A stretch of 51,440 nt of DNA from a virus: positions 1 to 51,440 of the IMG/VR virus record IMGVR_UViG_3300031951_000237; one strand, given 5' to 3'. The translations under genes and the position numbers were made by a program. Positions 1-51,440 of the stretch are shown piece by piece. Positions within the stretch are counted from its first letter, which is position 1. Every line of letters starts with the position of its first letter. Under the pieces are notes generated by a model, which worked only from the letters and a program-made list of their open reading frames with translations, had not been told where the DNA came from and searched no databases.

Positions 1-177
1 GGTGCTAACGGAACATCTGGTACATCCGGCTCTTCTGGTGCAAATGGTGCTAACGGAACATCTGGTACATCCGGCTCTTCTGGTGCAAATGGTGCTAACG
101 GAACATCTGGTACATCCGGTTCTTCTGGGACCAGAGGAACATCTGGTACATCCGGTTCTTCTGGGGCAAATGGAACC
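1..177 (+). repeat. 45-bp tandem repeat coding for collagen-like Gly-X-Y
   Basis: Near-identical 45-bp units start at 1, 46 and 91 and a diverged partial unit starts at 136. Each encodes GANGTSGTSGSSGAN or a close variant. The first units are almost identical at DNA level, which suggests recent expansion, and the array probably continues to the left of the window. Confidence 0.9.
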
Positions 178-711
178 TTAAGTCTCACAGGAGCCACCAC
201 GAATGGTGTCATAACTTATGATGGAAGTGGATCGAATGCTACTGTTGAATCTAATTTAACTTTTGATGGTTCTTTGCTAAATGTTAGTGGAGACTTGAAT
301 GTTATCGGTTCTTATGACTTTACACATAATCCAACTACTGAATTATCTACTTCAGGTGGTTACGGAGACGTGGTCACGTTTGGTTCAGGAGGTGGTGTTA
401 CATTTAGTTGTTATTATTTTACTTCTGGTAGTGCTTGGTCTCTAAGTGATTCTAACGGAGTTGCAACTTCGACTGGTATGTTAGCTATAGCTTTGGGTAA
501 TACGGTAGCGTCTGGTATGTTACTAAGAGGATATGTTAGAAACGACTCTTGGACCTTTGCTACGGCTTCTGCTGTCTATCTAAATTCTACGGCTGGAGCT
601 CTTTCAAACACAGCTCCGACTGCTGCAAATGATGTAATTAGAATTGTTGGATTTGCTATTAGTAGAACTGTAATATTTTTCTGTCCTGATAATACTTGGA
701 TAGAAATATAA
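1..711 (+). CDS. Tail fibre protein, C-terminal part (5' end outside window)
   Basis: The frame is open from base 1 to the TAA at 709-711, giving at least 236 residues, so the start lies upstream of the window. The first ~58 residues are collagen-like Gly-X-Y repeats (GAN GTS GTS GSS), encoded by 45-bp tandem repeats. They are followed by a beta-rich, Ser/Thr/Gly-rich domain with no recognisable enzyme motif. Collagen-like triple helices in phages typically form fibre shafts ending in a receptor-binding tip, so a distal fibre or adhesin is the natural reading. Three related small proteins follow on the same strand, and a glycosyltransferase cluster lies just beyond on the other strand. The many Ser/Thr in the repeats are possible glycan acceptors, which is inference only. 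Confidence 0.7.
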   Translation, partial: GANGTSGTSGSSGANGANGTSGTSGSSGANGANGTSGTSGSSGTRGTSGTSGSSGANGTLSLTGATTNGVITYDGSGSNATVESNLTFDGSLLNVSGDLNVIGSYDFTHNPTTELSTSGGYGDVVTFGSGGGVTFSCYYFTSGSAWSLSDSNGVATSTGMLAIALGNTVASGMLLRGYVRNDSWTFATASAVYLNSTAGALSNTAPTAANDVIRIVGFAISRTVIFFCPDNTWIEI

Positions 712-715
712 ATTA

Positions 716-725
716 TTTATATATA
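716..725 (+). promoter_or_regulatory. Late-type promoter motif 4 nt before ATG
   Basis: TTTATATATA ends four bases (GAGT) before the ATG at 730. It matches the motif upstream of many genes here. If it is a -10 element, transcription would start at or next to the ATG. Confidence 0.5.
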
Positions 726-729
726 GAGT

Positions 730-1296
730 ATGAGTAGATACAATACATATACACTTCCATTAGGCCCAGTTGATATTACGGCTGATGCTGGTGATCCAGA
801 TGTTAGAAAAGTTATAAGTAGCACAGTTACTGGAATAACAACAAGCTCATTGACTGATGTTTTACTTTATAGTACTCTTGTTCCGGCAGGAACTTATATA
901 GCAAATGAGGTATTGGATATTAGAACTTTAGGTACAAAATCCGCTACTAATAATACTTGCACTCTTAGATTTTGGTATGGTACCACTGCTTCTTTATCAG
1001 GAGCGACTCAGTTAGCTCAGTGTTTATATACTTCAACTTCTCGGTCTCTTCCTCTTCATAGAAGATTGGGTATAAGATCAGCAACTAACAGTACAATAGC
1101 TTTTGATACCACTAGAAGTGCAACAACTGATTTAGCTTTTGGAGGCAGTGAATTAAATGGTAGGAATGGTGAATCACCAGGTGGTATTGATTTGGTATCT
1201 GTTAATTGGCAAAATGATGTTTGGATTCTTGTAAGTGGAGATGTTGATAATGCTTCTGATGTTTTACAGGTTAGATATTTTAAAATAAATAATTAA
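730..1296 (+). CDS. Small tail/adhesin-like protein, paralogue 1
   Basis: This 188-residue beta-rich protein matches no family I recognise. It shares a layout with the next two proteins: an N-terminal NTY.L motif, a central Tyr/Trp-rich strand followed by an S.TNST-type stretch (here SATNSTIAFD), a TDL.F motif and a C-terminal W..D.WI......VDN..D pattern ending in KI.N. It follows directly after the fibre gene and has its own promoter motif just before the start. A role as a fibre-tip or tail-decorating protein is inferred from position and composition only. Confidence 0.5.
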   Translation: MSRYNTYTLPLGPVDITADAGDPDVRKVISSTVTGITTSSLTDVLLYSTLVPAGTYIANEVLDIRTLGTKSATNNTCTLRFWYGTTASLSGATQLAQCLYTSTSRSLPLHRRLGIRSATNSTIAFDTTRSATTDLAFGGSELNGRNGESPGGIDLVSVNWQNDVWILVSGDVDNASDVLQVRYFKINN

Positions 1297-1297
1297 A

Positions 1298-1804
1298 ATG
1301 GGTAAAATTAATACTTTTGAGGTAGCTGGTGCTGTTGGATTTGTTGATGGTGTTACTGTAACTGATTCAACAACTGATGGACAAATAGCTCTTATAGAGT
1401 CATTTTTTATACCAGCTGGTACTTTGAAATCAAATGATGTTATTAATATACAAGGAGTGGTTCAGAGGGCATCAACAAGTGATTCTCAGTATTCTTGTTA
1501 TGTATATTGGAATGAAACTAATGATTTAACAACTCCTATTTTATTGGCTCGATCTCTTACAAATAGTGTGAATGATGACTATTGTCCGATATATAGAACA
1601 ATGGCAATAGTGGATTCCACCACAACTTTAGTTTGGAGTACTAGTCAAACAACTGCAACTGATTTGGGTGATACTGGTGGTGAAGAGACCAACATTGATA
1701 TGACTACAATAACAACTATAAATTGGAACACAGATGGTTATTTAATACTAGCGACTGATAGAGTGGATACAATGACAAAAAGATATTTTGGAATAATAAA
1801 ATAA
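1298..1804 (+). CDS. Small tail/adhesin-like protein, paralogue 2
   Basis: This 168-residue protein starts two bases after the previous stop codon, so the two are probably co-translated. It begins MGKINTFEVAG and keeps the paralogue pattern: IESFFIPAGTLKSNDVI in the first third, YSCYVYWNETNDL in the middle, TATDLGD, then INWNTDGYLILATDRVD near the end. No signal peptide or enzyme motif is visible. The set of three adjacent relatives suggests duplication of a receptor-binding or decoration module. Confidence 0.5.
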   Translation: MGKINTFEVAGAVGFVDGVTVTDSTTDGQIALIESFFIPAGTLKSNDVINIQGVVQRASTSDSQYSCYVYWNETNDLTTPILLARSLTNSVNDDYCPIYRTMAIVDSTTTLVWSTSQTTATDLGDTGGEETNIDMTTITTINWNTDGYLILATDRVDTMTKRYFGIIK

Positions 1805-1811
1805 TAAAATT

Positions 1812-2456
1812 ATGGCGGAAACGAATACATATAGTTTAGGAAAAGCTTGGAATGTAATTAGCAATTGCGCGGCGGTTACTGGCATAACAGCTTCTGGTCC
1901 TGCATTGATAAAGTCAATTGAAGTTCCACCAAATAACTTCGGTGTAGGAGATATTGTGCAAATAGAAGCATGTTTTTCAAAACAGGGTAGTAGTGGTAAA
2001 TATTTCACTGAACTATATTGGAATACATCAGCTACACTAACAAATGCTCGTTTAATTTGCCATGGTACATTAAATCCTACTTATGACGGTGATTATGCTC
2101 CTGCTTCATTTACATATAGTAATATATTTAGAAGAGTTCAAATTGTTAGTTTAACTAATTCTACGAGATCTTTTGATCCATACAATACTTTTAATTCTTC
2201 TACTTTTAGTAGAGGTACTGATTTATTTTTTAGAGACAGAGTTTCAGGTACTGTTGATGATCAGTATCAAATTATTGGAACACAAGAGTCTCTCGGATCT
2301 ATAGATTGGACACACTATAATCAAATAGCTCTTAACGGTGGTTTTATTATTGCTGCTGGGGGTGTGGAAAACTCTAATGATAGGTTAAGGTGTGAGTGGA
2401 TAAAGATAAGTAATTTGACCACAGGTAACTTTACTGTACCAGCTCCTCCTCGTTAA
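1812..2456 (+). CDS. Small tail/adhesin-like protein, paralogue 3
   Basis: This 214-residue protein is the largest of the three paralogues. It starts seven bases after the previous gene. Shared blocks include IKSIEVPPNNFGVGDIVQI, YFTELYWNTSATLTNARLI, SLTNSTRSFD, TDLFF and IDWTHYNQIALNGGFIIAA followed by VENSNDRLRCEWIKISN. It has an extra loop around residues 135-165 and a Pro-rich tail. Its stop codon shares the 4-nt TTAA at 2453-2456 with the stop of the convergent gene. The function is unknown and a structural role is inferred. Confidence 0.5.
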   Translation: MAETNTYSLGKAWNVISNCAAVTGITASGPALIKSIEVPPNNFGVGDIVQIEACFSKQGSSGKYFTELYWNTSATLTNARLICHGTLNPTYDGDYAPASFTYSNIFRRVQIVSLTNSTRSFDPYNTFNSSTFSRGTDLFFRDRVSGTVDDQYQIIGTQESLGSIDWTHYNQIALNGGFIIAAGGVENSNDRLRCEWIKISNLTTGNFTVPAPPR

Positions 2457-2824
2457 TATTTTTGATAAGACTTCTCTTCTACAAATAAAGATCCATATTT
2501 TATATTAATTTCTTTTTTAATTTCAGCTCTTTGATCATTTGTGAAATAAACTAATCTTGCGAGTTCTATAAAATTTTCGTCAAATTCTTTATTTCTTTCC
2601 TTATCTCTGATATCATCTTCTATTATCCAAAGTTTTTTATTTATAGAAACTAATTTTTGATAGTCAATTTCTTCGATTTTTAATTGATTAAAAACTATAT
2701 TATTCAGATAAATAAATTCTTTTTCAATATTTTTCAATTTTTCATTATTTGTGATATTTTTCATTTTTATATCTAATATTGATAGTTTATCAACTATTTC
2801 ACCAATTGAAACTTCTATTTCCAT
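2453..2824 (-). CDS. DUF6165-family protein
   Basis: This 123-residue helical protein begins with an MEIEVSIGEIVDKLSILDIK stretch and ends with an acidic IEDDIRDKE block, an FIELARLVYFTNDQRAEIK segment and a terminal GSLFVEEKSY. This pattern matches the DUF6165 family, which commonly sits next to glycosyltransferases in bacterial and phage surface-glycan loci. It lies five bases after the heptosyltransferase-methyltransferase gene in the same operon, so it probably assists glycan transfer. Its biochemical role is not known. Confidence 0.6.
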   Translation of the reverse strand: MEIEVSIGEIVDKLSILDIKMKNITNNEKLKNIEKEFIYLNNIVFNQLKIEEIDYQKLVSINKKLWIIEDDIRDKERNKEFDENFIELARLVYFTNDQRAEIKKEINIKYGSLFVEEKSYQKY

Positions 2825-2829
2825 TTTTA

Positions 2830-4632
2830 TTAATAATTTTTTATGTGTATAATTACTTCTGTAAAGTATTCTAAAAAGTGATCATTGAATAAGTCCCATT
2901 TTACATTGTATCCATCTAAAGAATAAACCTCGTAGTTTGGAAATTGAACTAATATTTCATCTCTAAACTTTCTAAATTTTTCCTTTAAATTATTTCCCAA
3001 GTGCCATTCTCCAGAAATCTTACTCACATTACTTTTAATCCATTCAATATTTTTTGAATTAAAGATGTCATATTCACCACCTTCGCAGTCCGTTTTTAAG
3101 AAGTCAATTTTATTAATATTATATTTTTCAATCAGGTCACTGAATGAAATACATTCCATTTTTTGTTGTCCTCCGTAAATATAATCACCATCGGTTATTC
3201 CTGTTTCATCGGATATTCCCAGCTTCAAACAGGTGGATGAAATATCTTTCATATTTTCCAATAAAGTATCAAATTCCACATCGCTTGGTTCTAAACAATA
3301 CACGTGTTTAATTTTTTCACCAGCTGAGTAAGGAAATGGACCTACTGAACTTCCAATATCCATAACAACATCACCTTTTTCAATTTGAAAAAATCTTTCA
3401 TAAATTTTGTCTTCAAATATTTCTTTGATAAGTATTTCTTTTTGATTCAAATTATCTTTCATCCATCCCCATTCGAAGTTATTTAATTTATCAATACTTT
3501 TGATTCTATTGATTACCATTTGACCGGTAATCTTTTTGTGACATTCAAATTGTCTGTCGGTTCCTTTATGGACAGGACACCAATTCCAGTCGCCTTTATC
3601 AAATCTAAACTCACTTTTATTCCAACATCCAGAACAAACACTTCTATCAATAATTCTACTACAGTTTGATTGAAATTCGTGGTCTGATGTTGTAAAATTA
3701 GAAATCATGACAACATGTTTTCCTAATGCCCATGACAACCATGAAAGTCCACTCGATAAACCAATCATAAACTCACTGTGGTGAATCACATTCATTGTAT
3801 ATTCTATGCTAGTATCTAATAAATTTTCAACTCCGTAGTATTCTACCGAATCTTTTGATATATTTACGACTTTGTATCCAGATCCGTTTAGATAGTTTAT
3901 AACTTCTTGCCATCCAGTTAGATTATTCCAGTATTTAAGACCAGATGTTGAGTGTGGTGCAATAACTACATATTTTTCTTTATATGGATTTTGACCAGGC
4001 ACGAAGTCAATTTCAGGTTTAATTTCTTTAAATTCTAATCCTAATATATTAGAGGCCGCTTTTTGTAAAGGTATTGTATTTGGTTCTTCCGGCTCTTTGT
4101 CTTTATTCCAGAACCATCCTAAAACATACATAGCATAAAGGTTATGAACTACAACTCCTGGATCTATAAACTCTATTTCAGGATAAGAATTCCTAAATAA
4201 TTTATTCCAAAATGTTGATGTGATTACATGACAATTCCATTTTTTTCTAAATTCATCAATATAAGGCATCCAAGCGATAGTGTCTCCTAATGAAGATGAA
4301 TCCATGCTTATATAGACTCTTTTTCCTGTGCAGTCATAATTAAATTCTATTAACTTACCTGAGTCATCAACGACAATTCTCCATTTCTCAAAATAGGTTT
4401 TACTTGGAGATGCCCACATTCCTGAACTTAAATCAGTTTTATAAACTAAATTATTTTCTCCATCAAAGAAAAAGACTGGATACTTTTTCTTTGAATTACC
4501 AACAACTTCAAAGAATGCCTTTTGAACAAAGTGTAGATTAAATGAAACGTTGTCTTCAATTGTTTGTTTTTTTATTAACTCAGTTGAGTTAAACTCATCA
4601 ATATATCTTTGTTTAGTTTCTTTTGAATTCAT
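2830..4632 (-). CDS. TibC-like autotransporter heptosyltransferase fused to FkbM methyltransferase
   Basis: This 600-residue two-domain protein has N-terminal residues ~1-375 matching the bacterial autotransporter heptosyltransferase family. Diagnostic stretches are ISMDSSSLGDTIAWMPYI (about 108-125), HSTSGLKYWNN, and GLSSGLSWLSWALGKHVVM. Four cysteines (C333, C336, C352, C364) with GDWNWCP correspond to the iron-finger of TibC-type enzymes. Residues ~405-600 form an FkbM-type SAM methyltransferase with the SAM loop DIGSSVGPF (425-433) and DCEGGE (515-520). Enzymes of the first family O-glycosylate serines in repetitive adhesins. The adjacent fibre repeats are therefore an attractive substrate, though this is inference. 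The fusion of the two domains is unusual. It overlaps the upstream glycosyltransferase by four bases. Confidence 0.8.
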   Translation of the reverse strand: MNSKETKQRYIDEFNSTELIKKQTIEDNVSFNLHFVQKAFFEVVGNSKKKYPVFFFDGENNLVYKTDLSSGMWASPSKTYFEKWRIVVDDSGKLIEFNYDCTGKRVYISMDSSSLGDTIAWMPYIDEFRKKWNCHVITSTFWNKLFRNSYPEIEFIDPGVVVHNLYAMYVLGWFWNKDKEPEEPNTIPLQKAASNILGLEFKEIKPEIDFVPGQNPYKEKYVVIAPHSTSGLKYWNNLTGWQEVINYLNGSGYKVVNISKDSVEYYGVENLLDTSIEYTMNVIHHSEFMIGLSSGLSWLSWALGKHVVMISNFTTSDHEFQSNCSRIIDRSVCSGCWNKSEFRFDKGDWNWCPVHKGTDRQFECHKKITGQMVINRIKSIDKLNNFEWGWMKDNLNQKEILIKEIFEDKIYERFFQIEKGDVVMDIGSSVGPFPYSAGEKIKHVYCLEPSDVEFDTLLENMKDISSTCLKLGISDETGITDGDYIYGGQQKMECISFSDLIEKYNINKIDFLKTDCEGGEYDIFNSKNIEWIKSNVSKISGEWHLGNNLKEKFRKFRDEILVQFPNYEVYSLDGYNVKWDLFNDHFLEYFTEVIIHIKNY

Positions 4633-6467
4633 ATTTCTTCTAATTTTTTTATCATTTTATTTAGTATTGGTAAGTTTTTTTCGCCGTGTATGAATAGTAA
4701 GTTTTCTTTTTTTGATGGAATTCGTAACCATGAATCTACTATTACATCTTTGTCAGAAAAACCAATTTCTGAATATACTCTATCAATCGTATCTAAAGTT
4801 CCATTTACATAAATACAAGGTAATCCGTCTAATATTTTCTTTTTATATAAAAGACAATTTAAAATAGTTTCTTCGTTATAAGGAGCAAACCATTCGTTAT
4901 TTTCTAATATTATTGGATTTTCACACATATCGGACCACTCTTGTAAAAAATCTAAAGTATTTTTACCAGCGATAAAATAACCTGTTTGTCTATATCTTTC
5001 TCTAATTTTCTGATCTATATCATACAATTCACAAACTGGATGCTCTAGTGTATTTGTTAAGTCTTCTTTAGTTTCAGCTCCTCCTCTCCCGTTGTAAAAA
5101 AGATAGTCATATACTCCTTCTACAAAGTATGGATATTCTAAATATTTAGGATACATTGAAAAGATGTTATCAACATATTTAGTAGCAATTGAATCGCTAT
5201 CTACATATGCGACTGTTTCTACATATTTTTCTAAAACATCTTTGACTACTTTTGGTCTTTGTATTAACATTTTATAAATGTTAGAGTTTCCTCTATTTAT
5301 GTAAAAGTTATCACCAATAGTGTTATACATTTCGGAATCCACTTCTAAATCACATATCCAATTTATTGTATGGCAGTTTTCTATATCTAAAACTCTATCT
5401 GAATTCATCAGATAGACATAAATTGGGTGATTACTTGATTTTCTTATTGATTCAGCACATAATTTCGATATTTCAAAGTATTTTTCATTTGAATAAAGAA
5501 CATATCCAAATTTATGTTTAGAATTTTCCTTTATTATATTTTCTAATAATTTTGAGTCTTTATTAGTATCCCCTTTCAAGAAATGGCAATTTTGTTCATT
5601 ATTATAGATTCCACAATATGTCTGTAAGTTGAACATTAGTATCGGTATATCATAACAGAGAGTTTCTTTTATGACGAGTGGATTTAATTCAAATCGTGAA
5701 GTAAAAAGAAACACATCACATGCTTCAATAAAGTTTTTGACATCTGATCTTTCTCCCCAAATTCTACAATTATCTGGTTTATTTTCAATTACTGGACCCC
5801 AATAATCTTGAAAATTACCCGCTAAGTTACCTACAAAATGAAATTCGTAATTTTTGTCTAAAAAATGTTTAGCAATTTCAAATGCGTATCCTTGATTTTT
5901 TCCGGAAGTAAATAACCCAACATTTAAGACGTGTATTTTATTAGGGTCAAGTCCTAATTCGACTTGAGATTTATATTTGTTTCGACTTTTTTTATCAATT
6001 GGATATTCGATGACCGTCGAATCCACTCCTAAATGTTTGTACATTTCTAATGACCACTGAGATACAAATGTAAATTTATCTGGAAGATATCTTTTAAGTC
6101 CGGAATTGTTATGAGAACTATGAGTTGTCTCTATTATTTTCCAATTTCTTTCACTGCAATAAATCTTTTTAAGTATCTCTTCTTTAATGAATGTTTCGGA
6201 TATCTCTTCAATTAAAATTAATTCTGGTGATAATTCATCAATAATTGAAATTATTTTTTCTTTATTTTCATAAAGTGGAATAAAGTTATCGCCAAGTATT
6301 TCGATAACAGCATTTCTTTGAACAACAAAATCTGATGATAAAAAATCATATTCTATACACCAAATATCATAGGTGTCTTTTAAAATTTGTATTTTATTTA
6401 GAGTGAATTGTGGAGCTCCTCCTGTTGAAAAGTGAGAAGAAATTATTAAAAGTCTCTGTTTCATCAA
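4629..6467 (-). CDS. Bifunctional glycosyltransferase (GT4 plus GT-A domain)
   Basis: This 612-residue protein has an N-terminal GT-B domain of GT4 type (about 1-315). It shows a glycine-rich opening (SSHFSTGGAPQ), NVGLFTSGKNQG around 182-193, and an E-x7-E catalytic pair at E260/E268 within SRFELNPLVIKE. The C-terminal domain (about 320-610) looks like a GT-A enzyme with YVDSDS around 421-426 as the metal-binding DxD. Two different transferase folds in one chain suggest addition of two sugars in sequence. It is the first gene of a three-gene minus-strand operon and overlaps the next by 4 bp. The substrate cannot be deduced; candidates are the phage fibre or host surface glycans. Confidence 0.75.
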   Translation of the reverse strand: MMKQRLLIISSHFSTGGAPQFTLNKIQILKDTYDIWCIEYDFLSSDFVVQRNAVIEILGDNFIPLYENKEKIISIIDELSPELILIEEISETFIKEEILKKIYCSERNWKIIETTHSSHNNSGLKRYLPDKFTFVSQWSLEMYKHLGVDSTVIEYPIDKKSRNKYKSQVELGLDPNKIHVLNVGLFTSGKNQGYAFEIAKHFLDKNYEFHFVGNLAGNFQDYWGPVIENKPDNCRIWGERSDVKNFIEACDVFLFTSRFELNPLVIKETLCYDIPILMFNLQTYCGIYNNEQNCHFLKGDTNKDSKLLENIIKENSKHKFGYVLYSNEKYFEISKLCAESIRKSSNHPIYVYLMNSDRVLDIENCHTINWICDLEVDSEMYNTIGDNFYINRGNSNIYKMLIQRPKVVKDVLEKYVETVAYVDSDSIATKYVDNIFSMYPKYLEYPYFVEGVYDYLFYNGRGGAETKEDLTNTLEHPVCELYDIDQKIRERYRQTGYFIAGKNTLDFLQEWSDMCENPIILENNEWFAPYNEETILNCLLYKKKILDGLPCIYVNGTLDTIDRVYSEIGFSDKDVIVDSWLRIPSKKENLLFIHGEKNLPILNKMIKKLEEI

Positions 6468-6501
6468 TAAATTATATTGTCAATAAAATAAAAGTTTCTT
6501 T

Positions 6502-6512
6502 TTTAATATATA
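6502..6512 (+). promoter_or_regulatory. Late-type promoter motif TTTAATATATA
   Basis: This is an exact copy of the recurrent TTTAATATATA motif, with its last base four bases before the ATG at 6517. The spacing predicts a leaderless or nearly leaderless transcript. Confidence 0.55.
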
Positions 6513-6516
6513 CTCT

Positions 6517-7281
6517 ATGAAATTGACAAAATTCTTTGAGTTTAAAAGAGGAGCTTTTACTCCAATTAAGTCATTTAGGATTCAAAATGAATTACCTTCA
6601 AAGTTGTGGGATAATTTTGAATTGGACGGTGATATTAAAAAACAGTTATTACAAATTGCTCAGGATTTCTTTGAAGGAACTGAAATAAAAACGGATGTTG
6701 TTGATATAGTTTTATGTGGATCTCTGTGTAATTATAATTGGTCTGAAAAATATTCAGACTATGATTTACATATAACTATAGATTATAAAAATGTTGATGA
6801 AGACTATGATTTAGTTGAAAAACTATGTGATTATGCTAAGAAAATTTGGAACCAACAACATGATATTAAAATAAAGGGTTATGAGGTTGAGGTTTGTATT
6901 CAGGATGATGCAATTATGCGTGATGAGTTAAAAACCGGAAAAATGGGAGGAGTCTACTCATTGATGAATGATAAATGGGTTAAAAAACCAGAAAAAGTTG
7001 ATTTTAAACCAAATGAGAGAATGATTAAAGAAAAATCTAAGACTATTATAATGTCTATAGATGATATTGAATCCGATTCTAAAGAAAAGGACTTTGATGA
7101 ACTAGAACCAAAGATAAAAAAGGTTTGGAAAAAGATAAAAAGTTATCGACAAAGTGGATTAGATTCCGAAAGTGGTGAATTTTCATTGGGTAACTTAGTA
7201 TTTAAGTTACTAAGAAGAAATGGATATATCGGAAAAATCATGGAAATGAAAAGAAAATTATACGACAAACAATTTAAATAA
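6517..7281 (+). CDS. Nucleotidyltransferase-fold protein with capsid-targeting-like N-terminus
   Basis: This 254-residue protein carries a polymerase-beta-type nucleotidyltransferase signature. LCGSLCNYNW has G68/S69, followed by SDYDLHITI with D81 and D83 as the metal-binding pair; a third acidic residue is likely in VEVCIQDD. The helical C-terminal half is Lys-rich. The substrate (protein, tRNA or small molecule) is not evident. The N-terminus MKLTKFFEFKRG is a variant of the short MK..K.FE leader shared by about ten proteins here. It heads a three-gene run (6517-8625) with 1-2 base gaps or overlaps, and its promoter sits just before the ATG. Confidence 0.65.
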   Translation: MKLTKFFEFKRGAFTPIKSFRIQNELPSKLWDNFELDGDIKKQLLQIAQDFFEGTEIKTDVVDIVLCGSLCNYNWSEKYSDYDLHITIDYKNVDEDYDLVEKLCDYAKKIWNQQHDIKIKGYEVEVCIQDDAIMRDELKTGKMGGVYSLMNDKWVKKPEKVDFKPNERMIKEKSKTIIMSIDDIESDSKEKDFDELEPKIKKVWKKIKSYRQSGLDSESGEFSLGNLVFKLLRRNGYIGKIMEMKRKLYDKQFK

Positions 7282-7282
7282 T

Positions 7283-7978
7283 ATGGATATTAAAATTTCA
7301 GAAATACAAGAACTATTTAAAGAGATATTCGAGGAAGAAGAGGGAATTGCTTCTTCCGTAGAGATAGTTTATGAGATGTCACCAGATGAAAAGTTTTATA
7401 AGATGGTGATATCTATTCAGGGTTTAGAAACTGAAGATGTTTCTATTATACATACAAAGTACATATTCAAAGTTGATTTAAATAAAAAAAATCTAATTGA
7501 GAATTCTTTTATTTACTTATATGATATAAATTGTGTTTATCACAAAATTGAGTTTGAAAATGTATTAGATGTTAAGAAGAAAATTGAAGATATCATAGAC
7601 TCAAATGATTTTGGTCAAGATTTACAAATTCTTTCAGACTTTATTGAAGCACCCGCTATGTTTTTAAATTACTACATGCGTAGAGCAAAAATCACTGACT
7701 ATTCGGTCTTTGATGTTGAGTATCAACCAAAGTTTAAAACAACTCCTTGTGATGAAACCACATTTGACTTTAAAATCAACATAAATAATAACTATAATAT
7801 GGAGTTGTCAATTTCTAAGGTTGATAAAACAAGTGAGGATGAAATAGACATATATAAATACCAATTTCGTTTTATGGATGAGATAGAGACGTTTGAAACA
7901 GACACTCTTAAAAACCTGCACTTCTTTATTGGTGACCATGTCGCTAAAATATTAGATAAAAAACTTAAAAATAAATAA
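7283..7978 (+). CDS. Hypothetical protein
   Basis: This 231-residue acidic protein matches no family I recognise. It has no signal peptide, membrane segment or catalytic motif that I can identify. It starts one base after the previous stop, and its last base is the first base of the next start codon, so it is translated with its neighbours. The region around 145-230 alternates strands and acidic turns. It lies between the nucleotidyltransferase-fold gene and another unknown, upstream of the portal. Confidence 0.6.
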   Translation: MDIKISEIQELFKEIFEEEEGIASSVEIVYEMSPDEKFYKMVISIQGLETEDVSIIHTKYIFKVDLNKKNLIENSFIYLYDINCVYHKIEFENVLDVKKKIEDIIDSNDFGQDLQILSDFIEAPAMFLNYYMRRAKITDYSVFDVEYQPKFKTTPCDETTFDFKININNNYNMELSISKVDKTSEDEIDIYKYQFRFMDEIETFETDTLKNLHFFIGDHVAKILDKKLKNK

Positions 7979-8625
7979 TGAAATATTTACATAAGTTTTT
8001 ACAACATTTAAATGAATCTCAGGATATAACAGATCTTTCTAAAGAAGAGTTAGATGAGATGTTACTTCCTATAAAGGATTTGGATATTGAATATTCTTTT
8101 CAGCCACCAAGAACAATCACAGAAGGTGAATATGAGGGATATACTTCAATGAATATCATATTCAGAAATTCATTTAAAACTGGACCTATGGGTGGTTACA
8201 CCGAAATGATAATTGATGATAAGTTTTGGGAGTTTTTAGATGAACTTATATCTTTTAAAAATCGTTTAGAAAGTGTCCAGGTGTCAATTAATACTAGTTG
8301 GAAATGGGGTATTGTCGTTTGTTTTATTCAAAATGCAAAAGTAGAAGGCGATTTATTCAAAGTTCAAAAATTGTACAATGAAATGTCCAAAAGGACAAGT
8401 GCTGCAAAAAGTGATTTTGTAAATGGTATTGTGAAAAGATTAAATAAAGAAGAATTTAAAATTACTGTAAATTGTAATGGTTTTGGACCTGGTAGTTATA
8501 CTGATAGAAAGTGGAATGGTCTTTTTAGGGGAATAGATTTCTCTGATTTCGATGTTGAGAAAAATATAACAGAGGACCGATACGGTGATAAACAGGCAGA
8601 GATTACAATAACTATTAAAAAGTAA
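7978..8625 (+). CDS. Hypothetical protein with possible capsid-targeting N-terminus
   Basis: This 215-residue protein has no recognised domain. It begins MKYLHKFLQHLNESQD, which resembles the T4 internal-protein leader MKTYQEFIAE. The LNE|S step fits the gp21-type cleavage rule (Leu or Ile, any residue, Glu). The C-terminal half contains an alternating-polarity beta-like stretch (KITVNCNGFG and QAEITITIKK). The start overlaps the previous stop by one base. The next gene is the portal, which supports a link to head assembly. Confidence 0.55.
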   Translation: MKYLHKFLQHLNESQDITDLSKEELDEMLLPIKDLDIEYSFQPPRTITEGEYEGYTSMNIIFRNSFKTGPMGGYTEMIIDDKFWEFLDELISFKNRLESVQVSINTSWKWGIVVCFIQNAKVEGDLFKVQKLYNEMSKRTSAAKSDFVNGIVKRLNKEEFKITVNCNGFGPGSYTDRKWNGLFRGIDFSDFDVEKNITEDRYGDKQAEITITIKK

Positions 8626-8646
8626 TTTCTGGAGGAATATCAAAAA

Positions 8647-8657
8647 TTTAATATATA
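8647..8657 (+). promoter_or_regulatory. Late-type promoter motif upstream of portal
   Basis: TTTAATATATA lies 23 bases before the portal ATG, followed by an AT-rich leader without a Shine-Dalgarno sequence. Confidence 0.5.
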
Positions 8658-8680
8658 TCACAAAATTTTAGCATTTTTAA

Positions 8681-10408
8681 ATGGCTACTTATAACAATTT
8701 TAATACATCAGGATTTGGTCAGAATTTCATAGGAAATAACTCAGCAATAGAAAATAAAGGATTATTTAGTAGAATCTTAAGAACACTTTCTAATTATGGT
8801 ATGAACTATGATGACATGATTATAAAAAATCAAGTCGGTATTGGAATCAATGAAGATCCTTACTCAGCAAAGGGTAATTCTATGTATGATTTCTTTTCAC
8901 AAAGAGCTGTTGCTTCAGTTTTAAATAGAAAATCAATTCCTTATTTAGATAAGTCATATGCTGATAAAAGAAGAATTTTAAGAGAGTATTCAATTAAAGA
9001 TGAAATTAGAGATTTTGTTTCTGCTATATCAGATGAGACAGTAGTTTATAACGAGGATAAAGACTTTTGTTCACCAAGACCGCTGCCTACTGATTATTCA
9101 CAAGAAATAACAGATAAGTATCAAGAATTTTTTGAGAGATTATACACAAAATTTGGATTCTCGGATAATATCACCGCTTGGAATATGTTGAGAGATTTCT
9201 TAATTGATGGATATATTGCAATTGAAATAATTTATGATGATAAAAAGAAAAATGTTATCGGATTCAACAGATTGAGACCCGAGACATTAGTTCCGGCTTA
9301 TGAGCCAAATGTTGGCCACCTTTGGATTCAGTTTCCAGAAGATCCTCAACTTAGGAGAATTTTCTTAGATTCTCAGATTATTTATATATCATATTCCACT
9401 CAAAATGATTATTCGGAAACTTCTTATGTGGAAGGATTAATCAAGCCTTATAACCAATTAAAAATTCTTGAACAAACAAGAATTATGTGGAACGTAACAA
9501 ATGCAATGATTTGGCAAAAATTTACAATTCCAATTAAAGGTTTATCTCGTCAAAGAGCAGAAGAACAGATAGGTCAATTAATTCATGACTATTCGGAGGA
9601 AGTTGAATGGGATGATACCTTAGGAACTTTATCAATAAATGGGTCTAAGCACTTACACTATAACAAACAAATCTGGTTTCCAGAAGGAGATGCCGGAACA
9701 CCGGGATTTGAAATCGTTAAACAAGAGGGACATGACTTAAATGATGAAACAATGTTAAAGTGGTTTCACCAAGGACTTAAAAGAGCTTCAAAAATTCCAC
9801 TTACTCGTTTTGAGGGTGACTCGGGTGGTGGTAACTTAATAACAGATGCCGCTGAGATGACAAGAGATGAAATTAAGTTTCATAATTTTATTAGTAGATT
9901 GAGAGCAAATTTTAAAGAGATTATTGTTAAGCCTCTTAAATTACAAATGCTAATCGAGTTTCCTGAGTTAAAGGATGATGAAGTTTTTGTTAATAGCGTT
10001 GATATCATTTTCTATACTAATCAGATTTTTGAAGAATGGAAAAAAATAAATAATTTAGCTAAAAGAGCTGAGGCTGTTACTACATTAACCGGAATTATGA
10101 ATGGAGAACAACCATATTTTCACATTGAGTGGATTATGGATAATGTCTTTAAATTAACACCTGAAGAAAAAACTGAAAACCAAAGATATTGGGCTAAAGA
10201 TGCCGCTAATAAAGCGGCTGCTGGTGCGGCTGGTGCTGCTCCTGGTGCTGAAGGTGGTGCTCCAGTTGAAGGAGAAATGCCGGCTGAAGGTGGAGAAGCT
10301 CCTGTTGAGGGTGGTGGTGAAGCTCAAGCAGGAGCTCAAGATGCTCCAGAGGCACCTGCTGAAGGAGGAGGAGAAGCGCCCGCTGAAGGAGGAGAATTTG
10401 AGTTTTAA
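8681..10408 (+). CDS. 20: Portal protein (gp20-like)
   Basis: This 575-residue protein matches T4 gp20 in length (524) and layout: an N-terminal wing, a helical stem and a clip, with recognisable stretches such as PYNQLKILEQTRIMWN, RAPF-like RASKIPLTRFEGDSGG and DAAEMTRDEIKFHNFI. It forms the dodecameric ring at the capsid vertex through which DNA is packaged. Residues ~510-575 are a low-complexity Gly/Ala/Pro/Glu tail (repeats such as APAEGGGEAP) that T4 gp20 lacks. The stop codon shares TTAA (10405-10408) with the convergent gene. It lies upstream of the protease-scaffold and capsid genes, as in T4, but separated by a minus-strand block. Confidence 0.93.
   Translation: MATYNNFNTSGFGQNFIGNNSAIENKGLFSRILRTLSNYGMNYDDMIIKNQVGIGINEDPYSAKGNSMYDFFSQRAVASVLNRKSIPYLDKSYADKRRILREYSIKDEIRDFVSAISDETVVYNEDKDFCSPRPLPTDYSQEITDKYQEFFERLYTKFGFSDNITAWNMLRDFLIDGYIAIEIIYDDKKKNVIGFNRLRPETLVPAYEPNVGHLWIQFPEDPQLRRIFLDSQIIYISYSTQNDYSETSYVEGLIKPYNQLKILEQTRIMWNVTNAMIWQKFTIPIKGLSRQRAEEQIGQLIHDYSEEVEWDDTLGTLSINGSKHLHYNKQIWFPEGDAGTPGFEIVKQEGHDLNDETMLKWFHQGLKRASKIPLTRFEGDSGGGNLITDAAEMTRDEIKFHNFISRLRANFKEIIVKPLKLQMLIEFPELKDDEVFVNSVDIIFYTNQIFEEWKKINNLAKRAEAVTTLTGIMNGEQPYFHIEWIMDNVFKLTPEEKTENQRYWAKDAANKAAAGAAGAAPGAEGGAPVEGEMPAEGGEAPVEGGGEAQAGAQDAPEAPAEGGGEAPAEGGEFEF
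10205..10400 (+). repeat. Low-complexity Gly/Ala/Glu repeat at portal C-terminus
   Basis: Imperfect repeats based on GCTGAAGGTGGAGAAGCTCC encode PAEGGEAPVEGGGEA-like segments. They form an acidic, probably disordered tail on the portal protein. Confidence 0.75.
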
Positions 10409-10839
10409 GAGTTAAGAATGTCTAAGTCAAAGTCGGTAAGAGAATCAATTCCTTTATCTAAAATTTTATCTAAGATATCATCTTTTGAAATCCATTCTTT
10501 TTTATATTTTTTTATCAAATATAAAATTTCTTCCTCGACATTCCTTTGATAATTGTTGTAGTATTTTGTTTTTATAAAATCGTCATTGATTATTTGTCTT
10601 GTTAAATCAATCAATTTAAATTTTAAATTATAACTATTGTAGAGGATATCTAGCTTTTTTAGCAAATAATCATTTAGAATTGCAAACATACATTCAAAGT
10701 TATTCTCGTCTGTATATTCTACTATAGATATTTTACTGTATAGACTTTGAATATACTCTACCTCTGTAGAGCTCATTTTTTTCAATAATTTATCCAACTC
10801 ATACTGAGTGTGTTGAGTTACAACTTTATAAAATTTCAT
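10405..10839 (-). CDS. Hypothetical protein with C-terminal ILDKI-GIDSLT motif
   Basis: This 144-residue helical, Lys- and Tyr-rich protein is mostly unrecognised. The C-terminus DDILDKILDKGIDSLTDFD resembles the short helical motif ending many Bacteroidota proteins (DUF6576-like, typically ILDKI...G..SLT..E...L). The same motif appears in the otherwise unrelated protein at 38909-39352. It overlaps the upstream gene by 4 bp and converges on the portal gene with shared stop bases. Confidence 0.55.
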   Translation of the reverse strand: MKFYKVVTQHTQYELDKLLKKMSSTEVEYIQSLYSKISIVEYTDENNFECMFAILNDYLLKKLDILYNSYNLKFKLIDLTRQIINDDFIKTKYYNNYQRNVEEEILYLIKKYKKEWISKDDILDKILDKGIDSLTDFDLDILNS

Positions 10840-11270
10840 GCCGCCATTTTTGGTAATTCAAAATAAAAATTATCTATTTGACCTTCTATATTTATATGTT
10901 GAAATAGTTTTAAATCTATGTCGGATTCAAGTATATTTTTAACTTTTTTACCCCAGTTCGTGTCTAAAAAGGTAACATCAATTTTTAAGTTAATGATTTG
11001 GTTGTTTAGGATAATAAAAACAAATTTATTTATAACAGAACAAACATTTACCAAAGCGGTTGTGTATTTAAAATCATCCGAAACACTAACATAAAAGACA
11101 CTTTGATTATTTGGTATTTCAACATCAAATTGAATTTTTTTACCTTCTTCTAATAAAATATTTAGGTTTATTTCTCTTTTGTATTTTTTCCAATTACTAA
11201 ATCGTGATAGAATGTCTTCATAATCCTCTATTTTGGAATTATTTAATTCTATTTCAAATGTCCTTTTCAT
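10836..11270 (-). CDS. Hypothetical protein
   Basis: This 144-residue protein shows alternating beta-strand character and no recognised motif. It is the middle gene of a tight minus-strand operon: its start shares a base with the RNase R stop codon, and its stop overlaps the next start by 4 bp. No membrane segment or signal peptide is seen. A partnership with the RNase is possible only on grounds of position. Confidence 0.55.
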   Translation of the reverse strand: MKRTFEIELNNSKIEDYEDILSRFSNWKKYKREINLNILLEEGKKIQFDVEIPNNQSVFYVSVSDDFKYTTALVNVCSVINKFVFIILNNQIINLKIDVTFLDTNWGKKVKNILESDIDLKLFQHINIEGQIDNFYFELPKMAA

Positions 11271-13147
11271 TAGAATAATTTAAAGTCAATTTGCTTTTTT
11301 TCTAAATCAACTGTTGATACTATAACTTTTAAAGGATCCCCTAGTCTAATTTTATTACCCATTTCATCTGAAATAGTATAATGTTCTAAATCTACTTTTA
11401 CTTTACCTATTGTATTATATCTTATCATTCCCTCGCATTTGGATTCGGTTAATTCTACATAAATTCCCCAATCTGTTACACCTGATACAATTCCGTCAAA
11501 AACTTGACCAATTTTATCTTGTAAAAACTCAGCTTGTTTGTATTTTATAGAGTCTCTTTGTGCTTTTGCTGCTATTAATTCTCTACTAGAACACCAACTA
11601 GCATTTTCTTCAATTTTAGCAGGATTTCCTTGTTTTCCTTTATTTAAAAAATCAAATAAAATTCTATGTGTGATTAAATCCGGATATCTTCTAATTGGAG
11701 ATGTAAAGTGAGAATAGTGACTGAAACCTAATCCATAGTGACCAATGTTCTTGATAGTATATTTAGCCTTAGACATACATCTGGTAACTAAAGTCTCTAT
11801 CATGTTTTCTTCAGGAGTTCCTTTTATTTCTTTTAGTAGTTGATTAATTGATTTTTTTAAATCATCTCCTTCTCCTTCTATTTTAACATTGTGTCCAAAA
11901 TTCTCACAAACTCCTACTAGTTGTTGTAATTTTTCCATATTTGGTGTATCGTGTATTCTATAAACATTAAACCATTGATTTTCTGAAAGTATTTTAGCAA
12001 CTGATTTGTTAGCTAGTAACATAAATTCTTCAATAAGTTTGTTAGCTTCTTTTTGTTCTTTGAAATAAACTCCAATAGGTTTTTTATTATCTTCTGCTAA
12101 TTTAAAACGAACTTCAATTCCTCCCATTTCGATTGAACCATCTTTTATTCTTTTCTTTCTAATTTTCTGAGCTAATGTATTAAGAACTCTTATTTCATTG
12201 TGAAAGTCTCCGTCAGATCCTTCGATTATTTCTTGAGCTTCTTCGTAAGTAAATCTTCTATCTGAGTGTATAACCGTTTTTCCGTGCCACTCTTTAATAA
12301 TTTTCCCATCTTTATCTATATTGAATATTACAGAAAAGGCCAAACGATCTTCATGTGGCTTTAGTGAGCAAATTCCGTTACTTAGTCTCTCAGGTAACAT
12401 CGGAACGCATCTATCAACTAAATATACCGATGTTGCTCTTTTGTAAGCTTCTTCATCTAGTTTAGTTCCTGGTTTTACATAGTGACCAACGTCTGCTATA
12501 TGAACTCCTACTTCAATATTATTTTCGTTGATTATTTGTATTGAAAGAGCGTCATCAAAATCTCTAGCATCGACCGGATCTATTGTTAGTGTTGTTACAC
12601 TTCTTAAATCTTTTCTTTTTAGTATTTCATTTTCAAATATTACTTCAGGTACTAATTCTGACTCATTTAAAACTTCTTGTGGAAAATCAACCGGTAGATT
12701 ATACTCATACATTATTGAGTTCATTTCCGCGTTGTTATCACCTGCGTCTCCGAGTATTTTAGTTATTTTACCCTGTGGTGACTTAGAATCTTCCCATTTT
12801 GTTAGTTCTACAATAACTTTTTGTCCGTCTTTTGCAACTAATCCACCTTTGATATAAAAATCTACTGATAATTTATCACTGTCTGGTATTACAAATGTCG
12901 ACTTTTTTCCTATTTGAACTCTACCAACAAAATCTGTTCTAAATCTTGAAACTGTTTCAATTACTTTCCCCTCTAATTTCTTTTCACCTTTAAATATTTC
13001 TACTTTTACTTTATCTAAGTGTAGTGAGTTATGAGTATTTTTTCTGTGTATAAAAATTGACTTTTCTCCAATTGTTATGTTTGCATTTCCACTATTTGAG
13101 AACTCTATTTGACCTTCATATCGATCACCTTCTATTATGTTTATCAT
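11270..13147 (-). CDS. rnr: RNase R / RNase II-family 3'-5' exoribonuclease
   Basis: This 625-residue protein has the RNB catalytic block LTIDPVDARDFDDALSI. Asp190, Asp196, Asp198 and Asp199 have the same spacing as the metal-binding aspartates of E. coli RNase II. It also contains GVHIADVGHYVKPG, DRCVPMLPERLSNGICSL, and the HYGLGFSHYSHFTSPIRRYPDL active-site region near residue 475. An N-terminal cold-shock-like region and a C-terminal S1 domain (FDGIVSGVTDWGIYVELTE) complete the family layout; it is slightly shorter than E. coli RNase R (813). The enzyme digests structured RNA processively and in bacteria clears nonstop mRNA during trans-translation. Since this phage also has a tmRNA, a joint role is plausible but inferred. 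Confidence 0.93.
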   Translation of the reverse strand: MINIIEGDRYEGQIEFSNSGNANITIGEKSIFIHRKNTHNSLHLDKVKVEIFKGEKKLEGKVIETVSRFRTDFVGRVQIGKKSTFVIPDSDKLSVDFYIKGGLVAKDGQKVIVELTKWEDSKSPQGKITKILGDAGDNNAEMNSIMYEYNLPVDFPQEVLNESELVPEVIFENEILKRKDLRSVTTLTIDPVDARDFDDALSIQIINENNIEVGVHIADVGHYVKPGTKLDEEAYKRATSVYLVDRCVPMLPERLSNGICSLKPHEDRLAFSVIFNIDKDGKIIKEWHGKTVIHSDRRFTYEEAQEIIEGSDGDFHNEIRVLNTLAQKIRKKRIKDGSIEMGGIEVRFKLAEDNKKPIGVYFKEQKEANKLIEEFMLLANKSVAKILSENQWFNVYRIHDTPNMEKLQQLVGVCENFGHNVKIEGEGDDLKKSINQLLKEIKGTPEENMIETLVTRCMSKAKYTIKNIGHYGLGFSHYSHFTSPIRRYPDLITHRILFDFLNKGKQGNPAKIEENASWCSSRELIAAKAQRDSIKYKQAEFLQDKIGQVFDGIVSGVTDWGIYVELTESKCEGMIRYNTIGKVKVDLEHYTISDEMGNKIRLGDPLKVIVSTVDLEKKQIDFKLF

Positions 13148-13157
13148 AGAAGTTGTA

Positions 13158-13556
13158 TTATTCAGAATCTTTTTGTTTAGTTTCTTTCTTTGAAATGTTT
13201 TCTACTCCGTATTTTTTTAGGAGAGTTTTTTTCATTTTTCCCATTAATTTTTTATTCTGTATAGGGTAATCCACTCCGTAGTTTTTTTGTAAAGTCTCTT
13301 TTCTTTTCTTTTCTGAGCATTTTCTACAATTATATTCTCCCCAGTTGTTATCATATTTGACGTAGTTTTTAAAAATAACTTCTTTTTCTAAACCACACAT
13401 ATCACATTTGCATTTAATCTTGTAATGAGATCCTTTAGACATTAGTTCAACGGGTATTAAAAGATTTTCTCCAATTAATACTTCGTAACCAAGATCCTCA
13501 TAGTATTGATAATTGGATTCAGTAATCTTAATCTTTATTTCTCTGGTAAGAATCAT
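13158..13556 (-). CDS. Zinc-ribbon protein, probable remnant or relative of a homing-endonuclease-type protein
   Basis: This 132-residue protein has two CxxC pairs (KCKCDMCG and YNCRKC) that should form a zinc ribbon. Then follow two copies of an (L)xxKYGVxxxxxK-like unit (LQKNYGVDYPIQNKK and LLKKYGVENISKK). This arrangement is common at the N-terminus of larger phage proteins with a nuclease domain further on, and no such domain is left here. It is either a truncated copy or a stand-alone DNA-binding version. It lies 10 bases upstream of the RNase R gene on the same strand. Confidence 0.5.
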   Translation of the reverse strand: MILTREIKIKITESNYQYYEDLGYEVLIGENLLIPVELMSKGSHYKIKCKCDMCGLEKEVIFKNYVKYDNNWGEYNCRKCSEKKRKETLQKNYGVDYPIQNKKLMGKMKKTLLKKYGVENISKKETKQKDSE

Positions 13557-13661
13557 AAAAAACCGTTTAAAATTTAAAGTTATTTATTAAATAGTTTCTT
13601 CTTCCTACTAATGTTTTACATGTCTTTTTATTTTCAGTAGTTCTCGAGGACTATAAAAAAT

Positions 13662-13687
13662 CCACCTTTTAAAATAGGTGGTTTTTT
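13662..13687. terminator. Bidirectional rho-independent terminator between divergent genes
   Basis: The stem CCACCT/AGGTGG has an 8-base loop and is flanked by A6 and T6, so it could work on either strand. It sits between two genes that diverge (13556 minus, 13739 plus), so no annotated gene ends here. A short transcript from 13557-13660 would be one explanation. Confidence 0.65.
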
Positions 13688-13691
13688 ATTA

Positions 13692-13701
13692 GGAATATAT
13701 A
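13692..13701 (+). promoter_or_regulatory. Late-type promoter motif upstream of protease-scaffold
   Basis: GGAATATATA lies 37 bases before the ATG, just after the terminator. The A-rich leader that follows has no Shine-Dalgarno sequence. Confidence 0.45.
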
Positions 13702-13738
13702 CAACAACTTTAAAAGGGTAAAAAATAATTATTTTTGA

Positions 13739-15832
13739 ATGAAACCAGTATTAATCGTAGAAAACTCTACTAGTTCGTTGATACGAGAAAATGCTTCCGG
13801 TAAAAAAGATTACGTTTTAGGTGGAACCTTCACAGAATTTGGTGTGAAGAACCGTAATGAACGTATTTACACGGCAGACAGATTCTTACCAGCGTTAGAT
13901 GAGTTAAATGAAAGAATGAGCAGTTTAGGTGCTGTTTACGGTGAATTTGATCACCCAGATGTTTTTGACACTTCGTTAGCAAGAGCATCACACGTAATCA
14001 CCAAGGCACAATATGTTAAAGAACAAAATATTGTATCAGGTGAAATTAGACTTCTAAGTACTTATTGGGGTAAAGAGGCAAAAGCATTAGTAGATGATGG
14101 TTGTCCAGTTTTCGTTTCTTCTAGAGCGGCTGGTATCACTGAATCGGATGGTTCTGTTTCTTTGAAGAAGTTATTTACATATGACATCGTTGCTGATCCA
14201 GGATTTGCTTCGGCTAAAATGTCTGTAAAGGTACTAAATGAATCTTTAGGTTATACTAACCCAAAATCTAACTTTAGGATATATGAAATGTCCGACGAGT
14301 CAAAAATAAATGAATTATTCAACATGAACAAGAACGAATTTGTTACAAAAAAACAGTTGACTGATTATTCAAAGTATCTAGTAAATGAGATTGCTTCTAC
14401 TAAAAAAGAAGTTAAATCTGCTATTTCTAAAGGTGATATGGCTCCTAAGAAATTAGAGCAATTGCTTGAATACTATGAAGAATTAAACACAACTAATGAG
14501 AAAGTAGTTAAGTATTTAGATTACTTAGCAGAGAAAATTCAGGTAGTGGTTAATGAGAACAAATCTCTTAAATCTACAACTGAGAAATTAGCTAAACACA
14601 ATGACTATTTAGCTGAAAATCTTGAAAAGGCTATTAATTACACTGAGTATGTAGCTGAGAATCTTGATAAAAACATTGAGTATTCTGAGTATGTAGCAGA
14701 AAACTTAGATAAAAACATTTCTTATTCTGAGTATATCGCTGAGAATCTTGATAAGAATATTTCTTATTCTGAGTATTTAGCAGAAAACTTAGATAAAAAC
14801 ATTGCTTACTCTGAATACATCGCAGAAAACTTAGACAAAAACATTGCTTACTCTGAATACATCGCAGAAAACTTAGACAAAAACATTGCTTACTCTGAAT
14901 ATATCGCAGAACATGTTGATAATTCAATTGCTTACTCTGAGTATTTAGCAGAACATGTTGAAGGTAACATCGCTTACTCTGAGTACATTGCTGAGCATTT
15001 AGATGATAATATCGCTTATTCAGAATATATCGCAGAAAATTTAGATAAATCAATTTCTTATCAAGGAATGATTGTTGAGAAATTAAACTCTAAAGGTGGT
15101 AAATTATTTGAAAATAATGAAGAAGAGAATTTTCCTTCACTTTCAGCTGCAGGTTTTGAAGCAGTAGAAGACGAGGATGAGAATGAAAACAATTATGATT
15201 ATAAAGGTGTTCCTTCTCATGAAGAGGAAGAATCCTATTCTTATGAAAATGAAGATGAAAACGAAGATGATGAAGAATGTGGTCCAAATTCTTATGAAGT
15301 AAGTGGTCACGAAGATTCTGAATTGTCTGAGTCAATTAATAAACTTATTGAAGAAGCTAAAAAACGTAAAGTTTCTGAAACAACTGACTTGAATTTCTTA
15401 AAATTCTTAAACAAGTCACAAGTTGACAGCTTTTATGCACTTTCTGATGAAGAACAAGAAACTGTTAAACTACACATAAACGAAAGTAGTTATTTTACAC
15501 AGAAGGAAGTTCTATCATTAATCGCTGAAGCTCTATCTACAAAGAATGAAACTCTAGAAGAAAGAGTAATCAGATTAATGCCTGAAAACACTAAGGCAAT
15601 CTGGAGTCAAATGAACGAATCAGCTAAAAAATCTATCTTATCACAAGCTAGACTTTATCCATCTGAAGTTTTAATGACTGAATCACAAGTTGAGCATTTC
15701 TGGTTAACTAGAAACCTCAAAAAGAATGAATCTGTAACTAAAAAATTAGTTGCTCACGAGACTTTGATACAAGAAGATAAACTTTCTGATAATGAAGCTC
15801 AAGCTATTTTAGAAAGATTCAAAAAGATTTAA
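13739..15832 (+). CDS. 21: Prohead protease fused to scaffold (gp21/gp22-like)
   Basis: This is a 697-residue protein. Residues 1-~180 match the T4 gp21 serine protease family: GEFDHP with H72 and VFVSSRAAG with S127, a His-Ser spacing equal to that of T4 gp21 (H85/S140). Residues ~185-290 are a helical, charged segment. Residues 290-443 are eleven 14-residue repeats of the type YIAENLDKNIAYSE, residues ~460-520 are very acidic, and the rest is helical as in scaffold proteins. T4 encodes protease (212 aa) and scaffold (269 aa) separately. Here both lie in one chain, directly before the capsid gene. Each repeat carries a Leu/Val/Ile-Ala-Glu step that fits the gp21 cleavage rule, so the scaffold is probably cut into small peptides during maturation. 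Confidence 0.85.
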   Translation: MKPVLIVENSTSSLIRENASGKKDYVLGGTFTEFGVKNRNERIYTADRFLPALDELNERMSSLGAVYGEFDHPDVFDTSLARASHVITKAQYVKEQNIVSGEIRLLSTYWGKEAKALVDDGCPVFVSSRAAGITESDGSVSLKKLFTYDIVADPGFASAKMSVKVLNESLGYTNPKSNFRIYEMSDESKINELFNMNKNEFVTKKQLTDYSKYLVNEIASTKKEVKSAISKGDMAPKKLEQLLEYYEELNTTNEKVVKYLDYLAEKIQVVVNENKSLKSTTEKLAKHNDYLAENLEKAINYTEYVAENLDKNIEYSEYVAENLDKNISYSEYIAENLDKNISYSEYLAENLDKNIAYSEYIAENLDKNIAYSEYIAENLDKNIAYSEYIAEHVDNSIAYSEYLAEHVEGNIAYSEYIAEHLDDNIAYSEYIAENLDKSISYQGMIVEKLNSKGGKLFENNEEENFPSLSAAGFEAVEDEDENENNYDYKGVPSHEEEESYSYENEDENEDDEECGPNSYEVSGHEDSELSESINKLIEEAKKRKVSETTDLNFLKFLNKSQVDSFYALSDEEQETVKLHINESSYFTQKEVLSLIAEALSTKNETLEERVIRLMPENTKAIWSQMNESAKKSILSQARLYPSEVLMTESQVEHFWLTRNLKKNESVTKKLVAHETLIQEDKLSDNEAQAILERFKKI
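14606..15067 (+). repeat. Eleven 42-bp repeats in scaffold region
   Basis: Eleven consecutive 42-bp units encode 14-residue repeats at residues 290-443. Two or three central units are nearly identical in DNA, whereas outer units differ at many synonymous positions. This indicates an old array kept by selection on the protein, with local recent duplication. Confidence 0.9.
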
Positions 15833-15875
15833 TCTATAAAAAATCCACACCTTCAAAAATTAGGGAAATAAAGGG

Positions 15876-15884
15876 TTATATATA
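15876..15884 (+). promoter_or_regulatory. Late-type promoter motif upstream of major capsid gene
   Basis: TTATATATA is followed by a 27-base leader made almost only of A and T, with no Shine-Dalgarno sequence, as expected for a highly expressed gene in Bacteroidota. Confidence 0.5.
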
Positions 15885-15911
15885 GATAACAAAAAAAAAT
15901 AAATTTAAACT

Positions 15912-17618
15912 ATGTCACACATTAGAATAGACAAATCAAAAGCTCTTAAGAAGTGGTCTCCAGTTCTTGAGAACATGGGTGTAGCAGGTGAAGACAGACT
16001 TGATTGGATGTCAGAATATGCTGAGTATCACTCAATTAATGAGAACGCGTATGTAAACGCTTCTAACGTAGCTGGTATGGGTGCAGTATTGAACCCAGTA
16101 ATTGGTGGTCCTGCTGGAACAACAGTAGGTGCTAACTACACAGGAACTCCTGGTTCTGGTGATGTTGGTCAAAACCTATTACCTGTAGCTATGAAAATCG
16201 CAGCTCAAACAATCGGTCTTGACCTTGTTGCTGTTAAACCTTCTCCAGGTCCAAAAATCGACTTACTTTACATTGACTTCCAATATGATGATACAAGATT
16301 GGGACAACAAGATGAAAGACCACAAGTTTTCAAATTAAACGTTGATGATGCTGCTCAGAAAGCTGCTGTAAATGCTACTTTGACAGCTAACGCTGGTGCT
16401 CAAACACAAGGTGGTCTTCAAGGAAGATGGTTCACAAACATCTACGGTTCAACTGTAAATGCTGCTGCTGATCCAGGTGGTTCTAGAGCGGGTGTTGTTG
16501 AATTCTTAGGATTCTCTCGTATTGATGGTTATCCAATGTTTAGAGCTTTCAGACAATTTAATACATCTCATACAGCTGTTAATAGTGGTGCTGGTGCTCT
16601 TTGGTCATTTGATGAAACAAGAAACACTTTCAATGCAACTATGTCAATGGTTGATCAAATCGCTACAGTAGGTACTGTATCTGTTACTCCAGGTGCTGCT
16701 AACTTAACAGTTGAATTAGTATCAGCTCTTGAAGATCATATCCCTGGATTCTCTTCAAACTGGACATCAGGAGCTTCTGGATTTACTGGAAACTACCCAA
16801 TGTCTCGTCAGGATGATGATGATACTTACTCAGGTGTTATCGGTCCAAAAATCTCTTCTAAAACTATCGCAGTTGGTACTATCGAAGTATCTTCAGCTCT
16901 TAGAAGAACTGAAATTGAAGATATCAAAGCTAACACAGGTATGGATATCGTTCAAAAAATGGAATCTATTCTTGTTAATGAATTATCTCAAACAATCTCT
17001 AAGCAAATCGTTGCTAAGATTTTTGAATTAGGTGATCTTAACAGAACTTCAGCTCCAGCAGCAGGTGCAGCATTAACTGGTGACCCAGCTGGTAAGACTA
17101 TCTTCGACTTAAACACAGCTTATGTTGGTACAGGTGGTCCTGGTGGTGAAACTACTCACGCTGTTCAAAGAAAGCTTGTCACTAAGATTGCTCACGCTTC
17201 TAACTATATCGCAACTGAAGGTCGTGTAGGTCCTGCTCAGTACGTTATTACAAACGGAGGTCTTGCTGCAGCTCTATCTGATATCGCTGGTTATACAATT
17301 AACCCGTTGAAGTCTAAAATGAATGCTTCTGGACAACTTTACCCTGTAGGTTCAATTGGTGATATTTCAATCTATGTTGATCCATATATGAAATATAACG
17401 ACAACAGAATCGTTCTTGGTAGAAAGAACAATCCTGACCAACCAGGTATCATTTTCGTACCTTACTTAATGGCTCAGTCAATCTCTATCATTTCTGAAGC
17501 TACATTCGCTCCAAGAATGTTACTAAGAAGTAGATATGCAGTTGCTGAAGTTGGTTGGTTCCCACAAAAGCAATTTATGACTATCAAAGTTGTAGATGCA
17601 GCTGGTTTCCTTAACTAA
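15912..17618 (+). CDS. 23: Major capsid protein (gp23-like)
   Basis: This 568-residue protein follows the gp23 plan. It starts with a short helical leader (KALKKWSPVLENMG resembles the T4 LLNKWKPLLEGEG leader) and has a central HK97-type fold with SSALRRTEIEDIKANTGMD. Its C-terminal part runs YVITNGGLAAALSDI, VYVD-like ISIYVDPYMKYND and FAPRMLLRSRYAVAEVGWF. A likely maturation site is SINE|N after residue 44, matching the protease rule and leaving a mature protein that begins NAYVNASN. It is preceded by the protease-scaffold gene, the T4 order. The codons are richer in G and C than those of the neighbours, consistent with very high expression. A strong terminator follows. Confidence 0.95.
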   Translation: MSHIRIDKSKALKKWSPVLENMGVAGEDRLDWMSEYAEYHSINENAYVNASNVAGMGAVLNPVIGGPAGTTVGANYTGTPGSGDVGQNLLPVAMKIAAQTIGLDLVAVKPSPGPKIDLLYIDFQYDDTRLGQQDERPQVFKLNVDDAAQKAAVNATLTANAGAQTQGGLQGRWFTNIYGSTVNAAADPGGSRAGVVEFLGFSRIDGYPMFRAFRQFNTSHTAVNSGAGALWSFDETRNTFNATMSMVDQIATVGTVSVTPGAANLTVELVSALEDHIPGFSSNWTSGASGFTGNYPMSRQDDDDTYSGVIGPKISSKTIAVGTIEVSSALRRTEIEDIKANTGMDIVQKMESILVNELSQTISKQIVAKIFELGDLNRTSAPAAGAALTGDPAGKTIFDLNTAYVGTGGPGGETTHAVQRKLVTKIAHASNYIATEGRVGPAQYVITNGGLAAALSDIAGYTINPLKSKMNASGQLYPVGSIGDISIYVDPYMKYNDNRIVLGRKNNPDQPGIIFVPYLMAQSISIISEATFAPRMLLRSRYAVAEVGWFPQKQFMTIKVVDAAGFLN

Positions 17619-17639
17619 TATTAAGTTACCAAATATTCA

Positions 17640-17667
17640 AAAAAGACCTCTAAATGAGGTCTTTTTT
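17640..17667. terminator. Terminator after major capsid gene
   Basis: The GACCTC/GAGGTC stem (17645-17661) with a 5-base loop is flanked by A5 and T6. An in-frame ATG at 17654 lies inside this hairpin and is not a credible start for the next gene. Confidence 0.9.
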
Positions 17668-17678
17668 GTTTTATATAA

Positions 17679-17688
17679 ATAATATATA
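17679..17688 (+). promoter_or_regulatory. Late-type promoter motif 4 nt before ATG
   Basis: ATAATATATA ends four bases before the ATG at 17693, and a TATAAATA identical to the T4 late consensus overlaps it at 17674-17681. This motif supports 17693 rather than 17654 as the start of the NFACT-R gene. Confidence 0.55.
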
Positions 17689-17692
17689 TGTA

Positions 17693-18076
17693 ATGAAATA
17701 TTTGAAATATTTTGAAAGTAAAAAGCCTAAATTCCCAGATATCAAAAAGATTGAAGTTGATGGTTTTTTTCTACAATATGGAAGAGATGCTAAATCAAAT
17801 GACTATTTAACTTTTAATGTTGCTGAGGATGAAGATATTTGGATGCACGTTAAAGGTGTTCCTGGTTCTCATGTTGTTATAAGAGTTAGAGAAAACTTAC
17901 CTACACCTGAAATATTAAAATATGCCGCTGAAATTGCTAAAAAGAATTCAAAAGCAGCTAAAGAACCTTCTGTCAAAGTGGTTTATTGTCAAAGAAAGTT
18001 TGTCAAAAAAGAACCTGGTATGAATGATGGTCAAGTTAAAGTTGATTATATAAATGCGGAAGAAATCACTATTTAA
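17693..18076 (+). CDS. Stand-alone NFACT-R domain protein with capsid-targeting-like N-terminus
   Basis: This 127-residue protein starts MKYLKYFESKKPKFP. The rest is a single NFACT-R (DUF814) domain: an LQYGRDAKSNDYLTF stretch corresponding to the VGRN..ND.LT core, DIWMHVKGVPGSHVVIR, then AAEIAKKNSKAAKEPSVKV and a terminal QVKVDY. In RqcH/Rqc2 this domain binds the 60S/50S-peptidyl-tRNA interface during ribosome-associated quality control. Here the NFACT-N, helix-hairpin-helix and coiled-coil parts are absent. The same domain also occurs alone in some bacteria and phages with unknown function. Its N-terminus is identical over eight residues to the protein at 42358. I chose the start from that match and from the adjacent promoter motif. 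Confidence 0.8.
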   Translation: MKYLKYFESKKPKFPDIKKIEVDGFFLQYGRDAKSNDYLTFNVAEDEDIWMHVKGVPGSHVVIRVRENLPTPEILKYAAEIAKKNSKAAKEPSVKVVYCQRKFVKKEPGMNDGQVKVDYINAEEITI

Positions 18077-18077
18077 A

Positions 18078-18088
18078 TTTAATATATA
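18078..18088 (+). promoter_or_regulatory. Late-type promoter motif TTTAATATATA
   Basis: An exact TTTAATATATA lies five bases before the ATG at 18094, again predicting a leaderless transcript. Confidence 0.55.
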
Positions 18089-18093
18089 CTGAT

Positions 18094-19635
18094 ATGAATT
18101 TATTTAAATTTAATCAAATATTTGAGGCTGGAACACAGTCTATAACTGATCCAAATAGAAATATACCAACTGGTGCATATAAATCTAAAGAAGATGTTTT
18201 CAAAAAAGAAGCACCAAAAGACGTAGATAGGAGTGCTAGAATTAAAATTTCTAGTGAATTAGAAAAAGTTCTTAAGAAAATGGAAGATAATGATAGTTAT
18301 CTTGCATTTGAAATGCTTTGGTTGGGTGAGCCTGGATCTAAGTATCAAAATGGTTTAGGAATTACAGATGTTACAATTTCAAATAAGGCTTATTGTTTTG
18401 AGGTAACTATTGGTGGTAAAAAATTTGATATGAAGATTGGTAAGTTCTTTAGATATTATTGGCCTGGTCTTCTTACTGAAGATGAAATAAAGTCTTTTAT
18501 TTATCAATACAATGATATGGTTTCTGATAATATCGGAGATGAATCTACGACTTCCGCTCAAAGAATACAAGTGCCTTCTTTTACTTATAATCCAAAGGAT
18601 GTTAAGGCAACTTTTCTGTCTTTGACTACTAAAACTTATCCTCATTTTGATGATTGTAGACATGAAAAAGAAGTATTACAGTTTTTACCAAAAGACTTAA
18701 AAAGAGACGAAGTTGGTAATTATTATAAAATAATAGGAAGTGATAAACCAACAATAATGTTTACTTGTCACTTAGATACCGCCGATAGAGAGCAAAAAAC
18801 TACTAAACTTTTTCAAGCAAATGGTAGAGTATCGGAAGAGGGATATTCTTTTAGACTAATTAAAACTGGATCTGGTGATGAGCATATCTACACTGATGGA
18901 TCTTCAATTTTAGGAGCCGATGATAAAGCAGGAACTGCTGTTATGTTATATATGATGACTAACAATGTGCCGGGAATTTACTATTTCTTTATTGGTGAGG
19001 AAAGAGGTGGAATTGGTTCAAATGCACTCTCTTCAATATATGATAGATGTGAATATCTTACTGATGTTAAAGCTTGTGTATCATTTGATAGAAGAAGAAC
19101 TACATCTGTGATTACTCATCAGTTGGGAAGACAATGTTGTTCAAATGAGTTTGGACAAGCACTTTGTGACGAATATAACAAAAGCGGTTTAAATCTTTCA
19201 TTAGATACAACTGGTGTTTATACTGATTCGGCTTCTCTAATGGAGGATATTGCTGAATGTACTAATATATCTGTTGGTTATTATAACGAACACAGAGGAA
19301 CAGAAATGCAAAATATGACTTACCTCATTAAGTTAGCAGAGGCTTCTGTTAAAGTTGATTGGAATAAACTTCCGATTAAAAGAAAGGTTGGTTATAATGA
19401 AGAATTATTTGCAAAACATAAGAATCTTATAAACGAGATTAAAAAGAATGTATTTGGGATTGATGTAAAGGTCATTGGTAAAGATGATAGAATATTTGTT
19501 AGTTTAGATTTAGAAGAGACTGATATGGGTGAAATTTATGATTCACTTATAAGAATACAGACAATACTTAACAAGTACAAAATAGAGGATTTAGGAATCT
19601 TTGATGAAACATATTTTAAAATAGAGCTAAAGTAA
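18094..19635 (+). CDS. Zinc metallopeptidase of M20/M28/M42 type with capsid-targeting-like N-terminus
   Basis: This 513-residue protein has a complete di-zinc exopeptidase signature in its middle: FTCHLDTAD (His and Asp ligands), ILGADDKAG (bridging Asp), IGEERGGIGS (catalytic and metal-binding Glu pair), CVSFDRR (Asp) and YYNEHRGTEMQ (last His). This order fits aminopeptidases or deacylases of the M20/M28/M42 group. The first ~165 residues and the last ~80 are extra domains without assignment. The N-terminus MNLFKFNQIFEAG resembles a capsid-targeting leader and IFE|A suits the prohead protease. The enzyme may therefore ride in the head and be injected, which is inference. The substrate is unknown. 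Confidence 0.78.
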   Translation: MNLFKFNQIFEAGTQSITDPNRNIPTGAYKSKEDVFKKEAPKDVDRSARIKISSELEKVLKKMEDNDSYLAFEMLWLGEPGSKYQNGLGITDVTISNKAYCFEVTIGGKKFDMKIGKFFRYYWPGLLTEDEIKSFIYQYNDMVSDNIGDESTTSAQRIQVPSFTYNPKDVKATFLSLTTKTYPHFDDCRHEKEVLQFLPKDLKRDEVGNYYKIIGSDKPTIMFTCHLDTADREQKTTKLFQANGRVSEEGYSFRLIKTGSGDEHIYTDGSSILGADDKAGTAVMLYMMTNNVPGIYYFFIGEERGGIGSNALSSIYDRCEYLTDVKACVSFDRRRTTSVITHQLGRQCCSNEFGQALCDEYNKSGLNLSLDTTGVYTDSASLMEDIAECTNISVGYYNEHRGTEMQNMTYLIKLAEASVKVDWNKLPIKRKVGYNEELFAKHKNLINEIKKNVFGIDVKVIGKDDRIFVSLDLEETDMGEIYDSLIRIQTILNKYKIEDLGIFDETYFKIELK

Positions 19636-19636
19636 T

Positions 19637-20206
19637 ATGAAAATAAAAACATTTATAAAATATTTAGAAAATATCAGAGAAGACGAATTTAGTCATCTTA
19701 ATAACGAACTTTCTGCTAATAAGAAAAATGAAGCTCGTTGGCCAGAAGATGATTATGGATATGATGATGATTCTACTAAAGATTATGGAGATTATGATGA
19801 TTGGTATGACGATGAAAGTACGCGTGATAACTCGAGAAAATCATCAAATCCTAAATTCGATGATGAAGATGATGACTATGGATATGAATCAGATGATGAT
19901 GATGATGATGATGACGTGCAACATTTAACTTATTTGCTTCGTCAAATGTTTAGAAACTCGGGTGTTGATAATGTTCAGATTACGGCAAAAAGAAATGAGG
20001 ATATTGTCATTGAAGTTAATATGGCAAAAAAAGAGACACTTAGAAGTATTATTAAAGTTTTTGAAGTAGCTAACAAACTTAAAAGAGATATATTAGCTCA
20101 ATATGATGCTGAATTTGACATTTGGCAATCGAAATCCGGTGGTGGAATACTTTCGTTTGGTTTTACATTAGATGAAGGTTTAGAAGATGATAATATGCCA
20201 TTTTAA
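19637..20206 (+). CDS. Acidic hypothetical protein with poly-Asp tract
   Basis: This 189-residue protein starts one base after the peptidase stop. The leader MKIKTFIKYLENIRED contains an IRE|D step fitting the prohead protease rule. Residues ~35-95 are an extremely acidic, disordered Asp/Tyr-rich tract with eight consecutive Asp. The C-terminal ~90 residues look like a small alpha/beta domain (QHLTYLLRQMFRNSGVDN, then VIEVNMAKKETLRS). No family is recognised. Acidic tracts of this sort can mimic DNA or bind basic partners, but this is speculative. Confidence 0.55.
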   Translation: MKIKTFIKYLENIREDEFSHLNNELSANKKNEARWPEDDYGYDDDSTKDYGDYDDWYDDESTRDNSRKSSNPKFDDEDDDYGYESDDDDDDDDVQHLTYLLRQMFRNSGVDNVQITAKRNEDIVIEVNMAKKETLRSIIKVFEVANKLKRDILAQYDAEFDIWQSKSGGGILSFGFTLDEGLEDDNMPF

Positions 20207-20238
20207 TTAAACTTTTTCTTATTTTCAAATATTATATA

Positions 20239-20246
20239 TACATTTG
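20239..20246 (+). promoter_or_regulatory. Possible host-type -7 element upstream of tmRNA
   Basis: TACATTTG fits the Bacteroidota housekeeping -7 consensus TAnnTTTG and overlaps a TATATATA run (20233-20240). Transcription would start about 20253, a few bases upstream of the mature tmRNA 5' end at 20268. No clear TTG is seen at the -33 position. Confidence 0.35.
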
Positions 20247-20267
20247 TAAAATAATTACAATGACTAT

Positions 20268-20641
20268 GGGGATGTCATAGAATAGATTCATAGAGTAGTG
20301 GTAGTTATGCAGGTGTCGGGTGGTTAAATGACCGACTAATAAATTAGGTAACAAAAGTCGTAAATGGCAAAACAAATGAAGTAGCATCCCGTGAAGATTT
20401 AGTAGCGGCGTTACAAAACAACATGCTTAAGGCAGAAGAGCTAGCAGTAGTTTAAGCTTTTAAGCTAATCGCAAAAATTCTCCAGCTGAATCACACAGTT
20501 TAAAATGTGAAACCAGAATTGTTAGAGTGATGGGTTAGTTCAACTAAATATTTTGTGAGTTTAGAAAAATTTCACTAAGCCTGTAAATGAATAATTATTG
20601 TTAGCTAGGGAAGACACCGGAGGCAGAGCCGGTCATCTCCA
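20268..20641 (+). ncRNA. ssrA: tmRNA (trans-translation RNA) with 31-codon tag
   Basis: The ends pair as a tRNA-like acceptor stem: GGGGATG (20268-20274) with CATCTCC (20634-20640), 7 bp including one G-U, then A as discriminator. CCA is not encoded (CTA follows). The tag reading frame follows AAAAGTC, as in E. coli AUAGUC, with resume codon GTA at 20360 and TAA at 20453-20455. This gives 31 residues beginning VNGKTNEV and ending KAEELAVV. The conserved 3' segment CTAAGCCTGTA is present, and its GCCTGTA pairs with TGCAGGT near the 5' end as helix P2. A GTCGG/CCGAC stem follows P2. The T-arm stem ACCGG/CCGGT has an abnormal 8-base loop lacking the TTC consensus. It rescues stalled ribosomes and tags nascent chains. 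SmpB is not encoded in this window. Confidence 0.88.
20360..20455 (+). other. tmRNA tag-peptide reading frame (31 codons)
   Basis: The frame starts with GTA directly after AAAAGTC and ends with TAA. The peptide is far longer than the usual 8-15 residues and predicted to be helical. It ends in AVV instead of the usual LAA, though Leu-Ala-Val-Val is still a small-hydrophobic end of the kind bacterial proteases recognise. Confidence 0.7.
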
Positions 20642-20649
20642 CTAAAATT

Positions 20650-20674
20650 AAGTCCGCCTAAGGTGGACTTTTTT
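20650..20674 (+). terminator. Terminator after tmRNA
   Basis: A 9-bp stem AAGTCCGCC/GGTGGACTT (one G-U pair) with loop TAA is followed by a run of six T. Confidence 0.9.
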
Positions 20675-20695
20675 AATTTATAACATATAAGAATT

Positions 20696-21214
20696 ATGAG
20701 TTATATCAATTCTTTTAGAGGTCGTTATTATTTCCTTTCAAACTTTTATCCCTGTAAAATTGAACATAAAGGAATTACATATCCTTCTGTAGAACACTAT
20801 TATGTTGCTCTAAAAGTTACTCAAATGCAATTCATTGATGGTGTTTATTATACTGCTCCTGATTTTAGAGAGTTAATTGCTAGAATACCAGATGCTGGTG
20901 ATGTAAAAAAATTAGGAAGTCGAGTAAAAGTTAGACAAGATTGGGAAGAAAAAAAATTAGACTTTATGAATTGGGGAATTCGTGAAAAATTCAAAGATCC
21001 TAAATTATGCGAGATGTTATTGGATACTGGTAAATTAGAACTTATAGAGGGTAACTTTTGGCACGATGTCTTTTGGGGTCAGTGTTCTTGTCCAAAATGT
21101 AATAGTATTGGTGAAAATCATTTAGGTAAAATTTTAATGAAGATTAGAGAAGAATTAAGACAACAAAATGAAAGACCTTCACTAGAAGAACAAATTAAAA
21201 ATCAAAATAAATAA
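20696..21214 (+). CDS. NADAR-family ADP-ribose N-glycosidase (YbiA-like)
   Basis: This 172-residue protein shows the full NADAR (DUF1768) signature: YYFLSNFYPCKI, YPSVEHYYVALK, EGNFWHDVFWG, and GENHLGKILMKIREEL. Family members cleave N-glycosidic bonds of ADP-ribosylated or riboside substrates, and some remove ADP-ribose from guanine in DNA, reversing DarT1-type toxins. In a phage it may repair ADP-ribosylated DNA made by host defence or act in NAD metabolism; I cannot tell which from sequence. A CxxC pair (QCSCPKCN) near residue 125 is an insertion. One base separates it from the DNA methylase gene, so the two are probably co-expressed. Confidence 0.85.
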   Translation: MSYINSFRGRYYFLSNFYPCKIEHKGITYPSVEHYYVALKVTQMQFIDGVYYTAPDFRELIARIPDAGDVKKLGSRVKVRQDWEEKKLDFMNWGIREKFKDPKLCEMLLDTGKLELIEGNFWHDVFWGQCSCPKCNSIGENHLGKILMKIREELRQQNERPSLEEQIKNQNK

Positions 21215-21215
21215 A

Positions 21216-22157
21216 ATGGCGGTAATAAGTTATTTCGGAGGTAAGAGTTCCTCAGCATTTCAAGAATTAATCAATACAAAAATCCCAAAAACTGGAATTA
21301 AAACGTATTTAGAACCTTTTTCTGGTTCAATGGGAACGTATATGGATGACGATCAACTTAAATTCGATGTAGTTGTCTATAATGATAAAAATCGTCATCA
21401 GGTGAACTTATACAAGTGTTCATCACAACCTGAGGAGTTCCTACCTTATTTAGAGAATTTAAAAAATACTCTTCTTTTCACAGAAGAAACAGATCCATTA
21501 AAGAAATGGGATTTCTATAAAAAGATTTATAAAGAATATCAAAAAAATGATTTCTTAGATGATATGAATTTTGAAATTGGTGATTTTGAGAAAGCCGCTA
21601 TTTATGCTTTTCTTATCACTTCTGCTCATAACTCTGTTTATCCTCGAGGTGCTGGTTTCAATGGTTATAAAAAAGATAAAGACCGTTTGAAATTAGAAGT
21701 TCTTATTGATAAATTGAAAAAAAATAAATATACTCCTAAATTACAATCAATTACTGATTTCTTAAATATTGATTTTGAAGAACTTATTACAAAATATGAT
21801 TCAGAAGATACTTATCTTTATTTGGATCCACCATACTTCAGACCAGATGAAAATGGTGAAGATGACGCTAAAAGATTGTTTTGGTATGGTGCTGACAAAG
21901 AAGGAATGTTTGGACCAGCTTCTCATAGAAGACTATTGGAGTTAATCAAAAAGACTAAGTGTCGTTGGTCACTTTCTTATTATTATTTTCCTCTTTTAGA
22001 AGAGTTATTACCTAAAGATAAATACGTTTGGACAGAGAAAGAAGTATTTAGAAGTTCGGCTCAAGGTGGAAACAACTCTGATTTAAAATCCGAACAAGCT
22101 AAAGGTATTGAGTTGTTAATTATGAATTACGATCCCAAAACCGGTATTAAACTATAA
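21216..22157 (+). CDS. dam: DNA adenine methyltransferase (Dam/D12 class)
   Basis: This 313-residue protein has the D12-class motif order: ISYFGGKSS (motif X), YLEPFSGSMGTYM (motif I, SAM binding) and LYLDPPYF (motif IV, DPPY catalytic). The DPPY block is followed by the usual SYYY and NN segments. It methylates N6 of adenine in a short target that cannot be read from sequence. Such enzymes protect phage DNA against restriction or mark it for regulation. It is linked to the NADAR gene upstream (1-bp gap) and to a small unknown downstream (1-bp overlap). Confidence 0.85.
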   Translation: MAVISYFGGKSSSAFQELINTKIPKTGIKTYLEPFSGSMGTYMDDDQLKFDVVVYNDKNRHQVNLYKCSSQPEEFLPYLENLKNTLLFTEETDPLKKWDFYKKIYKEYQKNDFLDDMNFEIGDFEKAAIYAFLITSAHNSVYPRGAGFNGYKKDKDRLKLEVLIDKLKKNKYTPKLQSITDFLNIDFEELITKYDSEDTYLYLDPPYFRPDENGEDDAKRLFWYGADKEGMFGPASHRRLLELIKKTKCRWSLSYYYFPLLEELLPKDKYVWTEKEVFRSSAQGGNNSDLKSEQAKGIELLIMNYDPKTGIKL

Positions 22158-22387
22158 TGACTGTTAAACTTCAACCTAATATATTTAATGTGAATAGTTC
22201 AACTGGTGATTCTGTTCTTAGAATAGAACCAGATGGTTATTGTGTTATAAAAAAATTAGCTCTACTTGATGATGTCACTGGTAACAAATGGGAAATTAGA
22301 ATATCAAACGGTGAGATAATAGTAGAACCAATTGAAATAGAAGATAAAAGAGAGAATAAACTTAGTAAAATATTAAAAAATGTTTGA
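22157..22387 (+). CDS. Small hypothetical protein
   Basis: This 76-residue protein with beta character (SVLRIEPDGYCVIKK, then WEIRISNGEIIVEP) has a charged C-terminal tail. No family is recognised. It is translationally linked by a 1-bp overlap with the methylase stop and an 8-bp overlap with the next gene. Confidence 0.5.
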   Translation: MTVKLQPNIFNVNSSTGDSVLRIEPDGYCVIKKLALLDDVTGNKWEIRISNGEIIVEPIEIEDKRENKLSKILKNV

Positions 22388-22712
22388 TCATTTAGATAGA
22401 ATTGAAAAATTAGGATTTACTATAAACTTAAATTGGAATAAATCAATTGATATTATCTATGACACTGAACAGCCATTAGATGTTAGAATTTTATTTTGTG
22501 CTTATGATTCAGTTTCGGAACCTTCTTATGAAGATATAGTTGAGACTGCATGTGATTTCTTTTATATGTGGTATAATAAAAATTTAGAAACACTTAAAGA
22601 TTATGAGATTGACTCAACAGATTCAAATTTTGATAAATTACTTGATACTGGTTTAGGTGATATAACAAAACAAGTTTATAGAGACTTTAATATTGACAAT
22701 CTATTAGATTAG
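22380..22712 (+). CDS. Small hypothetical protein
   Basis: This 110-residue acidic protein contains two helical segments (YEDIVETACDFFYMWYNKN and ITKQVYRDFNIDNLLD). No recognised domain is seen. It is the last gene of the run starting with NADAR. Its stop shares TTAG (22709-22712) with the convergent gene. Confidence 0.5.
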   Translation: MFDHLDRIEKLGFTINLNWNKSIDIIYDTEQPLDVRILFCAYDSVSEPSYEDIVETACDFFYMWYNKNLETLKDYEIDSTDSNFDKLLDTGLGDITKQVYRDFNIDNLLD

Positions 22713-23422
22713 CCTTTTCCATATTTTTGAGCACTTGCTCTAATCCTTTTGATGTGTCCTTCTAAAACTTTAAATTTTGTTGTAAAATCCTTATCAAAGT
22801 TATATAGATCATCAATAGCTAGTTGTGACATTTCAGAGTCTCTTTCTACAGAAGTTTCTGCTTTCTTTTTCCAAATTTGAATAAGTTTTTTAGGGTCATA
22901 TTTATTCTTTGGATGTTGAGAATAAAGAAATTCGGGTAGTAATGTAAAATGAATTCTGTGTGCTTGAGCAATTTGAATAGCATTATATTCCATTAAACAA
23001 TACTCTAGTTTCAATCTTTTTAACTCATTATACATTGGCTCAAATTTAACTTTTATAAAGTGTCTGCCTTTTAGTCTTTCACACTTTTCAAAATCAGCTT
23101 CTGTAAGATACTTATCAAAAATAGCCACTCTTACCTCTAAAGGTAGAAAATTAAAATTTACACATAGTAAAATAATTTTATTACTATAAACTTTTACATC
23201 AACTACAAAAACAGGAGACCATTTGACCCAGTTAGAGTCATCTTTATAGTGAAAAAAATAAAATTGACCTTTTATAATATTTGTGACAGGAGTTGATTTG
23301 ACATAATCATCTGACTTTAAATATCTTTGATAGAAGTCGAGAGAATTTTGCTTAAAAAAACTTGGAACGTCATTGCTTTTTACAAACTTATTTAGTTTTA
23401 GTCTTTCATATAGTTCTCCCAT
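22709..23422 (-). CDS. Hypothetical phage protein
   Basis: This 237-residue protein has N-terminal helices with aromatic residues (SFFKQNSLDFYQRYL), a central beta region (GQFYFFHYKDDSNWVKWSPVF, then VVDVKVYSNKIILLCVNFN and FLPLEVRVAIFDKYL) and a helical, charged C-terminus. The central block resembles a recurrent protein of T4-like marine phages whose function I cannot name. It diverges from the gp4 gene with a palindromic promoter between them, which suggests late expression. Confidence 0.55.
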   Translation of the reverse strand: MGELYERLKLNKFVKSNDVPSFFKQNSLDFYQRYLKSDDYVKSTPVTNIIKGQFYFFHYKDDSNWVKWSPVFVVDVKVYSNKIILLCVNFNFLPLEVRVAIFDKYLTEADFEKCERLKGRHFIKVKFEPMYNELKRLKLEYCLMEYNAIQIAQAHRIHFTLLPEFLYSQHPKNKYDPKKLIQIWKKKAETSVERDSEMSQLAIDDLYNFDKDFTTKFKVLEGHIKRIRASAQKYGKG

Positions 23423-23440
23423 AGGGTTTAAAGTTTATTT

Positions 23441-23448
23441 TATATATA
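23441..23448. promoter_or_regulatory. Palindromic late-type promoter between divergent genes
   Basis: TATATATA within TTTTATATATAAAAT reads alike on both strands. It lies 18 bases from the minus-strand start and 22 from the gp4 start, so it could serve both. Confidence 0.45.
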
Positions 23449-23470
23449 AAATAAATAGAATCCTTTATTT

Positions 23471-23998
23471 ATGTTAAATTCTAAACCAAGTAATAAGAAC
23501 TATAATCAGGGTAATTATATACCTAAGTTTAAAGATAAAGTCATAAAGTTAAATACTTATGGTGGTGTCTATTTTAGAAGTTCTTGGGAAAAGAAGATAA
23601 TGACTTGGTTAGACCACAATACTAAAATTACAAAGTGGGGGGCTGAATGTATGAGAATACCTTATCAAATGACCCATTTTGAAAACGGAGATACAAAAAT
23701 TAAAGAGCATTGTTACTATCCTGATTTTTACTATGAAATGAGACTGGAAGATGGATCTTTAAAACAAGTAGTGGTTGAAGTTAAGCCAATGAAAGAGTAT
23801 AAAATGGTTCAAGACTTAAATGAAGGTCGGTTAGTTGTTCCTCAGTCTGGTGCAAAAAAGTTAAAAAACTTTGAATACGATTTAAAAATGGCTTATAAGA
23901 ATAAGAATAAGTGGGAAACTATGATATCATATTGTAATAAGAAGGGATATGAATTTATTATAATAACTGAAGATCACTTAAAAAAGTTTAATGTTTAA
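23471..23998 (+). CDS. 4: Head completion protein (gp4-like)
   Basis: This 175-residue protein matches the T4 gp4 family. It has VYFRSSWEKKIMTWLDHN early, then the nuclease-like core YPDFYYEM and VVVEVKPMKEY. These correspond to the PDF and ExK residues of a TnsA/restriction-endonuclease fold. T4 gp4 works with gp50/gp65 to finish DNA-filled heads before tail joining. The length is close to T4 gp4 (150). It overlaps the convergent membrane-protein gene by 21 bp. Confidence 0.85.
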   Translation: MLNSKPSNKNYNQGNYIPKFKDKVIKLNTYGGVYFRSSWEKKIMTWLDHNTKITKWGAECMRIPYQMTHFENGDTKIKEHCYYPDFYYEMRLEDGSLKQVVVEVKPMKEYKMVQDLNEGRLVVPQSGAKKLKNFEYDLKMAYKNKNKWETMISYCNKKGYEFIIITEDHLKKFNV

Positions 23999-24331
23999 AA
24001 AATAAGTTAAAACTATCAAAGTCATTAACACTATTGAGATTATAGGTGTTATTAAGTTAGATATTTTGTATAATTTAGTTGAAAAACGATATGACAAAAA
24101 CTTTACTATAGTCAGTGAGATAAGTATCAACACTGGGGTGTATAATTTCAAATAAATTCCAAAAATTATCCACATCCAGTATAAAATTTTAGTAATATAA
24201 AATAAAATTAAAGTCTTATTACTTTTTGACAAATCTATTTGATGAAACCTAATATCAATTTTAGTAATATTGGAAAGATAAAAAAGATTCATCCAAATAA
24301 AGAGAGGAATAAGTGATAAGTAAGATATCAT
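23978..24331 (-). CDS. Small membrane protein
   Basis: This 117-residue hydrophobic protein has about four likely membrane helices, including LSLIPLFIWMNLFYL, ILYWMWIIFGIYL, VLILISLTIVKFL and IISIVLMTLIVLTYFL. It matches no known holin or superinfection-exclusion family that I recognise. It overlaps the upstream gene by 4 bp (operon) and converges on gp4. A membrane role in lysis timing or exclusion is possible but not shown. Confidence 0.55.
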   Translation of the reverse strand: MISYLSLIPLFIWMNLFYLSNITKIDIRFHQIDLSKSNKTLILFYITKILYWMWIIFGIYLKLYTPVLILISLTIVKFLSYRFSTKLYKISNLITPIISIVLMTLIVLTYFLNIKLF

Positions 24332-24618
24332 GCTTGTTTTATTTTTTTAAAACCAATTAGGTTATTGAATTCAACTTCTGTTATTCTTATATTTTTGTTT
24401 ATTGAGAGTATATCCCATAATTCTTCTGATATTTTAACAAATGATTCTCTACCTACTATCCTTTCGTAAGTATCTGGTACTTCTTCTGTTCTGTTGTTAT
24501 AAAAATTTTCAACATATCTATTTCTATATTCTTTATCAATATGTAAAGTGCATCCATCGGGTGATATTGAGTTATCACTAAACGACTCTTCCCAAATTTG
24601 TATAATAGCTAATCTCAT
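24328..24618 (-). CDS. Hypothetical protein
   Basis: This 96-residue protein begins MRLAIIQIWEESFSDNSISP and contains DGCTLHIDKEYRNRYV. It looks like a compact soluble domain conserved in phages, but I cannot assign it. It overlaps the membrane-protein gene by 4 bp. It diverges from glutamine synthetase across a 68-bp AT-rich gap. Confidence 0.5.
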   Translation of the reverse strand: MRLAIIQIWEESFSDNSISPDGCTLHIDKEYRNRYVENFYNNRTEEVPDTYERIVGRESFVKISEELWDILSINKNIRITEVEFNNLIGFKKIKQA

Positions 24619-24686
24619 ATTACAAAAGTATATTTATTTATCTAAACTTTGTTTTAAAATTTAATAAAATAAAAAAAAACACTTTT

Positions 24687-25748
24687 ATGAAAATTAAATT
24701 AGAGTATATTTGGTTAGATGGTTCCGAGCCCCAGCAACTCAGAAGTAAAACAAAAATAGTTGATAAAGCAGAAACTATGAATCCCGAGGACTACTCAATG
24801 TGGTCTTTTGATGGTAGTTCAACTCTTCAAGCAGAGGCAGGTAAAGGTAAAAACACAGATTGTTTGTTAAAACCAGTATTTGTTTGTAAAGATCCATTTA
24901 GAGAATATCCTAATAAATTAGTATTTTGTGAGGTTTTGAGTCCAGATGGAACTAATCATCCAACAAACAATAGAAGAAAATTAGCTTCTATTGTAGATGG
25001 TTTAAATCTTAATTCTTTAATTAAGAATGATGCTCCTTGGTTTGGTTGGGAACAAGAATACACTTTGACTCATAAGCCGGGTATGCCTTTTGGAGAGGGT
25101 GTTGGTTTGCCTTTGGGATTTGAAGTTGGTAAAACTCCAAGAGCACAAGGTGACTACTATTGTGGAATTGGGGCTGATACAGTAATTGGTCGTCAAATTG
25201 TTGAGGAGCATATGGATATGTGTTTAGAGATTGGTTTAGATATCTCGGGAATCAATGCCGAAGTTCTACTTGGACAATGGGAATATCAAATTGGTCCTGT
25301 TACGGCTCTCAACGGTTCTGATCAACTTTGGATATCAAGATATATCTTAGAAAGAGTTGCTGAAAAACATAGTGTTAATGTTTCTTTGCATCCAAAGCCT
25401 ATCAAAGGTGACTGGAATGGAACAGGGTGTCACGTTAATTTCTCTTCTAAAGAAATGAGAGAAGATGGTGGTATTGAATTGATTAAAGAAACAATGCCAA
25501 AACTTGAATCATCTCATATGGAACATATTGAAGTTTATGGTTTGCATAACGAACAAAGATTGACCGGTGAGCATGAGACATCGGGAATTCATGAATTTAG
25601 CTATGGGTATAGCACTAGAGATACATCTATTAGAATTCCGGCTCAATCACTTGTGGATGGACGAGGATATTTTGAAGATAGAAGACCATCTTCAAATTGT
25701 GATCCTTATTTGGTATCTGCTAAAATGTTAGAAACAGTTTATTCGTAA
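24687..25748 (+). CDS. glnA: Type II (eukaryote-type) glutamine synthetase
   Basis: This 353-residue protein has every signature of GSII: WSFDGSST, GWEQEYTL, GDYYCGIG, EVLLGQWEYQIGP, NGTGCHVNFSS, HNEQRLTGEHET, YSTRDTSIRIP and YFEDRRPSSNCDPY. The ATP, glutamate and metal-binding residues appear intact and the length is normal, so it should be active. It makes glutamine from glutamate, ammonia and ATP, feeding nucleotide synthesis. GSII occurs in eukaryotes and some bacteria including Bacteroidota, which suggests capture from the host lineage. It has its own terminator. Phage-borne GS is uncommon. I see no T4-type promoter motif before it, so it may be an early gene. Confidence 0.95.
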   Translation: MKIKLEYIWLDGSEPQQLRSKTKIVDKAETMNPEDYSMWSFDGSSTLQAEAGKGKNTDCLLKPVFVCKDPFREYPNKLVFCEVLSPDGTNHPTNNRRKLASIVDGLNLNSLIKNDAPWFGWEQEYTLTHKPGMPFGEGVGLPLGFEVGKTPRAQGDYYCGIGADTVIGRQIVEEHMDMCLEIGLDISGINAEVLLGQWEYQIGPVTALNGSDQLWISRYILERVAEKHSVNVSLHPKPIKGDWNGTGCHVNFSSKEMREDGGIELIKETMPKLESSHMEHIEVYGLHNEQRLTGEHETSGIHEFSYGYSTRDTSIRIPAQSLVDGRGYFEDRRPSSNCDPYLVSAKMLETVYS

Positions 25749-25753
25749 AAAAC

Positions 25754-25780
25754 AAAAACCCACTTTTAAGTGGGTTTTTT
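25754..25780. terminator. Bidirectional terminator between glutamine synthetase and late sigma gene
   Basis: The stem CCCACTT/AAGTGGG (25759-25774) is flanked by A5 and T6. It serves both convergent genes. Confidence 0.9.
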
Positions 25781-25797
25781 AATGACTTATATTCTAT

Positions 25798-26163
25798 TTA
25801 GATTGAGTGAAGACCTTGTCCATCGTTACTTCCTTCAATTGATATTAATTTAATCTGATTTTCGTTATCACCTTTCTTTTTATAGATTTCATTAAATCCT
25901 TTGGCTATTCCTCTTTTAAATACTTCGGTGAAGTAAGCAAATGCGTTAACTGATTTGTCTTCATTAAAATTGTACCAGTTTTGGAACATATCTAAAAGTC
26001 CAGATTGATAACAGTCTAATTTGTCATCATTTGACCAGTATCTCATTTTTTTTATTGTTTTTTTGGCTAGGAGTTCTAACATTTTTTCGGCGTTTCTGGT
26101 AAGTTTGCCTTGTGCTTTTGATACGATAATTTCTACGTATAGATCTTTATTATTTAAATACAT
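25798..26163 (-). CDS. 55: Late-transcription sigma factor (gp55-like)
   Basis: This 121-residue protein resembles T4 gp55, which is longer at 185. Matching blocks are the YLNNKDL opening (T4 YVNNKEL) and NFNEDKSVNAFAYFTEVF with following basic IYKKKGD (T4 HNFDETKYKNPHAYITQ and KKERK). This is a minimal sigma-2-like region that contacts core RNA polymerase and the -10 element of late promoters. The recurrent TTTAATATATA motif is its likely target, by analogy with T4 TATAAATA. The shorter C-terminus lacks most of the T4 region that binds the sliding clamp, although the final residues DGQGLHSI could still be a short tail. Its own leader holds a hairpin. Confidence 0.7.
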   Translation of the reverse strand: MYLNNKDLYVEIIVSKAQGKLTRNAEKMLELLAKKTIKKMRYWSNDDKLDCYQSGLLDMFQNWYNFNEDKSVNAFAYFTEVFKRGIAKGFNEIYKKKGDNENQIKLISIEGSNDGQGLHSI

Positions 26164-26183
26164 TCATTAAGCTTTATTTTTAA

Positions 26184-26202
26184 GAAATAATCTGATTATT
26201 TC
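26184..26202 (-). promoter_or_regulatory. Inverted repeat in the leader of the late sigma gene
   Basis: GAAATAAT-CTG-ATTATTTC is a perfect 8-bp inverted repeat 20 bases upstream of the ATG, flanked on each side by AAGCTT (26069-style copies at 26169-26174 and 26207-26212). It could be a translational operator or a protein-binding palindrome. Confidence 0.45.
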
Positions 26203-26224
26203 TTTGAAGCTTTTTACTTCATGT

Positions 26225-26234
26225 TATATATTAA
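26225..26234 (-). promoter_or_regulatory. Late-type promoter motif upstream of late sigma gene
   Basis: Read on the minus strand this is TTAATATATA, about 60 bases before the ATG, with the hairpin in between. A late factor reading its own promoter would give positive feedback. Confidence 0.4.
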
Positions 26235-26261
26235 TTTATTTAAAAAGTTTATAAAACAAAA

Positions 26262-26287
26262 AAATCCTCAAATTTCTTTGAGGATTT
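26262..26287 (-). terminator. Terminator after the gene at 26309-27592
   Basis: An 11-bp stem AAATCCTCAAA/TTTGAGGATTT with loop TTTC is followed on the minus strand by a T-rich stretch. Confidence 0.85.
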
Positions 26288-26308
26288 AATTTTTATATTT
26301 TAAAAAAA

Positions 26309-27592
26309 TTAAAGTTTAATTCTTTCTTTATATTGAAGTTCTTTAACACCACCAAGTTCAGCTTTAAGAACTACTTCTCTTTTTTCTAAGTTTTTAAGAG
26401 CGGTAGTTAAAACTTCTGATTCGCCTATCATTTGAATTGATCCTCTGACTTTTTCAATGTTGAATTGAACATCTTCTAGCTTTAAACTGATTTCTCTTTC
26501 TTTATCTTCAAGTTTTCTTTTAACAACAGTTTCTTTAGATAATTTATTTTCATAAAAGTAAGTTAAATCATAGTTTAACTCATTTCTTACTTCATTTACT
26601 AATTCTAAAGCCGATTCGTATTTAAAGAAAGAATTTCCATATCTTTCATCACATCTGTAAAGATAAGTGTTGTTTTTGTAGTTAAATGCGTAGCACTCTA
26701 AGTGAGGATTTATGAGGTTTTCAATTTTCTTAACTACGTCTAATTCTACAAATTTGTCTAAATTTTCAGATACTTCTAATAAAATTGGATAGAAGTTCTT
26801 ATTTACGATTGGAACAATCGGAGAATTAAATAAAGACTCAAGTGTAGTGTCTGAGTTTAATTCGTCGTCATTTATGTAGATTCCTCCTTTTTTAGAAACG
26901 GAAAGACCTAATGTAAGATATTCAGAAATTCTGAAATTAATTCTATCCTCATTAACTGTAGCATATTTCATAGCAGTTTCTAAAGTTCTTAGAGTTCTAA
27001 GTTCTCCTTCTTCTTTAATATTTGATTCAAGTAAAGTTTTTTCGATTGTGTTTTCTGTTAAAATAAACCAAGAATCTTTGATAAGTGCGATGTGACCATT
27101 TTCTACTTGTTCTACAATTGAATAAACTGATTCCCCTTTACCCCCACTTAACAAGTTGCTTCTCTTCTCAGGAGAAGTAGTTAAATTGTGAACAAATAAT
27201 TTAACTTCAGGTACCCAATCATAAACAGCTAATTCATTAAGAATTTTAGACATTCTATCTTGATCTGATTCAAGATTAATAGTTTGTAATAAAACATTAA
27301 TTGGTTGTCTATAAAGCTCTCCTTGATTTTTTGAATTTAAAACATTATATAAATTCTTTAATTCATATAACAATTCATAATTAGCCATGTCATCGTTTAG
27401 GCCCTCTAAAAGAGACTTAACACTCTTATCATAAGTATAAGCTTTTAATCTCTCATTTAATGATTTGATTATTGTTTTTTCTGAGTGCTCTATGCAAGCA
27501 TTCATATGTCCTTCTACTATAACAGAAATCTCTTCTTGATCAAGGGAAAGATTCTTTTTGAAGTTAAACAACTCGAGTTTAAGATTCTTCAT
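26309..27592 (-). CDS. Hypothetical protein, possibly virion-associated
   Basis: This 427-residue protein matches no known family. The N-terminal ~130 residues are helical. The middle (about 150-330) has mixed alpha/beta character with aromatic stretches such as HIALIKDSWFILTEN and CYAFNYKNNTYLYRC, and the last ~80 residues are a clear coiled coil (EISLKLEDVQFNIEKVRGS). It is a single gene with its own upstream motif (27621-27631) and terminator, typical of well-expressed late genes here. That suggests an abundant structural or internal protein. This is inference. Confidence 0.55.
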   Translation of the reverse strand: MKNLKLELFNFKKNLSLDQEEISVIVEGHMNACIEHSEKTIIKSLNERLKAYTYDKSVKSLLEGLNDDMANYELLYELKNLYNVLNSKNQGELYRQPINVLLQTINLESDQDRMSKILNELAVYDWVPEVKLFVHNLTTSPEKRSNLLSGGKGESVYSIVEQVENGHIALIKDSWFILTENTIEKTLLESNIKEEGELRTLRTLETAMKYATVNEDRINFRISEYLTLGLSVSKKGGIYINDDELNSDTTLESLFNSPIVPIVNKNFYPILLEVSENLDKFVELDVVKKIENLINPHLECYAFNYKNNTYLYRCDERYGNSFFKYESALELVNEVRNELNYDLTYFYENKLSKETVVKRKLEDKEREISLKLEDVQFNIEKVRGSIQMIGESEVLTTALKNLEKREVVLKAELGGVKELQYKERIKL

Positions 27593-27620
27593 ATTTTAAA
27601 ATATTATTTTTTCTTTATTA

Positions 27621-27631
27621 CTATATATTAA
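27621..27631 (-). promoter_or_regulatory. Late-type promoter motif
   Basis: On the minus strand the sequence reads GTTAATATATAG, about 30 bases before the ATG at 27592. Confidence 0.45.
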
Positions 27632-27664
27632 CACAAAAAAGTCACTTTTTGTCATTTTATAATT

Positions 27665-28846
27665 TTACAAAGGATTAGGATTTGTTGGTGGATTTGATGC
27701 TCCATCATTAGCATTTGTTGGTGGTCCTGAGTTTGGATTAGGACTTTGAGCAGCAGACCTCTGTCTCGCTTTTAGTATATTGTTAAACCATTTTGTTCTT
27801 TTTGGTGAAACCATAAAGTAGTCAGGGTCATTTGTAAGAGTTCCGTTAGGACCAATTACTTGTGATAAGTTAGATCCAAATGGATTACTTAATTCATTGA
27901 ATCCACCAGTTTGTCCAAAGAATCCAGTATTTCCATCTTGACCCGGAACTCCTGTTACTCCTGTTTCAGTACCTCCGATGGTTGAAAATGGAGGTGTTAA
28001 AAATGGAGGACCAATATATGGTGGTCTTGGCCATCCTGGAAATCCACTTGCCTCATTTGTTGTGTTTGTTACGGAAGTAAATGTAGGATTTCTGCTGCTT
28101 GATCCTGTAAAACCAGGACCTGCAAAGTACTCAGAAACACCTCCTGTTATTGTGTAATTGTTAAGATCTGTCATTGATCCTCCATAATATTTAGGATATC
28201 CTTCAATATTTACTCTATCTCTTCTAAATGCTGGATAATAAGTTTCTACCGTAAAAGACACTTTTAATGTGATGTTGTTATCACTGGTGAGGTTTTTTTC
28301 TCTAGATAATTCAATTTGATTAGAATCTGGCATTAATATCACCGCGTCAATATTCATAAAGTTGTATTCAAAATACATAAATTTATAAATCCAAAGTGTG
28401 TCCATAATAGCTTGACTACACTTAAATGTGTCTATTTCATTTGAGAGAAGAATAGTTAAGTCATAATTTACAGTAATCGGAATTGCTCTCACTTTTGCTA
28501 AAACTTTTCTAATTTCTATTTCATTTTCAACAACCATTCTAAGCCAAACATTTGGATTGGCAAATTCATCTGACTTAATATTAAATCCTGTTAGTGTAAG
28601 ATGTCCTCTTGGTATGATATCGGTATTTAGTTCAACAAATCTGTTTTCTGATACTATATCATCTTGAAAAGAATCAAGTAAAAATCTTTCATCGCCACTC
28701 AGTGAGTAGTAAAATGGTACGCTAACCGGAATATCCCCTGATGAGAATCTATTAATCCAATTGACTTGGCCTTCTAGTGTGTCTAAGACACAAACCGTTA
28801 AGTCTCTAAAAAATACATCTTCAAAATTAAATTTTTCTCCAATCAT
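27665..28846 (-). CDS. 15: Tail sheath stabiliser / tail completion protein (gp15-like)
   Basis: This is a 393-residue protein. Residues ~1-215 align in pattern with T4 gp15: a start like FEDVFFRDLTVCVLDTL, then SGDIPVSVPFYYSLSGDE, TDIIPRGHLTLTGFNIK, RAIPITVNYDLTILLSNE and VSFTVETYYPAFR. The remaining ~175 residues are Pro/Gly/Asn-rich, longer than the short PTPPEPPGPR-type tail of T4 gp15. gp15 caps the tail and joins it to the head. I placed the start at 28846 because a promoter motif lies six bases before that ATG; a longer reading frame begins at 28879 but would cross the promoter. Confidence 0.75.
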   Translation of the reverse strand: MIGEKFNFEDVFFRDLTVCVLDTLEGQVNWINRFSSGDIPVSVPFYYSLSGDERFLLDSFQDDIVSENRFVELNTDIIPRGHLTLTGFNIKSDEFANPNVWLRMVVENEIEIRKVLAKVRAIPITVNYDLTILLSNEIDTFKCSQAIMDTLWIYKFMYFEYNFMNIDAVILMPDSNQIELSREKNLTSDNNITLKVSFTVETYYPAFRRDRVNIEGYPKYYGGSMTDLNNYTITGGVSEYFAGPGFTGSSSRNPTFTSVTNTTNEASGFPGWPRPPYIGPPFLTPPFSTIGGTETGVTGVPGQDGNTGFFGQTGGFNELSNPFGSNLSQVIGPNGTLTNDPDYFMVSPKRTKWFNNILKARQRSAAQSPNPNSGPPTNANDGASNPPTNPNPL

Positions 28847-28852
28847 ATTCGT

Positions 28853-28862
28853 TATATATAAA
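28853..28862 (-). promoter_or_regulatory. Late-type promoter motif 6 nt before ATG
   Basis: On the minus strand TTTATATATA is followed by six bases (ACGAAT, the motif's last base excluded) and the ATG at 28846. It decides the start of the gp15-like gene. Confidence 0.55.
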
Positions 28863-28918
28863 AAACTTAGTCCCTGCATTTATCTATAACTTTCACATAG
28901 TAAAATCATATAAAATTT

Positions 28919-29890
28919 ATGAGTTCAGTTAATCAATTATTGTTATGGGAAAAATGGCGTCCTAAAAAATTAGAAGATATTATATTACTTCCAAGAATAA
29001 AAAAACAATTCGAAAATGGAATAAATGGTAATTACATTTTTTACGGACACTTTGGTACCGGAAAGACTAGCTTAGCTAGAATATTAATTGGTAAATACAC
29101 AAAAGATAAACCTTTTCTTGAACTAAACTCCTCACTTTTTACATCAATTGATGTTTTGAGAAATCAAATTGAAGACTTCTGTAAATTTACTCCATTAATG
29201 TTATCTGATTCTGATTCTGATATCAAATATATATTTTTAGATGAGTTTGAAAGAGTATCATCTCAATTTCAAGATGCATTTAAAGCATTTATTGAGAAGT
29301 ATAATAAGAATGTAAGGTTTATAATAACAACTAATCATATAAACAAAATTTCGGATGGGATAAAATCTAGAATACCTCAAATATGCTTTGATTGTCAAAA
29401 TATGGAAGAAGAAAAGTTTTTAAAGCAGGAAATATTTAAAAGATTAACAACAACAATTCTACCAACAGAGCAAAAAGAAATCAAAAAAGAAGAGTTGGTT
29501 TCGATAATTCAAAAGAAATTTCCAGACTTTAGAAGTATAATTGTGGAAGTTCAAAGTTTCTTAGAATCCGGTGTCACAAATACCTCATCGATAAACGTTT
29601 CAAATAAAATAAAATTAGATTTATATAATATTATCTATGATAAATCTTTAGATTATGAGAAAATTTATCATTTTCTAATGAATACATTTACAGCTGATAG
29701 AATTGACACAATGATAAAACTTCTAGGAAAACCTTTTATTGATTGGTCTATATCTGAGGGAAAAAGTATAGAAAAATTATTTGAATGTAATTATATTATC
29801 GCTGACTATGGTTCTAAATTAGAAACCAATACCGACCCAATAATACTAGCGATGACTATTATTGGAAAAATAAGAGATATATTGAATTGA
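28919..29890 (+). CDS. 44: Sliding-clamp loader large subunit (gp44-like AAA+ ATPase)
   Basis: This 323-residue protein has an LLWEKWRPKKLEDIILL opening typical of clamp loaders. It shows Walker A GHFGTGKTS (about 43-51), a Walker B of IFLDEFE, sensor 1 ITTNHINK and an arginine-finger segment IKSRIPQI (SRC-like). T4 gp44 (319 aa) forms a pentamer with gp62 to load the gp45 clamp for replication and late transcription. A gp62 partner is not seen here. It is divergent from the gp15-like gene and followed by gp25. It lacks the late motif, in keeping with earlier expression. Confidence 0.9.
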   Translation: MSSVNQLLLWEKWRPKKLEDIILLPRIKKQFENGINGNYIFYGHFGTGKTSLARILIGKYTKDKPFLELNSSLFTSIDVLRNQIEDFCKFTPLMLSDSDSDIKYIFLDEFERVSSQFQDAFKAFIEKYNKNVRFIITTNHINKISDGIKSRIPQICFDCQNMEEEKFLKQEIFKRLTTTILPTEQKEIKKEELVSIIQKKFPDFRSIIVEVQSFLESGVTNTSSINVSNKIKLDLYNIIYDKSLDYEKIYHFLMNTFTADRIDTMIKLLGKPFIDWSISEGKSIEKLFECNYIIADYGSKLETNTDPIILAMTIIGKIRDILN

Positions 29891-29900
29891 GATTCTAATT

Positions 29901-29911
29901 TTTAATATATA
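29901..29911 (+). promoter_or_regulatory. Late-type promoter motif TTTAATATATA
   Basis: An exact motif lies five bases before the ATG of the gp25-like gene. It gives a late structural gene its own start separate from the upstream replication gene. Confidence 0.55.
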
Positions 29912-29916
29912 ATTTT

Positions 29917-30294
29917 ATGAGTAATTTTAATTTTGTAGATTTTTATATAGGGTACCCTGGTCATCCCAGATTTAAAACTCCGGATATTATTGAGGATGAT
30001 GTTGTAAGAGTTATAATACAAAAATATGAAATGATTTTATTCACTAATAAAGGTGATTTTTTTGGTGATCCTAATTTCGGAGGAGATTTATATCAACTAT
30101 TACATGAGACAAGATTATCAGCTGAAAGTATAGAAAATGAAATTAAATCACAAATAAATGAATATATTCCTGAATTAAAAGAAATTGAATATTCTTTATT
30201 AGTTGAATTTTTTGAAGATCCAGAGAGATTTCAAGAATATATGGAAATAAACTTTGAGGTAGCGGGTTATGAAGTTTATGCTTCTGTTTCTTAA
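29917..30294 (+). CDS. 25: Baseplate wedge protein (gp25-like)
   Basis: This 125-residue protein matches the gp25/GPW family: FVDFYIGYPGHPRFKT at the start, VRVIIQKYEMILFTNKGDFF, PNFGGDLYQLLHE (equivalent to the P..G..L..LLFE core), then an acidic helix and a final beta strand. gp25 is a small wedge component next to the inner tail tube that initiates sheath assembly. Length fits T4 gp25 (132). Its stop shares TTAA (30291-30294) with the convergent SET-domain gene. Confidence 0.88.
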   Translation: MSNFNFVDFYIGYPGHPRFKTPDIIEDDVVRVIIQKYEMILFTNKGDFFGDPNFGGDLYQLLHETRLSAESIENEIKSQINEYIPELKEIEYSLLVEFFEDPERFQEYMEINFEVAGYEVYASVS

Positions 30295-30743
30295 TTAACT
30301 CGATATTTATTTATTTTCCAGTAACTTTTTCCGTATCCAACAAATATTTCTTCACCTGATTTGATATCTCTATCTGATAATAAAACAACATTGTTATCAT
30401 CGTCCATTGTTATAATTGAGTTATTTTCAAAATTTGAAGGAATTCCTTCAGCATCATTTGCAAATTTAGCAAAACAATCTGTTCTTTTACAGTCTAAAGT
30501 TTCTCCTGATGGTAAATTCATAAAGTAATCATCATCTCCTAGATAGGCTCTTCTTTTTGCTTCTTCATCTGATATTACTTCCCCTTTAAATTTAGAAATG
30601 ATTTCACCACATTCTATATCTATAGAGGTAAAAAGACCATTACCTGCATTTTTAATTTGTGAGGGTTGGATGTAAAGATACTCTTCTTCTGGTAATTCTA
30701 TTTCTTCATATTCGAAGTTTTCAAAAAATTTTAAATATTTCAT
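30291..30743 (-). CDS. SET-domain protein with capsid-targeting-like N-terminus
   Basis: This 150-residue protein starts MKYLKFFENFEYEE. Residues ~22-145 form a compact SET domain: GNGLFTSIDIECGEIISKF, SDEEAKRRAY, FAKFANDAEG with following NN (the N-H-S/N-C-equivalent region), DRDIKSGEEIFVGYG and SYW. SET enzymes methylate lysines on proteins using SAM. The usual NHS motif is replaced here by NDA, as in several bacterial and viral versions. The leader suggests packaging into the head, so host protein methylation after injection is conceivable but unproved. Confidence 0.78.
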   Translation of the reverse strand: MKYLKFFENFEYEEIELPEEEYLYIQPSQIKNAGNGLFTSIDIECGEIISKFKGEVISDEEAKRRAYLGDDDYFMNLPSGETLDCKRTDCFAKFANDAEGIPSNFENNSIITMDDDNNVVLLSDRDIKSGEEIFVGYGKSYWKINKYRVN

Positions 30744-30750
30744 TTGTTTT

Positions 30751-31365
30751 CTACTTTATTGGACAACTTGTAGCGGTCCAGATGTATTTATAATCTCTTT
30801 TTATTTTGACACCTAAACTTTCAGCTGTTGTTACTACATCCTCTAGACACTCGCCGTCAGCTCCACCAACAATAGTAACTTCTCTTCCCTTTAAGTCTAT
30901 TAAAAGATCATATAGTTTTTTAGGACAGTGAAACCAAACATGATTGTTGTTTATAAATGTGATTATAGTTCCCTCCTTTGTCTCAAAGATATCTCCTTTT
31001 TTTAATGTTTTTTCCTCTTCTTTTTTACTAATTTTATCATAAACTTCTTTATCTAGTATTTTCTTGTAAAAATCGGCATCAACGTCGTAATTATATCTTT
31101 TTTCAATTAATTCTTTTTGATTTGGAAAGTGATAAATGTCTTTATGGATAGGAATTTCAGGAGTCTCATCATATAGATAATCTTTATCCACATTTTTACC
31201 ATCCGGATGATTATCCCAAATCTGATAAACATTATTAAAATTTTTACAGTATTTTTTAAGTTCGTTTAGATACATTTCGGAAAAATACTTTCTAAATGAT
31301 TTCTGAACATCCACTATGATTAAAGTATCTTCATTGTAGCTTTCAAATGTTTTAATAAACTTCAT
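30751..31365 (-). CDS. Isochorismatase-like cysteine hydrolase with capsid-targeting-like N-terminus
   Basis: This 204-residue protein begins MKFIKTFESYNED. It continues with TLIIVDVQKSF (catalytic Asp of the family) and ends with VTIVGGADGECLEDVVTTAES, in which Cys is the nucleophile. A central insertion of about 60 residues (TLKKGDIFETKEG region) separates these. Family members hydrolyse amide or ether bonds of small molecules such as nicotinamide or isochorismate; the substrate here is not evident. Promoter spacing of four bases before the ATG supports the start. It is transcribed with the SET gene (7-bp gap). Confidence 0.72.
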   Translation of the reverse strand: MKFIKTFESYNEDTLIIVDVQKSFRKYFSEMYLNELKKYCKNFNNVYQIWDNHPDGKNVDKDYLYDETPEIPIHKDIYHFPNQKELIEKRYNYDVDADFYKKILDKEVYDKISKKEEEKTLKKGDIFETKEGTIITFINNNHVWFHCPKKLYDLLIDLKGREVTIVGGADGECLEDVVTTAESLGVKIKRDYKYIWTATSCPIK

Positions 31366-31369
31366 AAAC

Positions 31370-31380
31370 TATATATTAAA
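31370..31380 (-). promoter_or_regulatory. Late-type promoter motif TTTAATATATA
   Basis: An exact motif lies on the minus strand four bases before the ATG at 31365. Confidence 0.55.
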
Positions 31381-31384
31381 TAAA

Positions 31385-31408
31385 AAACCCATCATTTCTG
31401 ATGGGTTT
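31385..31408 (-). terminator. Terminator after the Gln-rich repeat gene
   Basis: A 10-bp stem AAACCCATCA/TGATGGGTTT with loop TTTC is followed by T residues on the minus strand. It sits immediately before the promoter of the next gene. Confidence 0.85.
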
Positions 31409-31428
31409 CTTTAATATTTTATTTTAGA

Positions 31429-32184
31429 TTAAGCTGGTAATTCCTCTTCTCCCTCTTCTTCCTCTTCTTGAGCTTGTCCTTGAGCTTGTCCTTGAGCTTG
31501 TCCTTGAGCTTGTCCTTGACCCTGACCTTGTCCTTGACCCTGAGCTTGTCCTTGAGCTTGTCCTTGAGCTTGTGGTTCTTCAAATTCTCCTTCTTGAGCT
31601 TGTCCTTGACCCTGAGCTTGTCCTTGACCTTGAGCTTGTCCTTGACCTTGAGCTTGTCCTTGAGCTTGTCCTTGACCCTGAGCTTGTCCTTGACCTTGAG
31701 CTTGACCTTGAGCTTGTCCTTGACCTTGAGCTTGTCCTTGTGTTTGAGCTTGTCCTTGTGTTTGAGCTTGTCCTTGTGTTTGAGCTTGTCCTTGTGTTTG
31801 AGCTTGTCCTTGTGTTTGAGCTTGTTCTTGTGTTTGAGCTTGTTCTTGACCACCTTCTACTTGAACTTGTGTCTGATTTTGTCCTTGAGTTTGTCCTTGA
31901 GCCCCACCCATGAGAGCATTTCCTGGTAGTTTTTCAACATCAAGATTATTCAAGTTTATATACTTAACAATTTCTTCAGCGATATCAACATCTCCAAAAA
32001 ATTGTCTCAAGTTTTTACCTGTAGTATCTTTTACTTTTTTAACATAAGCATTGATTAATGATTGTGGAATATCAATCATAGTCTTAACTTTATAGATATC
32101 GTTTACTTGAAGAACAGATTCTTTAATAATCTCTTCTCTGTTTTTTCTTATACGATAACTTTCAAATGTTCTAATGTGCTTCAT
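31429..32184 (-). CDS. Gln/Gly/Ala-rich repeat protein with capsid-targeting-like N-terminus
   Basis: This 251-residue protein begins MKHIRTFESYRIRKNRE. The first ~95 residues are a helical, charged domain (SLINAYVKKVKDTTGKNL). From about residue 97 it is almost entirely GQAQ/TQGQ repeats, ending in a run of Glu and ELPA. The low-complexity part must be disordered or fibrous. The leader suggests it is a head-internal protein. Several long open frames on the other strand and in another minus frame are by-products of the 12-bp repeat. Promoter motif at 32209-32218. Confidence 0.65.
   Translation of the reverse strand: MKHIRTFESYRIRKNREEIIKESVLQVNDIYKVKTMIDIPQSLINAYVKKVKDTTGKNLRQFFGDVDIAEEIVKYINLNNLDVEKLPGNALMGGAQGQTQGQNQTQVQVEGGQEQAQTQEQAQTQGQAQTQGQAQTQGQAQTQGQAQTQGQAQGQGQAQGQAQGQGQAQGQGQAQGQAQGQGQAQGQGQAQGQGQAQEGEFEEPQAQGQAQGQAQGQGQGQGQGQAQGQAQGQAQGQAQEEEEEGEEELPA
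31466..31895 (-). repeat. 12-bp minisatellite (GGACAAGCTCAA-type) coding GQAQ
   Basis: On the minus strand units GGACAAGCTCAA and variants (CAAACACAAGGA, CAAGGTCAAGGA) repeat over about 430 bp and encode GQAQ, TQGQ and GQGQ. Such an array is expected to vary in length between isolates. Confidence 0.85.
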
Positions 32185-32208
32185 TTTATAGCTATATTTT
32201 TTATAATG

Positions 32209-32218
32209 TATATATTAA
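32209..32218 (-). promoter_or_regulatory. Late-type promoter motif
   Basis: On the minus strand the sequence reads TTAATATATA, 24 bases before the ATG at 32184. Confidence 0.45.
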
Positions 32219-32244
32219 TTAAAAAAACCAATTTTTTTTCAATT

Positions 32245-32742
32245 TTAATGAATAAATAAAACAAGTAGAATGCCTCCGATAACTCCTCCAATCCCTACAC
32301 CATATGCAATATTTCTCTTTGTTTTCAAAGTCTTAATTTCATCATTGAGTAAATTAATTTGACTATCTCTTATAGAAATTTGAGAATCACATGCTGCTTT
32401 ATTAGTTTCGCAATTATTTAATTGTTTTTGAATATTTGATAATTGTCTATCTTTGTCTATTACTTGTCCTTTATATAAACTTAAATCTAATTCTAAAAGA
32501 GAAACTTGTCTTTTTAGACCGTCTATAACTTTTACATAAGATAGAGTAAGACTATCACATTCAGCTCCTGCCTTTTCTAATAGAGTGACTAATTCAAATG
32601 CGTTATCAATTTTTTGAGCTTGTTCATAAGTCATTACTACCAATTTTATTCCGTTTGAATCAGTTTCAATTCTAGGATAGTCTTGAGAGAAACAAATAGT
32701 TGATAAAATTAAGAATATTGAAGTTATTAATATATTTTTCAT
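32245..32742 (-). CDS. Secreted coiled-coil protein with C-terminal membrane segment (possible spanin component)
   Basis: This 165-residue protein has an N-terminal signal peptide (MKNILITSIFLILSTICFSQ; the FSQ end is typical of Flavobacteriia). A coiled coil follows (about 55-135, e.g. DGLKRQVSLLELDLSLYKG), and then a C-terminal hydrophobic segment (VGIGGVIGGILLVLFIH). The preceding gene encodes a membrane-anchored coiled-coil protein, and the two are two bases apart. Such pairs fit Rz/Rz1-like spanins that disrupt the outer membrane at lysis. No lipobox of good quality is seen, so the assignment is tentative. Confidence 0.5.
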   Translation of the reverse strand: MKNILITSIFLILSTICFSQDYPRIETDSNGIKLVVMTYEQAQKIDNAFELVTLLEKAGAECDSLTLSYVKVIDGLKRQVSLLELDLSLYKGQVIDKDRQLSNIQKQLNNCETNKAACDSQISIRDSQINLLNDEIKTLKTKRNIAYGVGIGGVIGGILLVLFIH

Positions 32743-32744
32743 TT

Positions 32745-33161
32745 TTATTTTAATTTTTCTTTAAGAGAATTTATAAGGTCTTCGCCTTCTCTCTTTATTG
32801 GATCTTTTTTAAGTTTTTCTATTTTTTTTCTAGTCTCTTCTAAATCTTTTTTATTTTTTTGTAATTGATTATTGGATGAATTAAGATCTTTTTTAACTTT
32901 TACTAATTCATATTCTACCTTTTTAATTTCTAAATTTCTTTCATCAATTTTCTGTTGAATTTTTTCAAAGTCAATTTTTAATTTTATATTGACTGCTTCT
33001 AATGAATCTCTTGTTTTTTGTAATTTTTGAAATTCTAATTCTAGTTTCTTAAATTCTTTTTTATAACCAGTTCCTTTTAGAAACCACATTGAGAAAAACA
33101 AAATTGATATTCCTAAAAACACCAAAATTAAAATCGATTTAAAGTCAAGTTGTATTTTCAT
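32745..33161 (-). CDS. Membrane-anchored coiled-coil protein (possible inner-membrane spanin)
   Basis: This 138-residue protein has one N-terminal membrane segment (ILILVFLGISILFFSMWFL, about 10-28). It is followed by an uninterrupted Lys/Glu-rich coiled coil to about residue 120. This is the usual layout of an i-spanin (Rz): N-in, C-out with a periplasmic coiled coil. The neighbouring secreted coiled-coil protein could be its partner. No endolysin or holin gene is recognised nearby, so the role remains inferred. Confidence 0.5.
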   Translation of the reverse strand: MKIQLDFKSILILVFLGISILFFSMWFLKGTGYKKEFKKLELEFQKLQKTRDSLEAVNIKLKIDFEKIQQKIDERNLEIKKVEYELVKVKKDLNSSNNQLQKNKKDLEETRKKIEKLKKDPIKREGEDLINSLKEKLK

Positions 33162-33169
33162 AATTAAAT

Positions 33170-33177
33170 TATATATA
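33170..33177 (-). promoter_or_regulatory. Late-type promoter motif
   Basis: TATATATA lies eight bases before the minus-strand ATG at 33161. Confidence 0.4.
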
Positions 33178-33210
33178 ATTTTTTATTCTTCTGTTTCTAC
33201 TTTTAAATAA

Positions 33211-33224
33211 TTTATATATATTTG
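33211..33224 (+). promoter_or_regulatory. Overlapping phage-type and host-type promoter elements
   Basis: TTTATATATA (33211-33220) overlaps TATATTTG (33217-33224), which fits the Bacteroidota -7 consensus. The site lies about 20 bases before the ATG at 33245. Confidence 0.4.
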
Positions 33225-33244
33225 TGAAAAAATAAATAAATTTT

Positions 33245-33766
33245 ATGTATAATACTTTATACTCATTCGACTTTGATGAAACATTAATACATACTATGTT
33301 ACCTGAACCGGGGAAGCAAATATGGCAAGAAAAAACTGGCAGTGTCTGGCCTCATAGAGGATGGTGGTCTAAAGTAGAAACTTTAGATATTTCTATTTTT
33401 GATACACCAAAAAACGAATGGGTTTATAAAAAATATGTAGATGCAAAAAATGATCCAAGTGGTTACTTAATATTAGCAACCGGTAGATTGGATACGGTTA
33501 CGGGAATGAGAGACGCTGTTTCTAAAATATTAGAATACTACAATTTTCAATTTGATGAATTATATCTTAATTGGGGAGGTGATACTTTTAAATTTAAAAC
33601 TACTCTTTTTGAAAAAATGATATCAAAAACAGGTTGTCGTCATTTTGTTATGTATGATGATAGATTGGAACATCTACCTCATTTTGAAGAATGGGCTAAA
33701 ACACAGATGTGTGTGGTTACAATAGTAGATGTTGTAAATAAAACAGCTAAAACTTTTAACTCATAA
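33245..33766 (+). CDS. HAD-superfamily phosphatase (Swiss-Army-knife RNA-repair-like)
   Basis: This 173-residue protein has HAD motif I SFDFDETLIHT (nucleophile and acid Asp), motif II ILATGRLDT, and motif IV as VMYDDRLEHLPHFEEW. The combination TGR plus YDDR..H...F is characteristic of the SAK-type HAD domains linked to RNA repair proteins. It would be a stand-alone 5' or 3' end phosphatase, and the substrate is not proved. It lies 15 bases before ClpS on the same strand, sharing the promoter region. Confidence 0.75.
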   Translation: MYNTLYSFDFDETLIHTMLPEPGKQIWQEKTGSVWPHRGWWSKVETLDISIFDTPKNEWVYKKYVDAKNDPSGYLILATGRLDTVTGMRDAVSKILEYYNFQFDELYLNWGGDTFKFKTTLFEKMISKTGCRHFVMYDDRLEHLPHFEEWAKTQMCVVTIVDVVNKTAKTFNS

Positions 33767-33781
33767 AATAATATTACTTAT

Positions 33782-34066
33782 ATGGCAACAATTACAAAAA
33801 AGAAAACACAAAGTAAAGTAAAAGAATTACTTTCTAAACCTTATCGATTAGACCTTCATAATGATGATCATAATACGTTTGATCATGTAATCAATTGTCT
33901 TATGAAATACTGTGGTCACGAATTTGAGCAAGCAAATCAATGTGCTCATATTGTCCATTTTAAAGGAAAATGTGATGTAAAATACGGAGATTTTGATACA
34001 ATTTCTTCTATGAAAGAAAAATTACAAAATTCTGGATTGTCTGTAACAATGGAAGAAAATGGTTAA
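33782..34066 (+). CDS. clpS: ClpS-like N-degron adaptor
   Basis: This 94-residue protein keeps the ClpS core: LHNDDHNTFDHVINCL (N27, D28, D29) and CAHIVHFKGKCDVKYGDFD (H59). These residues have the same spacing as N34, D35, D36 and H66 of E. coli ClpS, which bind N-terminal degradation signals. The NTFDHVI and HFKGKC stretches are of Flavobacteriia type, pointing to capture from the host. ClpS delivers proteins with Leu, Phe, Tyr or Trp N-termini to ClpAP, or to ClpCP-like proteases in Bacteroidota. A phage copy could redirect host proteolysis. Its stop shares TTAA with the terminase gene. Confidence 0.88.
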   Translation: MATITKKKTQSKVKELLSKPYRLDLHNDDHNTFDHVINCLMKYCGHEFEQANQCAHIVHFKGKCDVKYGDFDTISSMKEKLQNSGLSVTMEENG

Positions 34067-36204
34067 TTTTTACCAAACCAGTTAATTCCTGAGTTTTTGT
34101 TCATATTTCTTTGATTTTGATTTTGTCTTCTAATTCTCAATACTTGTCCGTAATCAACACCCTCAACATAGTCAAGTCTATTCATACATTCTTTAATATA
34201 TGATAGCATTTCTTTATCTAATTGTTTGTTAGAATATTCTTCAACCATTTCCTTAAACTCATTTTTTTGAAAAACTGTAGTAGCATTTACTATAGTCATT
34301 ACTGTATCATCATGTCCAACGTCTGCTGCGTATCTCACGTTACCAGCTGTTGTTATGTGTTTAACAAATGTTGTAATTTCTCTTATAGTATCCTCGTTAT
34401 TGATAGCAAATGATTTAGCATACATTAAATCTTGGTAATCTTTCACCAAAAGATTCTTATTTTCACCAACTTTGAGTCCAATTTTTTCTTCTGTCGAATC
34501 CGCTCTATGTTTATATCTTACAAAGATAGATGATCCGTAGTTATTATTTCCATCAAAAACGTGAGGCATTTCAGCTAAAAGGGTGTTTCCATAGTTATTT
34601 AATTCAAGAACTATTTTTACATTTTCAGGATTTAGATATTCAAATGCCAAAATGTATAAGAACTCGGATAATTGTTTTACTGATACTAGATTGCTTCTGA
34701 AAATTCCTACTTGTTCAAGTCTAAAGAAATCAACTATGGATTTATAAGAATCTTTTTGAGATTCTATTGTTTCTTTAGTCTTTTCGCTTATTTTAAAAAT
34801 ATTTATCACTGAGTAGTCTTGACCTAAACCTTCGGATATATCCACTGATATAACTATTTTATATTCTTTTCTTCTTACTGGTAAGAATATATTATCATCA
34901 TCTACCCATTTCAAATCTCTATAACTAAATTTTATTTTTTTATCAAATTCGTAAATTTCTTCAAATTCATAGTTCTTTTTGTTTCTAAGTAGCTCATCTA
35001 TTATTCCTTCATTTAATAGTGATTTTGAAGCATTTATAAACCTTAGACCGTATTCTTGATTAAATGCGTCTTCTCCTCCAATGTCTTTTATTGCTTCTTC
35101 TTTCCAAGTGGTCACTTCCGCTAAAAATCTAATAGGAACTTCAAATCCTTTGTTATCTATAAATGTCATTGATTTGACATCTTCATCAGAGCAATTTTCA
35201 TTATTATAGATATGAATTACATCTTTTTGTAAGTCAGAGTTATATCCTATTTCAATTTTTGTTTTATTTTCCCATCTTTCTCTGCAAATTTCAAAAATCT
35301 CCTCTTTTGTTAATCCATGTTCATATAGCTTATGTGAGTTTAGTCTTAAATATGTTACAAATCTACCAGGTACTTGATACCAATAGACTCTCATTGCTTT
35401 ATAGTTATTCCTTAATGGATCTCCCTCTGGTCTTTCAGCGTCTGTTAAAAGTTTATGAAATAGATTCATACCATTAGGAGTGGAAGTAATTATAATTTTT
35501 GAGTTTTGTACAGCAGCTGTAGTTGGGAAAGCAGCGGTATAATATGGTTCGATGATATTCGAAGGAATATGAGCAAACTCATCTAAATAAAGAACGTCAA
35601 TGGTGAAACCGATTGCTGGAGTTTTTGTTCTAGCTGATGTTTTTATTCTACATCCATTCTCAAATGTTAGTGACTTTTGATTCCAAGTTTTTATACCTGG
35701 TTTTAAGAAGAATGGAAGCAATGTATAAATTGATTTTATTTTATCGACGATTTCTACAGCTGTATCTCCTTTGTTTGCAACAATCATTATGTTTTTATCA
35801 TTATCAAAAAGAATTTTATGTAACATAAAAATTGAAGAAGAGACTGTTTTTCCTACTTGTCGAGAGGCCATAAGTATATTAAATCTACTATTTACAAAGT
35901 TATCTAATATATCTTTCTGATAATCTCTTAGGAAAATATTTCCAATTGAACCATCTTCTCTTTTAACTTTACAATATTTTTCAACAAAGTAATGAACATC
36001 TATTGCACATCTTACATACTCTTGTTGTTCATCGGGAGTCATTCTGAAAGTTACTCCCGATCTTCTTAGACCTACTTCACTTTTTAGCCATGGATTTTGA
36101 TATCGTTTTAAAACAACACCGTCATTTATCTTATCAGTTGATTCATCTACCAATTTGGTAGTAAATATCATCTGTTTTTCTTTTTCTTCTCTAATATTAG
36201 TCAT
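34063..36204 (-). CDS. 17: Large terminase subunit (gp17-like)
   Basis: This 713-residue protein has a packaging ATPase domain with Walker A MASRQVGKTVSS, Walker B VLYLDEFAH and coupling motif IITSTPNG. The C-terminal nuclease domain has VISVDISEGLGQDYSVI and VGHDDTVMTIVN, which supply the metal-binding Asp residues (equivalent to T4 D401 and D542). It cuts concatemeric DNA and pumps it into the prohead through the portal. Length is above T4 gp17 (610) because of an N-terminal extension and inserts around 290-400. It lies divergent from the putative small terminase across a shared promoter, rather than downstream of it as in T4. Confidence 0.95.
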   Translation of the reverse strand: MTNIREEKEKQMIFTTKLVDESTDKINDGVVLKRYQNPWLKSEVGLRRSGVTFRMTPDEQQEYVRCAIDVHYFVEKYCKVKREDGSIGNIFLRDYQKDILDNFVNSRFNILMASRQVGKTVSSSIFMLHKILFDNDKNIMIVANKGDTAVEIVDKIKSIYTLLPFFLKPGIKTWNQKSLTFENGCRIKTSARTKTPAIGFTIDVLYLDEFAHIPSNIIEPYYTAAFPTTAAVQNSKIIITSTPNGMNLFHKLLTDAERPEGDPLRNNYKAMRVYWYQVPGRFVTYLRLNSHKLYEHGLTKEEIFEICRERWENKTKIEIGYNSDLQKDVIHIYNNENCSDEDVKSMTFIDNKGFEVPIRFLAEVTTWKEEAIKDIGGEDAFNQEYGLRFINASKSLLNEGIIDELLRNKKNYEFEEIYEFDKKIKFSYRDLKWVDDDNIFLPVRRKEYKIVISVDISEGLGQDYSVINIFKISEKTKETIESQKDSYKSIVDFFRLEQVGIFRSNLVSVKQLSEFLYILAFEYLNPENVKIVLELNNYGNTLLAEMPHVFDGNNNYGSSIFVRYKHRADSTEEKIGLKVGENKNLLVKDYQDLMYAKSFAINNEDTIREITTFVKHITTAGNVRYAADVGHDDTVMTIVNATTVFQKNEFKEMVEEYSNKQLDKEMLSYIKECMNRLDYVEGVDYGQVLRIRRQNQNQRNMNKNSGINWFGKN

Positions 36205-36219
36205 ACGGAAAGACCGTTT

Positions 36220-36232
36220 TATTATATATATC
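36220..36232. promoter_or_regulatory. Shared bidirectional late promoter between terminase genes
   Basis: TATTATATATATC reads as a late-type motif on both strands. It lies 16 bases from the minus-strand start at 36204 and 17 from the plus-strand start at 36249. Confidence 0.5.
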
Positions 36233-36248
36233 GTAAAAAACCGCTTCT

Positions 36249-36878
36249 ATGTCGAAATCAGAAAACGAAAGAAATAGATTGAAAGATGAATTTGAACAGA
36301 TTCAGTCAGAGGGTGGTGATTTTGATATATCAAAACACTTAGCTAAGCCAGAAGATTTACCTGATTTAGGTGAAATTGAAATATATGACTATGATTCAGA
36401 CTTAACAGTTTCATCACAACAATCTATGGATGTATTAGAGTCTTTAGTTGATCTTTATTTAAGTGATATTCCTCAATTAAAAGAACACCCTTACATCAAA
36501 AACAAAATGAAAGAGGATGCTATGGTTTATGCTGAAGGTCTTTTTCTACAAAAAATGACTAGAAAAAACTTCCTTTCTCAATTAAGACAAGTTGATAATG
36601 GTGATAATTCTGCTAGAATGCATGAAGTAGTTAATCAGACTATTGGTCAAATAAGAGAGAACTCTAAATTTTTAATGGGTCAAAGAACTGATTTTGAAAA
36701 GTTTTGGAAAACATTGAGAAAGGATATGGGATTCAATGAAATTGAAAATCCAGATATAAAAAACAACGAAGAGTTGTCTGAGAGTACAAATACTGATGGT
36801 GAGATTATGGATAATAGAAAACTAAATGAACTTATTAAGACCGCGATGTTAAATAAAGATTCTGGTAAAAAAGACTAA
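36249..36878 (+). CDS. Putative small terminase subunit (gp16-like)
   Basis: This 209-residue, mostly helical, acidic protein has a central block with oligomerising-helix character (VLESLVDLYLSDIPQL to IGQIRENSKFLMGQRTD). Ends are disordered and polar. Position next to the large terminase, a shared promoter and size (T4 gp16 is 164) suggest the small subunit. The similarity itself is too weak to be decisive. The 3' end overlaps the convergent gene by 44 bp, the longest such overlap in the window. Confidence 0.5.
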   Translation: MSKSENERNRLKDEFEQIQSEGGDFDISKHLAKPEDLPDLGEIEIYDYDSDLTVSSQQSMDVLESLVDLYLSDIPQLKEHPYIKNKMKEDAMVYAEGLFLQKMTRKNFLSQLRQVDNGDNSARMHEVVNQTIGQIRENSKFLMGQRTDFEKFWKTLRKDMGFNEIENPDIKNNEELSESTNTDGEIMDNRKLNELIKTAMLNKDSGKKD

Positions 36879-37707
36879 AACTTTCAAAAGTCTTAAAAAT
36901 TTTATCTAATTCAATTTTTATTTCCTTTTTTACAAATATATTTACTTTATTGAATGTAACAAGATTTGTCTCAACTACTGGATAAGATTTTAGAATTTCT
37001 TTGATATTACTTTGAACATTTTTTTCTGAATTACCATAAAGAAATTTTAATAAAGTATTTGAGTTATTGATTAAATCAATTGACTCAATTTCGTCATCAT
37101 AAAATATTATTTTATCGTATTTGGTAATTTCTTCTTCTGTAAATTTATCGATATCTGTTTTCAATCCAACGATGTGTTGTAATATAAGCCTACATTTTTT
37201 ATGAGATATATCGTCCTGATCTCTATTATAAAAAGTCTCTGAAATAAAATAATAGTCTTTTATTTGTATTCCGATATTTCTCATATCTTCCTCTAATTTG
37301 TCAATTAGTGACTCATAGTTTCTTTTGTTGTTTTTAGAGCAGATTATATAAATATCATCTTGTGAGTTTCTTAAATGAATAAAGTGTTCATTCCAGATTT
37401 TAAAGTTAATGTTACTGATTAATTCTGGATTCATAAATTCTTGCATTGAAAAGTGAAGGTTATTTATATTAACTTTTAGATTTTTACATCTAATTTTTAA
37501 TTTATTCATAGTTTGTTCGTCTATCCAATAACTTTGACCATTTATTTTTATTTGTTGTTCGTGTTTTTTGAATATTCCTTTCTTAATCAAATTAAAATCT
37601 GACTGAGAAACTTTAAGTATTGGTTTATTAGGCTCGGATTTCGAAACAATCCAAACCTCAGCATGTGATTGAATAACTGAATTGATATCAAAAAAATGAG
37701 CTGTCAT
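36835..37707 (-). CDS. Hypothetical protein with phosphatase/kinase-like C-terminal fold
   Basis: This 290-residue protein has an N-terminal third with mixed character (AEVWIVSKSEPNKPIL). The middle and C-terminal parts alternate strands and helices with DDIYIICSKNNKRN and KIIFYDDEIESID. The YDDE motif recalls the last acidic motif of HAD-like phage proteins, but the first catalytic Asp pair is not obvious. I therefore leave it unassigned. It is downstream of a small zinc-finger gene in the same operon (4-bp overlap). Confidence 0.5.
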   Translation of the reverse strand: MTAHFFDINSVIQSHAEVWIVSKSEPNKPILKVSQSDFNLIKKGIFKKHEQQIKINGQSYWIDEQTMNKLKIRCKNLKVNINNLHFSMQEFMNPELISNINFKIWNEHFIHLRNSQDDIYIICSKNNKRNYESLIDKLEEDMRNIGIQIKDYYFISETFYNRDQDDISHKKCRLILQHIVGLKTDIDKFTEEEITKYDKIIFYDDEIESIDLINNSNTLLKFLYGNSEKNVQSNIKEILKSYPVVETNLVTFNKVNIFVKKEIKIELDKIFKTFESFSLFYQNLYLTSRS

Positions 37708-37961
37708 TGTCTATATTGAGTAATTTTATATTTATATGAATAAATTGAAGATCCTGGATAAAAACATTCGTCTTCTCTTTCTTCATAAGTTTTGTCGTTC
37801 CATTCAACACCACCACTTAAATCATTTGAAAAGCTATTACATTTATGACAAGTTTTTGGATGTTCTAAGGTACCGTCTTCTTTTTTTATAAAATGAGTTT
37901 CATTGTATCTAAACAATCCTTTACACCAGGGATTCTTACAAATTTTTTCAAATTCTTCCAT
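37704..37961 (-). CDS. Small zinc-finger-like protein
   Basis: This 85-residue protein has two cysteine pairs (KICKNPWCKG and KTCHKCNSF) spaced to bind one zinc, plus an acidic, Tyr-rich tail. No family is recognised. The promoter motif sits four bases before its ATG, and its stop overlaps the next start by 4 bp. Confidence 0.5.
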   Translation of the reverse strand: MEEFEKICKNPWCKGLFRYNETHFIKKEDGTLEHPKTCHKCNSFSNDLSGGVEWNDKTYEEREDECFYPGSSIYSYKYKITQYRQ

Positions 37962-37965
37962 AGAC

Positions 37966-37975
37966 TATATATAAA
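37966..37975 (-). promoter_or_regulatory. Late-type promoter motif 4 nt before ATG
   Basis: On the minus strand TTTATATATA is followed by GTCT and the ATG at 37961. Confidence 0.5.
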
Positions 37976-37980
37976 AAACA

Positions 37981-38004
37981 AAACCCATCAAATTGATGGG
38001 TTTT
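37981..38004 (-). terminator. Terminator after the gene at 38010-38462
   Basis: The stem CCCATC/GATGGG is flanked by A and T runs. The stem sequence is the same as in the terminator at 31385-31408. Confidence 0.8.
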
Positions 38005-38009
38005 AAAAG

Positions 38010-38462
38010 TTAGTTGATAAATCCTTTACTTAATGCAAAATCGTATAGAATGGCTAAGTTCAAATATTTTAAAAAATGTTTTCTAATATCACCTAAATTT
38101 TTTGACCTTTTTACAATATTTATAATCAATATTCCAAATTCTTCCTGAAAATCTAAATGACACTTTGACCAATTAATGATGTAATTTTCACAAGACGACC
38201 ATTCATTTTTACCACCAGTAAGCCAGAATAAACATTTTTCTGGTGTAATAGATTCTGACTTTGTTTTAATTTCCAAATTCCAAATTTCATCTTTAGAATC
38301 ATAAAGTCTCATCATTAAAGTTACTGCTTCTGCTAAGTCTGATGTAACTTCTCTTCCAATTTCAAAATACCACTCTCCGTCTATTTTATTTATTTTTGTT
38401 TTTTCATCTTTAAAAATAGATTCAGATATTTCTGAATCAATTAAAAGTTTTCTCTTTTTCAT
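38010..38462 (-). CDS. Hypothetical protein
   Basis: This is a 150-residue protein starting MKKRKLLIDSEISESIF. A longer form from 38501 would overlap the upstream gene by 22 bases, which is unusual here, so I prefer the shorter start. The LIDSEI stretch recurs in the upstream neighbour. The rest is a helical domain rich in Trp (EWSSCENYIINWSKC). The function is unknown. Confidence 0.5.
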   Translation of the reverse strand: MKKRKLLIDSEISESIFKDEKTKINKIDGEWYFEIGREVTSDLAEAVTLMMRLYDSKDEIWNLEIKTKSESITPEKCLFWLTGGKNEWSSCENYIINWSKCHLDFQEEFGILIINIVKRSKNLGDIRKHFLKYLNLAILYDFALSKGFIN

Positions 38463-38479
38463 AGTAGTGTGATTATTTT

Positions 38480-38761
38480 TTATTTTAATCCGCTTTTCCA
38501 ATTGCCTTTAAATAAACCGCTTTCCCATATTCCGTTTTCCCAGTTACCGTAAAATTCACCATTTTTGAATATTCCATAGTGCCAGTCTCCAGTCATAAAT
38601 ATACCATCATGCCATATAAGTGTATTATTTTTTATCTCAATGACAGCATCTGCAATCTCTGAGTCAATTAACCAATAAAATTCATTTGATTTAAGTGTAT
38701 TGATTATGTCACGTTTGTTAGTATAAATTCTATCATTATACTTAAGTTCTAAAATTTCCAT
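38480..38761 (-). CDS. Hypothetical protein with GxW/GxF repeats
   Basis: This 93-residue protein contains WLIDSEIADAVIEI in the middle, sharing LIDSEI with the next gene. It ends in short aromatic repeats: WHDGIFMTGDWHYGIF, NGEFYGNWENGIW, ESGLFKGNWKSG. These resemble the hairpin repeats of MORN-like proteins. No function is assigned. A motif TCTAATATATA lies on the minus strand about 25 bases upstream of the ATG (38787-38797). Confidence 0.5.
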   Translation of the reverse strand: MEILELKYNDRIYTNKRDIINTLKSNEFYWLIDSEIADAVIEIKNNTLIWHDGIFMTGDWHYGIFKNGEFYGNWENGIWESGLFKGNWKSGLK

Positions 38762-38879
38762 CTTTAAAAAAGTTCAATTTACATGGTTATATATTAGAAC
38801 TTTTTTTCATTAATATTTGAAAAGGCGGATTTTTTAAAAAATTTAATAAAATTTCAAAAAAAATAATTTTAAAAAAATA

Positions 38880-38905
38880 AAACCGACAAATTTTGTCGGT
38901 TTTTT
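38880..38905 (-). terminator. Terminator after the gene at 38909-39352
   Basis: The stem ACCGACAAA/TTTGTCGGT is flanked by A and T runs. On the minus strand it directly follows the stop codon. Confidence 0.88.
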
Positions 38906-38908
38906 ACA

Positions 38909-39352
38909 TTATTTCTGAGACTCTTTGTCCAAAAACTCTTTTTCAGATTTTGTCAAAGAATTAATTCCAAAATTGAATATTTTTTCTAAAATAGCATCTA
39001 CCTCAAGTTTTACAGAAATCGTTGATTCGGATTTAGTGTTTTGAACTTTGACAACTGAGTTTTTACTATCAAAATTAGTTCCTGACATTTTGATAAGATT
39101 TTCTTTTTCTTTTTTTGAAAGATAAGAATATTCTGTTGTGAGTATAAGACCTTTGTAAGAATATAGGTAATTAGATGTTTCTTTAATTATTTCACCGATG
39201 AATAAGTTTTTTTCTTTATCGAAAAAAACTTTCTTAACACCTTCTTTTTTTGAAGATTGAAGAGACCCATCTACTATACCGATAATGTCTGATATTTTTG
39301 ACAATTGTGACTGATTGTATTTAGTTAAATCAACGCAGATGATGTTTTTCAT
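38909..39352 (-). CDS. Hypothetical protein with C-terminal ILEKI-GINSLT motif
   Basis: This 147-residue protein has an N-terminal alpha/beta domain (IICVDLTKYNQ, VKKVFFDKEKNLF) with no assignment. Its C-terminus VDAILEKIFNFGINSLTKSE is the Bacteroidota DUF6576-like helical motif, as at the end of the protein at 10405-10839. The motif implies a Bacteroidota origin or adaptation to a Bacteroidota partner. It is a single gene with its own terminator. Confidence 0.5.
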   Translation of the reverse strand: MKNIICVDLTKYNQSQLSKISDIIGIVDGSLQSSKKEGVKKVFFDKEKNLFIGEIIKETSNYLYSYKGLILTTEYSYLSKKEKENLIKMSGTNFDSKNSVVKVQNTKSESTISVKLEVDAILEKIFNFGINSLTKSEKEFLDKESQK

Positions 39353-39450
39353 TTTTTTGTTTTTTGTAGTGATTATTTATACAAATATAATAAAAAAATT
39401 AGAAGTGACAAATTTATTTATTAAATAAAGTAAAAATTGAGCAATTTAAT

Positions 39451-39462
39451 CTTAATATATAG
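39451..39462 (+). promoter_or_regulatory. Late-type promoter motif
   Basis: CTTAATATATAG lies 23 bases before the ATG at 39485. It decides between this ATG and an earlier one at 39437, which lies upstream of the motif. Confidence 0.5.
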
Positions 39463-39484
39463 AAAAAATATATTTTACTTTAAC

Positions 39485-42361
39485 ATGAAGTATTTAAATC
39501 ACAAAGATAATTACTTACAAAAAAGGTCTCAGATTAGAGAAAAACAACAAGAAGAACTCTTTTATAAAAATTTGCAGAAAGTTTATGAAAGTAGTCCAAA
39601 TACTGGGCCATTAGGTAACGAGATTAACTGGGGAGACTCTTTATTGGGAAGACTTATAAACTCCACATTAAGAAAAGTTCAAGAAAATGCAAACGCTCTT
39701 AGAATAGATATTCAAGGTAGAAGATTGAAGAATCATTTCAATTATATAATGCAAACATCTATTGAAGAAATTTCAAATGAAGATTCTGAAACAGGTTCTA
39801 GAATATCTAGAATGAAAATAGCAACTCTTCTGAGAGCTTTGACTCAAGCAGTCGAAGATGGTCTTAGAGTTGGTGATATTAAAAATATCTGTGATGAAAC
39901 AATTTTCGAGATAGATGCAATTCAGGTTGATGAAGAAAGTCAAGATGTAAAAGAAGAGTTGTTGGATAAATTAGAAGAATTTAGAAAATGGCTTGACCAA
40001 TTCAAAGATGATGAAGGTGGGAGATCAAGAGAAGAAGAACTCAGTGAGGGTGAAGAAGGAGAAGGTGATGGTCAAGGAGAAGATTCTCAGTCAGCTGATG
40101 GTCAGACCGGTTCTGATGGAAAACCTATTTACACAACAATGATTAAATCATTAAAGTCACTTGCTCTTATTTTGGCTTATTATAAAAAAGTTACAATAAA
40201 TGCAAAACCTCAAGCTGATTCGAAAAAACATACATATGTTACAAAACAAGGTGATACATTGACTAAAATAGCAACAGATTTACAAACAAATAAATTCAAG
40301 TTAAAAGAAAAAGATATCTTGGCAAAGAATCAAATTGTAACACATAAAGGTGAAAAAAAGAAATTCGCTGAGTTTTTTGAGCCAGGAAAAGACAAAAATA
40401 CTCAAACGCTACCAGCTGAAATAGTACTTGTAATGGAGGACTTTATGTTCTTATTCGAAGATGCTTTAGGTGGTAGTAATAAAGAAGGTAGTAAAACGCC
40501 AATAGGCGCTGGTGGTGGTCAGGAAAGAGCCAATATCAAAACCGGTGAAGATTTTCTAACTCAGGCCTTTGCTAAACTTAAAAAGTCTTGTGAATTTTTA
40601 GAGTCTAAAGATAAAGACATTTCGGTGACAACTGATTTCTTAAATGCGGTTACATCACAAGCTGTTGTTAAAGATAAAAAAGTTACAGCTCGTGCAAAAA
40701 GAGTTATTTATAGTCTTTTCTTTGAAGTTAATCGATTTTTAGTTGGTGATAAAAAGAATACATTAAATGCGGCTCAAGATCCACTGTATAAAGAGAGTCT
40801 AGAAGTTTTAGATAATACTGGAACTACTATAAACGTGTCTCAAAAAATTGCAATCTTTACTAAAAGAGCGATGCAATTTGATGGTGAAAATCTTTACGGT
40901 GGTTTAGGTGATTTAGGAAAACCACTTAAGGAATATGTTGAGGCGATGAAAGTTCTTACAAAATCTCAAATTAAGAAAATAGAGCCTAAGAAAGAAGAAG
41001 GTGAAGAAGTAAAGAAAAATGAAAAAGTTCTTCTAAAATATGATTCATTTATTCGTAAAATAAATGAAGCTGAAGAAGGTGAGGGTGAAGGTGAAACTAA
41101 AAAGTCTGTATCTGACCAAATTAGAGAATATTACAATAAGAACTTTGACTTAAAATATTGGGCAATTTCACAAGATGATGTAGATGAAGTTGAAGAGAAA
41201 GTTAAAGAGTATAAAAAAGATAATGAAGGTCGAATAGTTATTCAAGGAATCGGACCTATTATTGAAATCTTTAGAATATTTAATAGAGCTTATAAAATAC
41301 ATACTAAAAATGCTATACCTTTTTCAGGAAGAACAGATGGTAAATTAAATGCCATTACTATGAATCAATGGACCGCCTTTGGTAACACATCTGGTGAAAT
41401 GTCGGGAAAAGGAGATGGTCCTTATAGAAATAATAGACTATTTAATAAGTGGGAAAATTATGTATTTGATGTTTTCAAAGAATATGAAGAGGTATTTGAT
41501 AAAGGCACATCAATAAGAAATGGTGATAGAGTTAAAGATAACGCTGGTGCTATTCTTAGACAGATGATTTTAGACTTATTAGATGGTGAAGAATTATATA
41601 AATCTAGTGATTCCGGTAGTACTGCGGGAACTCAAAAGAAATACCTTAACAAATATTTTGGTGAAGTGACTGATGACGTTGATATCAAAGATGAGAGTGT
41701 TAGTGATAAAGATCCAAGAACTGGAAATCCAGATACTGAAGATATTGGTCCTATTGCTGATGCTATTGAAGAATTGAAGTATGTTTTTGTTAGAAGAGAG
41801 GAAGTCAAAGATGAATTGAATTCTGGTAAATTTGATGGAATGTCTTTTCAGATAAAGGCAACCAACGAAAAGGGAGAAGATGTTAGATTTTATTTTAATA
41901 TTCAAGATTTTCAAAAAGATTTCTATTATCTGACTTATTCAAGAACTTTTTACTATCACAATGCTTATTTAAAGTCTCAAATTAAGGGAGGATCACCTAC
42001 TGTGAGTAGAGAAGATTCCATTAAAAATGGAGCCCAGGTCAAATTAGAAAAAGAATCCTTTGGAATATTTGGGACAAAAATTAAAAAACAAGATTTAATA
42101 GATTTTATACTTAAAAGAAAAGAAAAATTTGAAATTAACGCTATTGATTCAAAGGGAAAAAATGATGAAAAAGGAAAAACAATTTCAGTTAAAGATATTC
42201 ACTTTTTATCTAAACAGAGTGGAGAGAAAGATAAAGAAACATATACTCTTTACAAAAATACGGATATGGCTAAATTGAGAGTTGCCATTGACCAAACCTC
42301 TGGTTTTAAAAATATTTTAGAAAGTCTAAAATCTGATGAAAATATTTCAAAATCAAAATGA
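39485..42361 (+). CDS. Large virion-associated protein with LysM domain
   Basis: This 958-residue protein starts MKYLNHKDNYLQKRSQIRE, a variant of the shared leader. An acidic region with a Ser/Gly/Glu-rich linker lies near residues 175-215. A LysM domain follows (about 245-300: YVTKQGDTLTKIATDLQ, then KEKDILAKNQI). Long helical, Lys/Glu-rich segments without further assignment make up the rest. LysM binds peptidoglycan, so roles in wall attachment or as a tail or head protein acting at entry are possible. It is co-transcribed with a coiled-coil protein (4-bp overlap) and precedes the tail sheath gene. Confidence 0.6.
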   Translation: MKYLNHKDNYLQKRSQIREKQQEELFYKNLQKVYESSPNTGPLGNEINWGDSLLGRLINSTLRKVQENANALRIDIQGRRLKNHFNYIMQTSIEEISNEDSETGSRISRMKIATLLRALTQAVEDGLRVGDIKNICDETIFEIDAIQVDEESQDVKEELLDKLEEFRKWLDQFKDDEGGRSREEELSEGEEGEGDGQGEDSQSADGQTGSDGKPIYTTMIKSLKSLALILAYYKKVTINAKPQADSKKHTYVTKQGDTLTKIATDLQTNKFKLKEKDILAKNQIVTHKGEKKKFAEFFEPGKDKNTQTLPAEIVLVMEDFMFLFEDALGGSNKEGSKTPIGAGGGQERANIKTGEDFLTQAFAKLKKSCEFLESKDKDISVTTDFLNAVTSQAVVKDKKVTARAKRVIYSLFFEVNRFLVGDKKNTLNAAQDPLYKESLEVLDNTGTTINVSQKIAIFTKRAMQFDGENLYGGLGDLGKPLKEYVEAMKVLTKSQIKKIEPKKEEGEEVKKNEKVLLKYDSFIRKINEAEEGEGEGETKKSVSDQIREYYNKNFDLKYWAISQDDVDEVEEKVKEYKKDNEGRIVIQGIGPIIEIFRIFNRAYKIHTKNAIPFSGRTDGKLNAITMNQWTAFGNTSGEMSGKGDGPYRNNRLFNKWENYVFDVFKEYEEVFDKGTSIRNGDRVKDNAGAILRQMILDLLDGEELYKSSDSGSTAGTQKKYLNKYFGEVTDDVDIKDESVSDKDPRTGNPDTEDIGPIADAIEELKYVFVRREEVKDELNSGKFDGMSFQIKATNEKGEDVRFYFNIQDFQKDFYYLTYSRTFYYHNAYLKSQIKGGSPTVSREDSIKNGAQVKLEKESFGIFGTKIKKQDLIDFILKRKEKFEINAIDSKGKNDEKGKTISVKDIHFLSKQSGEKDKETYTLYKNTDMAKLRVAIDQTSGFKNILESLKSDENISKSK

Positions 42362-42891
42362 AATACTTAAAATACTTTGAAGATATTGAAATTAAAGACA
42401 CTGATAAACCTGATGTTAAACTTGCAAAGGAACAGACAAATGATGTGTCACAAAATTTATTAGAATATAATCAAAAAAAGTCTAAAATTGAATCTCTCTA
42501 TAGTAGCACTTCTAATAATTTAGAAATTGAAGAAGGTTTAAAAAAGATATTAGGTGAAGAAAAGGATAAAAATCCGTTTTTATCGGAACTTACAAAATTA
42601 TTAAGACTTCAAAAAGAAATATTTGATATTCAAAAAAATAAAACAGATGATAAAATTAAATTAGATGATTTTAATAGTGAAATGTCTTTAGCGCAGGGGT
42701 CTGATATTAAACAACGTATATCATTTAAATTGAATGATATTAAGTCGAGAATGGGTAGTTACGATGCTAAAATAGCCAATAAGATGAAAGAGTTACAAGA
42801 CTTTAAAACTAAACATACTAAAAAAATGGAAGATTTAAAGAAAGAAATTACTAAAAATACACAGAATATTAAACAAGAAGACCAAAAATAG
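42358..42891 (+). CDS. Coiled-coil protein with capsid-targeting-like N-terminus
   Basis: This 177-residue protein begins MKYLKYFEDIEIKD, identical over eight residues to the NFACT-R protein although three of the codons differ synonymously. The rest is Lys/Glu-rich and mostly helical with likely coiled coils (MKELQDFKTKHTKKMEDLK). A head-internal protein is the best guess. It overlaps the LysM-protein stop by four bases. Confidence 0.55.
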   Translation: MKYLKYFEDIEIKDTDKPDVKLAKEQTNDVSQNLLEYNQKKSKIESLYSSTSNNLEIEEGLKKILGEEKDKNPFLSELTKLLRLQKEIFDIQKNKTDDKIKLDDFNSEMSLAQGSDIKQRISFKLNDIKSRMGSYDAKIANKMKELQDFKTKHTKKMEDLKKEITKNTQNIKQEDQK

Positions 42892-42911
42892 AAAAAATAT
42901 CATTTTTTCAA

Positions 42912-42922
42912 CTTTATATATA
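42912..42922 (+). promoter_or_regulatory. Late-type promoter motif upstream of tail sheath
   Basis: CTTTATATATA is followed by a 32-base leader of almost pure A and T before the ATG at 42955. Confidence 0.5.
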
Positions 42923-42954
42923 CTATAAAAATTATAAAAAATTAAAATAACAAT

Positions 42955-45900
42955 ATGGCAATTCAAATTGGAAAATACAAGAGACCAGGAATCTTCATCG
43001 AGGAATTTGACAAATCAGTCATAACTAGTCCTGTGGTAGAAGGAATCACAAATTTAATTATTGGGGTTTCTAAAAAAGGACCAGTTAATACTCCAATCAG
43101 AGTCACTACTACTGGTGATTTTGAGTCTATTTTTGGTCAATTAGATAGATCTCTTGAGAGAAAAGGATCATTCTTTCACAGAACAGTTGCAAAAATGCTT
43201 GAAACAGCTCCTGTTTTTGCAATGAACTTGTTATTAACAGACGATACTTTAGATGTGATTGAATATCAATCATTATCATCTTCTTCTGGATATAACAACG
43301 ACATTGAAAGAGAAGGTCCATATAGAAGATTTTTTGATACTACTGGTTTCTGGAAAAGAGACACTGAGTCATTTATTAATCTTACAAAAAATAACTTAGG
43401 TTACTCAGAGAGAGCATTAAGTCTAACTAACTTATCAGATAGATATGTAACTATATTTACTTTCAAATCTACATTAACTGGTTTTGATAGAACTATGTTA
43501 GAGTGGTACGGATCAATTGAAAGAATGCCAGCTTATGTCAATCCTAATGATTATGCGTCTGATTACTTAGTGGATGTTGTTATTGTAGCTGGTGATTGGT
43601 CAAATTATCAAGAACTTGCTGTTGATAACAGATGGAGTGCTTACTTTAATGCTTCTGGTTTGAGAAAGAGTGAAGTTAGAAACTTCGCCAATGATAGAAA
43701 TATCACTACACTTGCTTATTATGAAGGATTGTCATTAATACCATATTTTAGAGATTTAAACGGAAGAAATATATTTATTGAAACTACAATTAACAGAGAT
43801 ACTGATAGAACTGGTGTGTTCTGTGCATTTAACAATGATTTAGTTGAAAAAGACTATTACACAGGATTACTTGACTTATTAGGTAATACTTTAGTTGGAG
43901 CTGAAGATATGGATGTTAATTTCCTTTCTTATAAAGAAACCATCACTGAATCTGTGATGATTACTAATACTCCATTAGACTTACCTGGTAACGTAACTGC
44001 TATGTTGGGTGGTACTTGGTCCGGATATGGATATATTAATCAAGATCCTCATGCATTTGGTGGAAACGTTTCTGGTGGTGTTAAGCCTTCGGGTGTTGTG
44101 GTAAATGCTGATGAGAGAACTGCTTGGTTTGCTGAATATTCGGTGTATGGTGTTACAAGACCGACTTCTCCTATCACATCTTCAACTCAATCTATTAGTG
44201 TTGATTATGATTTGATATCTGATTCTTATGTTGTTATTGGAGAGACTTATATTCCTGTTCAAGGAACATCATCTGGTTCAGTTACACTTAATATAAGTGC
44301 TTCTGATTATCCTTACTCTACAACTACTGCGACATACCGTTCAGTATTTGTTATTGATAATACTGGTGAAATCTCAGTTATTAATAGCTTGACAGAAGGT
44401 GTTAATCCAAGTGTCGCTACAACAGATATCGTATTAGGATATATTGATGTTGATGTAAATGCTAATCAATTTGTCAATTTAGGTTCACTTGTATCTAACT
44501 TTATAAATGTTAATGTTGGAACACAAGGATTTATTGATTATCAATTTGGTACTCAATCTGGTGACGACTATTATATCTCATTAGAAGACCCAACTACTGG
44601 TAAAATTAAAATTACATTTAATGATACAGCGGCAATCGCTAGTCCATCTAACTACGATCAATACAGAAGATTTAAACTATTTAACAGATTAACAAATATT
44701 ATTGATAGCCCAGGAAAAGATAAAATGACTCTTTTACTTGGACCAACTGATACTGATGTGAAATATAGTATGTCGAATGTGACTATTTCAAATATTGTTA
44801 ATTCAACAACTCAAAATAAGTCGTTTATTTTAACAACTGGTCTTTCACAAGCCGAACTTTCTAATGTATTAGGTGGTATGTTTATTCTTTATACTGAAGA
44901 TAACGAATTCTTACTTGGATTTGATGGCGTAATCACTAAGGATGAAGTTGCTGGAACAAGCTTAAATGAATTGGGAGTTGTTGCAAAATACTCTAAATTC
45001 TATCAAAGATATTTTGATGGTCAAATCAATACAAAAGACTTCTTCTACGCTAACAGACTATATCTTGATGCTTCGGCTATGGATGGTGGATTTGCTAACG
45101 CGTATGCTTCTACAGGTGGAACAGTTGATGTGGTATTTGTGGATGGAGAATCTGCTCCTCTTGGATCACCTACGTCTTCATACGCTGGTTATGATTATAT
45201 TATCTTCAATGCTCCTAGCTTTGAAACTGAGACTAACTTAGCAACTTTTGAACAACTAATGTTCCCTTCAGCTTCTAAAAATAAAGGATCATTTACAATA
45301 GTATCAAACTCTGTAAATGCTGGTCAAACTCCAGCTCAGTTAGCAGCGGCTCTTGGTTATACAGCTTCTAACTTCTTCGCTTATCAAGTTAATGAAGAAG
45401 TTGAATATGAAGAACTATTTGATGTTAGTCTTATTTATGACTATTTAGGAAGACATTATTTAAGAATGTTCTTAGATGGAAATGGAGTACTTTCGGTTGA
45501 GTTTAAAGACTCTTTACTTGATAGTGATATTGATGTTGATCCTGAAGCAAATAATACTTTCTATGTTCAATCTGATAAGTCAAACTTTACTCAGACTATT
45601 GAACTTGAGGTTCCATCTGGTTATGTTCAAACACCTAATAAGATTTTAATTGATGGTGCTAGATATACAGAAATTAAAGTTGGTGATTTCTTAGAGGCTT
45701 TCTATGATACATCACTTTTACAAGTTGGTGAATATCCAAGAAAAATAACTAGAGTTCTTTCTAAAAGACAATATAGTGGAGATCCATCACTTGTTGAGGT
45801 TACTTGTGACTCAAGAATTGCTATAAGAAACTTTGGTGGTGACTTACAAACTACAAGATTTGTAACAATCGATCAATATGCTACTACATATAAGGCAATC

Positions 45901-46935
45901 TCTCTTAAAGGATTTAGAATCAGAAATGCTTCACTTCCTGATGGTACAGAATCTAAGCAAAATGCTATCTTAAACTTAGTTGCTAAAGGAACACCTTTAT
46001 TTAAAGCAACAACTAATAAAGAAGCAATTGACTTTAGATATTTAATTGACTCATTTGGATTGGGTCTTACTGAAAGAAGTAAGCAACAATTGATGGATAT
46101 TTGTGGAGATAGATTAGACTCATTCGGTTTCATTAACATGCCGTCTGCTAGATCTTTCAAAAATTCATCTTCGCCTTCTTTTGTTAATAATGAAGGAGTT
46201 TTACAAACTGCGTTTATTGCTTCAGGAGGTGATCCTGAGAGTAATCCAGCATTCCTTTACTCATTTGGTGAAGGAGGAGGAACAACTTGTGTAGGATACT
46301 TCTTCCCTTATGTAAATATAAATGATAATGGAAGACCTTTAGATCATCCACCAGCTCCATTCGTAGCAACTACATATATGAGAAAACATATCTCTAATGT
46401 AGGAAATGTTACTCCTTGGACGATAGCTGCGGGTGTTACTAATGGTAGAATTACAAACATCAATAGTTTGGAACAAGATTTAACTCCAAGTGATATTGAA
46501 AACCTTAACATAGCTCAAATGAATCCTTTGGTATTCAAAAGAAATAGAGGTTTTGTAATTGAGACTGAAAATACGGCTCAGACTCTTTATAAGTCAGCTC
46601 TTTCTTACATTCACGTAAGAGAGGTATTGATTGAACTTGAGAGAGAGTTATCGAGAATGTTATTGGACTTCCAGTGGAAATTTAATACACCAGATATCAG
46701 AGCTGAAATTAAGTTAAGAGCTGACGTTATTTGTGAAACATATGTTGGTAAAAATGGTTTATATAACTATTTCAATAAAATGGATGATGAAAATAACACT
46801 CCAGAAATCATTGATAATCAAATCGGTGTTCTTGATACTTATGTTGAACCAATCAAAGGAATGGGTGTTATTGTTAATAACATTACGATTCTTAGAACAG
46901 GTGCTATCAGTGCTGGTGGTTTCATCAACTCTTAA
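42955..46935 (+). CDS. 18: Tail sheath protein (gp18-like), extra-long
   Basis: This 1326-residue protein is twice the length of T4 gp18 (659). The N-terminus (GKYKRPGIFIEEFDKS, TNLIIGVSKKGPVNTP, VTTTGDFESIFGQLD) and the last ~150 residues (VREVLIELERELSRMLLDF, NNTPEIIDNQIGVLD, TYVEPIKGMGVIVNNITIL) are typical of contractile sheaths. These ends make the inner domains and inter-subunit strands. The middle (~200-1000) is expanded with beta-rich, Ig-like or carbohydrate-binding-like segments, probably exposed on the outside of the tail. The protein contracts to drive the tube through the cell envelope. It has its own promoter and terminator. Confidence 0.93.
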   Translation: MAIQIGKYKRPGIFIEEFDKSVITSPVVEGITNLIIGVSKKGPVNTPIRVTTTGDFESIFGQLDRSLERKGSFFHRTVAKMLETAPVFAMNLLLTDDTLDVIEYQSLSSSSGYNNDIEREGPYRRFFDTTGFWKRDTESFINLTKNNLGYSERALSLTNLSDRYVTIFTFKSTLTGFDRTMLEWYGSIERMPAYVNPNDYASDYLVDVVIVAGDWSNYQELAVDNRWSAYFNASGLRKSEVRNFANDRNITTLAYYEGLSLIPYFRDLNGRNIFIETTINRDTDRTGVFCAFNNDLVEKDYYTGLLDLLGNTLVGAEDMDVNFLSYKETITESVMITNTPLDLPGNVTAMLGGTWSGYGYINQDPHAFGGNVSGGVKPSGVVVNADERTAWFAEYSVYGVTRPTSPITSSTQSISVDYDLISDSYVVIGETYIPVQGTSSGSVTLNISASDYPYSTTTATYRSVFVIDNTGEISVINSLTEGVNPSVATTDIVLGYIDVDVNANQFVNLGSLVSNFINVNVGTQGFIDYQFGTQSGDDYYISLEDPTTGKIKITFNDTAAIASPSNYDQYRRFKLFNRLTNIIDSPGKDKMTLLLGPTDTDVKYSMSNVTISNIVNSTTQNKSFILTTGLSQAELSNVLGGMFILYTEDNEFLLGFDGVITKDEVAGTSLNELGVVAKYSKFYQRYFDGQINTKDFFYANRLYLDASAMDGGFANAYASTGGTVDVVFVDGESAPLGSPTSSYAGYDYIIFNAPSFETETNLATFEQLMFPSASKNKGSFTIVSNSVNAGQTPAQLAAALGYTASNFFAYQVNEEVEYEELFDVSLIYDYLGRHYLRMFLDGNGVLSVEFKDSLLDSDIDVDPEANNTFYVQSDKSNFTQTIELEVPSGYVQTPNKILIDGARYTEIKVGDFLEAFYDTSLLQVGEYPRKITRVLSKRQYSGDPSLVEVTCDSRIAIRNFGGDLQTTRFVTIDQYATTYKAISLKGFRIRNASLPDGTESKQNAILNLVAKGTPLFKATTNKEAIDFRYLIDSFGLGLTERSKQQLMDICGDRLDSFGFINMPSARSFKNSSSPSFVNNEGVLQTAFIASGGDPESNPAFLYSFGEGGGTTCVGYFFPYVNINDNGRPLDHPPAPFVATTYMRKHISNVGNVTPWTIAAGVTNGRITNINSLEQDLTPSDIENLNIAQMNPLVFKRNRGFVIETENTAQTLYKSALSYIHVREVLIELERELSRMLLDFQWKFNTPDIRAEIKLRADVICETYVGKNGLYNYFNKMDDENNTPEIIDNQIGVLDTYVEPIKGMGVIVNNITILRTGAISAGGFINS

Positions 46936-46960
46936 GATAAGAATAATTAAACAATCTAAA

Positions 46961-46988
46961 ACCTCCAATTATAATTGGAGGTTTTTTT
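46961..46988 (+). terminator. Terminator after tail sheath
   Basis: The stem ACCTCCAAT/ATTGGAGGT with a TATA loop is followed by T7. Confidence 0.9.
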
Positions 46989-47045
46989 ATTTATAATATA
47001 AACTTATTTGAAATTATTAATTATAATAGAGGAGATAAACTCTCG

Positions 47046-47053
47046 AATATATA
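47046..47053 (+). promoter_or_regulatory. Late-type promoter motif
   Basis: AATATATA lies 19 bases before the ATG at 47073 and is followed by an A-rich leader. Confidence 0.45.
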
Positions 47054-47072
47054 AAAAAAAATATTTAATAAT

Positions 47073-48014
47073 ATGTCAGATAATAAAAAACAAGAAATGT
47101 CAGAAGAAGACTACTTAAAAAAACATTTAAGTGAGTTAGAAACTGGTAAAAAAATTGCTGATGGGGAGATTCCATTTATTCAACAAGTAGATGCTTCAAG
47201 AACTACAGATTTACAATTCTTTAATATGGATGTAAATCAACTACCTTGTGGTCAATTTTATCCAACCGGAACACTCTTTATGGTAAGACCAGCTCAAGTG
47301 AAAGAAATACAAGCTTATTCTATGGTTGATGATGAAAACTTCTACGATATAGTTGAAAAAATGAATGATATGCTTCAAGCGTGTGTTAGGATTAAATACC
47401 CTGATGGTAAAGTTGGATCATTTCTTGAGGTTAAAGACCAGGACAGGTTATATTTAATATTTTTAATTAGAGAGCTTACTTTTCAACAAGGAAACTCTTT
47501 AGCTGTTACGCTAAATTGTGGTGCTTGTGGTGCTGAGCAAAAAATAGAATTAAACAGAAATCACTTTGACTATTATGATATCGATGAGAAGTTACAAAAA
47601 TATTTTAGTTTGTCTTCAAGAACTTTTAATTTCAAAACGGTCAATGGTAAAAACTTTGAATTAACTCCTCCAAATATTGGATTACAAAAAGCATTTACCG
47701 ACTATATTGTCAAAGAAAATAATGAAAAAAGAACACCAAATCTTTCTTTCTTAAAGATTATTCCATTTATGTTACCAGGTAGAACTGCAATAACATACGA
47801 CGGTATCAAAGCTAAATTAAAAGAGTTTGAAGAAATGGATGATATCTCTTTCCAATTTTTGAATGCTGCTGTTACAAAGATGACTTTTGGTATCAAAGAT
47901 TTGAAAAAAACTTGTGAGTGCGGTGCGGAGGTCCGCACTGATATGCAATTTCCCAACGGAGCCTCAGGCATTTTCGTTGTTTCAGATGCCTTTGAAGCAT
48001 ATATTAAAGAATAA
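47073..48014 (+). CDS. 26: Baseplate hub-associated protein (gp26-like, T4 baseplate family)
   Basis: This 313-residue protein has, in its C-terminal two-thirds, features of the T4 baseplate gp26/gp51 family: YLIFLIRELTFQQGNSL, a zinc-type pair LNCGACGAEQKI, and a second pair KTCECGAEVRTDM near the end. The four cysteines could form a zinc ribbon. Family members are hub components or assembly factors. The N-terminal ~55 residues are charged and disordered. The end overlaps the next gene by 29 bases in another frame. It follows the sheath gene and is read toward the tube gene. Confidence 0.72.
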   Translation: MSDNKKQEMSEEDYLKKHLSELETGKKIADGEIPFIQQVDASRTTDLQFFNMDVNQLPCGQFYPTGTLFMVRPAQVKEIQAYSMVDDENFYDIVEKMNDMLQACVRIKYPDGKVGSFLEVKDQDRLYLIFLIRELTFQQGNSLAVTLNCGACGAEQKIELNRNHFDYYDIDEKLQKYFSLSSRTFNFKTVNGKNFELTPPNIGLQKAFTDYIVKENNEKRTPNLSFLKIIPFMLPGRTAITYDGIKAKLKEFEEMDDISFQFLNAAVTKMTFGIKDLKKTCECGAEVRTDMQFPNGASGIFVVSDAFEAYIKE

Positions 48015-48240
48015 ATTACAGCTTCAAAAACATTTTCATCTTCAAGAATGGGCAATTGATGGTTGGCCATTCTGGATGTTTGAAGAAAACATCAAACTCG
48101 TTAATGAATTAATTGAAGAGGAAGAAAAAGAGAAGAAGAAACAAGAAGATGATCATTCAAAGTCAATGCCTGACACATCTTCAATGATGAAGGGAGCTGG
48201 AAACTTTAGTGCGCCAAATTTCAGTATGCCAAAGTTCTAA
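47986..48240 (+). CDS. Small hub-assembly partner (gp51-position protein)
   Basis: This is an 84-residue protein from the ATG at 47986, inside the end of the gp26-like gene in the +1 frame. It contains HLQEWAIDGWPFWMFEENI, a highly charged EEEEKEKKK helix and a Ser/Met/Pro-rich tail. In T4-like phages a second small hub gene (51) commonly follows gp26. The overlap also resembles that of tail assembly genes that use frameshifting. No slippery heptamer is visible in the overlap, so coupled re-initiation is simpler. Confidence 0.6.
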   Translation: MPLKHILKNKLQLQKHFHLQEWAIDGWPFWMFEENIKLVNELIEEEEKEKKKQEDDHSKSMPDTSSMMKGAGNFSAPNFSMPKF

Positions 48241-48253
48241 AACTGTAGAAATA

Positions 48254-48281
48254 AAAAACCCACCAAAATTTGGTGGGTTTT
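48254..48281. terminator. Bidirectional terminator between convergent tail genes
   Basis: A stem AAACCCACCA/TGGTGGGTTT with loop AAATT is flanked by A and T runs. It serves both the hub-partner gene and the tube gene. Confidence 0.9.
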
Positions 48282-48302
48282 TTTGTTTTAAGTAGTTTAA
48301 TA

Positions 48303-48923
48303 TTAATAACCACTAACGATTGGTGGATTAATCTGAAACTGAGCATCAATGTACTCATCGATGAAGTAATCAGCTACGAAATCAGCTGAAACGTTTTCTT
48401 GAATGTTGTTAGAACCCCAGTCAAGTGAAAATCCACTTATTTTGGTTAATTGAACGTTTTGAAAAGTTACTCTTCTTAATACAACACCTTTCTTATCGTG
48501 TTGATTTACAATAATTGTTCCGATGATATCAGATTTATAGTGAAGAGCTCCGTTTTGAGAGTTGAACACTAAATCGTACCAAGCTTTTAAAGTATTCCAA
48601 GTTTCCATAGAACCTGCTTGATTCACATTCACTTGGAATGGAATTGAAAAAGCAATGTCTGTTTTATCCGGAGGAGTCATAAACATTCTAGTTGAATACT
48701 TGAATCTTTGTGGTTTTGCTGTAACTCCAAATTCAGTTAAGTTTAAGTCTATTTTAGTTGCGTTTTGAAGCAATAAAAGTGGATCTCTACCTTGAGCTTG
48801 AAGTATAACTGGTAAGATAAAGTTTATCTCAAACAGGTTTAAGTATACAACCTCATCAGGTAATGTTCCAGGTCCCCCTGGTGTTCCTGTGTTAATTACT
48901 TGAGTAAAATGTGGTAATCCCAT
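48303..48923 (-). CDS. 19: Tail tube protein (gp19-like)
   Basis: This 206-residue protein matches the gp19 family in size (T4: 163) and sequence pattern. Characteristic stretches are LFEINFILPVILQ, FSIPFQVNVNQAG, TLKAWYDLVFNSQNG, and near the C-terminus RRVTFQNVQLTKISGFSLDWG. It polymerises into the inner tube through which DNA passes. It lies on the opposite strand to the sheath gene 18, whereas in T4 the two are adjacent and co-directional. Confidence 0.9.
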   Translation of the reverse strand: MGLPHFTQVINTGTPGGPGTLPDEVVYLNLFEINFILPVILQAQGRDPLLLLQNATKIDLNLTEFGVTAKPQRFKYSTRMFMTPPDKTDIAFSIPFQVNVNQAGSMETWNTLKAWYDLVFNSQNGALHYKSDIIGTIIVNQHDKKGVVLRRVTFQNVQLTKISGFSLDWGSNNIQENVSADFVADYFIDEYIDAQFQINPPIVSGY

Positions 48924-48938
48924 GTTTTTTATTATTTT

Positions 48939-48956
48939 TTTGTATATTATATATTT
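48939..48956 (-). promoter_or_regulatory. Late-type promoter motif upstream of tail tube
   Basis: The minus strand reads GAAAAATATATAATATAC roughly 20-35 bases before the ATG at 48923, followed by an A-rich leader. Confidence 0.45.
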
Positions 48957-49041
48957 TTCTCGTTTTTGTCTCTAAGTCTTTTTGAAACAAATATGTTGTA
49001 AAAATTGCCTTTTCCACTTTTTAGATTTAATAGATATAATT

Positions 49042-49380
49042 ATGAACTGTAACTATAGATATTGCGGAAGACCAATAAAATACGGAAGACCTGATAGAAG
49101 ATTCTGTAATAAAAATTGCAAATCAAAAGAAATGGCTATATCAAAAGAGTTGAAGGTGTTAAATAGAAAAAGTTTAAAAAGTAGGCAATTTATTTTAAAG
49201 TCCATAATCAAACACAATAATAAGTATGTATATGATTTAGTTCTATATGAGAATTGCAGAACTAAAGTAAAGATAATATGTCCAGTTCATGGAGTATTTG
49301 AGCAGACTCCGGATGCTCACCTTTATTCTGGTAGAGGATGTGAGAAATGTGCTAGAGAAGCCAGAAGAAAAGATTCATAG
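49042..49380 (+). CDS. Zinc-ribbon protein of the homing-endonuclease-associated type (DUF723-like)
   Basis: This is a 112-residue protein from the ATG at 49042 (an earlier ATG at 48982 would add a poorly fitting Cys/Leu-rich extension). It has an N-terminal C...C...CNKNC cluster. Then comes HNNKYVYDLVLYENCRTKV and IICPVHGVFEQTPDAHLYS, ending GCEKC. This is the DUF723-like block found beside nuclease domains in phage homing or repair endonucleases. No nuclease domain follows. It could be a remnant or a DNA-binding accessory. Confidence 0.6.
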   Translation: MNCNYRYCGRPIKYGRPDRRFCNKNCKSKEMAISKELKVLNRKSLKSRQFILKSIIKHNNKYVYDLVLYENCRTKVKIICPVHGVFEQTPDAHLYSGRGCEKCAREARRKDS

Positions 49381-49412
49381 AGTAAATAATACAACTATTT
49401 TTGATTTTAGAC

Positions 49413-49420
49413 TATATATA
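49413..49420 (+). promoter_or_regulatory. Palindromic late-type promoter motif
   Basis: TATATATA in the palindrome ACTATATATAGT lies 22 bases before the ATG at 49443. Confidence 0.4.
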
Positions 49421-49442
49421 GTAACAAAAAATGTTTTAATTT

Positions 49443-50570
49443 ATGTCTAAAATTTACCTTATAGGTGATTCACATATTGGACTTGGATATCCAAATTCTG
49501 TCGATAAGTGGTATAAAGTTCATCAGGAGTATTTTACAGAATTTCTAATTCCAACTCTTAAAAAAAGAGTTCAACCAGGTGATATTATTGTTCATTTAGG
49601 TGACTTATTTGATAATAGAAATGTTATTCCAATCAATTTATTAAACTATGGAATGGATGTGGTTGAGGAGCTATGTAAAATCGCACCTACCCATATTATA
49701 ATAGGAAATCATGACCTTTGGTCAAAATCTGCTTCTGAAATAAACTCAATCAGACCATTTAGATATATTCCTGATGTAACAATTTACGATAAAGTTACTA
49801 AGATTGAATATAATGGTAGAAAAATACTTATGATGCCCTATATTGAGAAAAGATTAGAACAGGCCAAATACATAGATGAAAATAGAGATTGTGAGTATCT
49901 TTTTTGTCACTCTGATTTAAATGGTTGTAAAATGCACTTAACATCGGTTGCTCACAAAAACTCTGATAAAATTGATATTGAAAACTTTTCGGCTTTTAAA
50001 GGAGTATATTCTGGGCATATACACCTTGTCCAGCGTAATAAAAACTTTACATTTGTGGGTTCGATTTTCCAAATGGATAGAAATGACTACGGTGACCAAA
50101 AAGGAATTTTTGTAATTGATACTGAAGATAACACAGAGGAATTTATTCCAAATAAAGTATCACCTGTATTTAAAAAAGTCAGAGTTGTTGGTGAAGATGA
50201 TGTTCAATTATTAGAAAGTCTTAAAGATTCTAAAGATTATATTGATATTGCTATTTCTAACAATCTTTTAATTTCAAATAGAAAACTAAGAAGAAAATTG
50301 GAAGTTATTTTAGAAAAAAGTAACTTTGCTTCTGTAGAATATATAGATGACATTACTAAAAATCTAGAAGATGATGATGAGTTAAATGAGGCAATCGAAG
50401 TTGATGAAGAGACTTTTGAGATATCAATAGCATTGGATTATGAAGATTATGTAAAAGAGTATATTTTAAAACAAAAATATGATAATGAAAAGTTTAAACA
50501 AGGAATTTTGAACGAGTATAACGAAGTTATAAAGATTTACAAAGAAAATTTTAATTCAAAAAACGACTAA
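49443..50570 (+). CDS. 47: Recombination nuclease subunit (gp47/SbcD-like)
   Basis: This 375-residue protein has the five phosphodiesterase motifs of Mre11/SbcD/gp47: GDSHIG, GDLFDNRN, IIIGNHDLW, FCHSDLNG and GHIH. With the ATPase gp46 it resects double-strand ends for recombination-dependent replication and degrades host DNA. The partner gp46 is not within the window. Length is near T4 gp47 (339). The C-terminal ~100 residues are acidic and helical, probably the capping or ATPase-binding part. Confidence 0.9.
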   Translation: MSKIYLIGDSHIGLGYPNSVDKWYKVHQEYFTEFLIPTLKKRVQPGDIIVHLGDLFDNRNVIPINLLNYGMDVVEELCKIAPTHIIIGNHDLWSKSASEINSIRPFRYIPDVTIYDKVTKIEYNGRKILMMPYIEKRLEQAKYIDENRDCEYLFCHSDLNGCKMHLTSVAHKNSDKIDIENFSAFKGVYSGHIHLVQRNKNFTFVGSIFQMDRNDYGDQKGIFVIDTEDNTEEFIPNKVSPVFKKVRVVGEDDVQLLESLKDSKDYIDIAISNNLLISNRKLRRKLEVILEKSNFASVEYIDDITKNLEDDDELNEAIEVDEETFEISIALDYEDYVKEYILKQKYDNEKFKQGILNEYNEVIKIYKENFNSKND

Positions 50571-50571
50571 A

Positions 50572-50781
50572 ATGGATCCATACGAAGTTTATGATAGATG
50601 TCTTTCTAATAAACCTTACACTGTAGATTTTAAAATTTATTCAGAAAAATATCTACAAAAAGTTATTACAAAACTTGCGGAATTAGAAGAGTATGAAAAA
50701 TGCTCTGACTTGTCTAAATATATTAGACAGCGATTTAATCATCAGGAAAATTATTATGTATTAGTTGCTCAAAAGAGTTAG
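50572..50781 (+). CDS. Small hypothetical protein
   Basis: This 69-residue helical protein has a segment LQKVITKLAELEEYEKCSDL, which looks like the UvrB/UvrC (UVR)-type helical hairpin found in small phage proteins. It is one base downstream of the gp47-like gene and probably co-expressed with it. Its stop shares TTAG (50778-50781) with the convergent gene. Confidence 0.5.
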   Translation: MDPYEVYDRCLSNKPYTVDFKIYSEKYLQKVITKLAELEEYEKCSDLSKYIRQRFNHQENYYVLVAQKS

Positions 50782-51044
50782 TAGAGTTTATCTAATTTAA
50801 TCTTTAAATCACCTGTTCCTTTTATCAATCTATGATAAGCTCCCATTGGTATAAATACTTTTCCCTCTATTAATTTAGGTAGTTCGTTATCTATTTGTAT
50901 TTTCCAATCTGTATCTTCAATTGACTCTATTATACGATCTTCGTAATCTCTGTGCCACATAAACTCTCCAGAATCAGTGTTTTGACTGAATACTCTGATA
51001 AATGTATTATCTGATATTTTATTTTCTTTGAAAGGTAGTTCCAT
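50778..51044 (-). CDS. Small cupin-like phage protein
   Basis: This 88-residue protein has the pattern MWHRDYEDRIIE, DWKIQIDNELPKLIEG, FIPMGAYHRLIKGTGDLKI. Two His plus acidic residues and the closing strand suggest a single-domain cupin-like fold. Similar small proteins are frequent in T4-like marine phages without known function. It is seven bases after the partial gene on its right. Confidence 0.55.
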   Translation of the reverse strand: MELPFKENKISDNTFIRVFSQNTDSGEFMWHRDYEDRIIESIEDTDWKIQIDNELPKLIEGKVFIPMGAYHRLIKGTGDLKIKLDKLY

Positions 51045-51051
51045 AAATCAA

Positions 51052-51440
51052 TTACCAGAATCCAGGATAAGTTTTACCACCCCACAAATGTCCGTATTTC
51101 GTCAGACGACACGCCCAGTATCCAGCTTTAGTCTTATCTTTCTTAGTTGAACATTTATGACGAGCCGCAAATGACTTTCTAGCGTCTGGATTACTAACTT
51201 TAGCTGTTAAGCCACCGTGAACATCACCGAAAGAAATCTTTTTAACATTTCCTGTTTTTGGATTTTTAACATAAACATAGTATTTTTTTCCACCGCCGCT
51301 ATTTCTCATTGGGTGATTTAATTTCACTTCTTTTCCTTTATATTCTGCTTCAGAAACAAATTCTATATTTTCCATAGGTAAATCCAAAGGAACTAATTCT
51401 CCGTTAAAGTAACCAAATTTACCAATTTCTGTTGATTCAT
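51052..51440 (-). CDS. Phage protein with NPxxRKSFxARH motif (5' end outside window)
   Basis: The frame is open to the right edge of the window, so at least 129 residues are seen and the start lies outside; no ATG within the window fits. The C-terminus has FGDVHGGLTAKVSNPDARK, SFAARHKC, KDKTKAGYWACRL, a Cys/His-containing block widespread in phage proteins of unknown function, often next to structural genes. The paired Cys with His could bind zinc. Confidence 0.6.
   Translation of the reverse strand, partial: ESTEIGKFGYFNGELVPLDLPMENIEFVSEAEYKGKEVKLNHPMRNSGGGKKYYVYVKNPKTGNVKKISFGDVHGGLTAKVSNPDARKSFAARHKCSTKKDKTKAGYWACRLTKYGHLWGGKTYPGFW

Follow-up and report, generated by a model that had tools for sequence, protein, structure and literature searches.

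A derived tmRNA in a huge phage

We have found a tmRNA (ssrA) gene in the window, by which we mean the whole stretch of 51,440 nucleotides of viral DNA analyzed here. It is located on the plus strand at 20268-20641, is made in one piece (374 nt up to the discriminator base) and is a highly derived member of its class, belonging to a huge phage related to LR756502 and LR745206. Judging from the match to the Rfam model RF00023 and from the comparison of 62 distinct copies, it is almost certainly a tmRNA. We give a probability of about three in four to the reading that it would be functional and specific to the phage, serving as the RNA component of an SmpB-paired ribosome-rescue system carried by huge Bacteroidota phages.

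The window proteins include a T4-type portal, a prohead protease, a Gp23-like major capsid protein and a terminase, and therefore the window is phage DNA. Among collected phages, its closest matches at the DNA level were the metagenomic phages LR756502 (642 kb) and LR745206 (635 kb), with 72 and 76% identity. The five genomes larger than 634 kb belong to the Mahaphage clade and are predicted to replicate in Bacteroidetes (PMC7162821). The same paper already names tmRNAs and SmpB in huge phages, and a word search of its main text gave no 'tagging', 'Clp', 'protease' or 'RNase R'.

Using the tag alignment to search viral contigs, we obtained 101 relatives, of which 80 were kept. Together with the window and the loci L001, L002 and L017 they make up 84 loci, 83 of them with a 3' end (L125, in which none was found, was dropped) and 62 distinct. 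Having been retrieved by the tag protein, these relatives are biased toward copies with an open tag. The alignment used for structure (A3) contains 48 of the 62. The cellular reference consisted of at least 120 loci picked by a GE[TNK]NYALAA-type tag pattern, so that the tag is fixed by design, but the upstream context and the loops are not; 107 gave an ARAGORN tmRNA, two of them with tags of another kind, and 106 entered the loop table. Three of 120 titles name other groups (Chlorobiota, Clostridium and Limnohabitans).

The original prediction, a real tmRNA at this place, is borne out. With relaxed filters the alignment to RF00023 extended over model positions 1-374, from end to end, and over 20268-20644 of the window, with 26.8 bits (E 8.3e-9 over 901 bases searched), a score below the cut-off of 47 bits. 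At that cut-off the search of the whole window against Rfam gave no RNA gene, and ARAGORN gave none either. A standard RF00023 search of the window's own record returned no candidate, though the relaxed-filter search scores one, indicating that the first-pass step loses weak members. Folded as a single sequence, the RNA was not better than shuffles (z -0.69, 19/100). With the thresholds missed and the fold at this level, the case for a tmRNA rests on comparison.

The relatives that share the tag type reach RF00023 scores of 74.6 (L114), 63.6 (L107), 59.8 (L101) and 58 bits (L103), all of them above 47. Matches at E 0.01 or better were found for 11 of 18 tag-family loci in one set and for two of eight in a second, where none of the eight was over the cut-off. 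The tmRNA copies are a graded series reaching into Rfam-positive members. The copies in the two huge phages, the 101 viral-contig loci encoding the tag, the covariation of P2 and PK1 and the presence of CTAAGCCTGTA indicate that the likeness is not due to chance. A decaying or accidental look-alike would explain why the window falls under the ARAGORN and Rfam thresholds and folds no better than shuffles, but we regard it as extremely improbable given the compensatory changes across 48 aligned copies and the series that leads to Rfam-positive members. Phage tmRNAs had been described as known but rare, in agreement with the 402 phages (2.3% of those checked) reported by (PMC9004378). Since standard tools miss most of the tag family (ARAGORN detects 3 of the 62 distinct copies), the number of tmRNAs encoded by the largest phages is probably underestimated.

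Architecture and gene neighbourhood

The acceptor stem, also part of the original prediction, has seven pairs, GGGGATG at 20268-20274 with CATCTCC at 20634-20640, followed by a discriminator A at 20641; CCA is not encoded. Its G3.U70 is the alanine identity pair. The raw count gives G3.U70 in 61 of the 62 copies, and the pair is present in 60/60 copies with an intact 5' end, leaving out L058 (5' half outside the contig) and L086 (the contig starts inside the gene), which were also excluded from the D- and T-loop counts. The PK1 stem (20315-20336, plus strand) is formed by GTCGG/CCGAC, 20315-20319 with 20332-20336, paired in 48/48 rows and changed on both sides at three of its five pairs. Its second helix, GTT 20323-20325 with AAC 20350-20352, is paired in 89.7% of cells. 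The P2 pairing that had been proposed covaries among the aligned copies, and the conserved CTAAGCCTGTA at 20575-20585 (plus strand) is its 3' side.

Taking PK1, the T stem and the two hairpins of the tag reading frame (ORF) together, 95.4% of cells were paired across the 48 copies against 77.5% in shuffled alignments, and double changes numbered 192 against 59, a value reached by 0/500 shuffles. The consensus fold of the alignment contains nested pairs only and lacks the acceptor stem, a part in which the 5' ends are out of register in the MAFFT alignment; the PK2-PK4 region is covered by the Rfam alignment alone. Around the stop codon (canonical helix 5) the stem lengths were only slightly above shuffles, not convincingly better. 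The acceptor identity pair, P2, PK1 and the resume context are all kept in the window tmRNA.

Upstream, 21 bases 5' of the mature end, TACATTTG at 20239-20246 (plus strand) matches TAnnTTTG, the -7 promoter consensus of Bacteroidetes (PMC7366714). This motif appears at 70 nt or less upstream in 41 of 59 distinct relatives, compared with 5.4% of base-shuffled 60-nt upstream stretches. Directly 3' of the tmRNA lies an intrinsic-terminator-like hairpin with a T run (20650-20675, plus strand); by raw count, a hairpin of -7 kcal/mol or better and then a T run follow 57/59 distinct copies. As far as the sequence tells, the tmRNA looks like a transcription unit in its own right, marked by the -7 element and the terminator-like hairpin.

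The order prohead protease, capsid protein, NFACT-R protein, peptidase, acidic protein, tmRNA, NADAR protein and adenine methylase was found complete in four of eight loci (L001, L002, L014 and L023) and in part in L006, L022 and L026; L029 has no NADAR match. The small NFACT-R domain protein (RqcH/NEMF family RNA-binding domain; 17654-18076, plus strand, PF05670 E 1.4e-14) has relatives in 7/8 loci compared. The proteins at 17654-18076, 18094-19635, 19637-20206 and 7978-8625, encoded next to the capsid genes, have in common short N-termini of the KYLKYFES, FNQIFEAG or FIKYLEN kind, which resemble the capsid-targeting sequences that the prohead protease cleaves in T4-type phages. By analogy, the NFACT-R (RqcH-like) protein and the weakly PepT-like peptidase may be packaged and injected. 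The NADAR-domain protein, at 20696-21214 directly after the tmRNA, is kept in several relatives, and our guess is that it may have to do with a defence acting through NAD or ADP-ribose. A glutamine synthetase-like protein is found at 24687-25748 (PF00120 E 6e-19).

A long tag ending in AVV

The tag ORF consists of 29 codons, GKTNEVASREDLVAALQNNMLKAEELAVV, plus TAA (20366-20455, plus strand), and the tag most likely starts at GGC 20366, its 29 residues coming after the alanine brought by the RNA. In the 62 phage copies the bases before the G were T(-5) in 58, A(-4) in 61, A(-3) in 61, R(-2) in 62 and Y(-1) in 62; the sole exception at -4 and -3 was L124, where the start had been set one codon late and was later corrected. 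This context also fits the cellular tmRNAs, with A(-4) in 107/107 and T(-5) in 95/107 by ARAGORN. Besides, ARAGORN places the tag start at the same G in all three relatives that it can detect. The spacing from PK1 to GGC 20366 is 13 bases, close to the 12 bases between PK1 and the resume codon in E. coli, in which A86, equivalent to A(-4), sets the frame (PMC2481249). On the basis of context, ARAGORN starts and spacing, the length of 31 residues first given to the tag should most likely be corrected to 29. The start required for 31 residues, a GTA two codons upstream, was rejected, as the resume context fits GGC better.

The AVV ending was read correctly, the C-terminal stretch being NNMLKAEELAVV, and 29 residues are indeed about three times the usual length, since the commonest length in a 2025 tmRNA collection for which RefSeq viruses were searched was 10 (PMC11915505). 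A phage tmRNA carrying its own long, non-LAA tag is thus supported. The tag frame is open in the relatives compared. The 49 distinct ORFs encode 45 distinct peptides of 27-30 residues, with Val (23) or Ala (26) as the last residue, specified by seven codons, and an AA ending is present in only 1/62 distinct copies. A tag profile gave one match per record, inside the tmRNA, in 6/6 large records, hence no second carrier of the tag was found there. A pattern scan of genome contigs for the tag produced 26 pattern matches, none confirmed, and the search of 50,697 phage records retrieved LR745206 and LR756502 only.

Covarying hairpins inside the reading frame

RNAalifold on the 48 tmRNAs gave 46 pairs, among them two hairpins within the tag ORF. 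Hairpin A (20381-20414, plus strand) has an outer stem GTAG/TTAC, 20381-20384 with 20411-20414 (99.0% paired, no double changes), an inner stem CCGT/GCGG, 20389-20392 with 20405-20408 (93.8% of cells paired, 4/4 pairs doubly changed), and an almost fixed loop, GAAGATTTAGTA, at 20393-20404. Hairpin B (20425-20441, plus strand) pairs GCTT/GAGC, 20425-20428 with 20438-20441, in 91.7% of cells, with 3/4 pairs doubly changed. Expressed in codons, hairpin A joins codon 6 plus the base that follows it to codon 16 plus the base that follows it, and also codon 9 to codon 14. In hairpin B, codon 21 and the last part of codon 20 are paired with codon 25 and the first part of codon 26. The codon 9/14 pair was CGT/GCG (R..A) in 23 of the 48 copies, AAA/TTT (K..F) in 9, AGT/GCT (S..A) in 6, AAT/TTT in 5, CGT/GCC and GTT/TTC in 2 each and CGT/TCG in 1.

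Considering the ORF hairpins alone, 94.8% of cells were paired against 79.2% after shuffling, double changes were 84 against 28.3 and the covariation score was 0.438 against 0.177, each of them reached by 0/500 shuffles. Structures slid along the alignment paired at most 46.5%. With 18 sequences of 75% identity or less the values were 92.6 against 77.3% paired and 29 against 8.7 double changes (0/1000). Two other measures, 'pairs with a double change' and 'pair types', did not put the ORF hairpins above shuffles (219/500 and 286/500). The unpaired ORF-hairpin cells amount to 5.2%, the codon pairs GTT/TTC and AAT/TTT pairing poorly; L107 and L111 do not have hairpin B in the common register, and six bases of this part of the ORF are missing from L017. 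Codon usage provides a further indication. GTA is fixed at codons 6 and 13 (62/62) and makes up 29% of the Val codons in 28 window genes, and CTA is found at codon 16 in 54/62 and makes up 11% of their Leu codons. Judged by these counts, codon choice departs from that of the 28 window genes where pairing needs it.

The explanation of tag conservation by peptide selection alone was rejected after the alignment fold revealed the ORF hairpins. Being constrained as RNA, the tag ORF has a length and a conservation that are not readable as peptide function alone, and its NG86 pN/pS of 0.58 is hard to interpret for the same reason (the frame-shifted controls had only 0 and 5 usable rows). In a published comparison helix 5, with the stop codon, lies after the frame and is weakly supported by compensatory changes (PMC1168896), and within the parts of the literature covered by our search we found no report of covarying hairpins within a tmRNA reading frame.

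The opposite extreme would be a long ORF kept for RNA structure, with the peptide as a by-product, in which any open frame with the hairpins would do. Amino acids that change in step with the pairing of two covarying hairpins, and the GTA and CTA codons held against window-gene usage, are what this explanation predicts, and we grant it some plausibility; but it is doubtful, because a Ser or Thr stands two residues before the acidic pair in 34/36 distinct cores through TCN, AGC and ACN codons, the last residue is Val or Ala in 49/49 ORFs despite seven codons, and third codon positions vary most (0.259 vs 0.177 and 0.151). We prefer a double constraint: the hairpins would shape the RNA ring, and most likely the Val/Ala end with the helix-like core would act as a degradation signal for a host or phage Clp-type protease.

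A rebuilt elbow

The T arm of the window tmRNA (20616-20633, plus strand) reads ACCGG, AGGCAGAG, CCGGT, with a stem doubly changed at 5/5 pairs and a non-canonical loop. With TAGAATA as D-loop and AGGCAGAG as T-loop, both consensus motifs are missing. D-loop GG and T-loop TTCRA were both present in 106/106 cellular tmRNAs, nearly all from Bacteroidota by title. Among 60 phage copies, in counts inflated by the relatedness among them, both motifs were lost in 51, both were present in 6 and GG was kept with another T-loop in 3, with 0/60 having TTCRA without GG. In most copies, then, the D- and T-loop sequences departed together from the bacterial consensus, not strictly so given the three exceptions. 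Members with and without TTCRA and GG are alike in the tag and elsewhere in the molecule, and so we do not take these motifs as required for a tmRNA. The interactions of the D- and T-loops are needed for SmpB binding and function (PMC3968760), and the change of both loops therefore suggests a new contact. Most likely, the rebuilt elbow would make the phage RNA prefer the phage SmpB and free it from host control.

SmpB, RNase R and Clp proteins

SmpB is encoded in 9 of 25 records, 6/6 of those of at least 385 kb and 3/19 of the smaller ones. One of the six large records, G002, carries a tag one residue off that of the window. No SmpB was found within the 51-kb window fragment or in 16 of the 25 records (all below 385 kb), one of these being the 122-kb contig G016, which has the window's own tmRNA. 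The two SmpBs tested passed both NCBIfam SmpB cut-offs. Five of the phage SmpBs (W01, W02, G002, G007 and G009, from records with a GGC[AG]G-type T-loop) share an extra residue before H-[DE]-[DE] that is absent from the other four phage and 13 cellular SmpBs; since these five also group together, we treat it as a lead only. No origin of SmpB was drawn from the tree, since some of its branches have weak support and it was built with 13 of the 14 host proteins.

A tmRNA with an altered elbow might be a decoy that titrates host SmpB or stalled ribosomes without tagging, like the TLD-only RNA of mycobacteriophage DS6A, a kind of molecule that inhibits tmRNA (PMC4131195). That the relatives supply their own SmpB, and that the open tag frame, the resume context and PK1 have all been kept, makes such a role improbable. 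Ribosome rescue remains our preferred reading, the tmRNA likely acting with phage SmpB during infection.

The window also codes for RNase R, the trans-translation exonuclease (11270-13147, minus strand; TIGR02063 657 bits, cut-off 598), and its RNB domain was found in 5/7 records searched, window included. ClpP was present in 6/7 records, the match in G001 having an internal stop, and a Clp-type AAA_2 unfoldase in 3/7, that of LR745206 being a 701-residue ClpA/ClpB-like protein under the NCBIfam cut-offs. The Lon_C domain was found in 0/7. Divergent ClpP-like genes lie within about 3 kb of SmpB in LR756502 (364599-365000 and 367597-368013) and in G002 (81468-81875 and 79293-79718). RNase R, ClpP and Clp ATPases may also serve purposes outside trans-translation; the Clp proteins in relatives would make a phage protease route for tagged chains possible. 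The covarying ORF hairpins, the rebuilt elbow and the SmpB and RNase R in relatives go beyond the original prediction.

The fate of tagged products may be considered in this light. The Val/Ala end favours a decay signal, whereas without LAA the tag is less likely to be fully used by host ClpXP. Another explanation, raised in the original prediction, is that the tag keeps or redirects products, as stable chains or as a functional helix, with no decay mark; AVV in place of LAA, the rarity of AA ends and a long conserved core, helix-like in make-up by eye, agree with it. Nevertheless, the tag end is confined to Val/Ala, and E. coli degrades tag variants that end in LVA, AAV or ASV. The relatives have ClpP and a Clp unfoldase, the single profile match in each large record indicates no second carrier of the tag, and the unusual tag of Mesoplasma is a Lon signal (PMC8138137), so that we consider a non-decay tag unlikely.

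Comparison with known systems

The Bacteroidota tmRNAs with GENNYALAA or GETNYALAA tags have in common with the phage family a T-A-A-N-Y before GGC and G-[EK]-T-N as first residues, but their tag has 9 residues ending in ALAA and their GG and TTCRA are intact. The tmRNA of Mycoplasma and Mesoplasma also has an unusually long, non-LAA tag, of some 27 residues; unlike the phage family it is cellular, and in Mesoplasma the tag is read by Lon, whose C-terminal domain was not detected in the seven phage records. The tmRNAs of mycobacteriophages, Bacillus phage G and the marine Melnitz-type phages are likewise phage-encoded (PMC4131195, PMC9004378), but standard searches find them, and that of Melnitz is two-piece.

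The Lak phages of Prevotella (about 540 kb) are also huge Bacteroidota phages with tmRNA and SmpB, the latter found in 15 Prevotella (Lak) phage records. In the three records read the resume context is TAAAT before G, as in the phage family, but the tags are ordinary 10-residue ones, DDEI[DE]FRMAA, in tmRNAs above the Rfam cut-off (48-54 bits). Long candidate tags together with SmpB in the same genome are found in LR756504 (636 kb; 24 residues), the IMG/VR record G001 (294 kb; 24 residues) and LR756501 (735 kb; 33 residues), with different sequences that end in AVAA, LMAA and LVLA. Long tags thus recur among the largest phages and the tag family of the window is one branch. The two 24-residue candidates, at loci L282 (LR756504) and L015 (G001), are DNVNSFEQSILNELFAPVEMAVAA and DNKSTMTFEDAMAFVGAGEVLMAA. 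The candidate tmRNA of LR756501 is a weak RF00023 match (21.1 bits). It abuts a group I intron at locus L292 (718200-718950; RF00028 53.2 bits, cut-off 50), which is probably inserted in the T-loop of the candidate.

A possible viral trans-translation

In the mechanism that we propose, the host alanyl-tRNA synthetase would charge the phage tmRNA, and phage SmpB would bring it to ribosomes that have stalled on broken mRNAs, presumably a frequent event in the infected cell. The ribosome would add Ala and the 29-residue tag, unfolding both ORF hairpins en route, and would stop at TAA, becoming free for phage protein synthesis, while the broken mRNA would be removed by phage RNase R. A stronger version, which we put forward as tentative and rather less likely to be right than wrong, is an orthogonal viral trans-translation in which tmRNA and SmpB rebuilt the elbow contact together and work poorly with the host partner, and in which the codon-paired tag hands chains to a phage Clp protease and not to host ClpXP.

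The tag ORF is a clear case of amino-acid changes coupled by codon-codon pairing within a reading frame. The natural tmRNAs without the T- and D-loop consensus, together with their matching SmpBs, make the role of the elbow in SmpB binding directly testable. The phage tmRNA is a possible source of an orthogonal tagging tool. If the orthogonal reading is true, ribosome rescue would be under the control of the phage, and so would the choice of the unfinished proteins to be destroyed.
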